Numbered from the stretch's first letter, positions 1 through 64,000 are shown. The stretch: 64,000 bases of DNA from Candidatus Eiseniibacteriota bacterium (GCA_023129715.1 JAGMBO010000043.1:1-64000); one strand, 5' to 3'. Numbers and translations are program-made. Notes: generated by a model from the sequence alone, not told the origin.

Positions 1-98
1 GGGTTCGAGTTTGGCGGCAGCGGCGAGCTGTAGTTCGGTGGCAGCGGCGGGTTCGAGTGTGGCGGAGGCGGCGAGCTGGAGCTCGGTGGCAGTGGCGC
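1..98. repeat. 48-bp tandem repeat at window edge
   Basis: Two copies of a 48-bp unit are visible, at 3-50 and 51-98, each opening with GTTCGAGT and made of GGCGGCAGCGGCGAGCTG-like GC-rich words. The array may continue to the left of the window. It lies just downstream of the formyltransferase-like gene (minus strand). Confidence 0.7.
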
Positions 99-127
99 CT
101 CGGACTTCGGCAGGAACGGTCGCCCGC

Positions 128-1060
128 TCATCTGGCAGCCCCCTCCGGTCCACGTTGCCCGGGCGAGCGGGTCGCTAACACCCGCTCGGCTTCCTCGAGT
201 TCCTCGAGGGTCATCGGCCGGTGGTGGGTTCCCGCCTCCGGTGCCTGCGCGACGCTCTGGAGCGAGCCCCCTTCGATCCCGGCAACCGCTGTTCGATAGG
301 CCTCCGGGATCGCCTCGTCGACCCGCCGGCGGAGAGAGAGCAGCGTCTCGCCCGGGCGCGGCGGAACTTCGCGGAAGAGTACCAGCGGTCCGGTGTCGAC
401 GCCGGTATCGACGAGATGCACGCTGACTCCCGTCGGGTCCCCCTCCATCACGGACCAGGGCAGCGCGTCCAATCCACGATGCTCGGGGAGCTTGGCGCAG
501 TGGGCGTTGAGAATGCGGGCACTGTCGAGTGAGAGCAGTGGGTCCTTCAGCAACCAGTTCGAGGAGCCGACCAGCACGTAGCGGATGCCGCAGCGCATGA
601 GACAATCGGCGGCTTCCGCAGAGGAGTGACGGCGCACATAGTCCACGGCAATCCCCAAGCGCCGGGCCTCTCGATCGGTGGCCAGGCGGTTGAGCAACGG
701 CACGCGCGCCGCGTGGCGCCTGAGCATGGCGCGCCATCGCTGCGGCAGGCGCGTCCAGAGCATGCGCAATCGCCCGCCCCGGCCGGCTTCTCCCCTCCGT
801 TCGTTGAATGCTTGATGAGCCCGCTGGAACGCGCGCTCCTGAGCAGAGAAGCGCCGGCGCTCGGCGGTCTCGATGAGCATCAGCGTGACCGGACTGCCTG
901 TCCGCGCGAACCGGCGCGCGATCGCGATCGAGAGCGGGCAGACGCGCCGCGCCAGGATGGCCACGCCGGCGCCGGCTAGCGCGTTCGAGGCTGCCGCATC
1001 CGGGGCCGCCACGGAATCGCTTGCCGCCCCACCGGTCCGTTCAGGATTGCCCCTAGTCAC
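128..1060 (-). CDS. formyltransferase-family protein
   Basis: This 310-residue protein resembles the catalytic half of methionyl-tRNA and other 10-formyltetrahydrofolate-dependent formyltransferases. The family's Asn-His-Asp triad can be read at N185, H187 (ILNAHCAKLPEHRG) and D222 (VDTGVDTG), followed by the usual LP..RG..P motif. There is no C-terminal tRNA-binding domain of Fmt size, so a sugar-nucleotide or small-molecule formyl transfer is more likely than initiator tRNA formylation. The start is a GTG overlapping the stop of the upstream amidohydrolase by 8 bases, suggesting translational coupling. The N-terminal 30 residues are Ala-rich and may not all be conserved. The substrate is unknown. 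Confidence 0.75.
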   Translation of the reverse strand: MTRGNPERTGGAASDSVAAPDAAASNALAGAGVAILARRVCPLSIAIARRFARTGSPVTLMLIETAERRRFSAQERAFQRAHQAFNERRGEAGRGGRLRMLWTRLPQRWRAMLRRHAARVPLLNRLATDREARRLGIAVDYVRRHSSAEAADCLMRCGIRYVLVGSSNWLLKDPLLSLDSARILNAHCAKLPEHRGLDALPWSVMEGDPTGVSVHLVDTGVDTGPLVLFREVPPRPGETLLSLRRRVDEAIPEAYRTAVAGIEGGSLQSVAQAPEAGTHHRPMTLEELEEAERVLATRSPGQRGPEGAAR

Positions 1061-2018
1061 GTCTCACTCCGGTCAGAACCTCATGAGCATTCGTTCCCAT
1101 GATGCGCGTGAGTCGATCGGCCGGCAGCTCGACTGTGCCGATCAGTCTACGCAAGCCCAGGGCGAAGTTGTCGGTGCCGAAGAGCAGCTTACGATCGTGC
1201 CGCTCCAGGAACTGCCGGGCGTGTCGGAGATCTCGGGCGAGGGCATTGTAACCGCTACGCCCGGAGAGGTCGGCAAAGAGGTTGTCGTACTCGGACAGCA
1301 AGCGGTCGACGATTCCACCGGGTGCGACCCGGGTGCGTGGATGCGTTCCACGTTCGTTTGCTGCCCGCCCCGAGATACCCTTCCAGAAGCCGGGTCCATG
1401 ACCGACGAAACGCAGGCGAGGGAACTCGCGCAGCCGCTCTTCGAGGGCGGCGAAGTCGAGTAGATAGCCGGGGAACCGATACTGCATCTCTGCGATCCGC
1501 CGCCGCCACCCGGGATGGATGAACTGCAGCGTGGTCACCCCGCGGCGAGGCAGGCCCAAGAATCGGTCGCTGTTGAGCGCCTTGGCGATCCAACGCTCTA
1601 CCCGCGAATCGGAGATCGGCGCATAGGCGCTGCGCGCTTCTTCCATGTGAAAGACGACCGGCATGTTGAGCGACTCGGCGGCGCGCAGCAATTCCCCGAC
1701 GGGTGCCTCATCCCAGCGCAACGTGACCTTGAGTTCGCCGCAGCCGCGGATCCCCTTCTCGTGTAACTCCGTCAGGCGGGCCGCCGCATCGGGCCGCCGG
1801 GGGTCGGGAGCGTAGAAGGGAATGATGCGCGTCGGATAGCGGGCGTGTGCCGCGAGGACCTCTTCGACAGGAAGGGCGAGAACCTCATTGCGGCTTGGTT
1901 GGAGTTCTTCCCAGGTCAGCGTCCAGCCCTGTTCGATGCCCTCTCGATCGAGATAGGCGACCAGCCGCTCCGGCGTAAGCCCGCGGTAGTTGAGATGCAG
2001 GTGTGCGTCAACCACCAT
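1053..2018 (-). CDS. amidohydrolase-family (TIM-barrel) metal-dependent hydrolase
   Basis: From the ATG at 2018 the protein has 321 residues and opens with VVDAHLHLN, the HxH metal motif of amidohydrolase-superfamily barrels. Later elements fit the same fold: VVFHMEE, FIHPGW and a terminal FGTDNF aspartate. This pattern is typical of the amidohydrolase-2 group, which contains decarboxylases and lactonases. A start at 2072 is also open, but the 2018 start puts the metal motif at the extreme N terminus as is usual. Its start overlaps the M48 protease stop (2008) and its stop overlaps the formyltransferase start, so the three genes are probably cotranscribed. The substrate cannot be told. Confidence 0.8.
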   Translation of the reverse strand: MVVDAHLHLNYRGLTPERLVAYLDREGIEQGWTLTWEELQPSRNEVLALPVEEVLAAHARYPTRIIPFYAPDPRRPDAAARLTELHEKGIRGCGELKVTLRWDEAPVGELLRAAESLNMPVVFHMEEARSAYAPISDSRVERWIAKALNSDRFLGLPRRGVTTLQFIHPGWRRRIAEMQYRFPGYLLDFAALEERLREFPRLRFVGHGPGFWKGISGRAANERGTHPRTRVAPGGIVDRLLSEYDNLFADLSGRSGYNALARDLRHARQFLERHDRKLLFGTDNFALGLRRLIGTVELPADRLTRIMGTNAHEVLTGVRRD

Positions 2019-4125
2019 CGGGGTGACTCTTCCCCGTGTCGACAATCGGGGGGCTTCCCGGGGCCGCGTCATCCGGGCACTTGGTGAGCCCTGTTCCGCT
2101 CATCGGCAGGAAGGGCGGCAGCGGACAGTCGAGCGAAACGGCGACGACCCGCAGCAATTCCGTCTCCGCGTCCGTCACCCGGCGATCGGCAAAGGCGCAG
2201 AAGGCGCAGGCGTCGATAACCGTCGCCTTGATCTCCGGCGCCGCCAGGACGAGGCGATTGAGCGCCTGGCCCACCTCCGTGAAGGAGACAATCCCCTCAC
2301 CGGGCCCCGGTCGGGCACGCGCGACCTCCGTGGGCAGGCGCTCCAGGCCGGCGCGATAGGCGCGTTCCGTCCCGGCGTCGTCGTTGGGGTTGCCGGCCTG
2401 TGCCAGCGCCGCGAGCAACGCGGCGATCTCCCGGCGCAGGGATCTGAAGCTGGAGTGGGCGACGCGCCTGGGGCGCCGGGGCCCGCGCACGAGACGGTAC
2501 TCGAGCATCCACCGCAGAGCGAACTCGAAGAGGGTCACCTTGCCGTCGGCGGCGACGAGGGTCTTGACCCGCGCGAGAAAGCGGTCGAGATCTGCGGCCG
2601 GCAGTTCACGCAGGGCGGGCAGGGCGAGATCGGCCAGCGGCAGGCGCGCCTGGCGGGGCAGGGCGGAGATCGGTTCGGCGAGTTGAACGACCACCTCGAG
2701 CTCCTGGGGGGGCGTGATCGCCCGCATGGCCTGGAGTTGCTGCCTGCGCTCGGGCGACTCGGGCTCGAGCAAGAGGGCGAGCATCGCCGCCTGGGCGCCC
2801 GCTGGAAGGGCCAGGGTGGCTTGCAGCACATCGGGGATCTGTCGCAGCAATGCGGCACTGAGCTGCAGGTCTCCCGCGGTCAGCCGCCCGACACGCGCGA
2901 CGATGCCCGCTGGGTCGGTTTCAGGCAGAGAGCCTGTAACAGTGGTGGCGCCAGTGCCGATCGTGTAGGCGGACGCGCCTCCGAAGGCGGCGGCCGGCGC
3001 TGCACCGGGAAGACCGGGAAACTCGGGGAAGCCGGGGAGGATGGACCCGCGGCGAGGCTGCTTCCGACGGTGCGCTTTCCGTGGAGCCCGCGCGGCTTCG
3101 GCGATCCGATCGGCGCCGACCAGCGGGAAACGTCCGTCGAAGGTCGGTTCGATCCGACGGATGCGTTCGGCGAGCGGTGGGTGGGTGGCCAGCAGTCCGG
3201 AAAGGAGCCCCAGCTTCCTGCCCTGTCCGAAGAAGAGATGACTCGCCTGTTCGGCCGCCGGCGACTGGATGCGCGATCCGTGGACGTGGCCCCCGATCTT
3301 CTTCAGCGCACCCGCGATACCGAGTGGATTGCGTGTGAATTGGACCGCCGCCGAGTCGGCCAGGAACTCTCGCTGGCGGGAGACCGCGCTCTGGATCAAA
3401 CGCCCGATGAAGGTGCCGATGTATCCGACCAGCATGATCACGACACCCGCCAGAGCAATCGCCGGCAACCCGCCCCGGCGGCCGCGTCCCGCGCTGGTAA
3501 CCCGGGCCAGAATGTGCCCGAAGATGCCGATCGCCAGGATGCCGAAGAGGATCCCGATCAGGCGGATGTTCAGACGCATGTCGCTGTTGAGGATGTGGCT
3601 GAACTCATGGGCGATGACTCCCTGGAGCTCGTCGCGCGAGAGCAACTCGAGCGTCCCGCGGGTGACCGCGACCGCCGCATCACTCGGCGTGTGCCCGGCG
3701 GCGAAGGCGTTGATGCCCTCCTCGCTCGGGAGCAGATAGACCTGCGGCACGGGCACTCCGGAGGCGATCGCCATCTCCTCGACGACATTGAGCAGGCGGC
3801 GCTCGCCGGGATCCTGGGTGTTCCGGGACACGCGCCGTCCACCGAGCATCTCGGCCACCGCGCTGCCGCCGCGGCGGAGCGCGGCCATCTTGATCGCACT
3901 GGCGATGCCGATGAAGAGCAGAACCAGGACGGCGACGACGATAAAGGTCTGCAGGTCCCAGAGCTCGAATCGACCCACCCGCCCGCTCTTCAGTTCCGCG
4001 TAGCGCATGGTGAGGCGGGTCGCGAGATAGAGCGCGACGACGATCCCCCCCACGGCGATGCCGAAGAGGACGGCGAGCTGGGTGGTCTTCTGGCGCGCGT
4101 GCGCCTGGTGTTCGAAGAAGTTCAT
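2008..4125 (-). CDS. M48-family (HtpX-like) membrane metalloprotease with long C-terminal extension
   Basis: This 705-residue protein has two N-terminal membrane segments (about residues 17-37 and 60-78). The zinc motif HEFSH follows at 173-177, with two further hydrophobic segments at about 190-240 and the downstream glutamate region QREFLADSAAVQF that supplies the third ligand in M48 peptidases. HtpX proteins end near residue 300. Here about 350 extra residues follow, with a Pro/Gly linker and alpha-helical segments that I cannot assign. It lies 51 bases downstream of lemA, and LemA plus an M48 protease is a recurrent gene pair. A role in membrane-protein quality control is inferred from the family. 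Confidence 0.88.
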   Translation of the reverse strand: MNFFEHQAHARQKTTQLAVLFGIAVGGIVVALYLATRLTMRYAELKSGRVGRFELWDLQTFIVVAVLVLLFIGIASAIKMAALRRGGSAVAEMLGGRRVSRNTQDPGERRLLNVVEEMAIASGVPVPQVYLLPSEEGINAFAAGHTPSDAAVAVTRGTLELLSRDELQGVIAHEFSHILNSDMRLNIRLIGILFGILAIGIFGHILARVTSAGRGRRGGLPAIALAGVVIMLVGYIGTFIGRLIQSAVSRQREFLADSAAVQFTRNPLGIAGALKKIGGHVHGSRIQSPAAEQASHLFFGQGRKLGLLSGLLATHPPLAERIRRIEPTFDGRFPLVGADRIAEAARAPRKAHRRKQPRRGSILPGFPEFPGLPGAAPAAAFGGASAYTIGTGATTVTGSLPETDPAGIVARVGRLTAGDLQLSAALLRQIPDVLQATLALPAGAQAAMLALLLEPESPERRQQLQAMRAITPPQELEVVVQLAEPISALPRQARLPLADLALPALRELPAADLDRFLARVKTLVAADGKVTLFEFALRWMLEYRLVRGPRRPRRVAHSSFRSLRREIAALLAALAQAGNPNDDAGTERAYRAGLERLPTEVARARPGPGEGIVSFTEVGQALNRLVLAAPEIKATVIDACAFCAFADRRVTDAETELLRVVAVSLDCPLPPFLPMSGTGLTKCPDDAAPGSPPIVDTGKSHPDGG

Positions 4126-4176
4126 CTGCGGCCGGTTCTCTCCCCGGTGCCGGCCGACCCCGACGGTCCGCTGCGA

Positions 4177-4776
4177 CTAATTGAAGGAGACCTTGGGGGC
4201 TTCGCGCTCCTCGGCCGATTGCGTCGCTTCCAGGAGCTGTGCGGCCGTGAAGCTGAACATGCCGGCAATGATCGTGTTGGGGAACTGTTCGCGGGCGACG
4301 TTATACTGCATGACAGTATCGTTGAACGCCTGGCGCGCGAATGCGATTCGGTTCTCCGTCGAGGTCAGCTCCTCCATCAATTGGCTCATCGTCTGATTGG
4401 CCTTCAGATCGGGATAGGCCTCCGAGAGGGCGAAGAGCCGGCCCAGGGCGCCGGCGAGTCCCGCCTCGGCCTGCATCAGGCCCTTCATCTCAGCGGGCGA
4501 TCCTGGGCTCGCCGCCGCGCGATTGCTTGCCTCGAGGGCCTGATTGCGCGCCTTGATGACGTTCTCGAGAGTCTCGCGCTCGTGCTTCAGATATCCCTTG
4601 GCGGTCTCGACGAGGTTGGGGATCAGATCGTACCGCCGCTTGAGCTGGACATCGATCTGCGCGAAGCCATTCTTGAAGCGATTGCGCAGCGCTACCAACC
4701 GGTTGTAGATGCCGACGACGATGATGACCCCGAGGACGATCAGCGCGAGCAGGACGATCAACACGATCAAGGCCAT
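4177..4776 (-). CDS. lemA: LemA family protein
   Basis: The 199-residue protein has one N-terminal membrane helix (residues 3-24), then the family hallmark YNRLVALRNRFKNGFAQIDV and LKRRYDLIPNLVETAKGYL, followed by a long helical region. These are standard LemA features: a single-pass protein with most of the chain outside the cytoplasm and a coiled helical bundle. The gene ends with SFN at 4177 and immediately precedes the HtpX-like M48 protease. The pairing suggests a shared envelope function, but LemA's biochemical role is not established. Length matches the family (about 185-200). Confidence 0.93.
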   Translation of the reverse strand: MALIVLIVLLALIVLGVIIVVGIYNRLVALRNRFKNGFAQIDVQLKRRYDLIPNLVETAKGYLKHERETLENVIKARNQALEASNRAAASPGSPAEMKGLMQAEAGLAGALGRLFALSEAYPDLKANQTMSQLMEELTSTENRIAFARQAFNDTVMQYNVAREQFPNTIIAGMFSFTAAQLLEATQSAEEREAPKVSFN

Positions 4777-4873
4777 GGATTTCCCTCCCGTCGAGCGGCC
4801 TGGCAGGCTCCGGTACAGCCGGGCGCTGCCGACAGCTTACCCGTCCGGACCCTAGTCGCGTCCTCGATCGAGG

Positions 4874-6736
4874 TCAAGGGAGACGCGCGAGCTGTTCCTG
4901 GGCGGCCTCACGGGAATCCGGGAAACGCGCGGCGACCTCCAGCCAGCGGCGCGCTTCCTTGATCTCTGCTTGCTCCGCGAGCAAGGTCCCGAGGAGCAGA
5001 TAGGGGCGGGAAGTGAACTCGTCCGAGCCGAAGAGCGGCCTGACCGCCTCGACCGCCTTCCGCATCGCCTCGATCGCCTCCGATGTGCGTCCCTGGGAGT
5101 GGAGCAGAATGCCGAGGTTCATGTAGGCCCGGTGTTTGATCGGCATCGTCGCCACCGCCTGGCGGTAGGCCTCCTCGGCGGCGGCATACTCCTGTCGACG
5201 GCGGAGGAGATTGCCGAGCAGGAACCAGGCATCCCCATTGTCCGGGCGAATCTCGACCGCCTCCCGGCAGTGATGCAGGGCTTCTTCTTTGCGGCCCTCA
5301 TTGTATTGCAGCATGCCGTAGTTGAGATGGGCGCCGGAGGTCGGTCGGCCTGACGCGAGGGCATGCTCCCAGAGCGTGTGCGAGCTCTGCCAGACCTCGG
5401 TCTGGCGCTGCGTGAGCGCGAAGAGGATCACGAGAATCGTCAGGGTGCCGACGCCCGCGATCGTTCGTACAGCTGTTCCTCGCCGGTAGAGCCAATCGAG
5501 CCCCGCCCCGCCCAGAATCGCGAATCCGACACAGCTTACGTAGGAGTACTTGTCGGCGACGAACTGCGGGCCGCTTTGGGCGAAGCCGAGAACAGGGGCG
5601 AGCATGATCGCATAGGCCGCCGCGGCAACGACCAGCCCGGGGATTCTGCGCCGCAGGAACAGAAGCAGGACGACACCTCCCAGGACGGCGAGGTAGCTGA
5701 GCAGGTAGCGCGTCGCCAGGGGGTCGAGGTCGGCGGGCAGCTCGTAGAGCGCGACCAGCCCTGTCGGCCAGAACGTCTTCCAGGCATAGAAGGCGAGCCC
5801 GTAGAAGGCCTGCACGATCCGCTCGATCAAGCCCCACTCCGAGAGGCTCTTCATCGTCTGCAGTGAGGAGTGCTGACTCAAACCCGCCACCAGCGCGGCG
5901 CCGATCCCGAGGATCAGGTAGGGCACCTTCTGCCACCAGACCGGCCGCGCGGCCGCGGACCACCAGTCTCCAACGCGGTCGGGCAGACGTCGCAGGGGGT
6001 AGATGTCGAGCAACAGGGCGATCAGCACGAAGGACATGCCCCAGGCCTTGGAGAGCAGCGAGAGCAGCAGGGCGGCGCACGAGGCGAGGTACCAGCGCCC
6101 GGAGGCAAGCTCGGGCGATCGGGGCCGGACGGCGCGGAGATAGGTCAGCACCGCCAGGAGCAGGAAGAAGGTGCTCAGCACGTCACGGCGTTCGGTCGCC
6201 CAGGCGACCGATTCGACGCGCAGGGGGTGAATGGCGAAGAGCAGCGCCGCGGCGGCCGCCGCCAGGCGCGTGCGCAGGCCGGTCGCCTCGGGGCGCTCGC
6301 GCCGCGCCGCGGTGAAGAGCCGCAGGGCGATGAAGTAGACCAGCAGGGCATTCAGGGCGTGGAGGATCAAGTTGTTGCGGTGGTAGCTGGAAGGATCGGT
6401 CCCGGAGATCGCGTGGTCGAGGGCCGAGGAGAGCCAGGTCAGCGGCTGATAGTGACCCATGTAGGTCGTGCTGAACATCCAGCGCAGCTCGCTGGCGCCG
6501 AAGCCGCGGTACATCGGATTGCCCGTGAAGAGGCGATCGTCGTCGTAGTTGACGAATTCCGCATCGAGCGCGCCGGAGAAGGCGGAGAAGGCGATGACCG
6601 CAACGACCAGGGGAATCAGTGCCAGAACCCAGCGGTTCGGCCGTCTCAGGGAGAGGTTTCGCCGCCCGGCGCGGGTGTCCTCCCGCTCGGCCGGCGAGTC
6701 CTGCAGTCCGCTCCGAGACCGTTCCCTGCGCGCCAT
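4874..6736 (-). CDS. PMT/TMTC-like multispanning membrane protein with C-terminal TPRs
   Basis: This 620-residue protein has an N-terminal membrane helix at about 35-55 and an acidic NYDDD loop resembling the first extracytoplasmic loop of GT-C mannosyltransferases. About ten further hydrophobic segments run to residue 430. Tetratricopeptide repeats fill roughly 455-615 (for example GDAWFLLGNLLRRRQEYAAAEEAYRQA). The architecture is that of bacterial relatives of eukaryotic TMTC proteins, suggesting lipid-linked sugar transfer to exported proteins, though the activity is inferred. A good AGGAGG lies upstream of the ATG. The gene heads a minus-strand series through LemA, with a 97-base gap. Confidence 0.85.
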   Translation of the reverse strand: MARRERSRSGLQDSPAEREDTRAGRRNLSLRRPNRWVLALIPLVVAVIAFSAFSGALDAEFVNYDDDRLFTGNPMYRGFGASELRWMFSTTYMGHYQPLTWLSSALDHAISGTDPSSYHRNNLILHALNALLVYFIALRLFTAARRERPEATGLRTRLAAAAAALLFAIHPLRVESVAWATERRDVLSTFFLLLAVLTYLRAVRPRSPELASGRWYLASCAALLLSLLSKAWGMSFVLIALLLDIYPLRRLPDRVGDWWSAAARPVWWQKVPYLILGIGAALVAGLSQHSSLQTMKSLSEWGLIERIVQAFYGLAFYAWKTFWPTGLVALYELPADLDPLATRYLLSYLAVLGGVVLLLFLRRRIPGLVVAAAAYAIMLAPVLGFAQSGPQFVADKYSYVSCVGFAILGGAGLDWLYRRGTAVRTIAGVGTLTILVILFALTQRQTEVWQSSHTLWEHALASGRPTSGAHLNYGMLQYNEGRKEEALHHCREAVEIRPDNGDAWFLLGNLLRRRQEYAAAEEAYRQAVATMPIKHRAYMNLGILLHSQGRTSEAIEAMRKAVEAVRPLFGSDEFTSRPYLLLGTLLAEQAEIKEARRWLEVAARFPDSREAAQEQLARLP

Positions 6737-7016
6737 GGCCTAGCCTCCTGGCCCCTGCCGAGAAATCCAACGCGCCCCGAAATCCAACGGCCCCGCAGCG
6801 CCCTCCGGCGATGGGGCGCCGAGCGGCCAGAGTACGCTGGGGTGCAGATTCTAGAGCGCGGGACGGGCCGACTCAAGGTGAACGGCAGCGATCGGCTGCT
6901 GGCCCTGCGCCGCCTTGCCCGGCGGGTCGCCGGTGCGAATGCCCTGCGGGTGCCCAACGTGCCTAATACTCCAGGCAGGTTGTCCGTGTGTTCGCGGAGC
7001 GTTGGATCGTCCGGAG

Positions 7017-7877
7017 TCAATACAGGCCGCGCACGGCTTGCTGGGGATCGGACGCGTCGAATTGCACCACAGCGAGTTCGGGACCATCGTGCGCCGCGGT
7101 AAAGAGCTGCGTCCTGCCGATTTCGTCGCGCCAGGAACCGGTCAGTCGCGCCGCTTCATGGACATGGCCGTGCAGGCTGATCCGCGGCTGGCGCTCCTCG
7201 ATGAACCGGCGGATAGCGATGCTACCGACGTGGACATCGAGGGGCACATGATCGACGCTGCGACCGTCGAGGGCTGCGCGATCGAGCTTGGTGCGATAGG
7301 GCGGAGCATGGAAGAGAAACACCGCCGCGCTCAGATCTTCATCCCCTGCCAGGCGGGCGAGATCCTCGGCAATGCGTGCATGCCGGATCGTCCGGGACGA
7401 CTCGGGAACCGAACGACGCCCTTCCTCGGGGGGGACGGCTCCGGGGTCGACGAAGCGGGAGACATCGTAGCGCTCCCAGTCCTTCAGAGGGAACGGTGTC
7501 GGCGGAACGAAGCTGTATCCATAGAATGTGACCGGGCCGAGCGCCAGGCGGCGGTCATGGAGGTATTCCCAGGTTCCCTGGCGCGCCACCTCCAAGAAGG
7601 CCGCCTCGAATGCGCGGGGGTCGTCGTTCCCGAGGATCAGCAGCGTGCGGGGGGCGTGATCGCCCAGGACTACGGCCAGGCGCTTGAACTCGGGGGCGAG
7701 GAAATCGTGGATGAAATCTTCCCCCCCGACGGTCTCGGCCCAGGATTCGTCACCCGCCATCGGGAGGAGATCACCGCCAAGGAGCACGACCTCGGGCCGT
7801 TCGGCCTCGATCAGGGCGAAGAGCTTGCGATACCTCGCCACACTGCCATGTAGATCGGAGGAGAAAAAACAGTGCAC
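7017..7877 (-). CDS. metallophosphoesterase
   Basis: The 286-residue protein shows the calcineurin-like phosphoesterase motifs in order: SSDLHG at residues 6-11, LLGGDLLP, ILGNDDP, LFHAPP and HGHVHEAARL. The dinuclear metal ligands are therefore all present. Relatives cleave phosphomonoesters or phosphodiesters, and the substrate here is unknown. The start is GTG with a GGAGGGA ribosome-binding site about 7 bases upstream. The gene stands alone, in the same direction as its neighbours but 132 bases from the next gene upstream. A second, more distant metallophosphoesterase is encoded at 33862-34812. Confidence 0.88.
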   Translation of the reverse strand: MHCFFSSDLHGSVARYRKLFALIEAERPEVVLLGGDLLPMAGDESWAETVGGEDFIHDFLAPEFKRLAVVLGDHAPRTLLILGNDDPRAFEAAFLEVARQGTWEYLHDRRLALGPVTFYGYSFVPPTPFPLKDWERYDVSRFVDPGAVPPEEGRRSVPESSRTIRHARIAEDLARLAGDEDLSAAVFLFHAPPYRTKLDRAALDGRSVDHVPLDVHVGSIAIRRFIEERQPRISLHGHVHEAARLTGSWRDEIGRTQLFTAAHDGPELAVVQFDASDPQQAVRGLY

Positions 7878-8009
7878 GGCCAGTCCCTCCCTGCGGACCT
7901 GTGTAATCCCTACCCTGGAGGAGCGGGTTCCGCAAGCCCTTGAGTTGGAGACCGGACCCGGGTGATTTCCGCGGATGCTGGTCGGACGTGCCCCGACTTG
8001 ATCGGGGGC

Positions 8010-8861
8010 TCACCTGATCTGCACGCGCCGGCCGTAGAGCAGGTCGTCGCCGGCGATCGAGATACGGCGGGCAATGGGTGAGTGCCGCACCCCCGCGCGA
8101 ACCAAGCGATGGACGAGGGTTCCTGGATGGCTGAAGGGGCAGACCCGCATGCAGAGTCCGCAATCGGTGCCCACCAGCCGCCAGTAGCGCAGGCATTGCT
8201 CGATGTCGAGCGGCCACTTCTCCACGCCCCGCACGGTGGAACGCGGGCCGCTGGGGATCGCGCCCGAGGGGCAGTTGATCGCGCACTTGCGGCACCGCTC
8301 ACAGAAATCCTGGACCCCGAAGGCGATCGGGCGCCCCGGCACGAGCGGCAGGTCGGTTGTGACACCGCCCAGGCGGATGCGGCCGCCCAAGCGGGGCGAG
8401 CTCAGGTAGCCCATGCGGCCCAGTTCACCCAGACCCGCGTCGTGGGCCACCGGGGGCAGCATGATCTGGTAGTTGCTCCCGGCGATGTGGGCGCGCGCGG
8501 GATATCCGAGGGTGCGGATATGGGAAGCCAGGGCGACCGAGATCTGGGCGGCTTTCAGATACTGGTGTGCCGCCTCGCGGGCAATCGGCAGGCGCGGCGC
8601 CTGGGCCACGGCGGCGAAGTCCATCTCGACCGTGAAGACGACGGCAAGGCGATGGTGCAGCTCGATCGGCGCGCCCCAGGGTTCCGGTCCCCGGCCGACG
8701 TGGGCGTAGACGAATTGTGGGTTGAGCTGCGCAATGCCGACATCATCGGCTCCCAGACGCCGCGCGAGGGTCTTGATGGTTGCGGTCATGCGGCGCGGAT
8801 CGGCCGGCTGGCGCGCCTCGGCGGTGGAACCGTCGACGCGGGTGGTGAGATCCTCGATCAC
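8010..8861 (-). CDS. reductive-dehalogenase/QueG-like 4Fe-4S protein, catalytic part (separated from its N terminus by an in-frame TAG)
   Basis: The segment contains the cobalamin-enzyme-like region NYQIMLPPVAHDAGLGELG and two iron-sulfur motifs, CERCRKCAINCPSGAI and CGLCMRVCPFSHPG, as in RdhA and epoxyqueuosine reductase relatives. The frame stays open without a stop upstream to 8981 and reads convincingly coding there (GRFYDPRDSAEIDRIFSVIEDL). The GTG at 8861 is therefore probably not a true start. Codon 8982-8984 is TAG, and beyond it the same frame is the membrane-anchor ORF 8982-9344. Read through, the product would be 444 residues. Either this is a pseudogene created by one point mutation, a sequence error, or a programmed readthrough. 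Confidence 0.75.
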   Translation of the reverse strand: MIEDLTTRVDGSTAEARQPADPRRMTATIKTLARRLGADDVGIAQLNPQFVYAHVGRGPEPWGAPIELHHRLAVVFTVEMDFAAVAQAPRLPIAREAAHQYLKAAQISVALASHIRTLGYPARAHIAGSNYQIMLPPVAHDAGLGELGRMGYLSSPRLGGRIRLGGVTTDLPLVPGRPIAFGVQDFCERCRKCAINCPSGAIPSGPRSTVRGVEKWPLDIEQCLRYWRLVGTDCGLCMRVCPFSHPGTLVHRLVRAGVRHSPIARRISIAGDDLLYGRRVQIR

Positions 8862-8981
8862 CGAGAAGATCCGGTCGATTTCCGCGGAGTCCCGCGGATC
8901 GTAGAAGCGTCCGCCGGGCGCCAGGAGTTCCGGCAGGGCGCGCAGTTCATCGTCGAGCGCCTTGCGCTCCGGGTGCTGCTG

Positions 8982-9344
8982 CTAGTACTGCCGGTACTTC
9001 TCCGTTCCGGGCCGGTATTCCTCGCGGGCGAAGATGACATTCCGTTCATCGACCCGCGTCTCGATCGCCCCGACCGGGATCCGGCTCGTGTGAGCCAGGG
9101 GTGCGAAGAAGAGCAGGCCGGCGATGAGCAGGCCCGCCCCGGGCAGGATCAGCAACGCCACCCCGGCCGCCCCGCCGATTTGCCCGGCGGCCCAGAGCAG
9201 CCCGGCCCAGCCGGCGGCGAAGACGATCAGGGCCGCGGCGGCAATCACCGCCGCCCGCTGGCGGCGTTCGTGGATCGAGCTGATCAGCAGTAGGCCAAGC
9301 AGGGCCACGACCGCGCCGCCGAGAATGAGAAAGGCCACCTTCAT
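8982..9344 (-). CDS. membrane-anchor N-terminal part of the RdhA-like protein (ends at in-frame TAG)
   Basis: The 120 residues hold three hydrophobic helices (about 3-22, 31-55 and 58-82) and then a hydrophilic tail ending REEYRPGTEKYRQY before TAG at 8982-8984. The next in-frame codons continue QQHPERKALDDELRALPELL. I take this as the natural linker between the membrane anchor and the Fe-S domain. Membrane-anchored RdhA-like proteins with N-terminal helices instead of a Tat signal are known. The ATG at 9344 has only a weak ribosome-binding site. Alone, the fragment would be a small integral membrane protein of no obvious activity. Confidence 0.6.
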   Translation of the reverse strand: MKVAFLILGGAVVALLGLLLISSIHERRQRAAVIAAAALIVFAAGWAGLLWAAGQIGGAAGVALLILPGAGLLIAGLLFFAPLAHTSRIPVGAIETRVDERNVIFAREEYRPGTEKYRQY

Positions 9345-9389
9345 AAGACGCCGAGTCTTTCCACTATCCGCCGATCGGTCGCCCCGGAA

Positions 9390-11939
9390 CTACTCCGCCC
9401 AGGTGATCAGGCGCATCGCGTGGGGGTGCAGAAGGTCCTCGTGGGCCGGTAAGACGCGCACGGCGAATCCCACCTGGCCGCTGTGCCGGCACTCAATCGT
9501 GCCCGCATAGGAATAAGTATTGCCTTCTCCGGTCCGGCTGACCGGCTGCATGGCGATCGGGTCAACAGCATGGATCTCCCCGTGTCCATCCACGCGTCCG
9601 TGATAGATCTCGACGGAGACATCGGAGGGTTCGAGCCCCGCGAGCGAGGCCTCGCACTCTACCTTGACCTTGTCGCCCACCCGCGCCTTGGCGCTGCCCG
9701 CTGAGCGCACAGCCTGGATGCGGATCCGATCCCATTCCGTCCGCACATGTTGCTTCCAGGTCGTCAGTTCTCGTGCCCGTTTGGCGTTCTCCGCCGTCAA
9801 CCTTCGCGAACGATCGGCACAGGCGCGGTAGTAGTCGTTGACATAGTCGCAGACCATCCGGTTGGTGTTGTAGCTCGGGCACAGCCTGCGCATGGCTTCC
9901 TTCATCTTGGCCGTCCAGCCGCGGGGAATGTCGTCGCTGCCGCGCTTGTAGAAGAGCGGCACGATGTCGTTCTCGAGCAAGTCGTAGAGCGCCCGCGACT
10001 CGACCATGTCCTGGTAGGCTTCGTCCTGGTACTCCTCTCCACGACCGATAGCCCAACCAACCTCGCGCGCGTAAGCCTCATCCCACCAGCCGTCGAGGAC
10101 GCTCACGTTGAGTCCGCCGTTGGCGGTCGCCTTCATTCCGCTGGTGCCGCTGGCCTCGTGGGGGCGGCGCGGCGTGTTGAGCCAGATGTCGACGCCCTGC
10201 ACGAGGTAGCGCGATACGCGCATGTCGTAGTTCTCGAGGAAGACGGCGCGTGTGCGAATGCGCGCGTCGCGCAAGAAAGAGATCAGACTGCGGATGATTC
10301 CTTTGCCGTTCTCATCCTGGGGATGGGCCTTGCCGGCGAAGATGAGTTGTACGGGCCGCTCGGCGTCGGTGAGGATCTTGACCAGACGCTCGAAGTCGCG
10401 GAAGAGGAGCGTTCCCCGCTTGTAGGGGGCGAAGCGCCGGGCGAAGCCGATCGTCAGTGCCGAGGGGTCGAGAACCTCGCGTGCCAGGTCGACCTCCGTA
10501 TCGGGCACACCGCGCCGCTGAAGCTGGGCGACCAGCGAGCGCCGGGCGAAGGCGACCAGCCGCTCACGGCGACGCTCATGGGTGCGCCACAGCTCGGCAT
10601 CCGGGATCTCGAGAACGCTCTCCCAGACCGATTGATCCGAGGGGTCTTCGGTCCAGCGCGGGCCCAGGTACCGGTCGTAGAGCGAGGCCATCTCGAAAGA
10701 GATCCAGGAACGCGCGTGAATGCCGTTAGTCACATGGCCGATCGGTGCCTCCTCCTGCGGGGCGTCCGGCCAAAGATCTCCGAACATCTGCCGCGAGATC
10801 CGCCCATGCAGTCGGCTGACGCCATTGATGCGATTGGAGAGCCGGATCGCCAGCACCGCCATGCTGAAGTCGCCATTCCCCGGGGCCCGGCCCAACTCGA
10901 CCAGGCGACCGACCTCGATGCCCAGACGTTCGGCGTAGGGGCGCAGATAGGTCTCCACCAGATCGACGGGGAAGACATCGATGCCGGCCGGTACGGGCGT
11001 ATGGGTCGTGAAGACGTTGCCCGCCTCGGTTGCATTGCGGGCCTCGTCGAAGTTCAGCTGGTAGCGCTTCATCATGCCGTGAATGCGCTCGAGAGCGAGG
11101 AAGGCCGAGTGGCCTTCGTTCATGTGACAGACCGTTGGGACATGACCGAGGAGCCGCAACGCGCGCAGGCCGCCGACGCCGAGGAGCAATTCCTGCTGGA
11201 TGCGCATCTCACGGTCGCCGCCGTAGAGTCCATCGGAGATGTCCTGATCGGATGGGGAGTTCACCGGGATATTGGTATCAAGGAAATAGAGTGGGATGCG
11301 GCCCACTTGGGCACGCCACACTTGAGCCGCCACCTGCCGTGAGGCCATCTCGACCTGGACGGTGAGAGGATCGCCCTGCTCGGTGCGTTCCAGGACGACC
11401 GGCATCGTGTGGAAGTCGTTGACCGGATACCGCTCTTGCTGCCAGCCATCGTTGGTCAGGTACTGCTGGAAGTACCCTTCCTGATAGAGCAGGCCGACGC
11501 CGACTAGAGGAAGGCCCAGTTCCGAACAGGACTTCACATGATCGCCGGCCAGGATGCCGAGACCGCCCGAATAGATCGGCATGCACTCGGTCAGGCCGAA
11601 CTCGGCGGAGAAGTAGGCGATCACCGCGTCATTGTAGGCGTGGTAGGTACGGTGGAACCAGGTCTTGCGCTTCAGATGGCGTCGGAGTTCCGCGCTCACC
11701 CGTAGCATGTGGACCAGGAAGCCCTCGTCTTCGGCCAGCGCCTCGAGTCGTGCCTGGTCGACCTCGCCCAGGAGGCGGACGGGATTGTGGCCCGTCGACT
11801 CCCAGAGGTCCTTGGAGATCCGGCGGAAGAGCTCGATCGTGTCGGGATCCCAGGTCCACCGGAGATTGTAGGCTAACTCCTTGAGGGGGAGTAGCTTCTG
11901 TGGAAGGGACGGAGATATCTGAAACTTGTGAATGTGCAT
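9390..11939 (-). CDS. glgP: alpha-glucan phosphorylase (GlgP, long bacterial type)
   Basis: This 849-residue enzyme releases glucose-1-phosphate from glycogen or maltodextrin using pyridoxal phosphate. The N-terminal domain (LAYNLRWTWDPDTIELFRRI) is the one found in the alpha-glucan phosphorylase subfamily. The substrate loops follow (AYFSAEFGLTECMPIYSGGLG), and the cofactor lysine is K603 within EASGTSGMKATANGG. Length fits the 830-860 residue class, not the E. coli MalP class. AGGAGG precedes the ATG. No other glycogen gene is adjacent, so it appears monocistronic. It acts in the cytoplasm in storage-glucan breakdown. Confidence 0.96.
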   Translation of the reverse strand: MHIHKFQISPSLPQKLLPLKELAYNLRWTWDPDTIELFRRISKDLWESTGHNPVRLLGEVDQARLEALAEDEGFLVHMLRVSAELRRHLKRKTWFHRTYHAYNDAVIAYFSAEFGLTECMPIYSGGLGILAGDHVKSCSELGLPLVGVGLLYQEGYFQQYLTNDGWQQERYPVNDFHTMPVVLERTEQGDPLTVQVEMASRQVAAQVWRAQVGRIPLYFLDTNIPVNSPSDQDISDGLYGGDREMRIQQELLLGVGGLRALRLLGHVPTVCHMNEGHSAFLALERIHGMMKRYQLNFDEARNATEAGNVFTTHTPVPAGIDVFPVDLVETYLRPYAERLGIEVGRLVELGRAPGNGDFSMAVLAIRLSNRINGVSRLHGRISRQMFGDLWPDAPQEEAPIGHVTNGIHARSWISFEMASLYDRYLGPRWTEDPSDQSVWESVLEIPDAELWRTHERRRERLVAFARRSLVAQLQRRGVPDTEVDLAREVLDPSALTIGFARRFAPYKRGTLLFRDFERLVKILTDAERPVQLIFAGKAHPQDENGKGIIRSLISFLRDARIRTRAVFLENYDMRVSRYLVQGVDIWLNTPRRPHEASGTSGMKATANGGLNVSVLDGWWDEAYAREVGWAIGRGEEYQDEAYQDMVESRALYDLLENDIVPLFYKRGSDDIPRGWTAKMKEAMRRLCPSYNTNRMVCDYVNDYYRACADRSRRLTAENAKRARELTTWKQHVRTEWDRIRIQAVRSAGSAKARVGDKVKVECEASLAGLEPSDVSVEIYHGRVDGHGEIHAVDPIAMQPVSRTGEGNTYSYAGTIECRHSGQVGFAVRVLPAHEDLLHPHAMRLITWAE

Positions 11940-12060
11940 TCCGGGGTCCTCCTCTCAGGGGATCGAACGCTACCCTACCGCCGGGCGAGGGTCAATCGAG
12001 GGGAGGGGCGTGCGGCCGGCGGAACCACCCGCTCGGGATCGACCGAGACTCGGCGCGCGC

Positions 12061-12119
12061 CGTTCGTCGGCATGGGGTTGAGGCAGACTCGGGGGACACC
12101 GTTCGTCGGCATGGGGTTG
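12061..12119. repeat. 39-bp-period direct repeat upstream of glgP
   Basis: A 20-base word beginning CGTTCGTCGGCATGGGG occurs at 12061-12080 and again, identical, at 12100-12119. It sits in the 201-base gap between glgP and the propeller gene, both on the minus strand. Confidence 0.7.
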
Positions 12120-12140
12120 GTGCAGATCGGGGTTGCCTGT

Positions 12141-13376
12141 CTACTCCGGATCGGCGGAGATGCGATGGCAGGTGACTTGCGCGGTCACGCCGCCGGTCTC
12201 CTCCGGGTCGGGATGTTCTTCCAAGACGAACAGCAGCTCGTCGAGAACGAAGAAATCGGGGGGCAGTGATCCGCCCGGCAGCGCGAGAAGCAACTCACGG
12301 ACGAAATGCCCCTCGCGGTCGAAGACCTCGATGCGCTCGCTGATTCCGGTGGGTAGATCGCGGTCGTGACGGCAGCTCCGCACCCAGAGCTCACCATGGG
12401 GACCGGCCCACAGGCGCGAAATGGCGGGCCGGTAGGGCGAGAAGTCGGTTTCGATCCGATATCCCGGGGGGCGGCCGCGCGTGCTCTGGGTGACTTCCGC
12501 CTCCAGCTCGTCCAGCTCCGCCTGAGTGCGGGCGACGCGGGGCACGCCATCGCAGTGGATGACTCGCTCGCGAACGCCGTCAGGGCTGAAGATCCCGATC
12601 TCGTAGGCGTCGCGGTGCAGGCGGGCTGCCAAGCGGCCATCGCTCAGTGCCACCCAGTGGCCCCGCTCGAAGGTGTCTTGGCGATCAGTGAAGAGCAGCA
12701 TTCCCGGATCGCGGGCGACTCGGCTCTCGAGGTAGGTGGCACGCGCCTCCCCTTCGAAGGAGAGACCGATCAGGCGGTGATCCTCGATCCGCCGCTGTTT
12801 CTCCATGCGAATGAGGCGCACTTCGAGGATGTATTGGTTGGGGCCCCGGGAGGCCGTATGGATTGTGACAACCGTACTGCCTTCGGGCAACACTGCCTGC
12901 AGGTCGATGTCACCGGCCGGCGTGCCGTCCGCATGCAGGCGCACGAGACGGCCCGGCATGAACTCAGCCACGGCGACCAAGCCGTCGGGGGTCACGATCA
13001 GACTGCGCGGATTGCGCAACTCGCCGGGTCCCTCTCCGGGACGGCTGAGCGCGCCCAGAAACGCTCCCTGCGAGCTGTAGGCGCGGACCTCCTTCATCTG
13101 CCGGTCGAGAAGGTAGAGGCATCCGCTCGAGTCGGCCGCCACACCGGCCAGGCGGCCGAAGGGACCTTCGCGCGGATCCGATCCGGTGCGCCAGACCGGA
13201 ACCAGCCGTACGGGCTGAGGTGCCTCGCTGGGCGTGGGCGGATTGTGGATGTGGGGCAGGCCCCCGGCGACCTCGAGACGTCCCTGCCAGCCGGAAGGGA
13301 CGCCGTCGGGCTGCTGCGCGGGGGGGGACGCCAGCGTGAGCAGACTGGAGATGATCAAGAGCGCTGCCGGGTTCAT
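12141..13376 (-). CDS. secreted 6-bladed beta-propeller (NHL-like) protein
   Basis: From the ATG at 13376 (GGAGG a few bases upstream) the protein has 411 residues. It starts with a signal peptide (MNPAALLIISSLLTLASPPA). The body has repeated blade-like strands such as LAGVAADSSGCLYLLDRQMKEV, SLIVTPDGLVAVAEFMPGRLVRL and ISRLWAGPHGELWVRSC. This matches the bacterial 6-bladed beta-propeller family that is abundant in Bacteroidetes and related lineages. Exported propellers of this type usually bind partners or ligands, and no catalytic residues can be identified. An earlier start at 13403 would bury the signal peptide and is less likely. Confidence 0.8.
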   Translation of the reverse strand: MNPAALLIISSLLTLASPPAQQPDGVPSGWQGRLEVAGGLPHIHNPPTPSEAPQPVRLVPVWRTGSDPREGPFGRLAGVAADSSGCLYLLDRQMKEVRAYSSQGAFLGALSRPGEGPGELRNPRSLIVTPDGLVAVAEFMPGRLVRLHADGTPAGDIDLQAVLPEGSTVVTIHTASRGPNQYILEVRLIRMEKQRRIEDHRLIGLSFEGEARATYLESRVARDPGMLLFTDRQDTFERGHWVALSDGRLAARLHRDAYEIGIFSPDGVRERVIHCDGVPRVARTQAELDELEAEVTQSTRGRPPGYRIETDFSPYRPAISRLWAGPHGELWVRSCRHDRDLPTGISERIEVFDREGHFVRELLLALPGGSLPPDFFVLDELLFVLEEHPDPEETGGVTAQVTCHRISADPE

Positions 13377-13677
13377 CAGTCCTCCCGAGGGTCTCTCATG
13401 CAACGCTCGGCAGCGGCGCGGCGTTCAGCACGACTATCGGCTCGTGGCCTAAGCGAGCGCCGGACACTCTCGGTTGTATGACGGTTGACGGGAACGTTGG
13501 TGCGGACTGTCGTTGGGGTCTCTGCCGCTCTGTCCCGAACTGGGCCACGGAACGACATCACAAGTGCCTCACCACTAGACCCTATGGAACAACCGCCCCC
13601 CGTTTGTAGCATTCGTGCGTTGGCACGTCGCCGCGACGCTATCTGCCAGAGGCACATACAAACGAAGGAGCTCGCGC

Positions 13678-13968
13678 ATGCGTGAGACTATCACATGGGT
13701 AGCGCTGGACGCATCGAAGAAACGCTATGCAGTGGTGGTGCTGGAACCGGAACCCCGGGAGTTCATGGCGATCAATGAAGCGCGTGCCCTGCGGCGTTTG
13801 GGCCGGAAGCTGGTTCGGGAAGCGCCGGGTGAAGCGCGGATTCGCTATGATGCGGGGCCGTGCTGCGCGAGGGCGACCTGCGCGCAGCCGCAGAGCCGGG
13901 GGAGCCACTCGAGGCGGCCTGAGGACTCGATCCACACACGTTCCAGGAATGTGATGAGGAATCGGTAG
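13678..13968 (+). pseudogene. IS110-family transposase, N-terminal remnant
   Basis: After a good site (GAAGGAG) the ATG begins RETITWVALDASKKRYAV, the RuvC-like first strand of IS110 transposases with the catalytic aspartate in VALDAS. The text ALRRLGRKLVREAPGEARIRYDAGPC matches the next conserved block. A full transposase has about 300-400 residues. Here similarity stops at about 13863 and the frame runs into unrelated residues and a stop at 13968. A second frame (13859 onwards) reads VLREGDLRAAAEPGEPLEAA and stops. The element is therefore truncated and inactive. No terminal repeats were identified. Confidence 0.75.
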
Positions 13969-14603
13969 GGAGTTAGAGGAGACGGATGACCGGGGCACGA
14001 TCCAAAGGATCCCCCGTCGGGCTATGCGACCCCGCGGTCACTCCCAGGGCATCCGCGATACTGGACTGGACGCCTTTGCCACGGAGCACGGTCATGTTGG
14101 CTCTGCATCGGGCAACCGGCGCAATCCACGTATATCAGAGTGACTCGTCATCGAAGCGCCCCCGCATATCCGTCTCCTCCAGTTCCCCAATGAATAGGGG
14201 GGACACCGGATGAAGAATCAACTCGAACGGGGTTGACATCGGTTGTTCCATATCAGCCCGGCGATATGAGGAGGCCTGCCGACACATCGACCAAACTGCC
14301 AGGCTGGCACGAAAGGGAGTCTTCGCGAACTGCGCCGACTCAAGCGACCCGCGCCGCTCCGCACGGGACCATAGCCACTGATGGCCCACTCCCGCGTTCC
14401 TCGGCCGCGTTTCTACTCGGCATCACTGCCCAGGCGTGGCAGGAGATTCTTATGCGCCGTTCCTTGACTGGTCCCGGACGTTCTGGCAGAGTCTTGTGTG
14501 AAGTGTCGCCGGGACGCCGCTAACGAATGCTGAACCTCCGGGAGGGTGAGATGCGGGGGGGCGCGGCTGGCATTCCCGAATCAGCGCGCCATCCCACGGT
14601 CCG
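13969..14603. other. gene-poor degenerate region
   Basis: About 635 bases without a convincing gene separate the transposase remnant from the ECF sigma gene. On the minus strand a short frame (14135-14248) reads EQPMSTPFELILHPVSPLFIG and then stops after about 38 residues. It could be the broken start of a gene. No promoter with both elements and no repeat was found. Together with the IS remnant this looks like decayed mobile DNA. Confidence 0.5.
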
Positions 14604-15329
14604 TTGGCTATGTCTACCTCCATGAGTCCGAAGTGGCCGACACGCCTCAGGGAAGTCTCGTCTGAACTCGAGAATCCCCAGGATGAATCCTCACAAAGAA
14701 GGGCCAGCGGAGAGGCCTGGGAGATTCTCTTCTCCGCGCTTTCCCTCTATCTGCGATTCCACGCATCGCGACTCGGACGCGTGGCTCCGGAAGACCGCGA
14801 GGATCTGGCCGCGGATAAGTCGTTAGATCTGCTGCGCAGGATCGTTTCAGGGAAGACAGACCTCTCCAATCGCTCTTCGGCGGAGATCGAGAGCTTCCTC
14901 TCGAAAGTGGCCAGGAACGGTCTGTTGGATTTCGTTCGCAAGGCTGGTCGCTGGGTCGCGCTTGGAGAGGAGGACGGCGCCAAGTGGGGTGTCCGCCTGG
15001 CTCAGCAAGAGAGCATGGCGGCTCGGGTGGATTCGCCCGATGGCCTGGTGGAACGAAGGGAGTTCGCTGCGGCACTCCGACGATGCACGGAGCAACTGAG
15101 CCCGCGTTCACGATGGATCTGGTTTCTGCGGGTGTTCTACGGGATGTCAAGCAAGGACATCGCCGTGCATCCCAAGATCAGTTTGAGGGCGAGCCACGTG
15201 GATGTCCTGCTCCAGCGGAGTCGTCAGACAGTCCGGAAGTGCATGAACCGACGGGGCTACGAGTCCCGCGATATGCCACCGGGCGCATTCGTTGAGTTGT
15301 GGAAGAGATTTCGGCCCGAGACGATCTAG
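14604..15329 (+). CDS. ECF-type RNA polymerase sigma factor
   Basis: The 241-residue protein has a region-2-like helix set (ILFSALSLYLRFHASRLGRVAPEDREDLAADK and LDLLRRIV) that would bind core polymerase and the -10 element. A region-4-like helix-turn-helix follows (LSPRSRWIWFLRVFYGMSSKDIA to RSRQTVRKCM). There is no region 1 or 3, so it belongs to the extracytoplasmic-function group. The first open start is TTG at 14604; ATG at 14610 or 14622 are alternatives and no strong ribosome-binding site decides. Nine bases after its stop begins a zinc-finger membrane protein, the usual anti-sigma arrangement. It probably controls its own cluster, including the CHAT protein. Confidence 0.8.
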   Translation: MAMSTSMSPKWPTRLREVSSELENPQDESSQRRASGEAWEILFSALSLYLRFHASRLGRVAPEDREDLAADKSLDLLRRIVSGKTDLSNRSSAEIESFLSKVARNGLLDFVRKAGRWVALGEEDGAKWGVRLAQQESMAARVDSPDGLVERREFAAALRRCTEQLSPRSRWIWFLRVFYGMSSKDIAVHPKISLRASHVDVLLQRSRQTVRKCMNRRGYESRDMPPGAFVELWKRFRPETI

Positions 15330-15338
15330 GGTGACAGC

Positions 15339-16235
15339 ATGAACGATCGACCCCCTGAAGATCCGAGGGGTGGGCAGCAAGGTGATCATCTTGACGAGCA
15401 CGGCTGTCTAGACCTGCTGCACGGTCTCCTTTCTTCGGACGAAGAGGAGAAAATCCTCTCACATCTCGCCGTTTGCCCCGCGTGCGAGAGACTCTTGCGG
15501 GAACGGGCCGCCGATGTGGCCCGCCGGGAGGCCACCAGAGTTCTACGCTTCCTCCCGCAGGGAGAACTGGCGGTGGAGAAACGCGGAACGGCGCTCCGGA
15601 TCCCGGAACACGAGAAGCATCGCTCGCGGGGCATTGCGGGACAGGTGTGGAGGAGTCTCTGGGTGGCGTGCCGCCGGCCGCGTTTCCAGCTCGCCGCCGG
15701 GCTGGCGGTGGTCGCAGCGGTCTTTCTCCTGATCCTGTGGCCCCACGATATTGAGACCCCGGAAGCCCCTGGAGCTTCCGGATCCCTGCTGCTTCACGCA
15801 CTACCTTCGTACTCCTTCCGGCTGCAGCCCAGGGAGGTGCCGGGAACCGGCCCGCGCGACGATCTTATGGCAGGCCTCGCAGCCTATGACAGTGGCGATT
15901 TCGAACGGGCCGTAGAGGTTTTGCGTAGAGCCAGGGAACCTGGACCGGAAGGAGCGCATCAGGAACCTGGACTGGGAAGAGTGCATCAGATGGTCAGGGA
16001 CATCTACCTCGGCAGTGCCTTGGCCCGGATGGGGAAGTACGAAGAGGTCGTTGAAGTCCTAGGGGCGGTCTCGCTCCTGTTGGTGCCCGACCCCTGGGGC
16101 AGCGAAGCTCGCTGGACGCTCTATGTGGCACTGAAGGGGTGTGGCCGCGAGACGGCTGCCGACTCTCTGCTGCGCCTTCTGGTCCGGGAACCTGGGGAGG
16201 TCGGCGAGCGCGCTCGTCGCCTGGAGCAGCGGTAG
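15339..16235 (+). CDS. zinc-finger anti-sigma-like membrane protein with extracytoplasmic TPR-like domain
   Basis: The 298-residue protein carries an HX3CX2C zinc-binding motif (H42, C46, C49 in SHLAVCPACERLL), as in ZAS anti-sigma factors. A single membrane helix lies at about 116-134, followed by a likely periplasmic region with a TPR-like helical pair (MAGLAAYDSGDFERAVEVL and YLGSALARMGKYEEVVEVL). It directly follows the ECF sigma gene. The layout suggests that the N terminus holds the sigma factor while the outer part senses or binds a periplasmic partner, plausibly the TPR-CHAT protein encoded next. That partnership is inference. Confidence 0.75.
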   Translation: MNDRPPEDPRGGQQGDHLDEHGCLDLLHGLLSSDEEEKILSHLAVCPACERLLRERAADVARREATRVLRFLPQGELAVEKRGTALRIPEHEKHRSRGIAGQVWRSLWVACRRPRFQLAAGLAVVAAVFLLILWPHDIETPEAPGASGSLLLHALPSYSFRLQPREVPGTGPRDDLMAGLAAYDSGDFERAVEVLRRAREPGPEGAHQEPGLGRVHQMVRDIYLGSALARMGKYEEVVEVLGAVSLLLVPDPWGSEARWTLYVALKGCGRETAADSLLRLLVREPGEVGERARRLEQR

Positions 16236-16344
16236 GCGCTGCCGCGGGGGCCGGAGTTCCTTGGGGCAACGGCGGGAGATCAACCAAGGGAAGGACCCTC
16301 TGAGCCAACGGCCGAGGGCGGGCAAGACGAGGCCCGGTGTTCCA

Positions 16345-19300
16345 ATGAGACCTACACATGTCAGAGCTGTGCGGGCCCTTCGCGGCGTGCCCTTCTTCCT
16401 GGCGCTACTGCTCCTCGCTGCCCTCTCCCACGCGACCTCCCAAACCGGCGATCCCGCGAGGAGCCCGTGGTCCGACACCCTGCTGAAAATCCAGAGGTTG
16501 CGTGCGGAGGGCAGGTATGACGAGTCCTCGAAAGCCGCGCGGGATTATCACGAGATGCTGCTGCAGAGAGCGCGACCGTCTGCCTTCCACGTGGACGAGG
16601 TCGAAAGACTGATCGCGACGTTGGAGCTCATAGAGGGTCTTCCGGACTGGGCGCAGGAGGAGCTGGCGGAGGCCGATTCGCTCTTCGTGCAGTCGATACC
16701 ACTCTGGCACGCGGGGAAGTACTCGGTTGGAGCAGACATCCACCAGCGCCGGCTCGAGATCCTACGCCGCCATTTTGGGGAAGATCACATGGAGGTGGCC
16801 GGCTGCCTCCATGAGCTGGCGGCTTGCCTCTCGCATATGGGCGACTATGCCCAAGCCGAGCCGCTCTTTCGGCAAACCCTCGAGATGCGCTTGGATCTGT
16901 ACGGGCGCGTCCATCCGGACGTCGCCAGGACACTCGAGTATCTCGGGGAGCTGTATGCCGCCGAGGGGAACGAGAACCGGGCGGACTCGCTCTACAAGGC
17001 CGCGCTGCATGTTTGGGCTGCATACGAGCCGCGGCCTCTCAAGATCGAGGACAGTCGTTCGGACGTCGTTCGACTCTGGGCCAGGATGGCGAAACTCTAC
17101 ATCGACCAGGGTGACTACGCCAAGGCGATGCCCTGGCTGCGCGATGGCCTGGCCGCCTTCCGCGGGCACTGGAGACACGACAACTGGTTGACCGCCATGC
17201 TGCTGAATCACCAGGCGATCGTTCTGTGGAAGCAGGGGGATTATGTGACCGCAGTGGGGCCATTCGAGGAAGCTCTCAGGATGCGCCGCAAGGATCTCGG
17301 TGCAGAGCATCCGCACTCGATTCAGAGCCTGACCGCGCTGGGCACGGTTCTCAGCCAATGCGGCGCACCCGACGTGGCCGAACCCCTGCTTTGGGATGCA
17401 CTGGAGCAAATCAGGAGTATCCGCAAAGAAGGGCACCCAGACATCACAGCCGGGCTGCTCAGTCTGGCCACGTTGATGCGCTCGAAGGCCGACCATGTGG
17501 CGGCCGAGTCGCTTTGCTGCGAAGCCTTGGCGAACTGTCGGTATGTCCCGGATGAGGAGCGTTTGCACGTTGCCCGGTGCCTCCATCAGCTGGCCACCAT
17601 CCAGATGGTCCAGGGGAAGCTGGGGGAAGGCGAGGCCGGTTTCCGTGAAGCCCTGCGAATTCGGCGGCGCTTCCTGAGTACCGGCCACCCCGATGTTGTT
17701 CAGAACCTCCACGACCTTGCTCGTTGCCTCTTGGCGCAGGGTCGACCTGCGGCCGCCGAGCCGTTCCTGTCCGAGGCAGCCGCAGCCTTCGAGACCGCCC
17801 GGTTACGTGTCGGGACCGGTTACGCCCGGGCCACGTTCCAGAACTCACCCTATGCCGCGCTGGCAGTCACACGGCTCATGCTGGGAAAGGCCGTCGAGGC
17901 CTGGCCGGCGGCGGAGCGGGCCCATGGTCGAGCCTTGACGGATCTTCTCGCCGCCGCGAAGCACAGATCTCTGAGCCCGGCCGAGAATGTCATCCAAGAT
18001 TCATTGCAGCGGACGGTCAGCCGACTCGAGAGCCAGCTGGCGGTCCTGCGGGAATCGGCGCGTTCAGACACCGTTGTACAGGTGGCTCTGGATTTCGATG
18101 CGACGCGCGCCCGCCTGCCGGCGGCCGAGGCTGCCTGGTGGGCCTTCCAGAGGGAGATTGCCGCGAAGTACCCGGTCACCGAGGGTCAGGCGTTTTCACT
18201 CCAGCGGGTTCAGAACGTCCTGACGGATCAAACCGCGCTGCTCGGCTGGCTGCATGTGGAGATGGGTCCGGAGGACGTTGCTTCGTGGGGCTACGTCATT
18301 CGCAATGAGGGTCCGGTTTACTGGGCTCCGCTCGGCGCCGCTCCTGACGTCGATACTGCCCCCTTCCCTCTTGGGGAAACACGCGATTTTCGGGAGGCGT
18401 TGGCCATTGCGGCGTCCTGGGAAGAGCGGGTGACGGAGGTGGCCGGCCTCAGGTCGGTTGCGCTGCACGTCTGGGCAGAGTGGCTGGCTCCTCTCACGCG
18501 CTATCTGGACGGCGTCGATGATCTAGTCGTCATTCCCGCGGGTCCAATGCTGGGGGTTCCAATAGAAGCGCTGGTGGACTCAGCCGGCGTCTATCTGGCG
18601 GACCGCTATGCGGTCTCCTATGCTCCCTCGGCCACGGTCCACACTTGGCTTCAGGAAAACGCGCCGGAAGGTGAGACACCAAATGCTCGGACGGCCCTGT
18701 TGCTGGGCGATCCCCCGTTCACGGCGGAGCACCTGGCTGCCATGGAGTGGGAAGAAGAGACGGAGGAAGTGATCCTGGCGTTGGCAGAACGCCTTCCCGA
18801 ACCCGCGGCGCTCCGCAGCGCGCTGGCGGGGAACGCTGCGGCTCTGGCCAGTCTCCCGCGCCTCCCCTGGACGCGAGAGGAGGTCGGGCGGGTAGCCTCC
18901 GTCTTCCCAGAAGCGAGAACGCTCCTGGGTGCCGAAGCGTCTGAGCAGAGCTTCGTGCATCTGGCAGAGTCAGGAGCCCTGCGCGGATTCGGCACGATCC
19001 ATTTGGCGACGCATGCACTGGTCGATGATGAGGTGCCCAAGCACTCAGCCATCATCCTCTCCCGCGCCGATCTGCCGGACCCTCTCGAGGCGGCCATGGC
19101 CGACACGCGGGTCTTCGACGGGCTGCTGACCGCGAAGGAGATTGTGCGCGAATGGGATCTGGATGCGGATCTGGTGACTCTGAGCGGATGTCAGACGGGT
19201 CTGGGAAGGGAAGTGGCGGGGGAGGGTTACATCGGCTTGGCGCACGCCTTCCTGCAGGCAGGGGCGCGAAGCCTTCTGGTCAGTCTCTGGAGGGTGGACG

Positions 19301-19518
19301 ACGAGGCGACCTGCCTCCTGATGGGTCGGTTCTACGAGAATCTCACCGGAGCGTATCAGGACGTGCGCCGGGGCAGACGCGGAGAGCCGATGCCAAAGGC
19401 CGAGGCGCTCCGGGAGGCCAAGGGCTGGCTCCGAGCCTACCGCGACGAAAGGGGCCAGCAGCTCTTCCGTCATCCGGTCTACTGGTCCGGATTCGTGCTG
19501 ATCGGGGATCCGGGATAG
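16345..19518 (+). CDS. exported TPR-CHAT domain protein (predicted caspase-like peptidase)
   Basis: From the ATG at 16345 the protein has 1057 residues. A hydrophobic signal-like segment (VPFFLALLLLAALSHATS) is followed by about ten 42-residue tetratricopeptide repeats (roughly 100-520) and a C-terminal CHAT domain (about 720-1055). The predicted catalytic dyad is H890 (IHLATHALVDDE) and C949 (LSGCQTGLGREV). CHAT proteins are caspase-clan peptidases that cut partner proteins when activated. An exported form next to an ECF sigma/anti-sigma pair points to envelope signalling. An upstream frame opens at 16141, but it overlaps the previous gene and would hide the signal segment. The substrate is unknown; the next two genes are candidate partners. 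Confidence 0.85.
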   Translation: MRPTHVRAVRALRGVPFFLALLLLAALSHATSQTGDPARSPWSDTLLKIQRLRAEGRYDESSKAARDYHEMLLQRARPSAFHVDEVERLIATLELIEGLPDWAQEELAEADSLFVQSIPLWHAGKYSVGADIHQRRLEILRRHFGEDHMEVAGCLHELAACLSHMGDYAQAEPLFRQTLEMRLDLYGRVHPDVARTLEYLGELYAAEGNENRADSLYKAALHVWAAYEPRPLKIEDSRSDVVRLWARMAKLYIDQGDYAKAMPWLRDGLAAFRGHWRHDNWLTAMLLNHQAIVLWKQGDYVTAVGPFEEALRMRRKDLGAEHPHSIQSLTALGTVLSQCGAPDVAEPLLWDALEQIRSIRKEGHPDITAGLLSLATLMRSKADHVAAESLCCEALANCRYVPDEERLHVARCLHQLATIQMVQGKLGEGEAGFREALRIRRRFLSTGHPDVVQNLHDLARCLLAQGRPAAAEPFLSEAAAAFETARLRVGTGYARATFQNSPYAALAVTRLMLGKAVEAWPAAERAHGRALTDLLAAAKHRSLSPAENVIQDSLQRTVSRLESQLAVLRESARSDTVVQVALDFDATRARLPAAEAAWWAFQREIAAKYPVTEGQAFSLQRVQNVLTDQTALLGWLHVEMGPEDVASWGYVIRNEGPVYWAPLGAAPDVDTAPFPLGETRDFREALAIAASWEERVTEVAGLRSVALHVWAEWLAPLTRYLDGVDDLVVIPAGPMLGVPIEALVDSAGVYLADRYAVSYAPSATVHTWLQENAPEGETPNARTALLLGDPPFTAEHLAAMEWEEETEEVILALAERLPEPAALRSALAGNAAALASLPRLPWTREEVGRVASVFPEARTLLGAEASEQSFVHLAESGALRGFGTIHLATHALVDDEVPKHSAIILSRADLPDPLEAAMADTRVFDGLLTAKEIVREWDLDADLVTLSGCQTGLGREVAGEGYIGLAHAFLQAGARSLLVSLWRVDDEATCLLMGRFYENLTGAYQDVRRGRRGEPMPKAEALREAKGWLRAYRDERGQQLFRHPVYWSGFVLIGDPG

Positions 19519-19783
19519 GATTGTCCCGCTTGCGGTTACTGCCCCTCATCCTCGCCTGCGTCCCCAACTTCATCTGAGCACACCCATAGTGCGCTGACGG
19601 CACACCCCTTCGACCTCACCCGGACACACCCATTGTCTACTGACGGCCTGACCCTTGGCATGCCCGTCGAAGAGACGTTGTTAGGTTCACCGCTCAGGGC
19701 CGTTGGTATAGGTGCACGAGAACGGTGACTCCCCAGCGGGTTTCGACAACTCCGCTCCCGCTTGGGCCGGGAAGGAGGACTCT
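19519..19783. other. intergenic region with imperfect direct repeat
   Basis: The word CACACCCATAGTGCGCTGACGG at 19579-19600 recurs as an imperfect copy at 19625-19646, 46 bases on. No gene, terminator hairpin or complete promoter could be identified here. Confidence 0.5.
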
Positions 19784-19987
19784 ATGATGCGACGACTCTC
19801 CGGCGTGTTCGCGCTCGGCAATGTGTGCAACTGCGTCCTAACGGTGACCGACCAGGGCATCCTGGGATTCACCGACGCCACGTTCGATTGGATCATGATC
19901 GTTCGGAGAACTGGTCCGGGGGGCGCCGTCATCACGCCGCCGCAAGATGAGACCCAAGAAATGGGCCTTGGCGGCTGGCGGAGATAA
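19784..19987 (+). CDS. small ORF of unknown function (possibly a remnant)
   Basis: An ATG ATG pair at 19784 is preceded by an excellent GGAAGGAGGA ribosome-binding site and opens a 67-residue frame beginning MMRRLSGVFALGNVCNCVLT. The composition is partly hydrophobic with two close cysteines (CNC). It ends 65 bases before the next exported protein. No family is recognised. The strong translation signal argues for a real start, but the protein could be a truncated leftover of a longer gene, since the second half (GPGGAVITPPQDETQEMG) looks unlike a natural domain end. Confidence 0.35.
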   Translation: MMRRLSGVFALGNVCNCVLTVTDQGILGFTDATFDWIMIVRRTGPGGAVITPPQDETQEMGLGGWRR

Positions 19988-20052
19988 GACGACAGGGTGA
20001 GTGAGGGCCCGTCAGCGGCGATCGCTGGTTGGTGTTGAAAGGAGGATGGAAG

Positions 20053-20751
20053 ATGTTTGACCGAAAGAGAGTCCTACTGGTGGTGTCCGTTGTCATCCTC
20101 TGGACGTTGTCTGTGGCGAGTGTCCCTCTGACGGCAACGGCGCGAGCGGGGGGAGCTGACCCGGCACCAGAAGGGGTAGTGGCGGCAGCCAGAGATGGAT
20201 TGCTGGAGTTTCTGCGGGCCGTGCCCATGAACGAGTTGGAGTATTTCGGGTTTCACGATCAGGACGAACTCTCCCGGGCAACCCTCGGTGAGCCTTTCCG
20301 AGTCTACACCATGCTGCCGAGCGAGATCCTGGCGGTGGCAGGGGGAGAGCCAACCGCAGCCACGATTCATTCCACCACACTGTGGCAGTTTCCGGTCCTG
20401 TGTGATGGAACATCAAGGACACTCCTCACCATCGACGACATGGATGGCATCTGGGCAGCCGTTGATCTCGGCGGTCTCTCACCGGCCATTGAGATGCGAG
20501 AGCTGGCGGACCGGTGGCCTCGATCACAAGGCTACGAGCTGGAATACGTCCGTGTCTTCCAGACGGGGAGCCAGTTCATCTCGGTGACGAAAGATAATCT
20601 CTCCCATCTCGTGTCACTCGAGTCCACGGCTCGCTCACTCGGAATGCTGGCAGAGGGAGAGGCCTTTGAGTATCAGCTGATGGATGTCTCCGCGGTGGTT
20701 GCCATCCTGGCGCCCTTCGTGTGGGCGAATCTGGAAACGACTCAGGAGTAG
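20053..20751 (+). CDS. exported protein of unknown function
   Basis: The 232-residue protein starts at an ATG preceded by GGAGG (20041) and has a clear signal peptide (residues 1-31, VLLVVSVVILWTLSVASVPL, cut near ATARA). The mature part has no family I can name. Its central text (FGFHDQDELSRATLGEPFRVYTM and WQFPVLCDGTSRTLLTIDD) looks like a compact alpha/beta domain with one cysteine. It lies 36 bases upstream of the giant cysteine-peptidase gene in the same direction. A role as inhibitor, chaperone or cofactor for that peptidase is a guess from position only. Confidence 0.7.
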   Translation: MFDRKRVLLVVSVVILWTLSVASVPLTATARAGGADPAPEGVVAAARDGLLEFLRAVPMNELEYFGFHDQDELSRATLGEPFRVYTMLPSEILAVAGGEPTAATIHSTTLWQFPVLCDGTSRTLLTIDDMDGIWAAVDLGGLSPAIEMRELADRWPRSQGYELEYVRVFQTGSQFISVTKDNLSHLVSLESTARSLGMLAEGEAFEYQLMDVSAVVAILAPFVWANLETTQE

Positions 20752-20787
20752 GCCCGGCGCGGGCCAGCATAATGAAGGAGGCCTGAC

Positions 20788-23700
20788 ATGAAATCGTCGA
20801 GTAGAGGGATCATCCTCCTGGCATTGGCCCTGGCAATGTGCGCGTCGCCGTCTGCTGAGGCCAGGATACTGCCGGTACCCCTGGTGTGCCAGGAGCAAAG
20901 CAACTGGTGCTGGGCGGGCTGCACGCAGGCCACAATCGACTACTATGAACAGGTGTCCACCCTCCAGTGCCTCATTGCCGACTATGCGTGTAACCGGCAT
21001 GGGTGGTGCGCTACGTGCAACTGCTGTGAGAACCCGGCCGACCCGACTTGCTGTAACAGAGGAAACTGCATGTACGGGGCCCCGGGCTGCATTCAGGACT
21101 TGCTGTCCAACTGGGGGGTCAGCAGCGTCGGTTCGGTGGGGGCATTGAGCCTGGCCACGATAGGAAGCGAGATCGACACCAACTGCCGGCCCTTCATCAT
21201 CAACTGGGCGTGGACCGGTGGGGGCGGCCACTACATCATCGGGCGGGGGATAGACAACAGTAACAACATCCACTACATGGACCCCTGGCCGCCGGGAGGG
21301 TGTGCGTACCACATTGCCAGCTACTCGTGGATGGTCAGCAGCAGCGCGCACACCTGGGCGTATAGCCTCAAGATGACCACGGCCCACTACTGCTTGGGTC
21401 CAGATCTGGTGGTCTGTGAGCCTCAGGGGGGTACGAATCCGAGCCACCCGCCAACCTACTGGTACGATGTCACGCCGACTACCGGCGGCCGCTGTGACTT
21501 CCACGTCCGGGTCTATGATCCCGATCCGGCCGACTACACGAACTGGAGTCTTCCGGCCCCGACGTGGCAGTTCGCCGTGCACCAGGTGGGGGATGAGTGG
21601 TGGGCCTCCTGGTGGGATCCCGGCTGCACCAACGCGATCTTTGCGCTCTTCCGGTTCCAGTTCGACAACCCGGGGGGCAGCAGCTGGGCAGACTGGCGTA
21701 CAACCATATCCGGAACGAGTATTCCGACGTTTGGCATCGCGGACTGGGCGGACAATCATGCTGATGAGGCCAATGGGTACGGCTACTTGGTGCACGCCCC
21801 GGATGCCCTGGTTGCGACGACGCTCTACGTTCCATCCCAGTACTCCACCATACAGGCCGCGATCAATGCGGCCCAGGATGGAGACACGGTCATGATTGCC
21901 GACGGGACGTACACTGGCCCCGGCAATCGCGGTCTCGATTTCGGCGGCAAGGCCATCACGGTGACATCGTCAAGCCACGACCCGGAGTTGTGCATCATCG
22001 ACTGCCAGGACAGCGGACGGGGATTCTATTTCCACTCTGGCGAGGGATCAGGATCTGTGGTGGAAGGTATGACGATCACAAATGGTGTTGACTCGTACGG
22101 GGGGATATTTTGTACCGTGTCCTCCTCGCCCACGCTCACCAACTGCATCCTCTCGGGGAACTCCGTATACGGGATGTTCTGTGAGCAGAGCTCTTCCCCC
22201 ACAATCACCAACTGCACCTTCTCGGGGAGCACGAACGATGGGATGTTCTGCCGGAGCAGTGCCTCCCCCACGGTTACGAACTGCACTTTCTCGGGGAACG
22301 GTTTCAACGGGATATTCATGCGGAGCTGGGCTAGCCCCACAGTCACCTATTGCACCTTCTTGGAGAACGGGCGCAGCGGGATGTTCTTCAGGGAAGCAGG
22401 TTCCCCAACGGTGAGCAACTGCACCTTCGTGGGCAACTTGACCAACGGGATCTACTGCGACATGTCCGCCTCGCCGACGTTCGAGAATATCATTATCGCC
22501 TTCGGCACCGGTGGAGAAGCCGTGCACTGCGACCTCACGAGCAGCGCGACTCTCATCTGCTGCGATGTCTTCGGCAATGAAGGGGGGGACTGGGTCGGGT
22601 GCATCGTTGATCAGGAGGGCAACAGCGGCAATATCTGCTCGGATCCGGTGTTCTGCAGTTCAGGGAGCGGAGACTTTCACCTACAGGACGACTCGCCCTG
22701 TGCGCCCTTCACCCCGCCGAATGAGGACTGTGATCTCATCGGGGCGTGGCCCGTTGGATGCGGTCCCGGTGGTGTGGCGGGCTATATCCCCAATGTCCCA
22801 GATGCCAATCAGCCGCCAACAAGTACCATAACCCCGGACACGACGAATTTCTGTGCCCCCATGGCAGCTGTCAACATCACCGAATACTGGGATGTGGTCC
22901 AGGGCCATCCCAACGCAGTGGGAGTAAACGCCGCACTCGGCGTGAAAACGGCGGCCGAGTATATCGGCTACTTCATGGGTACCAACGGCTTTGGAAGTCC
23001 GGCCCGAATGAACACCGGGACTCCAGGCACCTACGCGGCAGATGAAATGCCCGGCTTCCAAGAGTTTGTCCGGTGGGATGCGGCCAATCCCTTCCTCACA
23101 CCTCCTCCCACTCTTCCGACGGGGAAGAGTGGTTATACGTGGGCGTTCAGCTATCTAGATGTCTACACAGCGTCAACCGATTCGGCCTTCAATTTCTGCG
23201 CAGACGAGATCGACGCGGGGCGCCCGGTCAAGATCGACTTCCTATACTGGAATCCGGTGCCGGAAGGCATCATCGTCACAGATCCGGAATCCGGGGATCC
23301 CATAGAGTTCTGCGACTGGGGCCCGTGGCAGAGTGGGTCGTCCCATCCGGACCACATTGAGGAGTGGAACGAGTTCGAGGGTGAAGAAGGCATCGGCCAC
23401 GCCGTCACCGGCGTTGGCTACTTCAGAAGCTATGATCCTGACGGAGCAGGACCGCTTCCTCTGGCCGACTATATCGTGGTGCATGACAACTGGTCTGACA
23501 CGCCAGTGAACATCGCCATCGCCTGGGCGAATTGGAACGCCGCGATCGCTGTTGATCCGCGGTCGGTGATTGACATCACGGTGGATCTGACACCCTACTT
23601 CGATTGGGGTGCAATCTCATCCTATCCGGGCCTGATTCCGGCGGGCAACATGGGCATCGCTTCTCCAGCGCACGGGTACCAGGGCTGCTACTTCCCGTCG

Positions 23701-24666
23701 GATTCTCTGGCTCCGTTCACCTTCTATCCCAAAGCATGGCTCACACCGGGGATTCACTTCGCCACCAAGTATGGACCTGCTAACGTGCGGCTATCGGATT
23801 GCCCAGTTCCAGATTCGATGATCACGGTTCCTGATAGACATGGGGACCTGCACTTGCTCCGCGTAGAGATTCCCTCCGCCGACCTGATTGATGAGGCAGC
23901 CGACGAGAACGTGGTCAGGATTTCCATGGGCGAGATGACCATGCCGATCGCCATCAGCGACACGGTCGAGACGATGGTCTTCCTGGCGAGCTGCGATGGC
24001 TGCGCCGAGTCTCCAGATTACCCAAGTCCGTCCCAATCATTGGAGGTCCGACTCAACTACCAGGATGGAAGCGCCGATTCTGTGATCTTTGAGGATATCC
24101 ATCCGGCTGGCCGCTTGGACATTGATGATCCGACCCGTATCTTCCTCTACGGGAACGAGGTCTTCGTCTGTGATCCTGCCTATCTCGACAGTCTGGCCTT
24201 CGACCCATATCATTCGGAGGCCTGGCATTGGTACGCGCTCTATCCGGAGAACACGAAGCTTCTCGGCAGCGTGGCATTCGTGGGGATCCAGACTGGAGAG
24301 CACTCGGAGATCTACATCTCGGCCCTCTCATACAGGAAGGCACGACGTCAGCCGCAAGGTGTCGATTGGGATGCGGACGCGCTGCGGGGTGCAACGCGAC
24401 TCATGCGGAGTGCCCCGAATCCCTTCGGCCGATCAACCGTGATCCGCTTCGAGTTGGCGCGGCCGTCCGAGGTAGATCTGAGTGTCTACGACGTGAGCGG
24501 CCGGCGCTTACGGATCCTGGCGTCGGGCAGCCGAGTGGCCGGTCAGCATGTCCTCACATGGAACGGCCGAGACGACGGGAAGCGTAGCCTCGCCAGCGGA
24601 ATCTACTTCCTGCGGCTCGCCGCAGGGGAAGTTCATCAGACCCGGCGGCTTGTCCTGCTTCGATGA
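20788..24666 (+). CDS. exported protein with two papain/C39-like peptidase domains, beta-helix and FlgD-like C-terminal domain
   Basis: This 1292-residue protein has a signal peptide (1-25). Domain one (about 30-200) resembles AvrRpt2/C39-like peptidases, with C41 (QSNWCWAG), H148 (GGGGHYIIG) and D165 (YMDPWPPG). A region of about 200-350 with no assignment follows. A right-handed beta-helix of about 22-residue coils (SSPTLTNCILSGNSVYGMFC type) spans about 355-630. Domain two (about 665-935) again shows a Cys-His-Asp/Asn order: C689 (NFCAPMAAVN), H871 (GIGHAVTGVGYF) and D900/N901 (VVHDNW). The last 85 residues (APNPFGRSTVIRFEL to IYFLRLAAG) are a FlgD-Ig/type-A sorting-like domain, suggesting cell-surface attachment or secretion. 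A ribosome-binding site (GGAGG) precedes the ATG. Confidence 0.82.
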   Translation: MKSSSRGIILLALALAMCASPSAEARILPVPLVCQEQSNWCWAGCTQATIDYYEQVSTLQCLIADYACNRHGWCATCNCCENPADPTCCNRGNCMYGAPGCIQDLLSNWGVSSVGSVGALSLATIGSEIDTNCRPFIINWAWTGGGGHYIIGRGIDNSNNIHYMDPWPPGGCAYHIASYSWMVSSSAHTWAYSLKMTTAHYCLGPDLVVCEPQGGTNPSHPPTYWYDVTPTTGGRCDFHVRVYDPDPADYTNWSLPAPTWQFAVHQVGDEWWASWWDPGCTNAIFALFRFQFDNPGGSSWADWRTTISGTSIPTFGIADWADNHADEANGYGYLVHAPDALVATTLYVPSQYSTIQAAINAAQDGDTVMIADGTYTGPGNRGLDFGGKAITVTSSSHDPELCIIDCQDSGRGFYFHSGEGSGSVVEGMTITNGVDSYGGIFCTVSSSPTLTNCILSGNSVYGMFCEQSSSPTITNCTFSGSTNDGMFCRSSASPTVTNCTFSGNGFNGIFMRSWASPTVTYCTFLENGRSGMFFREAGSPTVSNCTFVGNLTNGIYCDMSASPTFENIIIAFGTGGEAVHCDLTSSATLICCDVFGNEGGDWVGCIVDQEGNSGNICSDPVFCSSGSGDFHLQDDSPCAPFTPPNEDCDLIGAWPVGCGPGGVAGYIPNVPDANQPPTSTITPDTTNFCAPMAAVNITEYWDVVQGHPNAVGVNAALGVKTAAEYIGYFMGTNGFGSPARMNTGTPGTYAADEMPGFQEFVRWDAANPFLTPPPTLPTGKSGYTWAFSYLDVYTASTDSAFNFCADEIDAGRPVKIDFLYWNPVPEGIIVTDPESGDPIEFCDWGPWQSGSSHPDHIEEWNEFEGEEGIGHAVTGVGYFRSYDPDGAGPLPLADYIVVHDNWSDTPVNIAIAWANWNAAIAVDPRSVIDITVDLTPYFDWGAISSYPGLIPAGNMGIASPAHGYQGCYFPSDSLAPFTFYPKAWLTPGIHFATKYGPANVRLSDCPVPDSMITVPDRHGDLHLLRVEIPSADLIDEAADENVVRISMGEMTMPIAISDTVETMVFLASCDGCAESPDYPSPSQSLEVRLNYQDGSADSVIFEDIHPAGRLDIDDPTRIFLYGNEVFVCDPAYLDSLAFDPYHSEAWHWYALYPENTKLLGSVAFVGIQTGEHSEIYISALSYRKARRQPQGVDWDADALRGATRLMRSAPNPFGRSTVIRFELARPSEVDLSVYDVSGRRLRILASGSRVAGQHVLTWNGRDDGKRSLASGIYFLRLAAGEVHQTRRLVLLR

Positions 24667-25030
24667 TACGGAGCGATCTTGTCAAAGCGTCTACGGCGGC
24701 CATCTTCCGAAGGCGGAGGGTGGCCGCCAGTGCCTTTGGGCACGCCATGGAGGCAAGCTCATAACTCTTCCGTCTTCGGCGGCGTTCAGCACGACTGCCT
24801 GCTTGTTGTCTGAGCCAACGTCCGCGTGCCAGCCAGGTGTTCCCGTCCGCCATCTGGGAAAGGTATCCCCCGGACCCATCCTGGGGAAGCCATCCCCCGG
24901 ACCATCCTGGGAAGGAGTTGCCTGCCGGCCCAGGAATCCTCACAATGGCCGGCTCGCCGGGGTCCTCGGGATGTCCCGAGATCCCGCGCATGGGACGGAT
25001 TCGATCAGGGCATGAGGGTGGGAAGGTCTC
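24667..25030. other. intergenic region with 26-bp tandem repeats
   Basis: The 364-base gap holds three copies of a 26-bp unit at 24850-24928 (units begin at 24850, 24876 and 24902), built on CCATCCTGGGGAAGCCATCC. No gene is supported. The region lies between the peptidase gene and an MFS transporter in the same direction. Confidence 0.65.
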
Positions 25031-26248
25031 GTGAAGGCAGGGGAACTCGCCACATCGGGGGGCGGATCGGGATCGCCATCCACCGATCGCCGCGCCCGCT
25101 TCCAGACCGGCGGGGTCGTCACCATCGGTATCGTGCATGCCATTCATGACACCTACACGGCCTTCCTGCCGCCGCTGCTGCCTGTGTTCATCGCCAAGTT
25201 GATGTTGTCCAAGATGGAGGCGGGGTTGCTCTCGGTCTTCATCCAGGGCCCTTCGATCCTGCAGCCCTTCATCGGGCATCTCGCCGACCGGGTCAGTCTG
25301 CGCTACTTCGTGATTCTGGCACCGGCCGTCTCCGCGGTGGCGATGAGCTTGCTCGGTGTGGCCCCCGCCTACGGTGCGCTGGCACTGCTGCTGCTCGTCG
25401 CGGGGATCAGCGCGGCCAGTCTGCATGCCGTCGGCCCGGTCATGGCGGGGCGCCTCTCGGGCCCCAATCTCGGGCGCGGGATGGGCGTCTGGATGGTCGG
25501 TGGGGAACTCGGCCGGGTGCTCGGGCCGCTCGTGATCGTGAGCGCCGTTCAGGTGCTGACACTCGAGGGCACGCCGTGGCTGCTGACCGGTGGCTTGCTC
25601 GCCTCGCTGATTCTCTATCTGCGCCTGCGGCATGTTCCCGGCCGGCCCCCGGACGAAGGCCGGCCGCGCCCCTGGCGGGAAGCCATCCGCTCGATGCGGG
25701 GCCTGCTCGTGCCGCTGGGCGGCATCATCACGGTGCGCGCCTTCGTGCTCTCGGCGATGACGACCTACTTGCCGATGTACCTGAGCGAGAAGGGCGCCAG
25801 CCTCTGGTTCGCCGGCGCCGCGCTCTCGGTCGTCGAGGCGGCCGGTGTGGCCGGAGCGCTGCTCGGCGGCGCGCTCAGCGATCGACTCGGCCGGCGCTGG
25901 GTGCTGACCGCCTCGATGCTCTCGACGCCCCTCTTCATGGTCGCCTTTCTCTTCGTCGAGGGTTGGCTCCAAGTCCCCTGTCTTGTCTTGGCGGGCTTCA
26001 GTGGGCTGGCGGTGACCCCGGTGATCATGGCGTTGGTTCAAGAGAGCTTGCCGCAGAATCGGGCCCTCGCCAACGGGGTCTACATGGCGATCAGCTTCGG
26101 CCTGCGCTCGGTGGTCATCGTTCTGCTCGGCGCCATCGGGGATGTTGTCGGGCTGCACACGGCATTTCTCATCAGCGCCCTGCTGGCGCTGGCCGGCGTG
26201 CCGCTGATCCGCATGCTCCCGCGGCGGCGAGTTGCGCCCGCAAGCTAG
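25031..26248 (+). CDS. MFS transporter, fosmidomycin-resistance-like
   Basis: The 405-residue protein has about twelve hydrophobic helices and the sequence style of the Fsr branch of the major facilitator superfamily (IGIVHAIHDTYTAFLPPLLPV, LQPFIGHLADR, LGGALSDRLGRRW). The two DR-containing loops correspond to the MFS signature between helices 2-3 and 8-9. Such proteins are proton-coupled exporters; the substrate here is unknown. The start is GTG with a weak GGGAAGG upstream. The gene appears to be a single-gene unit followed convergently by the M18 peptidase. Confidence 0.85.
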   Translation: MKAGELATSGGGSGSPSTDRRARFQTGGVVTIGIVHAIHDTYTAFLPPLLPVFIAKLMLSKMEAGLLSVFIQGPSILQPFIGHLADRVSLRYFVILAPAVSAVAMSLLGVAPAYGALALLLLVAGISAASLHAVGPVMAGRLSGPNLGRGMGVWMVGGELGRVLGPLVIVSAVQVLTLEGTPWLLTGGLLASLILYLRLRHVPGRPPDEGRPRPWREAIRSMRGLLVPLGGIITVRAFVLSAMTTYLPMYLSEKGASLWFAGAALSVVEAAGVAGALLGGALSDRLGRRWVLTASMLSTPLFMVAFLFVEGWLQVPCLVLAGFSGLAVTPVIMALVQESLPQNRALANGVYMAISFGLRSVVIVLLGAIGDVVGLHTAFLISALLALAGVPLIRMLPRRRVAPAS

Positions 26249-26269
26249 CCGCCGCCCCGGGCTCTCGCC

Positions 26270-27661
26270 CTATCCCTCCTGTAGGAAGGCGGCCATCGCC
26301 TTGCGCATGTACCAGGGGTCATAGGTGCCCGCCATCTCACGGATGCTGTGCATCGCGTACTGGGCGCTGCCCACATCGGCAGTCGGCACACCGAGCTGCG
26401 CTGCGGTCATGCTTCCGATCGTGCCGCCCGACTTCACATCGGCCCGATTGACGAAGCGTTGGAAAGGCACCCCGGCCCGCCGGCAGGCGCGTTCGAAGAG
26501 GGCGGCCGTATAGGCGTCGGTGGCATAGGCCCGGCTGGCGTGCACCTTGATCACCGGTCCACCGTTGAGCCGTGGCGCGTGGCGCGGCTCGCTCTTGTCG
26601 GCGTAGCCGGGATGGCGGGCATGGGCATTGTCGGCCGAGACGAGCTGCGAGGCGGCCAGAGCAGAGAAGTAGCCCTCACGGCTGTCTCCCAGGGCGAGAG
26701 CAATGCGCTCGAGCGCGTGGGGAAGGAAGTTGGAGCGCGCCCCCTGTGGGGTTTGACTGCCGACTTCCTCGCTGTCGTAGCAAACCAGAATGCGCGTCGC
26801 GCCGGACGGCTTGTCCGCTGCATCCAACATCGCCTGAAGCCCGGCGTAGCACATGGTCAGATCGTCCAGTCGTCCACCCACGATGTACTCCTCGTTCCAC
26901 CCAGTGAACGTGGGCGCCTGGGTGTCGTAGAGGAAAGCGTCGAAGTCGACGATCTGTTGCGCAGGCAGGCCAAGCAACTTCGCGAGCACGAACCGCACGG
27001 CATCCTCCTCCGGAAGCCCCCCGGCGAGCGAGCCGAGCAGCGGCGTAATCTGTGTCTGCGGGTTGAGCTTGAGCCCCTCCTCATTGACCTTGCGATTCAT
27101 GTGGATGGCGACGTTTGGAGTGCTGGCGATGGGCCGGTGGCTGCAGAAGAGACGGCTCTCAAGTTTGCGGCCGTCGGATGAGATGATCGCGCGCCCGCAG
27201 AGACCAAGATCGCGATCGGTCCATGTCGCCATCAGCGGTCCGCCGTAGACTTCGATGCCCAAGGTAATCTCACCCTCGGACACGTTCTCCGGGTGGGGTT
27301 TCAGCTTGAGCGCCGGGCTGTCGGTGTGCGCGCCGAGCATGCGGAAGCCTGCCCTGGAAGGCGGCGCGGTGCCGGGAAGCAACGCGATCAACGAGGTTCC
27401 CTGGCGCTGGAGCAAGTAGCGTCCCCCGGGCTCGAGATCGAAGGCCCGGCGTTCGTCGAGCGTCTGGAAGCCGGCGGCCTGCAAGTGCGTCTCGAGCCCC
27501 GCCACGGCATGGTAGGCCGAGGGGCTTTCCTCGAGAAAGGTGAGCAGGTCGGTCGCCATCCGGCGCGCTGCCGCGCGGTCGGCCGGGTCGAGCTCGCCCG
27601 GCCCGCCCGCGGGGCGCGTGCGCGAGGTTTTCCGGTCAGGGGTCTTGGGTGATGAACTCAT
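26270..27661 (-). CDS. M18 family aspartyl/acidic aminopeptidase
   Basis: The 463-residue protein has the M18 metal ligands in order: H in LGAHTDSPALKLK, D in GGRLDDLTMCYAG, the E-E pair in YDSEEVGSQTPQGA, and H in SAQYAMHSIREM near the C terminus. M18 enzymes are dodecameric, zinc-dependent cytoplasmic aminopeptidases that remove N-terminal acidic or other residues. The ATG at 27661 has a GGAGGG site. An open frame extends to 27808, but its composition is not natural, so the 27661 start is chosen. Divergent from the SLC12-like transporter. Confidence 0.93.
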   Translation of the reverse strand: MSSSPKTPDRKTSRTRPAGGPGELDPADRAAARRMATDLLTFLEESPSAYHAVAGLETHLQAAGFQTLDERRAFDLEPGGRYLLQRQGTSLIALLPGTAPPSRAGFRMLGAHTDSPALKLKPHPENVSEGEITLGIEVYGGPLMATWTDRDLGLCGRAIISSDGRKLESRLFCSHRPIASTPNVAIHMNRKVNEEGLKLNPQTQITPLLGSLAGGLPEEDAVRFVLAKLLGLPAQQIVDFDAFLYDTQAPTFTGWNEEYIVGGRLDDLTMCYAGLQAMLDAADKPSGATRILVCYDSEEVGSQTPQGARSNFLPHALERIALALGDSREGYFSALAASQLVSADNAHARHPGYADKSEPRHAPRLNGGPVIKVHASRAYATDAYTAALFERACRRAGVPFQRFVNRADVKSGGTIGSMTAAQLGVPTADVGSAQYAMHSIREMAGTYDPWYMRKAMAAFLQEG

Positions 27662-27809
27662 GGGCCCTCCGGTCCTTGGGATTTGCGGCTGCAACCTCTT
27701 TGTACTGCTTGCCGTCGGTCGGGTCCAGGCGAACCATGGTTTGGAGGGTGCAAAGTCCTCCTCGACCGCTATCATTCCCGGGAGTCTGTATGGACTCAAG
27801 GCAGCCATG

Positions 27810-27827
27810 CCCCCCCCGGGGGGGGGG
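27810..27827. repeat. C8G10 homopolymer tract at a transporter start
   Basis: Eight C residues (27810-27817) run directly into ten G residues (27818-27827), just after an ATG at 27807 and 10 bases before the GTG start chosen for the transporter. Loss of a single base would bring that ATG into frame with the transporter. Confidence 0.75.
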
Positions 27828-27837
27828 AGAGCGTGAT

Positions 27838-30057
27838 GTGAGCAGCGATACCGAACAGAGAGGCGGCCTCGGGACGTTCCTGGGCGTCTATACCCCGACG
27901 GTGCTGACGATCCTCGGGGTGATCATGTTCCTGCGCACGGGGTGGCTGCTGGGACATCTCGGCCTGCCGAAGCTGATCCTCGTCATCTGCCTGGCGAATG
28001 CGATCACCATCATCACGACCCTCTCCTTCTCAGCGGTGGCGACCAACATCCGCATCGGTGTCGCGGGCGCCTACTTCATCACCTCGCGCAGCCTCGGGCT
28101 GGCGGTCGGCGGCGCCATCGGGCTACCGCTCTTCTTCTCACAGGCTTTGTCGGTGACGCTCTATTCGTTCGGTCTGGCCGAGTCGTTGCGCATCATCTGG
28201 CCCGCGCTGCCGTTGCAGCCGGTCGCCCTGGGCGTGGTCCTCGGCGTCGGCCTGCTCGTCTATCTCGGAGCCGGCGCCGCGCTGAAGGCCCAGGTCCCGA
28301 TCATGATCTTGATCGGGGTCGCCCTGGCCGGTCTTGCGATCGGAGCGCTTGCGCGGGGAACCGGGCCGGGGTTCGCCCTCGAGCCGCCCTCGGGTGAACT
28401 CGGCCTCTGGCGGGGATTCGCCGTCTTTTTCCCGGCGGTGACCGGCATCATGGCGGGGCTGGGGCTCTCGGGCGACCTGCGTGATCCGGGGCGGGCCATT
28501 CCGCTGGGAGCGTTCCTGGCGGTGGGAACCGGTCTGATCGTCTATCTCGGCGTGCCGGTTCTGCTGGCCTTCGGCGCCCCGGGGGCGATCCTGCGCGAGG
28601 ATCCGCTCGTCTGGACGCGGATCGCCCCGTTCGGCGCGTTGCTGATCCTGCCGGGGCTCTGGGGGGCGATCTTTTCCTCCGCGGTCGGTTCGATGCTTGG
28701 CGCGCCACGCACGCTTCAGGCGCTCTCCATGGACCGCTTACTGCCCCGGCGCCTGCGCGGACGGCCGGGCACTCCCGGCCAGGCGCAGGGGCGCAGGGCG
28801 CTGACCCCCTGGCTGTTGATCTCGCTCGCCATTTCGTTGGTGGCGGTCTTCCTGGGGGACCTGAACGCCGTGGCGCCGGTCGTGACGATGTTCTTCCTGA
28901 CGGTCTATGGAACGATCAACGTGGTCACCGCACTCGAGACGCTGAGCAAGGATCCTTCCTGGCGTCCGCGCCTGCGAGTGCCCTGGTGGGTTAGTCTGCT
29001 GGGCGCGATCGGGTGCCTCTTTGCGATGGTCTTGATCAATCCCCTGGCCGGCCTGCTCGCCTTTGTCGCCGAGGGGGTTCTCTGGGCCCTGCTCTCCCGC
29101 CGGCAACGGGAGCTGCGCTGGGGCGACGCTCGGCGGGGGATCTATGAAGCGCTCGTCCGTTGGGCGCTGGTACGCCACGCGAACCGGCCGATGAGTGCAC
29201 GCAGCTGGCGGCCGAATGTGCTCGTCTTCGTTTCCGACCCGGTCCAGCATCTCGACCTGATCCGCTTCGGGGACTGGTTCAGCCAGGCCCGAGGCGTGGT
29301 CACGGTCTGTGAGCTCGTGGTCGGAGATCTGCTCGAGGAGGACCTCGATCTTGCCGCGCGCCGCCGAACCATGCGCAAGCTGTTCTTGCAGGAGCGGCTC
29401 GTCGTCTTTCCCGAGGTGATGGTTGTCTCCGACATTGTCGAGGGCATTACCCAGGTAGCCCAAGCCAACGGGCTTGGCACGATGGACAGCAACGCCGTCT
29501 TGCTCGGCTGGCCCAAGGACCGCGGGCTGATGACCGAGTTTCTGCGCGTCATGCGCCGGCTCGAGCGCGTGCGCCGCTCGTTGATCATCGGGAGAATTCA
29601 GCCGAGCTACTCGATGCCCCGCTCCGGCGCGCCCCGCACGGTCCATGTCTGGTGGGGAGGCATGCAGCGCAATGGGGATCTCATGCTGTTGCTGGCGCAC
29701 CTGCTTACCCGCAACGCCGCCTGGCACGGGTCCCGCGTCGAGGTCTTGAGCATCGCCTCCAACGATCTGGCCCGGCAGCAGACCGAGACATACTTGAGCC
29801 GGTTGATGCCCGAGATCCGCATCGAAGCCCAGCCACGGGTGATCATGAAGCCCAAGGACCGCAGCGTGCGCGATGTGATCCATGCGGAGAGCGCCGAGGC
29901 CGATGTCGTCTTCTTCGGCCTGGCGACACCCGCGGCGGGGGAGGCGGAGAGCTATGCTCAGCGGATCGAGGAGCTCGCGGGTGATCTTCCGACGGTCTTC
30001 TTCGTCAAGAACTCATCGCTCTTCGTGGGGGATTTGTTGAAGAGTGGCGGCGCCTGA
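27838..30057 (+). CDS. SLC12-like (cation-chloride cotransporter family) APC transporter
   Basis: From GTG at 27838 the protein has 739 residues. Twelve hydrophobic segments (about 15-480) open with LGTFLGVYTPTVLTILGVIMFLR, the pattern of Na-K-Cl cotransporter relatives. A large soluble C-terminal domain (about 500-739) follows, with NVLVFVSDPVQHLDLIRFGDW as in SLC12 regulatory domains. Transport of chloride or amino acids with cations is inferred. The start is uncertain: an ATG at 27807 is out of frame by one base because of a C8G10 tract. Divergent from the M18 peptidase. Confidence 0.87.
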   Translation: MSSDTEQRGGLGTFLGVYTPTVLTILGVIMFLRTGWLLGHLGLPKLILVICLANAITIITTLSFSAVATNIRIGVAGAYFITSRSLGLAVGGAIGLPLFFSQALSVTLYSFGLAESLRIIWPALPLQPVALGVVLGVGLLVYLGAGAALKAQVPIMILIGVALAGLAIGALARGTGPGFALEPPSGELGLWRGFAVFFPAVTGIMAGLGLSGDLRDPGRAIPLGAFLAVGTGLIVYLGVPVLLAFGAPGAILREDPLVWTRIAPFGALLILPGLWGAIFSSAVGSMLGAPRTLQALSMDRLLPRRLRGRPGTPGQAQGRRALTPWLLISLAISLVAVFLGDLNAVAPVVTMFFLTVYGTINVVTALETLSKDPSWRPRLRVPWWVSLLGAIGCLFAMVLINPLAGLLAFVAEGVLWALLSRRQRELRWGDARRGIYEALVRWALVRHANRPMSARSWRPNVLVFVSDPVQHLDLIRFGDWFSQARGVVTVCELVVGDLLEEDLDLAARRRTMRKLFLQERLVVFPEVMVVSDIVEGITQVAQANGLGTMDSNAVLLGWPKDRGLMTEFLRVMRRLERVRRSLIIGRIQPSYSMPRSGAPRTVHVWWGGMQRNGDLMLLLAHLLTRNAAWHGSRVEVLSIASNDLARQQTETYLSRLMPEIRIEAQPRVIMKPKDRSVRDVIHAESAEADVVFFGLATPAAGEAESYAQRIEELAGDLPTVFFVKNSSLFVGDLLKSGGA

Positions 30058-30532
30058 GCCGCCGCGTCATGAGGAGGCTGCTGGGCTAGATCACTTCTCG
30101 CGATTCGGCACAGCCCAATCGGCGAGCGGTCCACTCGCCACCGGCACGTTCGTGATTCGTGCAGAGCCGCTTAGCCGCCCAGAGCTCTGAAGGCGAAGCG
30201 CGCATCCGCGACCACTCGGGCTGTAAGACAGTTTCCCAGTCTATCAACGTTCTTGATACTCGCGCCGGCAATCTCGCGACCTCACACGGGCGACAAGGCG
30301 AATTCGCAGATGTCGGCGCATGACGATGAGAGAAGTGTAACCTTTGCTCCCTCAAGCGTGTCCATCTATGTAGTCATGGATCACTACGCCATGTCGTCTC
30401 CTCATGGCCTGCCTCTTGTATAGGTATCGGCGAGGGGGGATGCCGTGCAGCGTGAGGATCATTCCGCCTGCAGGAAACCACCCGGTTCCGGCCTGCGTAT
30501 CTGCAGTTGCGCGGGATTCTTCGGGGAACACC
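30058..30532. other. intergenic region without identifiable gene
   Basis: This 475-base stretch between the SLC12-like transporter and the agmatine-deiminase-like gene has a lower GC content than its neighbours. Short frames on both strands have no recognisable protein character. I found no hairpin terminator and no promoter with proper spacing. Confidence 0.4.
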
Positions 30533-31798
30533 ATGGACATGATCGGGGACAGATGGAGATCGTGGCTGGTGGCGGTGGTCGGCACGATCGTTGCGGCTGC
30601 GCTGGCGGCGGTCTTCCTGGGCAGCGTTAGCGGTGACGGTCACACGCCGCAGGTGTCGGCTCGTACTCCGTGGCTCGCGATGGCCGGGATCGGCTCCGCC
30701 GGGGCTGGGCCCATGTCGGGTGGCGCGGGCGACGAGGTGGAGGCCGCTGGGCGCGTGGGCATTCCCGCCGACTTCGAGCCCTGTGAGGCGTTGGTCATTG
30801 GCGGCACGGAATTGGTGTTGAACAACGCCGCGTGTATCGCCGAGATCGTCGCGGCGATCGATGGACGTGTCCCGGTGTTATGTCTCGTGTGTGATGAGCA
30901 TCATGGGCGCCGCGTTCAAGAGATGTGTGACCGACGCGGCGTGCCTCCGGGAGCGATCCACTTCGCCCAAATCCCCTACCAGAGTCGCTGGATCCGGGAC
31001 TTCGGGCCGCTCTTCGTCCGGCGCGTCGACGGCAATCTGCAGGTGGTGGACGCACAGTTCGCCCGCCCGGGCCTGGAGCGTGAGGACCAGCTGCCCCGTT
31101 ATCTGGCCGGGTTCTTCCGGCTCCCGCTGCGAGAGATGCCCATGCTCCTGGAGGGTGGAAACCTGCTCAGCAATGGACGCGGGCTCTACATCAGCACCTA
31201 CCGGGTGCTTGTCGCCAACGAGGTCAAGGGACGCGAGATTCCCATGTTGCAGCAGATGATGCGCGACTACTGCGAGGTTCAGCGCTGGCTCGCGGTTCCG
31301 CCGCTGCAGGGAGAGCCGACCGGCCACTTGGATCTGATGGTCACTCTGACGGCCCCGAATGTCGCCGTCGTTGCGCAGGCGGATCCGGCGGCAGATCCGG
31401 TCAATGCCCAGCTTCTCGACGAAGCCACCGAACGCATCGGGCGCGAGCAGACGCCGCTTGGTCCGATGAAGGTCTTCCGGATCCCCTTGCCCAGCCACCA
31501 GGACGGGATCTGGCGAACCTACAACAATGTGCTCTTCGCCAACGGCGCGCTGCTCGTTCCGCAGTACCCAGCCACTTGCCCCAGCGAGGATGCGCAGGCT
31601 TTGGCCATCTTCCGCAAAGTGTTGCCCGAGTGGGAGATCGTCGGGATCGACTGCGAGGCCCTCGTCCGCAACCAGGGTGCGCTCCACTGCCTGGCGATCA
31701 ATGTCCCCCTCTTGCGGCAGGCCGAGGTCGCCGGAAACGTCCCGAGCACCGCGCAGTCGCCGGTGCCGGAATCGATGAGGCGCGCGCGGGGGCTCTGA
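30533..31798 (+). CDS. membrane-anchored agmatine deiminase / Porphyromonas-type peptidylarginine deiminase family protein
   Basis: From the ATG at 30533 the protein has 421 residues. It has an N-terminal hydrophobic segment (about 10-32, LVAVVGTIVAAALAAVFLG) that acts as signal or anchor. The deiminase-fold motifs follow: WIRDFGPLFV (substrate aspartate), EGGNLL, TGHLDLMV (His-Asp) and GALHCLAINVP with the catalytic cysteine near the C terminus. These are the residues of the guanidine-modifying superfamily that turns agmatine or peptidyl arginine into carbamoyl/citrulline products. Most agmatine deiminases are cytoplasmic, so an exported form points to action on external peptides or amines. 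Neighbours give no pathway. Confidence 0.85.
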   Translation: MDMIGDRWRSWLVAVVGTIVAAALAAVFLGSVSGDGHTPQVSARTPWLAMAGIGSAGAGPMSGGAGDEVEAAGRVGIPADFEPCEALVIGGTELVLNNAACIAEIVAAIDGRVPVLCLVCDEHHGRRVQEMCDRRGVPPGAIHFAQIPYQSRWIRDFGPLFVRRVDGNLQVVDAQFARPGLEREDQLPRYLAGFFRLPLREMPMLLEGGNLLSNGRGLYISTYRVLVANEVKGREIPMLQQMMRDYCEVQRWLAVPPLQGEPTGHLDLMVTLTAPNVAVVAQADPAADPVNAQLLDEATERIGREQTPLGPMKVFRIPLPSHQDGIWRTYNNVLFANGALLVPQYPATCPSEDAQALAIFRKVLPEWEIVGIDCEALVRNQGALHCLAINVPLLRQAEVAGNVPSTAQSPVPESMRRARGL

Positions 31799-31801
31799 CG
31801 C

Positions 31802-31902
31802 CGGCGCCTCGTTCTAGCCACGGTCGACTTCCTCGACCCGCCGTACCACTTCATCCGTTCACCGATCAGTGAACGCGGTTTCCACTTGAGCGAGCGCGGT
31901 TG
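31802..31902 (-). pseudogene. duplicated 3' fragment of the nucleotidyltransferase-like gene
   Basis: About 101 bases match 33001-33102 at roughly 90 percent identity with one single-base gap, offset by about 1200 bases. The second copy is the C-terminal end plus stop of the gene at 33013-33858. Here only RSLKW, RSLIGERMKWY and a frameshifted tail remain. Together the two copies form direct repeats around the small membrane protein/regulator pair. Confidence 0.8.
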
Positions 31903-31976
31903 CTAGCGCCGCCGTGGCGGTCTCTAGCAGCGGTCTTCCCGCAGCGAAAAACGATCCGTGAGATTCGATTCAGGGC

Positions 31977-32005
31977 TTGACAGCCTTGGGTTGGTACTCT
32001 AAAAT
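31977..32005 (+). promoter_or_regulatory. strong sigma-70-type promoter
   Basis: TTGACA (31977-31982) is separated by exactly 17 bases from TAAAAT (32000-32005), 35 bases before the ATG at 32040. A purine-rich GGAAGGGGG site lies at 32025-32033. This promoter would drive the membrane protein and winged-helix regulator pair. Confidence 0.8.
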
Positions 32006-32018
32006 ATAGAGTACTCTA
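31995..32018 (+). promoter_or_regulatory. palindromic operator overlapping the -10 box
   Basis: TACTCTA (31995-32001), a 5-base spacer and TAGAGTA (32007-32013) form a perfect 7-bp inverted repeat. A third half-site, TACTCTA, overlaps at 32012-32018 and makes a second palindrome, TAGAGTACTCTA. The array covers the -10 box, so a bound regulator would block transcription. The winged-helix protein encoded by the second gene is the natural candidate. Confidence 0.75.
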
Positions 32019-32039
32019 ATAAACGGAAGGGGGCATTCC

Positions 32040-32609
32040 ATGATTTCCAAGCAAATGGAGTCAGATCTTGGCTACGTCAAGGATCTGGTCAGAAGATCCG
32101 ACCGCCAGCCTACTCCGGCCTCAATCTACTTGCTCTGGGCGGCACTCGTATTGGTCGGCTTCGCGCTGGTGGATCTGGCTTCGGGGCGGGCCGTCGGCTT
32201 CTTCTGGATGATTGCCGGCCCGCTGGGCGGGATCGCCAGCGGGTTTCTGGGCCGCCGCAGCGGCCTGCGTAGTGGGCAGATCCGGCGGGATATCGGTATC
32301 CGGCACGCGCTCCATTGGGGCGGTATGCTGGTTCTCACCGCCCTCGCGGTCCTGCTGGCTCTGACCGGGCACATTCCCCGGGACGAGATGGGCCGGGTCA
32401 TCTTGCTGGTCGTGGCTTTCGGCTGGTGGAGTGCCGGCGTGCACTTCGATCGCGTCTTCCTGTGGCTGGGGGGCGTGATGATGCTCGGCTTCGTCGGGAC
32501 GCTCCTCTTCGAGCGCTACGCCTGGACCGCTCTGGGTCTGCTCATTGCGATTGCGCTGGTGATTGTTGCTTCTCACCAAGGTCGCCGAAATGCCACGCAA
32601 GAAAGATAG
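32040..32609 (+). CDS. small multispanning membrane protein of unknown function
   Basis: The 189-residue protein has a short charged N terminus (about 1-28) and five hydrophobic segments, including about 30-47, 49-67, 92-110, 118-134 and 140-178. The last region reads as two adjoining helices. Small 4-6 helix proteins of this kind often accompany PF13601-type winged-helix regulators. It starts 35 bases below a near-consensus promoter and overlaps the regulator gene by 20 bases, so the two are translationally coupled. No enzyme or transport motif can be seen. Confidence 0.8.
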   Translation: MISKQMESDLGYVKDLVRRSDRQPTPASIYLLWAALVLVGFALVDLASGRAVGFFWMIAGPLGGIASGFLGRRSGLRSGQIRRDIGIRHALHWGGMLVLTALAVLLALTGHIPRDEMGRVILLVVAFGWWSAGVHFDRVFLWLGGVMMLGFVGTLLFERYAWTALGLLIAIALVIVASHQGRRNATQER

Positions 32610-32916
32610 TGGCGACAGTCGCATCCGCGCGGGGCTCAGAGGCCTGAACAAGCTCCTGGGACACCGCGCTCGGCTCGGAATCTGTGTCCTCCTGGCGCGT
32701 AACGATCAACTCTCCTTCAGTCGGCTGAAGGAGATCATCGAGGAAACCGACGGCAATCTGGGTGCCCAGCTGCGCAAGCTCGAGGATGAGGGTTTCGTCA
32801 CTGTGCGCAAGGAGTTTCAGAATCGCAGGCCGGTGAGCTGGTACGCCTTGACGGCGCGAGGCCGGCGAGGTCTCGAGGCGCATCTGGACGCTCTGGGGCG
32901 ACTCACCACGGAGTAG
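32590..32916 (+). CDS. winged-helix transcriptional regulator (PF13601/MarR-PadR-like)
   Basis: The 108-residue protein begins MPRKK at 32590, inside the end of the previous gene. It contains a winged helix: LNKLLGHRARLGICVLLARN, SFSRLKEIIEETDGNLGAQLRKLEDEG (recognition helix) and FVTVRKEFQNRRPVSWYALT (wing). This is the HTH_34/PF13601 pattern, close to ArsR and PadR folds, usually a small repressor. It most likely binds the TACTCTA/TAGAGTA operator upstream of its own operon. No metal- or ligand-binding cysteine cluster is present. Confidence 0.88.
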   Translation: MPRKKDSGDSRIRAGLRGLNKLLGHRARLGICVLLARNDQLSFSRLKEIIEETDGNLGAQLRKLEDEGFVTVRKEFQNRRPVSWYALTARGRRGLEAHLDALGRLTTE

Positions 32917-33012
32917 GGAAATACACGACAGCTGTCGTTTGGCCCGTGCACGCAGGCGACTCCGTGCGTCCGGAGAACCTGATGGCGGCGGCTCGGACGC
33001 CGACGCCTCGCT

Positions 33013-33858
33013 CTAACCACGGTCAACTTCCTCAACCTCGTCGTACCACTTCATCCGTTCACCGATCAGTGAACGCAATCTCCACTTGAGCGAGCGCGGT
33101 TGGCGGGCGATCAGCTCCGCGAGCTGATCGAGCTTGCGCCGCACTCGATCGGCGTCTTCGGCTTGCAGATACTCGCCGGCGAAATGGGCGGTCTTCTCGA
33201 TGTTCATCGAGGCGGTTCGCCACCAGCCCCAATCGCGGCCGCAGAGGCGGGCGAGATAGGTGCCGTCGATGTGCCCTTTCCGTTCGCCGCTTGTCGAGAT
33301 GGGATGCTGGCTGAGCAAGACCATGATGTCGATCAGGTCCTTGCGATTGATCTCGACGATTTGGAGCTTTTCGAGCAGCAGGTCGACGAGGCTGATTGTG
33401 CGGTCATCGATCTCGAGGCGGCCGCGGAAATCGATGTCGTGGCAGAAGCGGAGCTTGTCGATAAAGACGTCCGAGTGGATCGGTTCGCTCGGGTGATAGA
33501 AGATGCGACGCTGGTGACCGAAGAGCCGCAAGACGTTCTGGTTCTCAGTCCAGCCGAGTTCGAAGAAGAGGTCCTGGATCTTGTCGATCTGCTTGCCATA
33601 GGCGACGAAGTCGATGTCGGTCAGGTAGCGCTGGTTGTCGTATTCCATGTACTTGGTGTCAGGACATTGGATCCGGAAGGCGAGCGAGCCGATCAGGCGC
33701 AGGGTGACGCCCTGCTCGTGCGCCCGCGGGAGAAGCTGATCGAGGACCTTGATGAACCGGGTCTCCTGCTCTGCGAGTACCTCCGGGGTCAATTCGGTCC
33801 CCGAGGGAATACACGGGATTTCCAATCCGGAGGCGGCACCCGCACTTTCTGCAGTCAT
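33013..33858 (-). CDS. nucleotidyltransferase-fold-like protein
   Basis: The 281-residue protein shows a GS...D-x-D pattern (LRLIGSLAFRI, then RYLTDIDFVAYG), as in the nucleotidyltransferase superfamily. The chain then has PIHSDVFIDKLRFCHDIDF and SLVDLLLEKLQIVEINRKDLIDI, which resemble families annotated as nucleotidyltransferase/AbiEii-like. The start is 3 bases downstream of the metallophosphoesterase stop, so the two form an operon. The last 30 codons are duplicated at 31802-31902. Whether it transfers nucleotides cannot be told from the sequence. Confidence 0.7.
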   Translation of the reverse strand: MTAESAGAASGLEIPCIPSGTELTPEVLAEQETRFIKVLDQLLPRAHEQGVTLRLIGSLAFRIQCPDTKYMEYDNQRYLTDIDFVAYGKQIDKIQDLFFELGWTENQNVLRLFGHQRRIFYHPSEPIHSDVFIDKLRFCHDIDFRGRLEIDDRTISLVDLLLEKLQIVEINRKDLIDIMVLLSQHPISTSGERKGHIDGTYLARLCGRDWGWWRTASMNIEKTAHFAGEYLQAEDADRVRRKLDQLAELIARQPRSLKWRLRSLIGERMKWYDEVEEVDRG

Positions 33859-33861
33859 GGC

Positions 33862-34812
33862 CTATCCCTCGACTTTCCAGTAGTTTGTGATACTGCGGCC
33901 CGCGGTCTCGACGATGTAGCCGCGCAAGATCCCCTCGCCGTATTCCGAGCCGGGGTTGACGATCGGCGTCTCGCCGATCTTGTCGTCGCCATAGGCTTCG
34001 TGGATGTGGCCGTGCAGGCCGATCAGGGGCTGGTGTTTCTCGATCGCCTCGGTGACCGCCTTGGAGCCGACGTGCACGAAGTTGACCTGGCCCGCGATGG
34101 TCACCGGCTTCATGTCGCCGGCCAGTTCAGGGGCAAGGTCGAGCATCGTGCCATGGGGCGGAGGATGGAAGTTGAAGATCGCCTGCGAGGGGTCATCGAG
34201 CCGCTCGACCAGCTTCTTGATCCGCCTGCCGAGCGTCTTCTCGCTCTCCTCGCGCGGGGTGTCCCAAGGCGTTGGATTGACATGATCGAGACTGATCATG
34301 GGGATTCCCAGAACCTCGACCACGTCATCGAGACACCAACGGATGCCCCGGTCGCTGAAGGACTTGATCACGTCATCGATCTCGAAGTCGTCGTCGTTCC
34401 CGGGCATCACGATCACGTCGATCTTGCCGACGTCGATCTTCGCCAGCAGCATGTCCATCCATTGTGCAAGCCGGTCTTTGATCAGCGCGAGCATGATCCG
34501 CTCGACTTCCCCGGGATTGTCTTGCAGTTCCTTGATGCGATCCCGGTCACAGTGCAGGGTGTAGGCGCCGGCATCCTGAATGCGCTGTTCCATCTCGTCC
34601 AGCTCACTGCCTTCGGCGAGCGTCCAGTTCTTGCCGAAGTAGTAGGCCGCGTGCTTGCCGTTGCCCTGAGCGATGATCGGCACCAAGGACTTGCCGGTGA
34701 GATCACCGCAGAGCAGCAGGGCATCGACCCCGTAGAGCTCGGGAATGCGAACCCACTTGCGCCACACGCTGCTTGCCCCATGAACATCGACCGAGAAGAA
34801 GAGCTTGGCCAT
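33862..34812 (-). CDS. metallophosphoesterase
   Basis: From the ATG at 34812 the 316-residue protein starts MAKLFFSVDVHGAS and carries LLLCGDLTG, VMPGNDDDFEID, FNFHPPPHG and GLHGHIHEAYG, the full metal-ligand set of calcineurin-like phosphoesterases. An insertion of about 70 residues between the GD and GND motifs separates it from small phosphodiesterases. It lies directly upstream of the nucleotidyltransferase-like gene. Paired phosphoesterase and nucleotidyltransferase-like activities could make and remove a phosphate-linked modification, but this is speculation. The frame extends upstream to 34923 with unnatural composition, so the ATG with GGAGG nearby is preferred. Confidence 0.85.
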   Translation of the reverse strand: MAKLFFSVDVHGASSVWRKWVRIPELYGVDALLLCGDLTGKSLVPIIAQGNGKHAAYYFGKNWTLAEGSELDEMEQRIQDAGAYTLHCDRDRIKELQDNPGEVERIMLALIKDRLAQWMDMLLAKIDVGKIDVIVMPGNDDDFEIDDVIKSFSDRGIRWCLDDVVEVLGIPMISLDHVNPTPWDTPREESEKTLGRRIKKLVERLDDPSQAIFNFHPPPHGTMLDLAPELAGDMKPVTIAGQVNFVHVGSKAVTEAIEKHQPLIGLHGHIHEAYGDDKIGETPIVNPGSEYGEGILRGYIVETAGRSITNYWKVEG

Positions 34813-34962
34813 AGGATATCCGTTTCCTCCCCTTCGCTCGACGCCGGTTCTTGGCCGGCGCCGATTCCCATTCGCTGTTGCCTCTTGCAGGGCGCCGCCC
34901 TTCGCCCGACGGTGCCATGCCACGAGCGTATTCCGGGCCGGCCGGGAGGCACGCGGTGCTCA

Positions 34963-36543
34963 CTACTCGGGCGGGATCTGCGAGTAGATCTTGCTGACGT
35001 CGATGCCTTCGCGCTTGTTCTTCGCCTGCTGAACCAGATAGACGACCATGCCGACCATCATCACCAATACCAGGGTTATCATGATGACCGGCGAGAAATT
35101 CTTCAGCGACAGGTAGATGAAGAACCAGCCGACTGCGAAGGTGAACGCCCCCAGTAGCGAGATCACCGGCAGCTTGCCGATTTCCCACTTGACCGGCGAG
35201 CGGTCGTAGATCTCGGGCTTGTGATAGGGCAATAGCATGGCGCTCAGGCCGAACGGCCAGAAGATGAAGAAGACCGTCAGGGTCAGGACCGAGAGGATTA
35301 CATCGACCGAGAGCGTCATGATCAAGACACCGATGAGGCAGAAGACCGCGTTCAAGTGAACCGCCGTCGTCGGCGAGCCCGTGCGCCGGTTGACATTGGC
35401 AAGCGCCTTGGGGAAGGACCTATCCATCGCCATGGCGAAGGCGAGCCGTGAATTCGCCAAGAAACCGGGCAGAATCGAGTTGGCGAACCAGAGGGCGATC
35501 GAGATGGTCACGATCAGACCAAACCAGACATTCTTGGCGATGGCCATGAAGTAGAAGGAGATCGAGGGCTGGACCAGTCCCCCCATGATGCCCGAGAGGG
35601 CCTCGGGGTGGTTGTCATGCAGGAAGTCATACTGCCCGACGAAGTCGCCGAAGGCGCGGTAGACGGCGACGACGATGACTACATAGAAGAGCCCGACGAA
35701 AAGCGTTCCGAAGAGGAAGCCGCGGATCATGCTGGTCTTGGGCGTCTTGATCTCCCCCCCGGCGTAGTTGATGATCGTAATACTCGTATAGGCCCAGATG
35801 ACGACGATCAGCGCCTTGATCGTGCTGGCGAGCGAGAAAGCATGCTTCTCCCAGCCCAGCTCGGTTGCGCGGGCCTGGATTTCCTGAAACGTTCCTGCAC
35901 CCCAGGTCTGGTTGAAGGCCTGCATCACGTTCTCGAGGTCGCCGGAGAGAAAGAACCAGAGCACCGCGATGGTGATCCCAACCAGCGGAATGAAGAAGAT
36001 CAGGCGCATGATGTGCTTGACGTGACGGATGCCGCGGCAGGCGACGGCCCAGAAGAGCGCAACCCAGAGCACACCGCCGATTGTTTGCCACAGCGGCGTC
36101 TGCATGGCCTCACCAAGGGAGGCGAGCCAGCCGACGCCGCTGGTCAAGGCGGCGGTGGAGAAACCCGATCCGATCAATCCCACGACGATATAGCCGAGCA
36201 CGCCACTCGAGAGACCGTAGCCGACGAAAAGCAGCCAGGCGCTCAAATACCCCAGGGTCGGACCCAAGACCCGGCTGACGGCGATGTAGAGCCCTCCCGA
36301 TCGCGGCATCGTCGCCGAGTTGATCGCCACTAACAGACTGATCGGGAAAAAGATCAGCAGGCCGATGGCAAAGGCGAGCGGGAGGCTCGCCCCGGGGAAG
36401 TCGGCCGCGGTCGAGACCGAGTAGTAGATCACACCCGAGGCAGCCGGGCCGGCCACCACGAAGATGAAGACATCGAGCCAGGAGAGCTCGCGCACTAAGC
36501 CCGAGGCCCGGCGCGTGAAGATCACGCCGCCCTGTTCGTTCAT
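34963..36543 (-). CDS. APC-family amino acid permease
   Basis: The 526-residue protein starts at an ATG with a consensus AGGAGG 5 bases upstream. About twelve to fourteen hydrophobic segments are visible, beginning with LSWLDVFIFVVAGPAASGVIYY and FAIGLLIFFPISLLVAINSATMP. The style is the amino acid/polyamine/organocation superfamily (LeuT fold) of the type close to basic amino acid or drug/polyamine permeases. A C-terminal tail ends KNKREGIDVSKIYSQIPPE. The substrate is unassigned. It is divergent from the heme sensor kinase across a minisatellite region. Confidence 0.88.
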   Translation of the reverse strand: MNEQGGVIFTRRASGLVRELSWLDVFIFVVAGPAASGVIYYSVSTAADFPGASLPLAFAIGLLIFFPISLLVAINSATMPRSGGLYIAVSRVLGPTLGYLSAWLLFVGYGLSSGVLGYIVVGLIGSGFSTAALTSGVGWLASLGEAMQTPLWQTIGGVLWVALFWAVACRGIRHVKHIMRLIFFIPLVGITIAVLWFFLSGDLENVMQAFNQTWGAGTFQEIQARATELGWEKHAFSLASTIKALIVVIWAYTSITIINYAGGEIKTPKTSMIRGFLFGTLFVGLFYVVIVVAVYRAFGDFVGQYDFLHDNHPEALSGIMGGLVQPSISFYFMAIAKNVWFGLIVTISIALWFANSILPGFLANSRLAFAMAMDRSFPKALANVNRRTGSPTTAVHLNAVFCLIGVLIMTLSVDVILSVLTLTVFFIFWPFGLSAMLLPYHKPEIYDRSPVKWEIGKLPVISLLGAFTFAVGWFFIYLSLKNFSPVIMITLVLVMMVGMVVYLVQQAKNKREGIDVSKIYSQIPPE

Positions 36544-36732
36544 GGAACCTCCTATGGAGCTGGGAGAACCCAGGTCGGGGAGAAGGGAACTCGACGGCGG
36601 CCCCAGCGCTCCGGTGCCGACAAGTCGCTTCCGCACGGATACGGACACCCGCTACGCGGAGATGCATATCGCACCCCTCGCTCACTCAATCCCATCCTAA
36701 CGAAGATGTGCACGTGGATCAACCGGGCCACC

Positions 36733-36900
36733 GGCATGACCAGTGGCATGGCCAGCGGCGGGGCCAGCGGCATGGCCAGCGGTATGGCCAGCGGCGGGGC
36801 CAGCGGCATGGCCAGCGGCGGGGCCAGCGGCATGACCAGCGGCATGACCAGCGGCGGGGCCAGCGGCATGGCCACCGGCATGGCCAGCGGCATGACCGCC
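36733..36900. repeat. 12-bp minisatellite, 14 units
   Basis: Fourteen 12-base units of the form GGCATGGCCAGC, GGCGGGGCCAGC or GGCATGACCAGC run without interruption from 36733 to 36900. All frames are open, giving GMAS/GGAS peptides on one strand and Pro/Leu/Met repeats on the other, so the long open frames are not evidence of a gene. The array occupies the divergent gap between permease and sensor kinase. Confidence 0.85.
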
Positions 36901-37117
36901 GGCAGGGTCACAGGGCGGGGGGGTGGTGCCCAGCCGCACCCTGGACTAGAATGGGCGCCGGTGTAGCCGCGCCGGACCGCCGTCCGCGGACTGCTGAGCG
37001 GAGATGCTCTGCGCGGCCTACCCGTCGGCGGGCAACTGTACGGGGTGTGGATGCCGGGGGCGTGTGCCTCCCGAACGATTCGCATCGCGGCGAGGAATCG
37101 GCTTGCGGAGGGTCGTG
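36901..37117. other. divergent intergenic region next to the minisatellite
   Basis: No gene is supported between the repeat array and the kinase start. The promoters of both the permease and the kinase operon should lie in 36544-37117, but no pair of elements stands out. Confidence 0.4.
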
Positions 37118-38845
37118 ATGTTTCTTCTGCCCAGAGGATTGACCTGGCGGCTGATCCTCGCCCTGACCTTTCTTGTCGCCCTCGTTGAGGTGGTCTTCAC
37201 CTATCTGAATGTGCGTTCACAGGAGCGGCAGCTACTCGCGGAGATGATTACCGGAGCCGATCAGCTCTCGCGCAGCATCACCAGCGCGACCTGGCAGACG
37301 ATGATGGCCGATCAGCCCGAGGCGACTTATCGGATCATCGAGACGATCGGCGAGAAGCAGGGCATCGAGAGCATCCGCATCTTCAACAAGGAAGGGCGTG
37401 TCACCTATTCGACCGATCCGCACGCACCGCGCCAAGTCGACAAGCGCGCTGAGGCCTGTTTTCTTTGCCACGCCAGGGAAGAACCGCTTGTGCGTATCGA
37501 TGTGCCTTCGCGTGCACGCATCTATGGTGGGCCTCATGGCCGCCGGCTAGCGATGGTGACGCCGATTTACAACGAGCCTTCCTGCAGCAATGCTGCCTGC
37601 CATGCCCACCCGGTCGAGCGAACGGTGCTCGGGGTCTTGGACATCGCCCTCGATCTCGACCGGGTCGATCATGAGCTGGCGGGCATCCAGGGCCGGGCAG
37701 CGCTGATGACCGTGATCCAGATCGTCTTGATCGGACTCCTGATCGCGCTCTTCATTCGTCACTGGGTTGGCAATCCGATCCGTCGGCTGATCGCCGGTAC
37801 CAAGGCGGTCAGCGACATGGATCTCGATCAGCGCATCGACGTCCGCAGCGGTTGTGAACTGGGGGAGTTGGGAGAGGCCTTCGATCACATGCGCCTGCGC
37901 TTGCGCACGGCCCTCGAGGAACTCAATGAACTGAACCGCAGTCTCGAGGAGAAGGTCGAGCAGCGCAGCCGGCAGCTCAGCCACACGCAGCAGAAGCTCA
38001 TTCAAAGTGATCGCATGGCTTCACTTGGGCAGCTGGCCGCCAGTGTTGCCCATGAGATCAACAATCCGGTGTCGGGGGTGCTGAATTTCTCGATGCTCAT
38101 GCAGCGCATCCTGAAAGAGGATGGCATTCCACCCGAGCGGGTCGCCGAGTTCCAACGCTATCTTCAGACCGTCAGCGACGAGACTGCCCGGGTCGGGCGC
38201 ATCGTCTCCGATCTGCTGTCCTTCTCTCGGCGCTCGGCACCGCAGCGTGCTCTGGCAGACGTCAATCGTATTGTCGAACACACCATTCCCCTCATCGCCC
38301 ACAAGCTCCAGCTAGGTAGTGTCGCCCTCGAGCTGTCCCTCGGGCCTGGGATACCCGAACTTCTATGCGACCGGGCGCAGATCCAGCAGGTCGTGATCAA
38401 TCTGGTGATGAATGCCGGCGAAGCCGTCCAAAGCGGTGGGCAGGTGATGCTCCGCACGCGGCTCGCGAGCGATGGAGGGGCCGTCATTCTCGAGGTGGAG
38501 GACAGCGGCTCCGGGATTCCCGAGGAATACCGGTCGAAGATCTTCGATCCGTTCTTCAGTACCAAGGAGGAGGGTAAGGGTGTTGGGCTCGGACTGGCTG
38601 TGGTCTACGGGATCATCGATGCGCATGGCGGCAGTATCACCGTAGAGAGCGCCGTCGGTCGGGGTACAATCTTCACCGTGCAGCTGCCGCTGGGTCCTGA
38701 CGTCGGTGAGGCAGTCCTGTGCGAGGGGGCAACAGATCCTGAAGCCGGTAGCCCACCGGGCGGAGCGGTGTCTTCCGGCAATGAGCCGAGTGAGGGAAGG
38801 AGACCGGATGATCTCGGGGGCGGTGCGCTCGGGGGGAAGGCGTGA
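37118..38845 (+). CDS. membrane sensor histidine kinase with c-type heme-binding sensor domain
   Basis: The 575-residue kinase has membrane helices at about 9-31 and 194-214 enclosing a periplasmic sensor. The sensor contains C114-FLC117-H118, a CXXCH heme motif, and C156-SNAA-C161-H162, a CX4CH variant seen in this sensor group. A HAMP segment (215-265), coiled coil, HisKA with H312 (SVAHEINNP), and HATPase ([21 protein letters not shown]) follow. It probably reads redox state or gas through covalently bound heme. The GGAGG site supports the ATG. It heads an operon with archaemetzincin and an NtrC-type regulator. Confidence 0.92.
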
Positions 38846-39420
38846 GCTTCATCGCCCTGGTACCTGGACAGATGGTTGCTCCGGGGCTGTTGGTCACCAT
38901 CGGGGAATGCGTTTCCCGGACCATCGGGCTGTCGGTGCGTGTCCTCGAACCCATCCTCGAGCCCCCGGAGGCTTATGATCCCCAACGCAGGCAGTACAGC
39001 TCGACCGCCATTCTGCGACTGCTCATTGAGCTTCGTCCGCAAGAGGCTGCCCGGTTGGTGGCGATCACCGAGCAGGACATCTTCATCCCGATGCTGAGTT
39101 TCATCTTTGGACAGGCACAGCTCGATGGGCGCGTTGCGCTCGTCTCGCTGGCCCGCCTGCGGCAGGAGTTCTATGGGCTTCCGCCCGATGAGGAGGTGTT
39201 CCGTGAACGCGCCTGCAAGGAAACCCTCCACGAGCTGGGTCATACCTTCGGGTTGACGCATTGCGACGATCTCGGGTGTACGATGTCGCTGGCGACGTCG
39301 ATTCAGCAGGTGGATACCAAGAGTGCGACGTTTTGTCCGGCATGTACGATCCTGCTTGCGGAGAGGCTGGGTCGCTTCGGAAGGTCCACGGCAAGGCCAT
39401 CTGAGGAGGAGAGTCCGTGA
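38842..39420 (+). CDS. amzA: archaemetzincin (M54 family zinc protease)
   Basis: The 192-residue protein has the complete archaemetzincin motif HELGHTFGLTHC (H130, E131, H134, H140, C141), then C146 and the C165-PAC168 pair forming the structural zinc site. Length equals that of the family. It starts with GTG overlapping the kinase stop by 4 bases and its stop overlaps the regulator's GTG, so kinase, protease and regulator are translated as a unit. Family members are poorly understood aminopeptidase/endopeptidases. Location inside a two-component operon is unusual and hints at a role in the signalling path. Confidence 0.93.
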   Translation: MSFIALVPGQMVAPGLLVTIGECVSRTIGLSVRVLEPILEPPEAYDPQRRQYSSTAILRLLIELRPQEAARLVAITEQDIFIPMLSFIFGQAQLDGRVALVSLARLRQEFYGLPPDEEVFRERACKETLHELGHTFGLTHCDDLGCTMSLATSIQQVDTKSATFCPACTILLAERLGRFGRSTARPSEEESP

Positions 39421-40781
39421 AACGGCAGTGGAAGATCCTGGTCGTTGATGACGAAGAGGTAATGCGCGAGTCGTTGGCTGCTTGGCTGCGCGAGGATGGC
39501 TACACGGTCGACACGGCGGCTTCAGGGGCCGAGGCCATTCGGCGAGTTACTGCTGACGACTACGCGATATGCTTCGTGGATCTCAAGATGCCACCGGGGA
39601 TCGACGGCATCGAAACGATGATCGAGATCCAGAAGATCCGGCTGGATATGCCGGTGGTGATCATCACCGCGTATGCGACGGTCGATACGGCAATCACCGC
39701 CATGAAGGAGGGCGCCCAGGAGTACATCGTCAAGCCCTGCAATCCACAGGAGATCTCCCTGCTGGTCGAACGGATCATCAGGATGAAGAACCTCGAACGG
39801 GAGAACCTCCTGCTGCGCGAGCGGTTGGAGAAACAATACACCTTCTACGACATCATCAGCAAGAACCCCAAGATGGCGGAGATCTTCGAGCTGATCCGCG
39901 ACGTCGCCAGTCTGCGCAGTACCGTGCTCATCCAGGGCGAGAGTGGCACCGGCAAGGAGATGATCGCCCGCGCAATCCACCGCTCAGGTGACCGGGTGGA
40001 GCAGCCGTTCGTGGCGATCTCGTGTGCCGCGCTGGCTGAATCACTGCTCGAATCCGAGCTCTTCGGCCACGAGCGGGGGGCATTCACAGGGGCGATCGAG
40101 CGCAAGAAGGGCAAGTTCGAGTTGGCCGATGGCGGCACGCTGTTTCTCGACGAGATCGGAGACATCTCCCCGAAACTGCAGGCAGATTTGCTACGTGTCC
40201 TCCAGGAGCGGAGCTTCTTCCTGGTCGGAGGCACCGAGGAGGTGCAGGTCAATGTGCGGGTCATTGCGGCGACACACGCCAACCTGCAGGAGAAGGTCCG
40301 TGCAGGTGAGTTTCGCGAGGATCTCTTCTACCGGCTCAATGTGATCGATGTTCGTATTCCGCCGCTGCGCGAAAGGCGCGAAGACGTGCCGTTGCTCGTG
40401 CGGCACTTCATCGAGCGCATCGCTCTCGAGCTGGGACGGGAGATCACCGACATCTCAGAGGGTGCCATACGGCTATTGATTGACTACGACTGGCCGGGGA
40501 ATGTGCGTGAACTGGAAAACGCTCTCGAGCGTGCGATGGTGAGCTGCCGCGAACGGGTCCTGGGTGCGGAAAACTTCAGCTTCTTGGTGGCACGCGCAGC
40601 CGAAGACGAACGTGGTTGGACGCCACCAGGGACGCAGACGCTCGCCGAACTCGAACGCAAGGCAATCGAGGCGACACTGCGCAGAACGGATGGCGGGGTG
40701 GCCGAGGCGGCCCGAATCTTGGGGATCGACCGCTCGACGCTCTACGACAAGATCAAGAAGTATGGCATCAAGCGGGGATGA
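39417..40781 (+). CDS. sigma-54-dependent NtrC-family response regulator
   Basis: The 454-residue regulator has a receiver domain with D55 (FVDLKMP) and K106. The AAA+ domain has Walker A GESGTGKE (174-181) and the sigma-54 contact loop GAFTGA, and ends in a Fis-type helix-turn-helix (AEAARILGIDRSTLYDKIKKYG). It should activate sigma-54 promoters when phosphorylated by the heme kinase encoded two genes upstream. The start is GTG with GGAGGAGAG upstream, overlapping the protease stop. No clear -24/-12 element was found near the following genes, so its targets are not visible here. Confidence 0.95.
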   Translation: MKRQWKILVVDDEEVMRESLAAWLREDGYTVDTAASGAEAIRRVTADDYAICFVDLKMPPGIDGIETMIEIQKIRLDMPVVIITAYATVDTAITAMKEGAQEYIVKPCNPQEISLLVERIIRMKNLERENLLLRERLEKQYTFYDIISKNPKMAEIFELIRDVASLRSTVLIQGESGTGKEMIARAIHRSGDRVEQPFVAISCAALAESLLESELFGHERGAFTGAIERKKGKFELADGGTLFLDEIGDISPKLQADLLRVLQERSFFLVGGTEEVQVNVRVIAATHANLQEKVRAGEFREDLFYRLNVIDVRIPPLRERREDVPLLVRHFIERIALELGREITDISEGAIRLLIDYDWPGNVRELENALERAMVSCRERVLGAENFSFLVARAAEDERGWTPPGTQTLAELERKAIEATLRRTDGGVAEAARILGIDRSTLYDKIKKYGIKRG

Positions 40782-41108
40782 CAGGTGCGGCCCTTGTTCT
40801 GGCCCTTCCGTTCGATGCCGGGGCAAGGTGGGGTTGCAGGCAGGCTTGGTGCGAACGCCCGTGCCCAGGGGTTCTCGTTGGATCGATGAAGGGGTCGCAC
40901 TATGGGACCAGAACGAGTATTCCCGCGCCGTTTCCGTCGATTCAGAGCCCGATCCGGTGGGGGGAGGCAGGGACGTGACTCCCCGTGTGGGCGTCCAGCC
41001 AACCTCTTGACGAGGTACTCCGAGCGGCGTATGAGGCCAGGGGTTCAGACTGGGGAGTCCGGCCAGCCGTACTCGACGAGACCGGACCTGCGCAGGGAAG
41101 GAGAGAAT
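40782..41108. other. intergenic region, nothing identified
   Basis: This 327-base region between the NtrC-type regulator and the DUF3078 protein was examined for a sigma-54 promoter (GG-N10-GC core) and hairpins without a convincing hit. The reading frames continue into it but look non-coding before the GGAAGGAGAG site of the next gene. Confidence 0.4.
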
Positions 41109-42062
41109 ATGAAACGGGGGGAAGGCATGTTCAGGATGACTTGCATCGCCTTGGCCGTCTTGTTGGCTCCGACGTTGGCCAGCAGTGCTGATGATCCACC
41201 GCCCGAGGGCTGGCAGATCACGGCGGACCTGGGGCTCAATTTCAATCAGAGCAGCTACAGTGACTCCTGGAAGGGGGGTGAGCAGGCGGCGATCAGTTGG
41301 ACGCTGTCCGCGAATGGGGTGGCCGAGAAGCAGATGTCACCCAAGGCGAACTGGCGCAACACGCTGAAGCTCTCCTTCGGCCAGACGCACCTGCAGGAAG
41401 AGGATCCCAACAACTCTGGTGAGCGGCATTGGGCCTCGCCGGAGAAGTCCACCGACCGGATCTTCTTCGAGTCGCTGTTCCGTCTCACGTTGGGACACTT
41501 CGTCGATCCCTATGGCTCGGTCACTTTCGAGAGCCAGTTCTACGATCCAAGTCACCCGGCGGTCGATCGTTTCATCAACCCGATCCTCTTGACCGAGTCG
41601 GCGGGTGTCGGCCGGACGCTGATCAAGAATGAGCAGACCGAGCTCTACTCCCGCTTGGGAGGGGCCATCCGGCAGCACATCGACAACGAGATCGGGATGG
41701 ACACCGTCTCGGTGGTGCCGCTCGATATCGACTACCCCACGGAGTTCGCCTCGACGCTCGACGGAGGCCTCGAGTGGGTCACCGATTTCAAGCATACCTT
41801 CGCCGGCGAGCGGATGAAGTACGACTCCAAGCTGCGGCTCTTCCAGGCCTTCTTCTATTCCGAGTCGGATGACCTCGAGGGACTGCCCGAGGAGGACTAC
41901 TGGAAGACGGCCGATATTGCCTGGGAGAACACGTTCTCGGCGTCGGTGTCGAAGTACATCCAGGTCTCCCTGTTCTTCGAGCTACTCTATGACAAGGAGA
42001 TCGATCTGCGCGGACGATTCCGCGAGAACTTGGGATTGGGCGTGGCCTATAAGCTGTTTTAG
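41109..42062 (+). CDS. DUF3078-family outer-membrane beta-barrel protein
   Basis: The 317-residue protein starts at an ATG with a GGAAGGAGAG site and carries a signal peptide (cut near LASSADD). The text SDSWKGGEQAAISWTLSANG is the hallmark of the DUF3078 family, also known from Bacteroidetes. Alternating aromatic/hydrophobic strands and a C-terminal aromatic residue (YKLF) fit an outer-membrane barrel. Its function is not known. It lies downstream of the heme-sensing two-component operon in the same direction, so it may be a target of that system. Confidence 0.85.
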   Translation: MKRGEGMFRMTCIALAVLLAPTLASSADDPPPEGWQITADLGLNFNQSSYSDSWKGGEQAAISWTLSANGVAEKQMSPKANWRNTLKLSFGQTHLQEEDPNNSGERHWASPEKSTDRIFFESLFRLTLGHFVDPYGSVTFESQFYDPSHPAVDRFINPILLTESAGVGRTLIKNEQTELYSRLGGAIRQHIDNEIGMDTVSVVPLDIDYPTEFASTLDGGLEWVTDFKHTFAGERMKYDSKLRLFQAFFYSESDDLEGLPEEDYWKTADIAWENTFSASVSKYIQVSLFFELLYDKEIDLRGRFRENLGLGVAYKLF

Positions 42063-42163
42063 GTCATTGGGGAATGGTTGCGCGCGCAATCGACCTATGG
42101 TCTAATTCCGATCCCGAATTACCAATGCAACCCGTTAGACTCTAGGTGACGGAGGGAGAAGGG

Positions 42164-42970
42164 ATGGAAGGCATAACTGACAGACTAGTCGATTTCGCAA
42201 CCGGCTACGGCCTCCAGGTGATCGGGGCCATTCTGATCCTGATCATTGGAAGGATCGTTGCCAGCGGCGTGCGCCGCCTGCTGCGGAAGGGCTTGACGGC
42301 GCGTGGGACCGATCCGGCGATCGTCGGTTTTACTTCCGGGATAGCCTACTACTTGGTGCTCGTCTTCTCGGTGATCGCGATCCTGAGCAACTTCGGGATC
42401 GAGACGGCCTCCCTGGTGGCCGTGCTCGGCGCAGCCGGCTTCGCCATCGGTTTCGCCCTGCAGGGTTCACTCTCGAACTTTGCGGCCGGCATCATGCTGC
42501 TCGTCTTCCGACCATATCGGATCGGCGACTATGTCGATATCGCCGGGACTGCCGGAACGGTCAAGGAGATGGCGATCTTCACGACCACCCTGATGACTCC
42601 GGACAACGTGAAGATCATGGTGCCCAACGGCAAGATCTTCGGTGACACCATCAAGAACGTCACCGCTGAAGACACGCGCCGTGTCGATATGGTGGTTGGG
42701 ATCGGCTACGGTTCTTCGATCGAGAAAGCGGTTGGGGCGATCCAGAGCGTGCTGCAGGCGGATGAGCGGGTCCTCAAGGAGCCTGCGCCGCAGATTGCGG
42801 TCGCCGAGCTGGCCGACTCGAGCGTCAACTTGGTCGTGCGTCCGTGGGTCAAGACGAGCGACTATTGGGGCGTGAAGTTCGACGTGACCCGGCGGATCAA
42901 GGAGACCCTCGATCAGCAGGATATCGAGATTCCCTTCCCACAGGTTACCGTGCACCAAGTGAAATCTTAG
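42164..42970 (+). CDS. mscS: small-conductance mechanosensitive channel (MscS family)
   Basis: The 268-residue channel has three membrane helices (about 16-35, 55-75 and 80-105), the last being the pore helix AAGFAIGFALQGSLSNFAAG. The beta domain (FRPYRIGDYVDIAG, TVKEMAIFTT and MVPNGKIFGD) and the C-terminal alpha/beta domain follow. The length equals E. coli MscS. The ATG at 42164 has GGAGGGAGAAGGG directly upstream; an upstream GTG at 42146 is less likely. It opens under membrane tension to release solutes. A hairpin follows its stop. Confidence 0.95.
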   Translation: MEGITDRLVDFATGYGLQVIGAILILIIGRIVASGVRRLLRKGLTARGTDPAIVGFTSGIAYYLVLVFSVIAILSNFGIETASLVAVLGAAGFAIGFALQGSLSNFAAGIMLLVFRPYRIGDYVDIAGTAGTVKEMAIFTTTLMTPDNVKIMVPNGKIFGDTIKNVTAEDTRRVDMVVGIGYGSSIEKAVGAIQSVLQADERVLKEPAPQIAVAELADSSVNLVVRPWVKTSDYWGVKFDVTRRIKETLDQQDIEIPFPQVTVHQVKS

Positions 42971-43038
42971 CGCCCGACCCCGCAGAGCATCGTCTGCAGT
43001 CCTTTGGGATTGCAGTCGACTCGGCCACAATCGCATCT

Positions 43039-43072
43039 GAAAGGCCGGCCCCCGAATGGGGGTCGGCCTTTC
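43039..43072 (+). terminator. hairpin terminator after mscS
   Basis: GAAAGGCCGGCCCCC pairs with GGGGGTCGGCCTTTC around a 4-base GAAT loop, a 15-bp stem with one G-T wobble. The T run after it is short, so it may act for both converging transcripts, mscS and the TldD-like gene on the other strand. Confidence 0.75.
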
Positions 43073-43082
43073 GGCGATCGTC

Positions 43083-43163
43083 TTACCAACCTATCGGTTT
43101 GCCACGGATCGTCCGCGGACCTTCTTGCCCACCTATCGACTGGCCATGGGCCGTCCGCTGACG
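43083..43163. repeat. 42-bp duplication of the TldD-like gene end
   Basis: Two imperfect copies about 42 bases apart share CCTATCG...GCCA..GG..CGTCCGC.GAC. The right copy (43125-43163) contains the stop and last codons of the TldD-like gene; the left copy lies beyond the stop and also contains an in-register TAG. Confidence 0.6.
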
Positions 43164-46100
43164 GTCAACGGTTCGCGCGAGGTCGTGGCCTTCAGTTCCA
43201 TCTCCTCGACCAGAATCGAAGGTGTGACGATGGCGATCGGGTAGCGGTACCCCATTGCGGGGCTCGGCTGGCGGAAGTTGATCACCTGCGGGTCGTCGCC
43301 GAGCGCGGCGACGTCGCGCAGCGTACGAATCGAGACCTGGTCGAAAACCAGGCCACGCACAGCCTCGCGGCGGCCATCCTCGGCATAGATGCGATAGACC
43401 GCCACCGGAGAGGACAGCATCTCGGGCGCCTCGCGGTTCATCTCACTCCAGCGGTACGCCCGCGAGACGGCCCCATCGTCGAGACGCGAGACCAGGAGCC
43501 CGAACTCGTTACCGAACTCGCGGGCCAGATCTCTCAGCTTCTCGATCAGGTCGGTTTCCGGTTCGGACGACTCGACGAAGAGGTTGGTGACAGCGGTTGT
43601 CGTCCATTGGTTGGGCAGGGTGATCGCATGCCCGTTCGATCCGGAGAGTTTCTTGGTCGGTTGGCGTCCCATCGGCAAGTCGACCAGCCGGCCGGAGCGG
43701 ATCAAGTCAAGGGCCTCAGTGGCGACGCCCTCGTCATCCACCGCCCGGTATCCCGCGAGATGGATTCCCTCGTGGTCGCGACGCTGGGGCTGATCGGTAA
43801 TCGTGACGAAGTCGGGGAAAACGCGCCGGTTGAGCCGACCGGCAAGCTTGGGGGTGGGGAAATGGCGCTCCATCCAGTCCTCCGCCAGGAGCGGTTGACG
43901 CACTGGCGTCAGCTGGTCAATGAAGAGCTGCGAGAGGAACTGCGCGGCGGCGAAGTCGGTGAAGAGCACCGGTCCGACGTACTCGTCGAGCGCCGGGGCG
44001 GCGGTCATCGCCACGAGTTCATCCGCCATCCTCCGGATGTTCGCCGCGAGCGCCTCTCCCGAGGTCGGTTCTTCATCGCGTGTCGCGTACTGGAGAAAGC
44101 TGCTCAGGCGCTGGCCGTCGATCGCCTGGGCAGTGGCGCTAATCTGCAGGTGGTGCATGAGCTCGCCCTTGCGGTGCCGGTGCCCTTCGGAATTGACAAA
44201 CCGGCGCGTCACCGCGGCGGCGAAGTAGGCCACGTTCCAGTCCTGGAGTTCGGGATAGTCGTCCAGGATCCGAGCCGCCTGGCGAACCTCTTGCTCCCAG
44301 CCCGGGAGATCGATCTCAAGTCTCAGAGGCTCATCAGCATAGTCCTCGAATTCGGCCGGCACCAAGTCGGCCAGCGGGTCCTTGCGTGGGTGCGCTTGGA
44401 GATAGGCTCGCTTGCGCGCCAGACTCTCGAGCGCGTGCTTGTAGGCGGCGTCGGTATGCAGCCAGATCTGGTGGCGCAGGCTGGCGTAGTCGTCTTCCTC
44501 GGTGATCGGCTTGCGATGGTCGGCCAGGTCGTTCCAGCTGCCGACGAAGCCGGTGTTGTCGAGCGCCGGGTCACCGACGCGCAGGTCGAGGTAGAGGTAG
44601 CGCTGACGGTTCTCTTCAGCTTGCACCAGCGCGCCGTAACGCGCCTGGATGCTCACGGTCTGGTTGTCCTGGATTCGGTAGCTGAGGAAGTAGGGTGGGG
44701 GCATTTCCGCGATGACGAGGTGCTCCATCGAGCGCCGCAGCTCATCCTCCATTGCCTGGAAGACCGGATCGTCCGCGGGTTGCTCGTCGTCACCGCGCTC
44801 CGGCAGGGCGAGGATCGGGGGCTTGTCCTGTCCCTTCGGGCGCTTCTCGACCTCGACCTCCGAGACCAGGATGCTCGGAGAAATCGCCGAGACCGGCACC
44901 CGGCCCGATTCGGCCCCACAGGTGCCGTTGAAGACCGCCGGGTCGTCCCCGGTCAGCAGGATCTTGCTGAAGCTGGTCAGCGGCGTGCCGACGATGTCGA
45001 CGCCGCGGACGACCTCATCGGGGCGCCCATCGGCATAGACGCGATAGACGAGCAGCGGGTTGACCTTGAATGCCTGCGGGCCGCCACGGCCGGTCATCGT
45101 GAAGCCGCCGGAGATATCGTCGAACACGAGTCCGTAGGGTTTTCCCTGCCGCCGGCATTCGGCGATCAGGGAGTCACGCAGTTGGGCATGGGGGACGGTC
45201 TTTTCCGAGGCGACGATGAGGTTGCCCTGCCGGGCGACGACATCGTTGCCGAATTCGCGGCGTCCATGGCCGTTGCTGGCCGGGAAGCGCTCGATCGGTG
45301 AGCGCGAGGTGAGGAAATTGTGCAAGGTGCCACGCTCGACGACGGTGACCCGTTCACTCGGGACACCTTCATCGTCGAAGCGGTAGGTGCCGCGCAGGTC
45401 GACGCCGGCGAACTGCGTCATCGTTGGATCGTCATAGATGCTGATGAACTCCGGCAGGATCTGTTCGCCGACTTTCTTGGTAAAGGTCTGGCCTTCTGAT
45501 TCGCTCTTCTGACGGTGGCCTTCGATCCGGTGACCGAAGATCTCGTGGAAGAAAACACCACTGGCGCGATTTCGCAGGATGGCCGGTCCAATGTAGGGCT
45601 CGACGACCGCTGCCCCGCACAGCGCCACGAGTTCCGCAACCAGACGCTCGGCTGTGGCCGACACCGTCTTCTCGTCAGGCAGACGCTCCGGTCGGGCCGC
45701 ATCAAAGGTGTGTCCGCGTGAGAGGACCATGCCGTCATCAGCCATCCCCTCGACCTGCAAGCGCAGTCTTGCGTAATGGTTGCCATGTTGCAGGTGGCTT
45801 CCCTCGCCACTGACCATGTATGTGGCTTCGTCCGTGACCGATAGAGATGCGCGCGAATTCTGCACCCGAGGAGCGCGCGCGAGGTACTCGCCGACGCGGT
45901 CGAGAATCCCCTGCCAGTGGTCGCGATCGACTGCGGTATGGAGAATCGGTTCCTGATATCGATGGGCCTCGGTGGGGGAGAAATCGTTGGATTGATCCTC
46001 TTCCTCGACCATGACCTGGCGGTTGGTGAGCACCTTGGTATAGCGCTCCTGCGCCTTGCGATACTGGTATTCGGTTTCGTTCCAGAGGGCGGCACGTACC

Positions 46101-46498
46101 GCGGCCGGGTCGGCATCGAGTGGGAACTCAACCATCCGCCGGCCGGCATAGTTGTCGCGCCAACTTCCGCCCCGGATCTCGTGCGTGTTGTCGAGGGCCA
46201 TCGAACCGACGCGCAGGTCGACATCGAGGAAACGGCGCGACGACTCCTCGGGCACCATCGCCCCGCCGTCCCGCACGGAGAGCTGCAGCACATGCCGGTC
46301 GGTGACCGCATACTGCAGGTAGTAGAGTGGAACGTCCGCTGCCTGCGCGAGGTTTTCCAGCGAGCGTTCCAGCTCGGTCTCCATGATGGCGAGCAGGTCT
46401 CCGTCGTCTCCCGCATGGACGGGGGCGGTCAGCGAGGCAGTCAGCAGAATAGCCGCCAGCAGGTATATGACGAGGGAGGGCTTGATTGGATTGCGCAT
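43133..46498 (-). CDS. exported fusion of two TldD/PmbA-like halves (one active-looking, one degenerate)
   Basis: The 1121-residue protein begins with a signal peptide (1-29). The first half (about 30-570) has the TldD metal motif HEIFGH (318-323) inside PYIGPAILRNRASGVFFHEI, plus GTPLTSFSKILLTGDD near its end. The second half (about 600-1110) repeats the same landmarks: EYVGPVLFTDFAAAQFLSQL aligns without gaps, but His, Glu and His become Ser, Gln and Asp. TldD and TldE normally work as a cytoplasmic heterodimer of an active and an inactive subunit. Here both occur in one exported chain. The start follows AAGGAG at about 46505. Confidence 0.85.
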   Translation of the reverse strand: MRNPIKPSLVIYLLAAILLTASLTAPVHAGDDGDLLAIMETELERSLENLAQAADVPLYYLQYAVTDRHVLQLSVRDGGAMVPEESSRRFLDVDLRVGSMALDNTHEIRGGSWRDNYAGRRMVEFPLDADPAAVRAALWNETEYQYRKAQERYTKVLTNRQVMVEEEDQSNDFSPTEAHRYQEPILHTAVDRDHWQGILDRVGEYLARAPRVQNSRASLSVTDEATYMVSGEGSHLQHGNHYARLRLQVEGMADDGMVLSRGHTFDAARPERLPDEKTVSATAERLVAELVALCGAAVVEPYIGPAILRNRASGVFFHEIFGHRIEGHRQKSESEGQTFTKKVGEQILPEFISIYDDPTMTQFAGVDLRGTYRFDDEGVPSERVTVVERGTLHNFLTSRSPIERFPASNGHGRREFGNDVVARQGNLIVASEKTVPHAQLRDSLIAECRRQGKPYGLVFDDISGGFTMTGRGGPQAFKVNPLLVYRVYADGRPDEVVRGVDIVGTPLTSFSKILLTGDDPAVFNGTCGAESGRVPVSAISPSILVSEVEVEKRPKGQDKPPILALPERGDDEQPADDPVFQAMEDELRRSMEHLVIAEMPPPYFLSYRIQDNQTVSIQARYGALVQAEENRQRYLYLDLRVGDPALDNTGFVGSWNDLADHRKPITEEDDYASLRHQIWLHTDAAYKHALESLARKRAYLQAHPRKDPLADLVPAEFEDYADEPLRLEIDLPGWEQEVRQAARILDDYPELQDWNVAYFAAAVTRRFVNSEGHRHRKGELMHHLQISATAQAIDGQRLSSFLQYATRDEEPTSGEALAANIRRMADELVAMTAAPALDEYVGPVLFTDFAAAQFLSQLFIDQLTPVRQPLLAEDWMERHFPTPKLAGRLNRRVFPDFVTITDQPQRRDHEGIHLAGYRAVDDEGVATEALDLIRSGRLVDLPMGRQPTKKLSGSNGHAITLPNQWTTTAVTNLFVESSEPETDLIEKLRDLAREFGNEFGLLVSRLDDGAVSRAYRWSEMNREAPEMLSSPVAVYRIYAEDGRREAVRGLVFDQVSIRTLRDVAALGDDPQVINFRQPSPAMGYRYPIAIVTPSILVEEMELKATTSREPLTVSGRPMASR

Positions 46499-46530
46499 CT
46501 GGTCTCCTTACAGGGGTCCTCCGGGGAGAT

Positions 46531-46676
46531 GCCTCCGGTGCGGGGCCTCCTGTGGAAATGCCTCCGGTGCGGGGCCTCCTGTGGAAATGCCTCCGGTGCG
46601 GGGCCTCCTGTGGAAATGCCTCCGGTGCGGGCCCCCCCCTGTGGAAATGCCTCCGGTCCGGGGCCCTCGGAGTGAT
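46531..46676. repeat. 29-bp minisatellite upstream of the TldD-like gene
   Basis: Units of 29 bases (GCCTCCGGTGCGGGGCCTCC plus TGTGGAAAT) begin at 46531, 46560 and 46589; the fourth (46618) has one extra base and the fifth (46648) is degenerate. On the minus strand, which is the coding strand of the adjacent gene, each unit contains AGGAGGC, a ribosome-binding-like word. Confidence 0.85.
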
Positions 46677-46737
46677 CTACGTCCACCCCAGGGCTTTCCC
46701 GGGATCGCGTGGACTCGTTTTACGGAAAGGCGTTGCC

Positions 46738-47190
46738 CTAGAGAAAACGCTCCACCCGCGCTCGGATCGCCGGCAGTGGCAGCACCCCGGTGATCCGGTC
46801 GACCTCGATGCCGCTGCGCAGGATGACCAGGGTGGGGATTGCCTGGATTCCGAAGCGCGCGGCTGTCGTGGGCGCCGTCTCAGTGTTGAGCCTGATGACC
46901 AGCAGCCGCCCGGCGAGCTCGCTGGCGAGCTGCGCGAGGACCGATGCGAGCGCCTGGCAGGGTGCGCACCATGGAGCCCAGAAGTCGACGAGCGTCGGCA
47001 GGGGACTCATGCGTGTGACGAGATCGAAGCGCGCCTCGCCAACCTCGACCGGCGCCTCGGCGAAGAAGGAGCGGGCCGGCAACTTGGCCTGACACCGCCC
47101 GCAGCGGCCTTGCGCGGCGACCCTGCCTGCCGGAATCCGATTCTTGGCCCCGCAGGAGGGGCATTTCGCCAGAAAACTGTCTCCCGCCAT
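46738..47190 (-). CDS. trxC: thioredoxin 2-like protein (zinc-ribbon thioredoxin)
   Basis: The 150-residue protein has an N-terminal zinc ribbon (CPSC and CGRC pairs) and a thioredoxin fold with the active site WCAPC. The family usually has WCGPC; alanine replaces glycine here, which can alter redox potential. IPTLVILRSG contains the cis-proline. It reduces protein disulfides in the cytoplasm. Length is close to E. coli TrxC (139). The upstream in-frame ATG at 47223 would add eleven residues, but the ATG at 47190 is the likelier start. Confidence 0.9.
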   Translation of the reverse strand: MAGDSFLAKCPSCGAKNRIPAGRVAAQGRCGRCQAKLPARSFFAEAPVEVGEARFDLVTRMSPLPTLVDFWAPWCAPCQALASVLAQLASELAGRLLVIRLNTETAPTTAARFGIQAIPTLVILRSGIEVDRITGVLPLPAIRARVERFL

Positions 47191-47331
47191 CGGCGCCTCA
47201 GTGGTTCTAGACGAGAGGCCCATGAAACGGGTAGTCTATCGGTCCTTCCTCCGCAGGACAAGGGTCGCCGAGGATTCGCCGGGGTCCGGTGAGCCGGCGA
47301 GCAGAGGGTCGAGATGGGCAGTCGATTCGCG

Positions 47332-47350
47332 GGGGGTGCTTGACACCCCC
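47332..47350 (+). promoter_or_regulatory. inverted repeat overlapping a -35 box
   Basis: GGGGGTG (47332-47338), 5 bases and CACCCCC (47344-47350) form a perfect 7-bp inverted repeat overlapping the TTGACA of the DUF4870 promoter. It could be a repressor site. Confidence 0.55.
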
Positions 47351-47367
47351 GGGCGCTAACCTATAAT
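47340..47367 (+). promoter_or_regulatory. consensus sigma-70-type promoter
   Basis: Perfect TTGACA (47340-47345) and perfect TATAAT (47362-47367) are separated by 16 bases. Transcription would start near 47375 and give a leader of about 110 bases ahead of the DUF4870 gene at 47488. Confidence 0.8.
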
Positions 47368-47487
47368 CCGCACTGCAGTATCGATGCTGGATCGCGCAGC
47401 CGGAGCCTGTGGTATTTCGCGCTGTTGTGGGTTCTGTCGAACGGTTCGGGCTGGGTGCAGCGAGGAGTTTGATTCAAGGAGGATGTC

Positions 47488-47865
47488 ATGACCGAGGAGT
47501 TCAATACCGGCACCGCGACACCACCGCCGCCGCCATCGCCCCCGGATGACGCCATCGCTGAGGCCAAGGGCACTGCCTGGCTCTCATATCTGGGCATTCT
47601 CTGGCTGATTCCCATGCTGACGCTCAAGGAGAACCCCTTCGCCAAGTTCCATGTCAAGCAGGGGATCATGCTGTGCCTTTACGCGATCGCAGTGATGATT
47701 GTTGGCTCTATCATTCCGGTTGTTGGGTGGTTCCTCATCATCCCTCTTGGCTCGCTTGCGATTCTCGTGTTGTCGATCATGGGCATCGTCAAGTCGCTCG
47801 GCGGGGAGTACTGGAAAGCACCGCTCGGCGTGAATGCTCTCGCGGAGAAGTGGTTCAAGTTCTAG
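47488..47865 (+). CDS. DUF4870-family small membrane protein
   Basis: The 125-residue protein has a Pro-rich N terminus (TPPPPPSPPDD), then KGTAWLSYLGILWLIPML and KENPFAKFHVKQGIMLCLYA, typical of DUF4870 (Tic20-like fold). A second pair of helices follows (VGSIIPVVGWFLIIPLGSLAILVL). It has four membrane segments in all. AAGGAGG lies 5 bases ahead of the ATG. It is driven by a perfect consensus promoter, so it is likely well expressed. The biological role of the family is not known. Confidence 0.88.
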   Translation: MTEEFNTGTATPPPPPSPPDDAIAEAKGTAWLSYLGILWLIPMLTLKENPFAKFHVKQGIMLCLYAIAVMIVGSIIPVVGWFLIIPLGSLAILVLSIMGIVKSLGGEYWKAPLGVNALAEKWFKF

Positions 47866-47997
47866 CCGGCCGGGGCAATCGGCCCGTCTGAATGGCTCTG
47901 CACGAATCTCGAGCGCGCCGGGGGCGAGTGGACCGAGTGTGATCCGCGGGACCGGCGCGCGCCGGGACAGACTCCTGGCGGCATCGCGCGAAGTGAT

Positions 47998-48855
47998 TCA
48001 GTCCGTGAGAAACGTCTCGCTCCAGACGGTGTCCCAGTCGACGCCGGGATAGGCCGCAGGGAAGTCGGCGACCGGCAGGCCTCCGTCGGCGAGGCTGGGG
48101 CCGAGGCATTCAGGTGAAAGCCGCCGCTGCAGGCGTTGCAGCTCTGCTTGCACCCAGGGGCGGATCTCCTCTCCATGCAGTAGATGCTCCAGCCCCGCGT
48201 CGATCCGCACGGGTTGGAGTCGCAGATACCAGCCCTTCTCCGGGCCACCGGTCGCGATCACCGTCCCGGATACCGGAGCCAGAACATGCACCGGGTCCGC
48301 CCCGGCCCGACAGATCTGCCAGCCAGTGCCCTGCGCGGAGATCTCCGTTCCGATTGCCGGCAACTCGACCTGGGGCGCGGCGCCGATCAGGCGTGAGCCG
48401 AGATCGTCAAGCCCTGCGACGAGCGTGCCATCCGCCCGCTGCTCGACCCAGGTGTGGCCGCGATGGTAGAGGCGGCTGGCCGGCATCGCGAAGCCAAAGA
48501 GATCCCCTGACCCCGCGGGACAACTCCCCTCCCCGAAAAGAGCCGTTCGCGGCGCTGTTCCGGATGCCAGGAGACGAGCGTGGAAGGGGCATTCGCCGCA
48601 CGCGAAACCCCTCTGGCACACGCGCGGCTGCGTTCTCCCCGCGAGGGCGTGGCGGCACTGCCGCTGATCGGCGGGCAGTTGTTGGAAACTCTGTTGCCAG
48701 CGGATGACCTCGGCGCGCCGCCCTTGCAGATCGATCCGCGACTTGCGCAGGGAGACGAACAGCACACTGACCAGGATTCCCAGGACCGTGAAGAAGGCAC
48801 CGAGGAAGATCAGGTGGCCCAGGGTCCACTGGAATTCGTAGATGCCGGGAAGCAT
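47998..48855 (-). CDS. membrane-anchored GcvH-like protein (no lipoyl lysine), Qrc-like operon
   Basis: The 285-residue protein has one N-terminal membrane helix (about 10-35), a cysteine-rich stretch (CQRGFACGECPFHARL) and a biotinyl/lipoyl-like domain. That domain shows LYHRGHTWVEQRADGTLVAGLDDL and VHVLAPVSGTVIATG, the GcvH pattern. The lysine that carries lipoate in GcvH should lie seven residues before APVSG, but alanine is there. It closes the Qrc-like operon, 3 bases after the NrfD-like gene's stop (48859). It may be a scaffold or an electron-carrier docking unit. The second GcvH-like protein, at 53985, brackets the same operon. Confidence 0.7.
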   Translation of the reverse strand: MLPGIYEFQWTLGHLIFLGAFFTVLGILVSVLFVSLRKSRIDLQGRRAEVIRWQQSFQQLPADQRQCRHALAGRTQPRVCQRGFACGECPFHARLLASGTAPRTALFGEGSCPAGSGDLFGFAMPASRLYHRGHTWVEQRADGTLVAGLDDLGSRLIGAAPQVELPAIGTEISAQGTGWQICRAGADPVHVLAPVSGTVIATGGPEKGWYLRLQPVRIDAGLEHLLHGEEIRPWVQAELQRLQRRLSPECLGPSLADGGLPVADFPAAYPGVDWDTVWSETFLTD

Positions 48856-48858
48856 GTC

Positions 48859-50196
48859 TTACCTCCGCGAGGTGGGTAGAGTGCCGGCGCCGGCACCGCC
48901 TACCGCAAGGGTTGTTCGCGACGCTGCCCGGGGCGCAACGGAGTCCGGATCCCGGTCAGCCTGCAATTCCCGCTCGCGTGGGTAGAGCGGGAGATAACGA
49001 TAGGAGAGCGAAAAGAGAATCACGGCATAGGCGATCACGGCCAAGAAGCTGGCCATCTCCTGCCAGCTCGGCCAGTAGAGCAGCAGCTTGTCGAACGGTA
49101 GGGAGGGTAACGAGAGAGTCTGGATCGTCATCACGAAACGATTCAGCGCGATGCCGAAACATGCCAACAGGGCGGCGACGATCGCCCACCGCCCCTGCCG
49201 CACTCGGGGAATCAGAAGCATCAGTGCCGGCGCGAGGCCGAAGAGAACGATCTCGGCGAAGAGGATCCAGGTGCCGAATGCGGCGTGGACGTAGAAATCG
49301 TGGCCGAGAAAACCAACTGCCGGCGCAGTGCGATTGAGCCAGATCAGCGTGTCGACTGATTTCAGCAGAACGTAGGAGACGAGCAACCAGCCCGAGATGC
49401 GACCGAGAAGTGTGTAGACCCGCGGGTGTACGAGCCGCTTGCGCGTGAGCGCCTCGGCGAGACGGGTCACTAACATCAGGAAGGCGGGCCCTACGGCAAT
49501 CGCCGAAAGGATGAAGAGAAAGAAAGTCGTCGGCCAGATCGCGAATCCCTCGCGGAAGGCGAAGGGCCGTCCTTGGAGCACGCCGTAGAGGCCGCCCAAC
49601 GACCCCTGGTGGAAGAACGACAGGAATGTTCCCACGGCCGCGAAGACGACCATCACTTTGTGGAGATTGAACTCGAAGACAAGGAAAGCCGGAATTCGAC
49701 GCAGGCGGCGGTTGCGCAAGACGATCGGAATGTACTCGATGAACAGCACGAGGAGATAACAGGTGATGCAGAAAGTTACCTCGGTGAGCATCGAGTGTAC
49801 GTTCGGGTGCCAGAAGGTAAACCAGGCGCGCAGTGGCTGCCCGACGTCGATCATCAGGATCACCACCGCACCGCTGTAGCAGACGAAGCCGACGACCACA
49901 GCACTGTTGATCAGATCTGCGAGTTCCTCGCGCCGCAGGATGTAGAGCAGAAACCCGGTGAAGAAGGCCCCCGCACCAAGGGCGATGACGGCGAGATCCA
50001 GGAAGATCCACAGTCCGAACGCGAAGCGGTTGTCCAGGTTGGTCTGGTTGAGACCCAGGGCCAGACATAGATAGGCGCCATAGAGCCCGAAGGCGAGCAG
50101 CGCCAACCAGGGCACCAGCCAGAGGAGAAATCGCCCCAGGGAGGTGCGCTCAACTCCGCGCATGATCAAGGGGCGGTCGGGCGAAGCGAGCTTCAT
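48859..50196 (-). CDS. NrfD/QrcD-like membrane quinone-interacting subunit
   Basis: The 445-residue protein has about ten membrane helices and belongs to the NrfD/PsrC family that exchanges electrons and protons with menaquinone. Typical segments are FLLWLVPWLALLAFGLYGAY, LNQTNLDNRFAFGLWI and WFTFWHPNVHSMLTEVTFC, the last lying near the quinone site in relatives. Its ATG overlaps the stop of the ferredoxin gene by 4 bases (ATGA), behind a GAGGAGAGACGG site. In a Qrc-like complex it would be the D subunit. Confidence 0.92.
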   Translation of the reverse strand: MKLASPDRPLIMRGVERTSLGRFLLWLVPWLALLAFGLYGAYLCLALGLNQTNLDNRFAFGLWIFLDLAVIALGAGAFFTGFLLYILRREELADLINSAVVVGFVCYSGAVVILMIDVGQPLRAWFTFWHPNVHSMLTEVTFCITCYLLVLFIEYIPIVLRNRRLRRIPAFLVFEFNLHKVMVVFAAVGTFLSFFHQGSLGGLYGVLQGRPFAFREGFAIWPTTFFLFILSAIAVGPAFLMLVTRLAEALTRKRLVHPRVYTLLGRISGWLLVSYVLLKSVDTLIWLNRTAPAVGFLGHDFYVHAAFGTWILFAEIVLFGLAPALMLLIPRVRQGRWAIVAALLACFGIALNRFVMTIQTLSLPSLPFDKLLLYWPSWQEMASFLAVIAYAVILFSLSYRYLPLYPRERELQADRDPDSVAPRAASRTTLAVGGAGAGTLPTSRR

Positions 50197-51041
50197 GATC
50201 TCCGTCTCTCCTCTGCGCGCGGATCCCTGGCGAGCACCTGCTGGTGCCTTAGGGCAGCTACATCCGGTCGCCCGCCGTCCGGGTGCCGCCTACTCGCCGG
50301 AATTCCATTGTGCAACAGGCGCCGCACCCAGGGCTGACTCGAGAGATAGTAGATCTTGGGTTCTGTCCCCAGACGTTCGAGCAAGCGGAAGGCGCGCTCG
50401 CCGTGGACTAGGTCGTAGAGCTCCTGTTTCGGATCGTCGAGGTTGCCGAAATGGATTGCGCCGACCGGGCACGCCTCGAGGCAGGCGGGTCGGTACTCGT
50501 CGTCCCGGATTTGGCGGCGCCCTTCGGCGGCCGCGCGCTGGAGGGCAACCTGGCGCCGGCCATGGCAGAAGTTGCATTTCTCGACGACGCCGCGCATGCG
50601 TGGAGAGACGTCTGGATTGAAGATCTCCTCCATGCCCGCGGGCCAGACCGGGTCCCACCAGGTGAAGTAGCGGGCATGATAGGGGCAGGCGGCCATGCAG
50701 TAACGGCAGCCGAGACAGCGCTCGGGGATCTGACTGACGATTCCGGTCTCGGGATCGATGTCTGTTGCGTGTTGCGGGCAAACGGATACACAGGGCGTGT
50801 GATGGCCGCAGTGTTGGCAGAGGAGCGGAAGATAGGCGGTCCGACTTTCTGGATAAGGGCGCTCGTTGTGAAGACGATAGACGCGTATCCAGGTCAATCC
50901 CTTGCGGTCTCCCGCGGGAGGTGGGGGCACCGAGACGTTGTTTTCCACCGCGCAGGCAACCATGCAGGCGCCGCACCCCGTGCAGCGATCGATGTCGATC
51001 GCCATCCCGTAGCGGACTCGATGCGTCGTGTTTCGGCTCAT
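50193..51041 (-). CDS. 4Fe-4S ferredoxin subunit (QrcC/NrfC-like)
   Basis: From the ATG at 51041 the 282-residue protein carries four iron-sulfur motifs: DRCTGCGACMVACAVENN, CQHCGHHTPCVSVCP, RCLGCRYCMAACPYH and the split CNFC...CLEACPVGAI. These are the sixteen cysteines of the NrfC/PsrB/DmsB family. It would relay electrons between the molybdopterin-family subunit and the NrfD-like membrane subunit. A GTG at 51065 would overlap the upstream stop; the ATG is favoured. Nothing suggests a signal peptide, so export would follow its Tat partner. Confidence 0.93.
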   Translation of the reverse strand: MSRNTTHRVRYGMAIDIDRCTGCGACMVACAVENNVSVPPPPAGDRKGLTWIRVYRLHNERPYPESRTAYLPLLCQHCGHHTPCVSVCPQHATDIDPETGIVSQIPERCLGCRYCMAACPYHARYFTWWDPVWPAGMEEIFNPDVSPRMRGVVEKCNFCHGRRQVALQRAAAEGRRQIRDDEYRPACLEACPVGAIHFGNLDDPKQELYDLVHGERAFRLLERLGTEPKIYYLSSQPWVRRLLHNGIPASRRHPDGGRPDVAALRHQQVLARDPRAEERRRS

Positions 51042-51058
51042 CCTCGAATCTACCTCGC

Positions 51059-53353
51059 TCAGCACTCCACCGGCCGCAGACGGGCGGGGGTCATTCTCCA
51101 GACGCCCTTCTCATTGGGGGACAAGAGCTCCAAGACCGCTGGATACTCCTCCTGGGGAAGATCTCCGAAGCTCGCCGGCGCGGGCCCGGTGGCGATGTGG
51201 ATGACCGCTGGATGCACGGCCGGATCGGTCTGCACCTGGAAGCGCCGTTTGCCGGCGGGCGTCTCGACCCAGGCTGGCAGACCATCCTCGACACCGGCTC
51301 GCCGGGCGGTCTCGGGATGCACGTGCACATCTTCCGGAGAGCTGCGCAGGTGCGATTCGCGATAGAGCTTGGCCATCACCGGCGGCAGCGCCTCTTCCCC
51401 GGCCATGCTCCGGGGGCCGAAGGGCATCAAGGTGAGCGGGTATCCAGCGGCGGAGGGGGCGCTCGCGATTCCCTGGTCCCAGGACGTCGGCTGGCTGGGA
51501 TCGAGAAACGCGCGGCGGGCCGGGCCGAGACGGGCGACGGTCTTGTCGGCATCATCGATCCAGCAGCCTCCCGCGGCGAGTTCCTGCCAGAAAGCCTCCG
51601 CCGAGTCGTAGTCGTCGAGCGGCACCCGGCGCCCATCACGCCCGCGATGCACATGACCGCGAGCGGTCAGGAAGACCGCCGCCGCCCGCTCACGCAGCAA
51701 CATGAGGTAATCCGCATCCCCTCCTGGGGAGGGCATGCCCAGGAGCTTGGCGATTCGCTCCAACAGGGCCGACGGATGGAGCGCCCCGCGAGGTGGTTCT
51801 GCCAGGGGCGCGGCGATCGCCAGTGTGGCGGTCGGTGCGTCCCAGGGGGTGGGCACTTCCTCCCAGAACTCGAGCGGTGCGGGAGCCGGAATGCGTAGCG
51901 CGGCATGGCGTGCGAGACCGCTGCGGAAGGGTGAGAGGCTGACGAGGCGCGCTCCGTGCCGGGCGAGCTTCCGGGTGAGTAGTTCCCAGGGCAGCGCGTG
52001 ATCGGGGAGAGCGCCGTCGACGATCAGCATGCGCAGCGAGCCATCCGGCACGTGGCTGAGCGATGTGACCGCGCCTCCAGGCGCATCGGCGAGGCGCTGG
52101 GGCAGGGGCAGGGCTCGCCGGGAGACGAATCCTCGGCGACGGTCGAGCGCGCCGGTGAGGAGATTCAAGTTCCAGATCGCCTGCTGAGCCTGCGGGTCGA
52201 GCGGACCCCCGCCCGGGTCCTGACCTGGAATGGCCACCGCCGGGCCGGCGGTGGCGAAGCGCCGGGCGACGTCACGAATCGTCGCACTCGAGATTCCGGT
52301 CAGCTGCGCGGTTTGTTCGGGAGGGTAGTGCGCAAGCAGTTCGCGATAACCACAGAGCGCTGAGGATCCGACCGCCGCGCCCTGGTTCAGCGGATCCCCG
52401 CTTGAGGGACGGGCGTCTCCGTCGCCATCGAGCAGCTGGCCTGCGGTTCCCGTTCGGTCGTAGAGGCCCTCATGCACGATCACATGGGCAAGCCCGAGCG
52501 CCAACGCGCACTCGCTCCCGGGCGCGTTCCGCAACCAGAGGCCTGCCCGCTGTGCCGTCGCTGAGGGGCGCGTTTCGACCTGGATCAGCAGCGCAGCGGA
52601 ACTGGTTGTCCCCTCTCCGGCTGAGCCGGCGTAGCGGTCGAACTGGTTGGCGCAGCTGGGGGCGCCCCAGTCATCCAGGACGGGTGCGCCGAAGCTCAGC
52701 AGCGTGCGAATCCCTGCCAGATCGATGCCCAGCGTTGGGAGGGGGGCGCTGCCCATGGCATGGAGAACATCGCTGGAGAATCCCCCTGTCCGTGCGGGGA
52801 TGTAGTGAGCGCCTAGACTGGCGGAGAAGCGCCGATAGATCTCCGAGAGCAATCTTCCGGGGCGGGCATCGAGAATCGCGATCGTCTGCGACGCGCCCAC
52901 ATCTTGTAACTCGTTGATCCATCCAGCCAGGCGCGCAATTGCCTCATCCAACGGCAACGACCGAGCGTCCGCGTCGCGGCCGGTCCCGCCTTCTTCTATG
53001 CGGCCGCCTTCAACGGGGCCCCGCAGGCGTGCGGGGTGATAGCGCAGGTGGTGTCCAGCGATTCCCAGCGGACAGAGTGTCCCGCCTCCGATGGGATCGT
53101 TGGGTAGGCCTGTGAGACGAAAAGCCTGCCCATTCACGATGTCGGCACGGAGACCACAGCCGGCCGGGCAGATGGTGCAGCGGCCGTAGCGGGTCGAGAT
53201 CTCACCACGCGGGAGCCGCGGCAGCCACGACCAGTTCTGTGTCCAGATTGCAGCGTCGTCGAGCAGCTTCCAGGGTAGCGGGGAAAGGGCGATACCGGCC
53301 ATGCCTCCGCCGAAGACTGTCAGGAAATCGCGACGTCGCCAGCCGGTACTCAT
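51059..53353 (-). CDS. molybdopterin-oxidoreductase-family protein (QrcB-like)
   Basis: The 764-residue protein begins with a Tat-type signal (GWRRRDFLTVFGGGMAGIAL). A [4Fe-4S] motif follows, CTICPAGCGLR and, 27 residues later, GGGTLCPLG. The remainder is a typical molybdopterin-family fold (for example GSSALCGYRELLAHYPPEQT, and a C-terminal beta-barrel with HPETARRAGVEDGLPAWVET). In the Qrc menaquinone reductase the homologous subunit has no molybdenum cofactor and only passes electrons. The setting between cytochrome c and QrcC/D-like genes favours that reading over a true reductase. Confidence 0.88.
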   Translation of the reverse strand: MSTGWRRRDFLTVFGGGMAGIALSPLPWKLLDDAAIWTQNWSWLPRLPRGEISTRYGRCTICPAGCGLRADIVNGQAFRLTGLPNDPIGGGTLCPLGIAGHHLRYHPARLRGPVEGGRIEEGGTGRDADARSLPLDEAIARLAGWINELQDVGASQTIAILDARPGRLLSEIYRRFSASLGAHYIPARTGGFSSDVLHAMGSAPLPTLGIDLAGIRTLLSFGAPVLDDWGAPSCANQFDRYAGSAGEGTTSSAALLIQVETRPSATAQRAGLWLRNAPGSECALALGLAHVIVHEGLYDRTGTAGQLLDGDGDARPSSGDPLNQGAAVGSSALCGYRELLAHYPPEQTAQLTGISSATIRDVARRFATAGPAVAIPGQDPGGGPLDPQAQQAIWNLNLLTGALDRRRGFVSRRALPLPQRLADAPGGAVTSLSHVPDGSLRMLIVDGALPDHALPWELLTRKLARHGARLVSLSPFRSGLARHAALRIPAPAPLEFWEEVPTPWDAPTATLAIAAPLAEPPRGALHPSALLERIAKLLGMPSPGGDADYLMLLRERAAAVFLTARGHVHRGRDGRRVPLDDYDSAEAFWQELAAGGCWIDDADKTVARLGPARRAFLDPSQPTSWDQGIASAPSAAGYPLTLMPFGPRSMAGEEALPPVMAKLYRESHLRSSPEDVHVHPETARRAGVEDGLPAWVETPAGKRRFQVQTDPAVHPAVIHIATGPAPASFGDLPQEEYPAVLELLSPNEKGVWRMTPARLRPVEC

Positions 53354-53384
53354 CCTCTTCTCTCCCGCTCGTCTCCGCTCGTCT

Positions 53385-53975
53385 CTACTTGTGGCAGTCC
53401 TGGCAGCTCTCCACGATGCCGCGCTGGCGATGGCAACGCGAGCAATCCCCCATCTTCATCCCATCCCAAGGAGCTGATGCAATCCCGGCGATGTTCGATC
53501 CCCAGATGTCCCGGCTGTAACCACTGATTCGGTTGCGCTGATAGGGACGTAGTCGATCGCTGTGTCCGTGGGGACCATGGCAGCGCTCGCAGGAAATCTC
53601 TGCCAGCACGGTGTGTGCTGCGTGCGGGAAAAAGACGTTGTCTGGCTGGCGTGCATAGACCAGCCAGGGAATCTCGAGGTTGGGGTGGATGAACGCCTCA
53701 ACGAGGTGTTGTTCGGCAGGTGAATCCCCCAAGGCCTCCTCGTGGCAAGTCGCACACAATGCAATTCCGGGCACGCCGCAGAAGCGGCCCGCCTCATCGA
53801 ATGTATGGCACGCCTCACAATCCATGCCGAGCAAGTCACCGGTGTGCGTCGCATGGCTGAATTGCAGTGGCTGATCGATGGTCTCGTAGAGTACGATCGG
53901 CAACCCGAGCCAACCCACGGCCAGGGCCGCGATCAATCCTCCCAGGAACATCAGCTTGCCGCGGTGTCGTGACAC
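53385..53975 (-). CDS. multiheme cytochrome c (QrcA-like)
   Basis: The 196-residue protein has an N-terminal membrane anchor or signal (about 9-30) and five CXXCH heme motifs: CEACH, CATCH, CERCH, CSRCH and CQDCH. Extra histidines (HATHTG, HAAHTV) fit bis-His ligation. QrcA of Desulfovibrio carries six hemes, so one is missing or non-canonical here. It should accept or donate periplasmic electrons, for example from hydrogenase or formate dehydrogenase via soluble cytochromes, to the Qrc-like complex encoded just downstream. Confidence 0.92.
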   Translation of the reverse strand: MSRHRGKLMFLGGLIAALAVGWLGLPIVLYETIDQPLQFSHATHTGDLLGMDCEACHTFDEAGRFCGVPGIALCATCHEEALGDSPAEQHLVEAFIHPNLEIPWLVYARQPDNVFFPHAAHTVLAEISCERCHGPHGHSDRLRPYQRNRISGYSRDIWGSNIAGIASAPWDGMKMGDCSRCHRQRGIVESCQDCHK

Positions 53976-53984
53976 GTGGTCGTC

Positions 53985-54953
53985 CTATTCGTTCGGCTCA
54001 GCGAAGAATCGATCGAAGAGTAGCAGGCGTTCCTCGCGATCGAGGTGCTTCCAGAGATCATTGCTGATCTCACCTCCATCGGACATCAAGATTTCACCGC
54101 GATCGCACCGCTGAGCTTGTAGATCATGGACAAAGCGGGCGAGGCGATCGCACTCGGTTCGCATCCATTGCCTGGCGGCCTCACCTTGCAGGAGTCCCGC
54201 AACAGATGCCACATCGCTTTTCGGTCCGTCGTGGCAGGGAACCTGCCCGGCGAACAGCCAGCCCGCACCATACGGATCCGAGACAATCGTCTCGGGGCGG
54301 ACCCGCAGAAGGGCGTTGGCGCTGGTGATCTCTAGACGCAAGGGGAACGCAAGGGGGAGGTCGAGGTCATCGATGGAGATCGTGGCTCGTGGACGACCAT
54401 GTCCCTGGGGCGAAACGAAGCGGATGCTATCGACGCGACCGAGCACCCGGGCGAGCAGAGCATCGATGCCGACATCGCAGCAGCCATTCTCGCCGACGTC
54501 GATCCACATGTGACTGGGGGCGAAGGCAAGACTGTCCGGAGTCGGGATCTCCCCGGTGTCGTCATCGATTTGCCCCGCCGGCTGCCGGCCGGCAGGTGCG
54601 GCCAGGCACCCGTCGTGCGCGCTGCGCTGGTGTCTGGGATGCGCGCGTTGCAGGTAGAGTGGGCAATGCCGGTGGTTGTCCCCGTTGCAGCGGGAGAGCA
54701 CCGAGTCATTGCAGGGGATGAATTTGGTTACCTCTGCCGCGGCGCAATACTGCACCAGGGATTCCTGCAGGAAGGGACACTCGGTAAGCCCGTCGTGTCC
54801 AGTGAGATGCGCTTGCGCCGTGGGACAGCGCTGGTAGTCGGGAGTCGTGCAACGCTGGTCGTCCTCATGGATGGAGTCACGGGGCACCAGCTTGCGGACT
54901 GGTGCAATCCCGCAGTAGCGGACGGTTGCTTCCTTCAGGAATGGGCACTGCAT
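53985..54953 (-). CDS. cysteine-rich GcvH-like protein of the Qrc-like operon
   Basis: The 322-residue protein begins with two copies of a cysteine motif, CPFLKEATVRYCG and CPFLQESLVQYCA, each followed by a KxxP and a second RC pair about 20-25 residues on. A GcvH/lipoyl-like domain follows at about 145-260 (SHMWIDVGENGCCDVGIDAL and SDPYGAGWLFAGQVP). The usual lipoylation lysine cannot be found. The N terminus might bind a metal cluster. It lies 9 bases upstream of the cytochrome c gene. The function is unknown, but two different GcvH-like proteins in one operon is notable. Confidence 0.7.
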   Translation of the reverse strand: MQCPFLKEATVRYCGIAPVRKLVPRDSIHEDDQRCTTPDYQRCPTAQAHLTGHDGLTECPFLQESLVQYCAAAEVTKFIPCNDSVLSRCNGDNHRHCPLYLQRAHPRHQRSAHDGCLAAPAGRQPAGQIDDDTGEIPTPDSLAFAPSHMWIDVGENGCCDVGIDALLARVLGRVDSIRFVSPQGHGRPRATISIDDLDLPLAFPLRLEITSANALLRVRPETIVSDPYGAGWLFAGQVPCHDGPKSDVASVAGLLQGEAARQWMRTECDRLARFVHDLQAQRCDRGEILMSDGGEISNDLWKHLDREERLLLFDRFFAEPNE

Positions 54954-54998
54954 GCCGGGATCTCTCCTCAGGGTCGGCTGCGGGATGGGAACTACCAG

Positions 54999-55244
54999 CT
55001 AGCGCCGCTCTGTGGGGTCCTCGTCGACGCGGCGCCCCCCGTCCGCCATTGTGGTGCCCAGCTCGGGGACAGTCAGTGTGTGCAGGTCATGGCTCTCGTG
55101 GGCAGCGCTCCGGTTGCGCACGCGCTCGCCGAGCGCCCGGATGACGGCCCCCGCGATCACGACGAAGCAGACCAGAGTCACGACGCCGAGGGCGATATTA
55201 GTAAGGCTGAGCCAGATGGCTTCCGTGCTGCCGAAGTCGATCAT
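54999..55244 (-). CDS. small single-pass membrane protein of the Qrc-like operon
   Basis: The 81-residue protein reads MIDFGSTEAIWLSLTNIALG and then a membrane helix (about 18-40), followed by a charged tail. A CGGGAGG site supports the ATG. Its position as the first gene of the operon suggests a small accessory subunit or assembly factor of the redox complex. No motif beyond the helix was recognised. Confidence 0.75.
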   Translation of the reverse strand: MIDFGSTEAIWLSLTNIALGVVTLVCFVVIAGAVIRALGERVRNRSAAHESHDLHTLTVPELGTTMADGGRRVDEDPTERR

Positions 55245-55550
55245 TCTCCACCTCCCGGGGTTGCTTGCCGAGACGCCGTCACTCAGGCGCCTCCCAGGAG
55301 AGGGGCATGGAGCATGCCACCATGAGAGCGACTATCCACATCCACGTAATCTATTTGCAGGTAAAAGGTTAATGCGCTCGCTCCGCCTCCGAGGGGAAGG
55401 CCTACATCGGAGATGTGTGGGAAATACCGACTACATGGTTGGAAAAGCCGACAGTTTTCGATTGGAAGGTCACCCCTCCGCTGCGGCATCTCCAAGCCCG
55501 GCGCTTCCTGCTGGAGAGAGTCGTCCCGGTTTTCGGGATCAGCCGCCGGC
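55245..55550. other. intergenic region, probable operon promoter region
   Basis: This 306-base gap lies between the SmsB-like gene and the Qrc-like operon, both on the minus strand. It contains an AT-richer stretch (about 55330-55375) where the operon promoter should lie, but no -35/-10 pair with correct spacing stands out. No gene is supported. Confidence 0.4.
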
Positions 55551-56498
55551 CTAGCGCCCCCGATAGGCGGGACTCAGGAGGCCCTCGATGATCAGGTCGG
55601 TGGCCTGGTCCTCATCGAGTCCGCGCGACATCAGCGTTTCGAGCTGCTTGCTGTCGACACTGCCGATGGCCGCCTCGTGGGTCACGTGGGCCTTGGGATG
55701 GCGCACCTCGACGATGGGAATCGCGTGGGCAACCGCCTGGTCCTGGACGATTTCCTTGCAGTCGACATGCCCCCGCGCATGGGCCGCCGAGGCGATCAGC
55801 GTGTTCTTGATTTCCGCCTCTGCCTGCTCGCGCACGGCAATGCTGGTCGTCAAGACGCCGCGCGCGTGTTCTCCGGCGAGGTGCGCGTGTTCATGGATCC
55901 GGATTCGGTCGCGGCCACGCCCACTGATGCGGGCTGCCATCTCGAGCACACTGCGCGCCCGGCAGGTTGCCTCGTAGTCGATGTCGATGTCCCCGGCCTT
56001 GCCGCGCAGGAGTTCGAAGTCGGTACGGAGGCGCGCGTCCTCCGCAAGAGTCGCCTTGGTCTTGGGGACCAGCCGCACGCCCCCCTCGCGCCCGTGGACA
56101 TGGCGCTCCAGATAGAGGTACTCGGCGCCAGGGCCGACTTCGATCTCGGCATTCATGGCGTGCAGGATATCGATCGCGTTCGGGAATGTGCAGCTCGCCA
56201 GAATCGCGATTCGGGCCCCAGCTTCAAGTCGGGTCTGCATCCCGATGCGCTGCACGCCGCTCTCGGGAATCAATCCGAAGCAGATGCGCACGGGTTGTTC
56301 GATGCGCGCGCCGGCAAGGACACGGATCTCGACCTCGATGCCGTCGCGGCGTTCCTGGGCCTCGATCTCCAGCCCCGGTACGAGGTGTATGCCGAGAACC
56401 TCGTTGCCATGGATCTCCACATGGGCGACATCGGGGGCGGTGACACAGCTTTCCCCCAGACTCTCATAGAGTGCGGTGATCAATTCATCCTTGCCCAT
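55551..56498 (-). CDS. SufB/SufD-family Fe-S scaffold, SmsB-like
   Basis: From the ATG at 56498 (GGAGAGACG site) the protein has 315 residues, the short length of the SmsB/SufB-only group, against about 480 for SufB. Its core reads IKNTLIASAAHARGHVDCKEIVQDQ and THEAAIGSVDSKQLETLMSR, containing the scaffold cysteine and histidine expected in this group and the SufB/SufD C-terminal signature. The SmsC-like ATPase lies directly upstream. With only these two Suf genes present, and no SufS, SufU or SufD, a minimal SMS-type Fe-S cluster assembly system is favoured. Confidence 0.85.
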   Translation of the reverse strand: MGKDELITALYESLGESCVTAPDVAHVEIHGNEVLGIHLVPGLEIEAQERRDGIEVEIRVLAGARIEQPVRICFGLIPESGVQRIGMQTRLEAGARIAILASCTFPNAIDILHAMNAEIEVGPGAEYLYLERHVHGREGGVRLVPKTKATLAEDARLRTDFELLRGKAGDIDIDYEATCRARSVLEMAARISGRGRDRIRIHEHAHLAGEHARGVLTTSIAVREQAEAEIKNTLIASAAHARGHVDCKEIVQDQAVAHAIPIVEVRHPKAHVTHEAAIGSVDSKQLETLMSRGLDEDQATDLIIEGLLSPAYRGR

Positions 56499-56571
56499 CG
56501 TCTCTCCACTCGTCTTCGCGCACAGGGGGGCGCGAAGCTTTCGCCCACCGCTTGCCGCGGTGTGCTCGCAA

Positions 56572-57378
56572 TCATTGGCCGTCTTCTGCAACGGACCGCA
56601 GATCGCGATCCCGCTTTCCGGGCTCGGGCTCGTTCTGGTGGCTGCAGGGCAGACAGGCGTCGCCGAAGAACTCCTCGATCTTGCCGACCAATCCCTTCTT
56701 CATCAGCTTCCCAGAGCAGATCAGGAACGCATGATCGGCTTGGCGCAACACCGCCAGACTGTGAGTGATCAGCAACACCGTCGCGCCGCGAGCCTTCAGG
56801 TGTTTGATTGCGTCGAAGATGCGATTCAGAGCCTCGACGTCGATGCCCGAGTCGGGCTCATCCATCAAGACCAGCCGGGGCTCGATCGCCAAAATCGAGG
56901 CGAGCTCGACGCGCTTGCGCTCACCTCCCGAGAGGGTTCGATCAACGGCGCGATCGAGGTACTGAGCCGGGTCGAGCCCCACCCGTGCAAGCACGTCGGC
57001 GAGGGCTGCTTCCGACCGATCCCGCGCGCCCGCGCCGATGAAGCTGCGGATGGTCAGGCCCTCGTAACGCGCCGGTTCCTGCCAGGCGAGAGTGATCCCG
57101 CGCGCCGCGCGCTGGTCGACGCCGAGGCCCCGCAGCGACTCCCCTCCGAAGCGGATATCTCCGCTGAACTGCGTGTAGCCGGCGAGCCCCATGATCGTGG
57201 CGGCGAGGGTCGTCTTGCCCGCCCCATTGGGGCCGATGACCGCATGAACGTGGCCCGGCCAGAACTCGAGGGTCAGGTGATCGAGAACGCGCTTCTCACC
57301 CATGTCGAGAACGAGATCGTCGATTTCGAGGATCGGATGGGAGACGCTTGTCGCGGGAGTTTCGTCCATCGACTGCAT
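56572..57378 (-). CDS. sufC: SufC/SmsC-like Fe-S assembly ATPase
   Basis: The 268-residue ABC ATPase has Walker A GPNGAGKTT (49-57), a SufC-type Q-loop segment (GITLAWQEPARYEGLTIRSF), the signature LSGGERKRVE, Walker B LVLMDEPDSGID and the switch histidine ITHS. It powers cluster assembly on the adjacent scaffold protein. The C terminus carries CLPCSHQNEP, an unusual extra CXXC. Start at ATG 57378; an ATG at 57369 is an alternative. It heads the two-gene operon with the SmsB-like scaffold, 73 bases upstream of it. Confidence 0.88.
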   Translation of the reverse strand: MQSMDETPATSVSHPILEIDDLVLDMGEKRVLDHLTLEFWPGHVHAVIGPNGAGKTTLAATIMGLAGYTQFSGDIRFGGESLRGLGVDQRAARGITLAWQEPARYEGLTIRSFIGAGARDRSEAALADVLARVGLDPAQYLDRAVDRTLSGGERKRVELASILAIEPRLVLMDEPDSGIDVEALNRIFDAIKHLKARGATVLLITHSLAVLRQADHAFLICSGKLMKKGLVGKIEEFFGDACLPCSHQNEPEPGKRDRDLRSVAEDGQ

Positions 57379-57400
57379 GCCCGACCATCTCCTTCCGGCC

Positions 57401-57515
57401 TCTGCCGGTCTTTTTCGTCCCCGGCAGCCTGTGCGGGTCTTCGCCGATCTCTACTCGTCCTCGGTGGCTTGCACGGGGCTTCGGCGGTCTGCATTCGTCT
57501 TCGCCGGGGGCGAGG
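57401..57515. repeat. 40-bp tandem repeat
   Basis: Three imperfect 40-base units start at 57401, 57441 and 57481, opening TCTGCCGGTCT, TCGCCGATCT and TCGGCGGTCT, with TCGTC at the same offset. The array lies between the SmsC gene start and the end of the beta-barrel gene. Confidence 0.6.
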
Positions 57516-57570
57516 GTACCACACCCCGCGCGGCGCCGTGGCGGTTCCGCGGACCAGGCGGAACGATTGG

Positions 57571-58860
57571 TCAACGCAATCGATGCGAGCCCTGATAGCG
57601 GATCATCACACGCAGGCGGTCATTGTCACGAAATTGCCCGAGGAAACTGCCTCGAGCACCTCCGACAAGGAGGGCGCCGATCAACAAGTCCCATCCATCC
57701 TGCGGTGAGTGCCTTAGTTCGAGCTTCAGGTAGCGATCCCGGTCATCCCAGTTGCGGTATGTTTCCACCTCGATGGCGGTGTGCCGGCCGGGGCGCAGGC
57801 GGAGCCGGATGAGACCGGCATGTTTGTAGAAGTGCTGGTAGCCGGTGAAGCCGGTCGGCTCTCGATACCCTTCATCATAGTTGTACTGGGCGAGCAAGAA
57901 GAGGTCGCGCCCGGCGACGACCTGCCCGAACGTCTGGTCGATGCCGATCCCCGCGCGCAAGTAGTCGGGTTCCTCGTGCCCGCCGGGTGAGGGCGAAGTC
58001 CAGGTGCGGGCTAGCTCTCCCCGCAACGTGCCCCGGCCGAGGGGGCGGGCGGAATCGATACCCAGAAGAGTAATCGGGCGATGGACGGCATCGATGGTCA
58101 TCTCGAGCGTGCCGTCGGGGCGCAGCCATGCGGAAGTGGCGGCGAACCAGGTCGGCACCGGATCGTAGCCCTGGATTGCAACGACCCCTAAGTCGGTGGT
58201 TCCCATCCGCGCATCCCAGCGCAAGGCGAATTCCGAGCTCCCGATTCCCCCGCCCGGCTCGCGACGCTCGCCTTCGCGGATGTCGGTTGGATAGGGACCC
58301 AGCTGACCGAAGCCGATCGAATCTGGAAAGAGGCACCATGGGTTGCGCTCATCATAAGAGAGGATGTCGGGTTCGAAACGGGGGATCCAGACGCCCTCGA
58401 GACTGTGCCGGCCGCGGTAGAGGATCAGACGGGCCGCCCAAACCGGCTGGTGGCGGTTCTCGATCGGGTCGTGGAGATCCCTCCGTCTGAAGAGATCAGT
58501 GGGGCGGAGCAGATCGAGCCGCCCCCAACTCAACAGTTGACGGCCCAGAATGAGTTCCCCGGGTCCGTAAGCGATTCCGAGGAATCCCTCTCGCAGGTCA
58601 AGACGTTCCCGCTCCGGCAGGGCGCGATCGGCGATCCACTCGAAGGCACAGGCGCCCTGGAGGTGCACACCATCGTCGTAGACCAGGCGCGCTTGGCCGG
58701 TGAAAGCCGAGCGGGTCAGGGGAGCGTCGGCGTCGAGCTGTCGGTGCTGCTCACCGGCGGCGCTCCAGGCGAGACGCAGGTTTGCCTCGGCGGTGCTCGG
58801 CCCCGCGATGCAAGATGCGACCAGGCCTGTCGCCAGGACGCTGAACAGGATGCGCATCAT
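57571..58860 (-). CDS. predicted outer-membrane beta-barrel (porin-like) protein
   Basis: From ATG ATG at 58858-58860 the protein has 429 residues with a signal peptide (ILFSVLATGLVASCIAGPSTA). The mature chain has regular amphipathic strands (for example LEMTIDAVHRPITLLGI, AIEVETYRNWDDRDRYLKLE) and ends in a barrel-like strand rather than a globular domain. It resembles DUF1302-type outer-membrane proteins of export clusters. It overlaps the LolA-like gene by 4 bases, so the pair is cotranslated. It probably forms the outer-membrane end of the transport module encoded here. Confidence 0.75.
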   Translation of the reverse strand: MMRILFSVLATGLVASCIAGPSTAEANLRLAWSAAGEQHRQLDADAPLTRSAFTGQARLVYDDGVHLQGACAFEWIADRALPERERLDLREGFLGIAYGPGELILGRQLLSWGRLDLLRPTDLFRRRDLHDPIENRHQPVWAARLILYRGRHSLEGVWIPRFEPDILSYDERNPWCLFPDSIGFGQLGPYPTDIREGERREPGGGIGSSEFALRWDARMGTTDLGVVAIQGYDPVPTWFAATSAWLRPDGTLEMTIDAVHRPITLLGIDSARPLGRGTLRGELARTWTSPSPGGHEEPDYLRAGIGIDQTFGQVVAGRDLFLLAQYNYDEGYREPTGFTGYQHFYKHAGLIRLRLRPGRHTAIEVETYRNWDDRDRYLKLELRHSPQDGWDLLIGALLVGGARGSFLGQFRDNDRLRVMIRYQGSHRLR

Positions 58861-59720
58861 CCGGGCCGCCGGAGGGCGCGCTCGGTGAAGAGGCGCTCGG
58901 GGAGCGGTTCGCCAATGCGACGCTCGCGGATCTCCAAGATCGTGCGGTGGTCCTTGCGCAAACCATGCATCTCGGTCCGTGACCAGCGCCATTGTCCGTC
59001 GATGGTGATCGGCTGGCTGTTGCGCACTTCCTTGAGCGGTTCGCCATCGTGTCCGTAGAGGACCGCCCGCGGGTAGATCCAGCGATCCGGATCGATCCAG
59101 TAGCGCAGGCGGCCATACCGGGACGCTTCTGCAACTGCCGAGTTCGCCGGGCGTGCCTCGAGCTGGCGGCAGGGGATCCCATCGATGGTCTCCCAGCCCA
59201 TGAGCGCGAAGTCGTAGTCGTCGAGACGCAGGTCGGTGAGGTCCTCGTAGCTGAAGTCGGTGCCCATGTAGGGATCGCTGCGATTGGCCGGGGCGATGCG
59301 GCGGGTCGTATGGTAGGCGGGGATGTAGATCCACCAGTCGTCGTCGCGCTCGACGTTCTCGAGCGCCAGCACGGCCGCGCCGGCCATCTCGGGCGGGGAG
59401 TGGAAGCGGATCAGGCGGGCCATCCGCCCATTCGCGCGTCTCTTCTCGTAGGCGGTGGCTTCGCGATGCCGTGTGCGTCCGCCCGGTCCGATCAGGCTCA
59501 TGCGCATCTCGGCCACCCCGGTGGTGGCATTGGCCGCGCGCTGCACATTCGCCATCCATTCCCGGGCCGGTAGATCCGAACTTGCCGGCTCCGCCAGTGA
59601 GGACCGTGGGAGGAGCATCAAGGGGGCCGCGAGCGCCAGCGAGACCGCCAACGTCCCCGTGAACAGAAGGTGTCGCGGGCGCGCGATGACGCGATGCTCT
59701 CTGATTGCCTGCTTCATCAT
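58857..59720 (-). CDS. LolA-like outer membrane lipoprotein-sorting protein (PF17131-like)
   Basis: The 287-residue protein starts at ATG 59720 and has a signal peptide (VSLALAAPLMLLPRSSLA). The mature part shows the incomplete beta-barrel pattern of LolA/LolB-like carriers, with DDDWWIYIPAYHTTRRIAPANR and GTDFSYEDLTDLRLDDYDF, the hallmark of the family annotated as outer membrane lipoprotein-sorting protein. It would carry a lipid across the periplasm from the ABC permease encoded upstream to the barrel protein downstream. The cargo is unknown. Confidence 0.85.
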   Translation of the reverse strand: MMKQAIREHRVIARPRHLLFTGTLAVSLALAAPLMLLPRSSLAEPASSDLPAREWMANVQRAANATTGVAEMRMSLIGPGGRTRHREATAYEKRRANGRMARLIRFHSPPEMAGAAVLALENVERDDDWWIYIPAYHTTRRIAPANRSDPYMGTDFSYEDLTDLRLDDYDFALMGWETIDGIPCRQLEARPANSAVAEASRYGRLRYWIDPDRWIYPRAVLYGHDGEPLKEVRNSQPITIDGQWRWSRTEMHGLRKDHRTILEIRERRIGEPLPERLFTERALRRPG

Positions 59721-59758
59721 CTGGTGCCGCACCCTATTCCATGACCGCGCGCCGTGCC

Positions 59759-62212
59759 CTACTCCATCACTCTGCGCCGCAACGCTCGAGCCAGCTCGGC
59801 ATGCTGGATGGTTCGCAGCGCTGGGAGGACCGCCACCGGACTCAGGACCAAGATCGCCGCCAGAGGAGGCAGGACCTCTTGCAGTCCGAACGACATCGTG
59901 ATCGGAAACCAAGCCATGGCGAGCCGCCCGTTCAGGAACCACGATACCAGGACGCCGACGGGCAGAGCCAGTAGAGCGGCAAGGATCGCCTGGGCGAAGC
60001 CCTCGATGCGGATCATACCGGCCAGTGTCCCCGGAGCACAACCGAGCGAGCGCAGCGTGGCATACTCTCCGGCGCGCTCCGACACCGCCAGATTGAGACT
60101 GGCGAGGAAGAAGACCAGCGCGACGGCGAGGCTGATCATCATCGTGATATTGACGATCGCGATCTCCTCGTCGAGCATCGCGGTTATGTCGCGGACCAGA
60201 TCCGCTTTGGCATGGCTACTGGCGACGTGCTCGATGCCGGCGAGTTGCGCCAGCAGCTCGTCGGTGCCCGGGAGGCGTTCGCCGGCGTCGCCGTGCCTGC
60301 TGGGCGGCGCCTTGCCTTGCGGGGACCGGTTACGCATTCGGTCTCCGGCCTCGCTGCGCAGGAAGGCACCGTTGGCTTGCTCGTGCAGCCCGCTCCATGC
60401 CTGCACGTGAGCGAGGGGTGCGAGCACACGTCGCAGGACGATATCGCGGGTGACTCCGACCACGCGCACCGCGACCCGCTCCCCGGCGGCGATGTGCAAC
60501 TCGAGCGTATCGCCCGGGGCGGCCGCGAGACGGCGGGCGGTATCGGGACTCAGCACCACATCCCGCCGGTCGCCGGTGTCCAGGTTCCGTCCCGCTTGGA
60601 TCTCAGTCGCGCGGAAATCGCTGCCTGGGACGACACCGAAAAGCGCGACCGCCTCGCTGCGGCCGTTCCGGGTGGTGATCTCGGCGGGCCGGCTGAGATA
60701 GGTCTCGGTGGCGGTGAGGTCGGGCAAGTTCCGGAGGATATCCAGCTCCTCCGGATAGAGCGCGTAGTGGAACTCGACCTGGAGATCCCAGCGCTCATTG
60801 GCCAACGTCGCTCGCGCCGTCTCGCGCATCGAGCGTAGTGAGATGCGGTAGGCGGTCGCCGTGCCGACGGCGAACCCGACTGCCAGCACGGTCGTCAGCG
60901 TCAGGCCTGGACGCCGGACCAGATTGCGCAGTGCCCAGCGGGTGGTGATCTGCAGCGGTTCCATCCACTGCACGAGGAGTCCCGGGATTCGAGCGTGATC
61001 CTCACGGCCGGCGGTGCGCGGGTGCAGCAGAACGCGTGGGGGCACTCGCAGCAGTCGGGCGAGCGGCCACAGCAGCCCGGCGATGGAGATCAAGATCGCC
61101 GCACCGGACGCGAGCAGGTAGGGGCGGGGGAAGAAGTGGGCGTCGATGCGCGGCATGCCGATCGCCTGACCATAGATTCCGGCGAAGGCATCACGCAGCA
61201 GGATCGTTCCGGCCGCGCCGAGGAAGGCCCCGCTCAATCCAATGGCGATCCCCACGGCGATGAAGGCGGTGAAGATATCCCGGCGGCCATACCCAAGCGC
61301 CCGCAACGTTCCGATCTCGCGGCGGCGGGACCAGATCATCCGGCGGAAGCCGAGAATCGCGATCAGCAGGGTCAGGCCGCCCAAGGTGATCGTCATCGCC
61401 GGGGCATAGATGCCAAGCGCCTCGATGTCGATCTCCAGGAAGTGATAGCTGAACTGAAGCTCGCGCGGGACGATCTCCTCGACAGCCGTGCGGGACAGCG
61501 CGTCTTCGACCCTCTGTCGAACCAGCTCCCGGTCGGCCCCGGGGTCGAAGCGCACGGCGAGATGGTTGACCATGGTGAAGCCGAGCCGGTCGGCGATCCG
61601 GGCAAGATTGCCGAAGAGCACGGCCAGAGAACCTCGCTGGGGGATGAAGCTGGTCGGGTTGGTCGTGACGGCGATGTGTTCGGCGCTCAAGACGACACCG
61701 CGGACGGGACAGCGGTAGTGGGCGCGCCCGACGTGGAGCTCGAGCGTATCCCCGACCATTACTCCATGCACGCGGTGCAGCGCCTGTTCGATCAGCACGC
61801 CGGTCGTATCCTCCGGCGCGAGCGCTTCCCCTTCGAGGAGCGGTAATTGCGCGACACCGGGGTCGTCGGATTGACGGAAGATCACCTGGGCGCTGAGCGT
61901 TCCTCCCCGGGCCAGGTCGACCGTCCCCGGGAGGACCAGTTGGTGTCCGACCGTGGCCACTCCGGGCAGGCGGGTCAGATCGGGGAGTTGGTCTATCTCC
62001 TGGGGCAGCAGGTAGACCAAGAGATCGGCGGCTTGGCATTCGGCGAAGATTGCGTCACGTGTGGCGAGCAGGGTACGCACGGCCATGGCTGAGCCGGCCG
62101 CCACGGCGACGCCGGCAGCGAGCGCGAAGATGATCGAGAGCGCGCGCCAGCGGTCGGCCACCAGATCACGCAGCGTCATACGCGCCAGGCTGGGATAGGA
62201 GCGAGGTGTCAT
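59759..62212 (-). CDS. FtsX/MacB-type ABC transporter permease
   Basis: The 817-residue protein has a membrane helix near 28-48, a large periplasmic domain, and two FtsX/MacB-type blocks of membrane helices (about 275-405 and 690-800). The second block follows a second periplasmic domain (about 440-650). Duplicated blocks in one chain are usual in LolC/LolE-like and devC-like permeases. It lies 41 bases downstream of the LolD-type ATPase gene. Function inferred: lipid or lipoprotein extraction from the inner membrane for handover to the LolA-like protein encoded next. Confidence 0.88.
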   Translation of the reverse strand: MTPRSYPSLARMTLRDLVADRWRALSIIFALAAGVAVAAGSAMAVRTLLATRDAIFAECQAADLLVYLLPQEIDQLPDLTRLPGVATVGHQLVLPGTVDLARGGTLSAQVIFRQSDDPGVAQLPLLEGEALAPEDTTGVLIEQALHRVHGVMVGDTLELHVGRAHYRCPVRGVVLSAEHIAVTTNPTSFIPQRGSLAVLFGNLARIADRLGFTMVNHLAVRFDPGADRELVRQRVEDALSRTAVEEIVPRELQFSYHFLEIDIEALGIYAPAMTITLGGLTLLIAILGFRRMIWSRRREIGTLRALGYGRRDIFTAFIAVGIAIGLSGAFLGAAGTILLRDAFAGIYGQAIGMPRIDAHFFPRPYLLASGAAILISIAGLLWPLARLLRVPPRVLLHPRTAGREDHARIPGLLVQWMEPLQITTRWALRNLVRRPGLTLTTVLAVGFAVGTATAYRISLRSMRETARATLANERWDLQVEFHYALYPEELDILRNLPDLTATETYLSRPAEITTRNGRSEAVALFGVVPGSDFRATEIQAGRNLDTGDRRDVVLSPDTARRLAAAPGDTLELHIAAGERVAVRVVGVTRDIVLRRVLAPLAHVQAWSGLHEQANGAFLRSEAGDRMRNRSPQGKAPPSRHGDAGERLPGTDELLAQLAGIEHVASSHAKADLVRDITAMLDEEIAIVNITMMISLAVALVFFLASLNLAVSERAGEYATLRSLGCAPGTLAGMIRIEGFAQAILAALLALPVGVLVSWFLNGRLAMAWFPITMSFGLQEVLPPLAAILVLSPVAVLPALRTIQHAELARALRRRVME

Positions 62213-62253
62213 CGTTGATTCGCCATCACTCGGTCCATCAGTCGGCCCACCGC

Positions 62254-62961
62254 TCAGTCCACTGGTGTCGTCGGCTGCAGGTACCCCTTCACAATGGTGA
62301 AGACCCGGTCGGCCAGGGAGGCGGCCCGGGGATCGTGGGTCACCACGAGGAAGGCGGCACCGCTCTTGCGCCGGAGTCGATGCATGAGATCCCAGATCTC
62401 GGCGCCGGTTTCAGAATCGAGATTCCCGGTCGGTTCGTCTGCCAGGACCAAGGGTGGTTCCTTGGCCAGGGCGCGCGCGACCGCGACCCGCTGCTGTTCG
62501 CCCCCCGAGAGCTCTGCCGGGAATGCGGCCGCCTTGTCGGCGAGTCCAACGGCGGTGAGGAACTCATCGGCCCTCAGGCGCGCCATCCGCCTCCCATAGA
62601 TGCGCGTGACCTCGAGAGCCGCCTCGACGTTCTCCCGCGCGGTGAGCGTGGGAAGCAGGTTATAGGATTGGAAGACGAAGCCGATGTGATCGCGCCGGAA
62701 GCGGGCGAGATCCGTCTCCGAAGCTCCGGGGAGTGAAACGCCGCAAACGCCCAATGTACCGCGGTCGGCGCGGTCGATCCCTCCGATGAGGTTCAACAGA
62801 GTCGTCTTCCCGGAACCGGAGATGCCCAGGATGACAACGAATTCACCCGGATGAACCTCGAGATCGAGGTCTTGCAGTACGGGCAGGACCCGGTTACCGC
62901 TGCGATAGCCCTTGTGGAGCCCGGCGATCCGGATCAGTGGGTTGTTTCCTGCACTAGACAT
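62254..62961 (-). CDS. LolD/MacB-type ABC transporter ATP-binding protein
   Basis: From the ATG at 62961 the 235-residue ATPase has Walker A GISGSGKTT, the Q-loop VFQSYNLLPTLTA typical of MacB/LolD-type exporters, the signature LSGGEQQRVA, Walker B PLVLADEPTGNLD and a switch His in VVTHDPRA. It would power the permease encoded next. Its start lies within the end of the HepT-like toxin gene (62954), so the operon may begin with the toxin-antitoxin pair or the overlap may be fortuitous. Confidence 0.93.
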   Translation of the reverse strand: MSSAGNNPLIRIAGLHKGYRSGNRVLPVLQDLDLEVHPGEFVVILGISGSGKTTLLNLIGGIDRADRGTLGVCGVSLPGASETDLARFRRDHIGFVFQSYNLLPTLTARENVEAALEVTRIYGRRMARLRADEFLTAVGLADKAAAFPAELSGGEQQRVAVARALAKEPPLVLADEPTGNLDSETGAEIWDLMHRLRRKSGAAFLVVTHDPRAASLADRVFTIVKGYLQPTTPVD

Positions 62962-63301
62962 CGGCGGAGGGTGGGGGGACTTCCGGCCGTAGTTGCGCGA
63001 TGAGCTGTGGCAACTCTTCGTGCACTGTCTTCCACAGCCGCTGGGGATCGACTTCTCCATACTCGTGGATCAGGACATTGCGGAGACCGATCATTGCCCG
63101 CCATGGAATAGATGGAAGGTGCTTGCGGGTTTCATCAGAGACACGTCTAGCGGCTTCGCCGATGATTTGGAATCGGCGGATCACTTGGTCCTGGAAAGCG
63201 GTTTCCGTCGCGAAGTCCTGGTACTTCCTGCCTTCAACGTAACGGAGAATCAGCTCGGCAGACTCGAGGATGTCCAGGAGATAGGCGCTATCGCGCTGCA
63301 T
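62954..63301 (-). CDS. hepT: HepT-like (DUF86) RNase toxin
   Basis: The 115-residue protein has the HepT active-site motif RX4HXY (R74-N-V-L-I-H79-E-Y81) in IGLRNVLIHEYG, and the helical bundle typical of the family (ILESAELILRYVEGR). HepT toxins cleave RNA and are neutralised by an MntA nucleotidyltransferase that modifies the tyrosine of this motif. The motif appears intact, so the toxin should be active if expressed. It overlaps the antitoxin gene by 14 bases. Confidence 0.92.
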   Translation of the reverse strand: MQRDSAYLLDILESAELILRYVEGRKYQDFATETAFQDQVIRRFQIIGEAARRVSDETRKHLPSIPWRAMIGLRNVLIHEYGEVDPQRLWKTVHEELPQLIAQLRPEVPPPSADV

Positions 63302-63617
63302 AGATCACCTCGAGATCGGCGAGGATGGCAGCCTTGCGGATGTAGTTGCGGCTCTGCTGGATAACTGGACGCTCGACAAGGTCTACATCGCGGTCCAGGA
63401 GTTCCACGAGTTCTTCTCGCATCAGGGCGAAGTCCCAAGCCGACCAGTCTGCATGCTCATCGAATGTGACCAGGAGGTCCGCATCGCTGCCGGGGCCGAA
63501 GTCATCTCGGAGGAGCGAGCCGAAAACCGCTAGTTCGGCGACCTTCCACCTGCGACAGAAGGCGCGGAGCTTTTCCGGATCGAGCCCGAGTCGCTTGGTG
63601 ATTTCATTCTGATCCAT
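63288..63617 (-). CDS. mntA: MntA-like nucleotidyltransferase antitoxin
   Basis: The 109-residue protein shows the minimal nucleotidyltransferase signature, GS at 33-34 and D45-x-D47 (VFGSLLRDDFGPGSDADLLV), as in MntA antitoxins that AMPylate HepT. It is followed directly, with overlap, by the HepT-like toxin gene, which gives the pair. An ATG with GGAGGATC upstream starts the chain. The two-gene module may stabilise this region. Confidence 0.92.
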   Translation of the reverse strand: MDQNEITKRLGLDPEKLRAFCRRWKVAELAVFGSLLRDDFGPGSDADLLVTFDEHADWSAWDFALMREELVELLDRDVDLVERPVIQQSRNYIRKAAILADLEVIYAAR

Positions 63618-63893
63618 GGAGGATCTCCTCTAGCACTGGTGCACAACGTGCCGATCATAGCCTGCCATGGGGAGATGGCAACCGCCGGCATCATGCCGAC
63701 GCAAGGAACAGCGAGAGCGGCTCCCGCCGCACCGGCCAGACGACGCGCCTCCGAGCGGCTGGACCCCGAAGACGCCCCCCCGCAACCATCGCGAAAAGAA
63801 CGGGTTACAATGGCGCATGTCCGGCTCATGCATCGGCCTGAAGCCCCCAGCATTCCACGTTCGGGCATTGCGGCTCGACAATCGGCCCGCGGC

Positions 63894-64000
63894 TCAATCC
63901 TCCTGAGCCGCAAGCGCCATCCGCGCGAGCGCAACCGGCAGGGGTTCGGCAGGCACGCCCGCGATCACACTCCGCCTCTCTGTTCGCGACCAGATGCACC
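63894..64000 (-). CDS. partial CDS, C-terminal end only (runs off the right edge)
   Basis: A minus-strand frame with stop at 63894-63896 reads back to the window edge without a stop. It ends RRSVIAGVPAEPLPVALARM followed by ALAAQED. The composition looks like a natural protein end, but no family can be named from 35 residues. Confidence 0.4.
   Translation of the reverse strand, partial: CIWSRTERRSVIAGVPAEPLPVALARMALAAQED

Follow-up and report, generated by a model that had tools for sequence, protein, structure and literature searches.

The ECF-like sigma factor, the membrane anti-sigma factor and the exported TPR-CHAT protein encoded by three consecutive genes in the window (the whole stretch of DNA that was analysed, 64,000 nucleotides from Candidatus Eiseniibacteriota bacterium, GCA_023129715.1 JAGMBO010000043.1:1-64000) are judged, on balance, to form one transmembrane signalling unit, in which the exported CHAT protein would free the sigma factor by way of the anti-sigma factor and to which the two genes further downstream would not belong. 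The original prediction had placed all five genes in an extracytoplasmic proteolytic cascade reporting to the sigma factor. The five same-strand open reading frames were confirmed at the positions that it gave (Table 1), and the cascade was kept for the unit of sigma factor, anti-sigma factor and exported CHAT protein, with the products of the genes at 20053 and 20788 excluded. The gaps between the successive genes were 9 bp (sigma/anti-sigma), 109 bp (anti-sigma/CHAT), about 535 bp (CHAT/20053 gene) and 36 bp (20053 gene/C39-type gene), respectively.

Table 1. Positions of the genes, domains and residues in the window, counted from its first nucleotide.
Feature	Position	Strand	Remark
ECF-like sigma factor	14604..15329	+	TTG start; ATG at 14610 possible too
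Membrane anti-sigma factor: zinc-finger domain, one TM helix and outside TPR domain	15339..16235	+	
Zinc-finger anti-sigma motif, anti-sigma residues 17-50	15387..15488	+	invariant H17, C46, C49, E50
Predicted TM helix of the anti-sigma factor, residues 115-133	15681..15737	+	hydropathy 2.97 over 16 residues; helix in AF2 model
Outside linker of the anti-sigma factor with LP-x8-R (L155, P156, R165)	15801..15833	+	conserved loop
Extracytoplasmic TPR domain, anti-sigma residues 174-297	15858..16229	+	AF2 helices, Foldseek
Exported TPR-CHAT (separase-like) protein, 1057 aa	16345..19518	+	
Putative signal peptide, TPR-CHAT residues 1-36	16345..16452	+	n-, h- and c-regions; hydropathy 2.21
CHAT peptidase domain	18472..19509	+	
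Codon of the predicted catalytic His890	19012..19014	+	
Codon of the predicted catalytic Cys949	19189..19191	+	
Exported-looking protein without family	20053..20751	+	first gene of separate two-gene unit
Secreted protein with C39/C70-like peptidase domain, beta helix and FlgD-Ig/T9SS-like tail	20788..24666	+	second gene of separate unit

The sigma factor was assigned to the ECF group by the presence of sigma-70 regions 2 and 4 without region 3. By NCBIfam profile search it scored 49.9 bits with TIGR02937 (sigma70-ECF), above the cut-off of 42.9; the score with Pfam Sigma70_r4_2 was 25.4 bits, slightly under the cut-off of 25.7, and region 2 was weak in Pfam too. Eight loci in seven further genomes carried orthologues with 34-54% identity, and two more were found in named MAGs. 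Upstream of the sigma gene, a short ORF that resembles the beginning of an IS110-type transposase and may be a remnant was seen by eye at 13615-13968 of the window. A near-identical stretch, GCTGGAACAACGGGGAGCGTCCAGGCTCGCACGG, was observed upstream of the sigma gene in three genomes (loci L041, L042 and L043) and had no Rfam match, and the Rfam search of six sources including the window gave no match either.

The anti-sigma factor was matched by Pfam zf-HC2 (5e-4) and TPR_2 (3e-4), both under the curated cut-offs. Its zinc-finger residues H17, C46 and C49 were unchanged in 11 orthologues, and the motif Hx3Cx2C was present as HLAVCPAC, by which the protein was assigned to the zinc-binding anti-sigma factors of class I; it probably binds and inhibits the adjoining sigma factor. 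The AF2 model (mean pLDDT 78, and above 90 across most of residues 220-298) placed helical hairpins of high confidence past the membrane helix, and the top Foldseek match of the outside part was the TPR domain of YbgF. The invariant zinc-finger residues, the predicted TM helix and the TPR fold beyond it bear out the zinc-finger anti-sigma factor with an extracytoplasmic TPR-like part that had been proposed. In the linker between the TM helix and the TPR domain, L155 and R165 were invariant and P156 was kept in 10 of the 11 orthologues, the rest being variable, and this LP-x8-R loop is a candidate cleavage or contact site.

The third protein was matched by Pfam PF12770 (6.5e-60) and TPR_12 (2.4e-40), and the Foldseek matches of its AF2 model (pLDDT 82.2) were human separase (top), DdvA and Csx29. 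Its N-terminus, MRPTHVRAVRALR-GVPFFLALLLLAAL-SHA, resembles a Sec signal peptide as read from the sequence without a signal-peptide predictor, and the orthologues at L040-L044 have N-termini of lipobox type (LAGC, LSGC, LAAC). Export of the protein is predicted with good support from the n-, h- and c-regions together with these lipobox-type orthologue N-termini. Both His890 and Cys949 were unchanged in 15 homologues, and the His-Cys dyad was intact in all of the 56 sigma-linked CHAT proteins checked. By its CHAT domain, its His-Cys dyad and its fold match with separase and Csx29, the protein was classed with the CHAT proteases (clan CD, separase-like), and it would act as a separase-like cysteine protease. 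An exported CHAT protein with an intact His-Cys pair had been expected and is supported here; the accompanying opinion that most CHAT proteins act inside the cell did not hold in our sample, where an export-like N-terminus was seen in at least 74 of 126 CHAT proteins by a rough count.

In the proposed mechanism, the zinc-finger domain of the one-pass anti-sigma factor would hold the sigma factor in the cytoplasm, while the TPR domain of the same protein would lie outside. A trigger would be recognised by the exported TPR-CHAT protein through its TPR solenoid; once triggered, the CHAT protein would bind the anti-sigma factor outside the membrane and most likely cleave it there; with this cut the loss of the anti-sigma factor would begin and the sigma factor would be freed. 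The contact of the CHAT protein with the anti-sigma factor is inferred, and so are the cleavage, its trigger and the regulon. Separase cuts after ExxR. The P1 arginine is read by D2151 in separase, the residue in Craspase being K670 (PMC9729208). The residue at the D2151 position of the window CHAT protein, found by hand count on alignments, was Cys990, and a separase-like P1-Arg specificity with R165 of the anti-sigma factor as the cut site was rejected as unsupported. Because this position is not acidic, no cleavage site is claimed and no motif is predicted.

The close sigma orthologues (E below 1e-30) were collected from 59 genomes, and the named-MAG loci L145 and L149 were added. At all 11 loci (the window, L036, L038-L044, L145 and L149, with two loci in G032) the sigma gene was followed by an anti-sigma gene and then by a TPR-CHAT gene, the contig ends of L038 and L039 cutting inside the latter. 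The original prediction had proposed conserved co-occurrence of the five genes as a check, and what was conserved was this group of three and not the group of five. Given the conserved sigma/anti-sigma/TPR-CHAT unit, an extracytoplasmic protease reporting to the sigma factor is therefore a good model. The named relatives were Candidatus Eisenbacteria MAGs, M3-44_Bin_119 (an unassigned MAG), Latescibacterota, Krumholzibacteriota and Fermentibacteria, and, further off, Planctomycetes. At L145:5202-15888 two full sigma/anti-sigma/TPR-CHAT modules stand in tandem, of which the second has an anti-sigma factor with two zinc-finger motifs.

The genome of the window (4.83 Mb, 186 contigs) has eight CHAT genes, four of which are preceded by a same-strand sigma gene at no more than 1 kb (probability by chance about 2e-9). 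Besides the module in the window, a sigma factor, a zinc-finger-TM-TPR anti-sigma factor and an exported TPR-CHAT protein with a C-terminal TM are encoded on contig C183 (L009), and a sigma factor, a TM anti-sigma factor and an exported TPR-CHAT protein, again with a C-terminal TM, on C127 (L012). On C159 (L014:374-6237) a cytoplasmic TPR-CHAT gene lies between two pairs of sigma and soluble zinc-finger genes on opposite strands; on C131 (L015) a sigma-like gene is followed by genes for a soluble zinc-finger protein and a CHAT protein without TPR; on C177 (L011) an exported TPR-CHAT gene is followed by genes for a sigma factor and a membrane Ser/Thr kinase; and the CHAT genes of C123 and C112 stand alone.

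For a wider sample, 100 CHAT regions were taken from the 59 genomes, and the window's own genome and the earlier loci were added. A same-strand sigma gene within 3.5 kb upstream was found for 45 of the 114 full TPR-CHAT genes, as compared with about 1.5 expected on the assumption of 25 such sigma genes per 3.8 Mb genome (a density derived from the 22 in the window's genome). Many TPR-CHAT genes stand alone, without a sigma gene. These lone genes, and the fact that ECF sigma factors often control their own neighbourhood, would suit a reading in which an ordinary sigma/anti-sigma pair switches on the operon that encodes it, with the exported CHAT protein as its output, an effector made on demand. 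This reading is considered unlikely, and evidence against it comes from the side of the membrane on which the CHAT protein lies.

The side was assigned by hydropathy, with some partners and some starts (L083, L105, L108, L111 and L200) picked by eye, for modules that included the named loci, a second phylum around G050 and late additions; L138 (CHAT truncated), L094 (weak TM), L055 and L100 (partner not identified), L214 (degenerate CHAT) and L015 (no TPR) were left out. The transducer and the CHAT protein agreed in all 75 classified modules, with none mixed: exported CHAT proteins occurred with a TM anti-sigma factor in 33 and with a membrane Ser/Thr kinase and a sigma factor in 12, and cytoplasmic CHAT proteins with a soluble partner in 30. 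The Fisher value for this matching (1e-21) is not to be taken at face value, and the 75-to-0 match is given without significance because only two switches are independent, the exported/cytoplasmic label switching only twice on the CHAT-domain trees, with the partner switching along each time. One of the two switches is that of L081, which is nested in the window's clade (98/90): its anti-sigma factor has lost the TM helix but retains the TPR part, and its CHAT protein has lost the signal peptide. The nature of this switch adds weight to the side matching. Within the exported clade, the partner changed between anti-sigma factor and kinase at least two times, always to another membrane-spanning protein. 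The kinase-type modules (L090, L088, L076, L097, L106, L096, L117, L084, L141, L087, L063 and L011 of the window's own genome) consist of an ECF sigma factor, a one-pass membrane Ser/Thr kinase (in L090 with a DUF4384 domain beyond the TM) and an exported TPR-CHAT protein, and they suggest that an exported CHAT protein can feed a kinase in place of an anti-sigma factor. A cytoplasmic module of sigma factor, soluble partner and TPR-CHAT protein was also observed at L168:5512-9684 of Methylibium sp. NZG, a betaproteobacterium from a group with cultured members.

The CHAT protein thus tracks the side of its transducer, through the L081 switch and the swaps of kinase for anti-sigma factor alike, which argues against its being a mere output of the sigma factor. 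Further points against that reading are that the anti-sigma part and the CHAT part are joined in one chain in DdvA, that the CHAT protein of Craspase acts upstream of the sigma factor (PMC10028731), and that the operons had no ECF promoter in common: the search upstream of the sigma orthologues yielded no conserved ECF promoter, a result that also counts against the reading of the CHAT protein as an input, and the shared ECF motif that had been looked for upstream of 20053 was likewise missing.

The signalling unit with the CHAT protein as input would also be compatible with signalling by binding only, in which the CHAT protein and the anti-sigma factor meet outside through their TPR parts and the protease is directed at other targets or at itself. 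The TPR domains of the two proteins do lie on the same side, and TPRs are binding modules. Binding alone is nevertheless improbable, to about the same degree as the CHAT protein being an output: since the His-Cys dyad was intact in 56 of 56 linked CHAT proteins, catalysis is favoured over pure binding, and Csx29, the sole studied analogue, acts by cleavage (PMC10028731).

A role as an anti-phage sensor, in which envelope damage on infection would trigger the CHAT protein and a defence regulon, is suggested by DdvS of Myxococcus, which controls a CBASS-CRISPR island (PMC12288465), and by Craspase, which is a defence system. It is rated as quite improbable for the window, where the five proteins gave no PADLOC match; Cas1 was not found in the genome, which is 96% complete. 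The PHROGs search returned a generic sigma match only.

The two downstream genes were examined for a link with the signalling unit. The product of the first had no match in Pfam or NCBIfam and no homologues in plasmids; among the 59 genomes it had one homologue, 50% identical, in G007, on a different contig from the sigma module of that genome. A homologue of the N-terminal part of the product of the second gene adjoins it there, homologues of both genes being found in that genome only, and the neighbours of the pair are unrelated genes. In the large surface protein, for which two Cys-His-Asp triads had been predicted, the first domain (near residues 28-168) matched C39_2 and C70 with 26.4 and 22.4 bits (cut-offs 24 and 19, respectively); the second triad (about residues 700-910) was seen as a motif, and sequence searches of its region against Pfam and PDB gave no match. 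In the gap between the units, at 19590-19660 of the window, a CACACCCAT(A/T)GT...CTGACGGC element was observed twice. The pair was absent beside every other sigma/CHAT module of the fetched loci wherever the flanks were readable, and the five genes are divided into two units because the pair is unlinked to the sigma module in G007 and absent beside other modules. A single cascade of all five genes ending in the C39-type surface protein, which adjacency on the same strand in one genome would favour, is scarcely credible and was largely refuted by these gene neighbourhoods together with the 535 bp gap.

Among the known systems nearest to the three-gene unit is DdvS-DdvA of Myxococcus xanthus, in which DdvS turns active on loss or inactivation of DdvA, the trigger being not known in 2015 (PMC4374960). 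As proposed for the window, an ECF sigma factor is kept inactive through a membrane-bound anti-sigma factor associated with a TPR-CHAT part, which we read as lying outside the membrane in DdvA; in contrast to the two genes of the window, DdvA (PDB 8rot, 8rw5) is a single fused chain of anti-sigma part, membrane helix and TPR-CHAT part. Membership of the DdvA type was rejected on this account, and no DdvA-like zinc-finger fusions were found among the 126 TPR-CHAT proteins scanned. Residues 832-962 of DdvA align with the CHAT domain (profile A2) with the catalytic His and Cys positions kept, and the sequence similarity to the window CHAT protein is remote (10^-10 to 10^-12 with the family profiles). 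DdvA scored 49.9 bits with the profile of the exported class and 44.3 bits with that of the soluble/cytoplasmic class; on the tree it stood on a long branch on the cytoplasmic side, a place that is unsure, as 39% of the columns were covered.

Craspase (type III-E) likewise combines a TPR-CHAT protease, a sigma inhibitor and an ECF-like sigma factor (CASP-sigma), Csx29 cleaving the inhibitor Csx30 (PMC10028731); unlike the window's unit it is cytoplasmic and triggered by RNA through Cas7-11. Membership was rejected, with neither a Cas1 in the genome nor a PADLOC match of the five proteins. The Craspase proteins scored 65, 52 and 45 bits with the profile of the cytoplasmic sigma-linked CHAT proteins, whereas the exported-class profile gave 21 bits for Csx29 and missed the other two, a comparison that is biased by the tighter cytoplasmic alignment (mean identity 48% vs 39% for the exported one). 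On the tree Craspase also stood on the cytoplasmic side (branch 97/95), and its TPR-CHAT protein appears to match the cytoplasmic sigma-linked class best.

CHAT proteins are also encoded near ECF54 sigma factors, for which proteolytic control was proposed and which were described without an anti-sigma factor (PMC8999054); membership of ECF54 was rejected, as a zinc-finger anti-sigma gene lies between the sigma gene and the CHAT gene in the window. By analogy with RseA-DegS and RsiW-type proteolysis, an ECF sigma factor would be released when a protease outside the membrane acts on its one-pass anti-sigma factor (PMC10028731); DegS is a PDZ serine protease, whereas the window's candidate is a cysteine protease of separase type whose gene belongs to the operon itself. 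Eukaryotic separase shares the TPR-like solenoid and the caspase-fold domain with a His-Cys dyad, and differs from the window CHAT protein, which is bacterial and predicted to be exported, in the acidic S1 position (D2151); a securin gene is also missing in the window.

It is proposed tentatively, with less than even confidence, that TPR-CHAT proteases are a general input of ECF sigma factors in several phyla, forming a module in which the protease and the regulator of the sigma factor (anti-sigma factor or kinase) always share one side of the membrane, with the DdvA fusion and the sigma-signalling arm of Craspase as offshoots of this module, the latter from the cytoplasmic branch. CHAT proteases are common in bacteria, and few have a known substrate. 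The modules would provide a large testable class of CHAT proteins for which a candidate substrate can be named, the anti-sigma factor encoded next to them, and whose rule of topology (same side) can be broken by experiment. If true, the proposal would account for one genome holding several paralogous switches, and would join the protease-sigma arm of Craspase and the DdvA fusion of Myxococcus into one wider family. The model had been called undescribed, a view that does not survive the known DdvA (PDB 8rot/8rw5), Craspase (PMC10028731) and CHAT neighbours of ECF54 (PMC8999054). What the window adds to two known parallels is a split-gene form with many paralogues, in which the protease and the sigma regulator are matched in membrane side.
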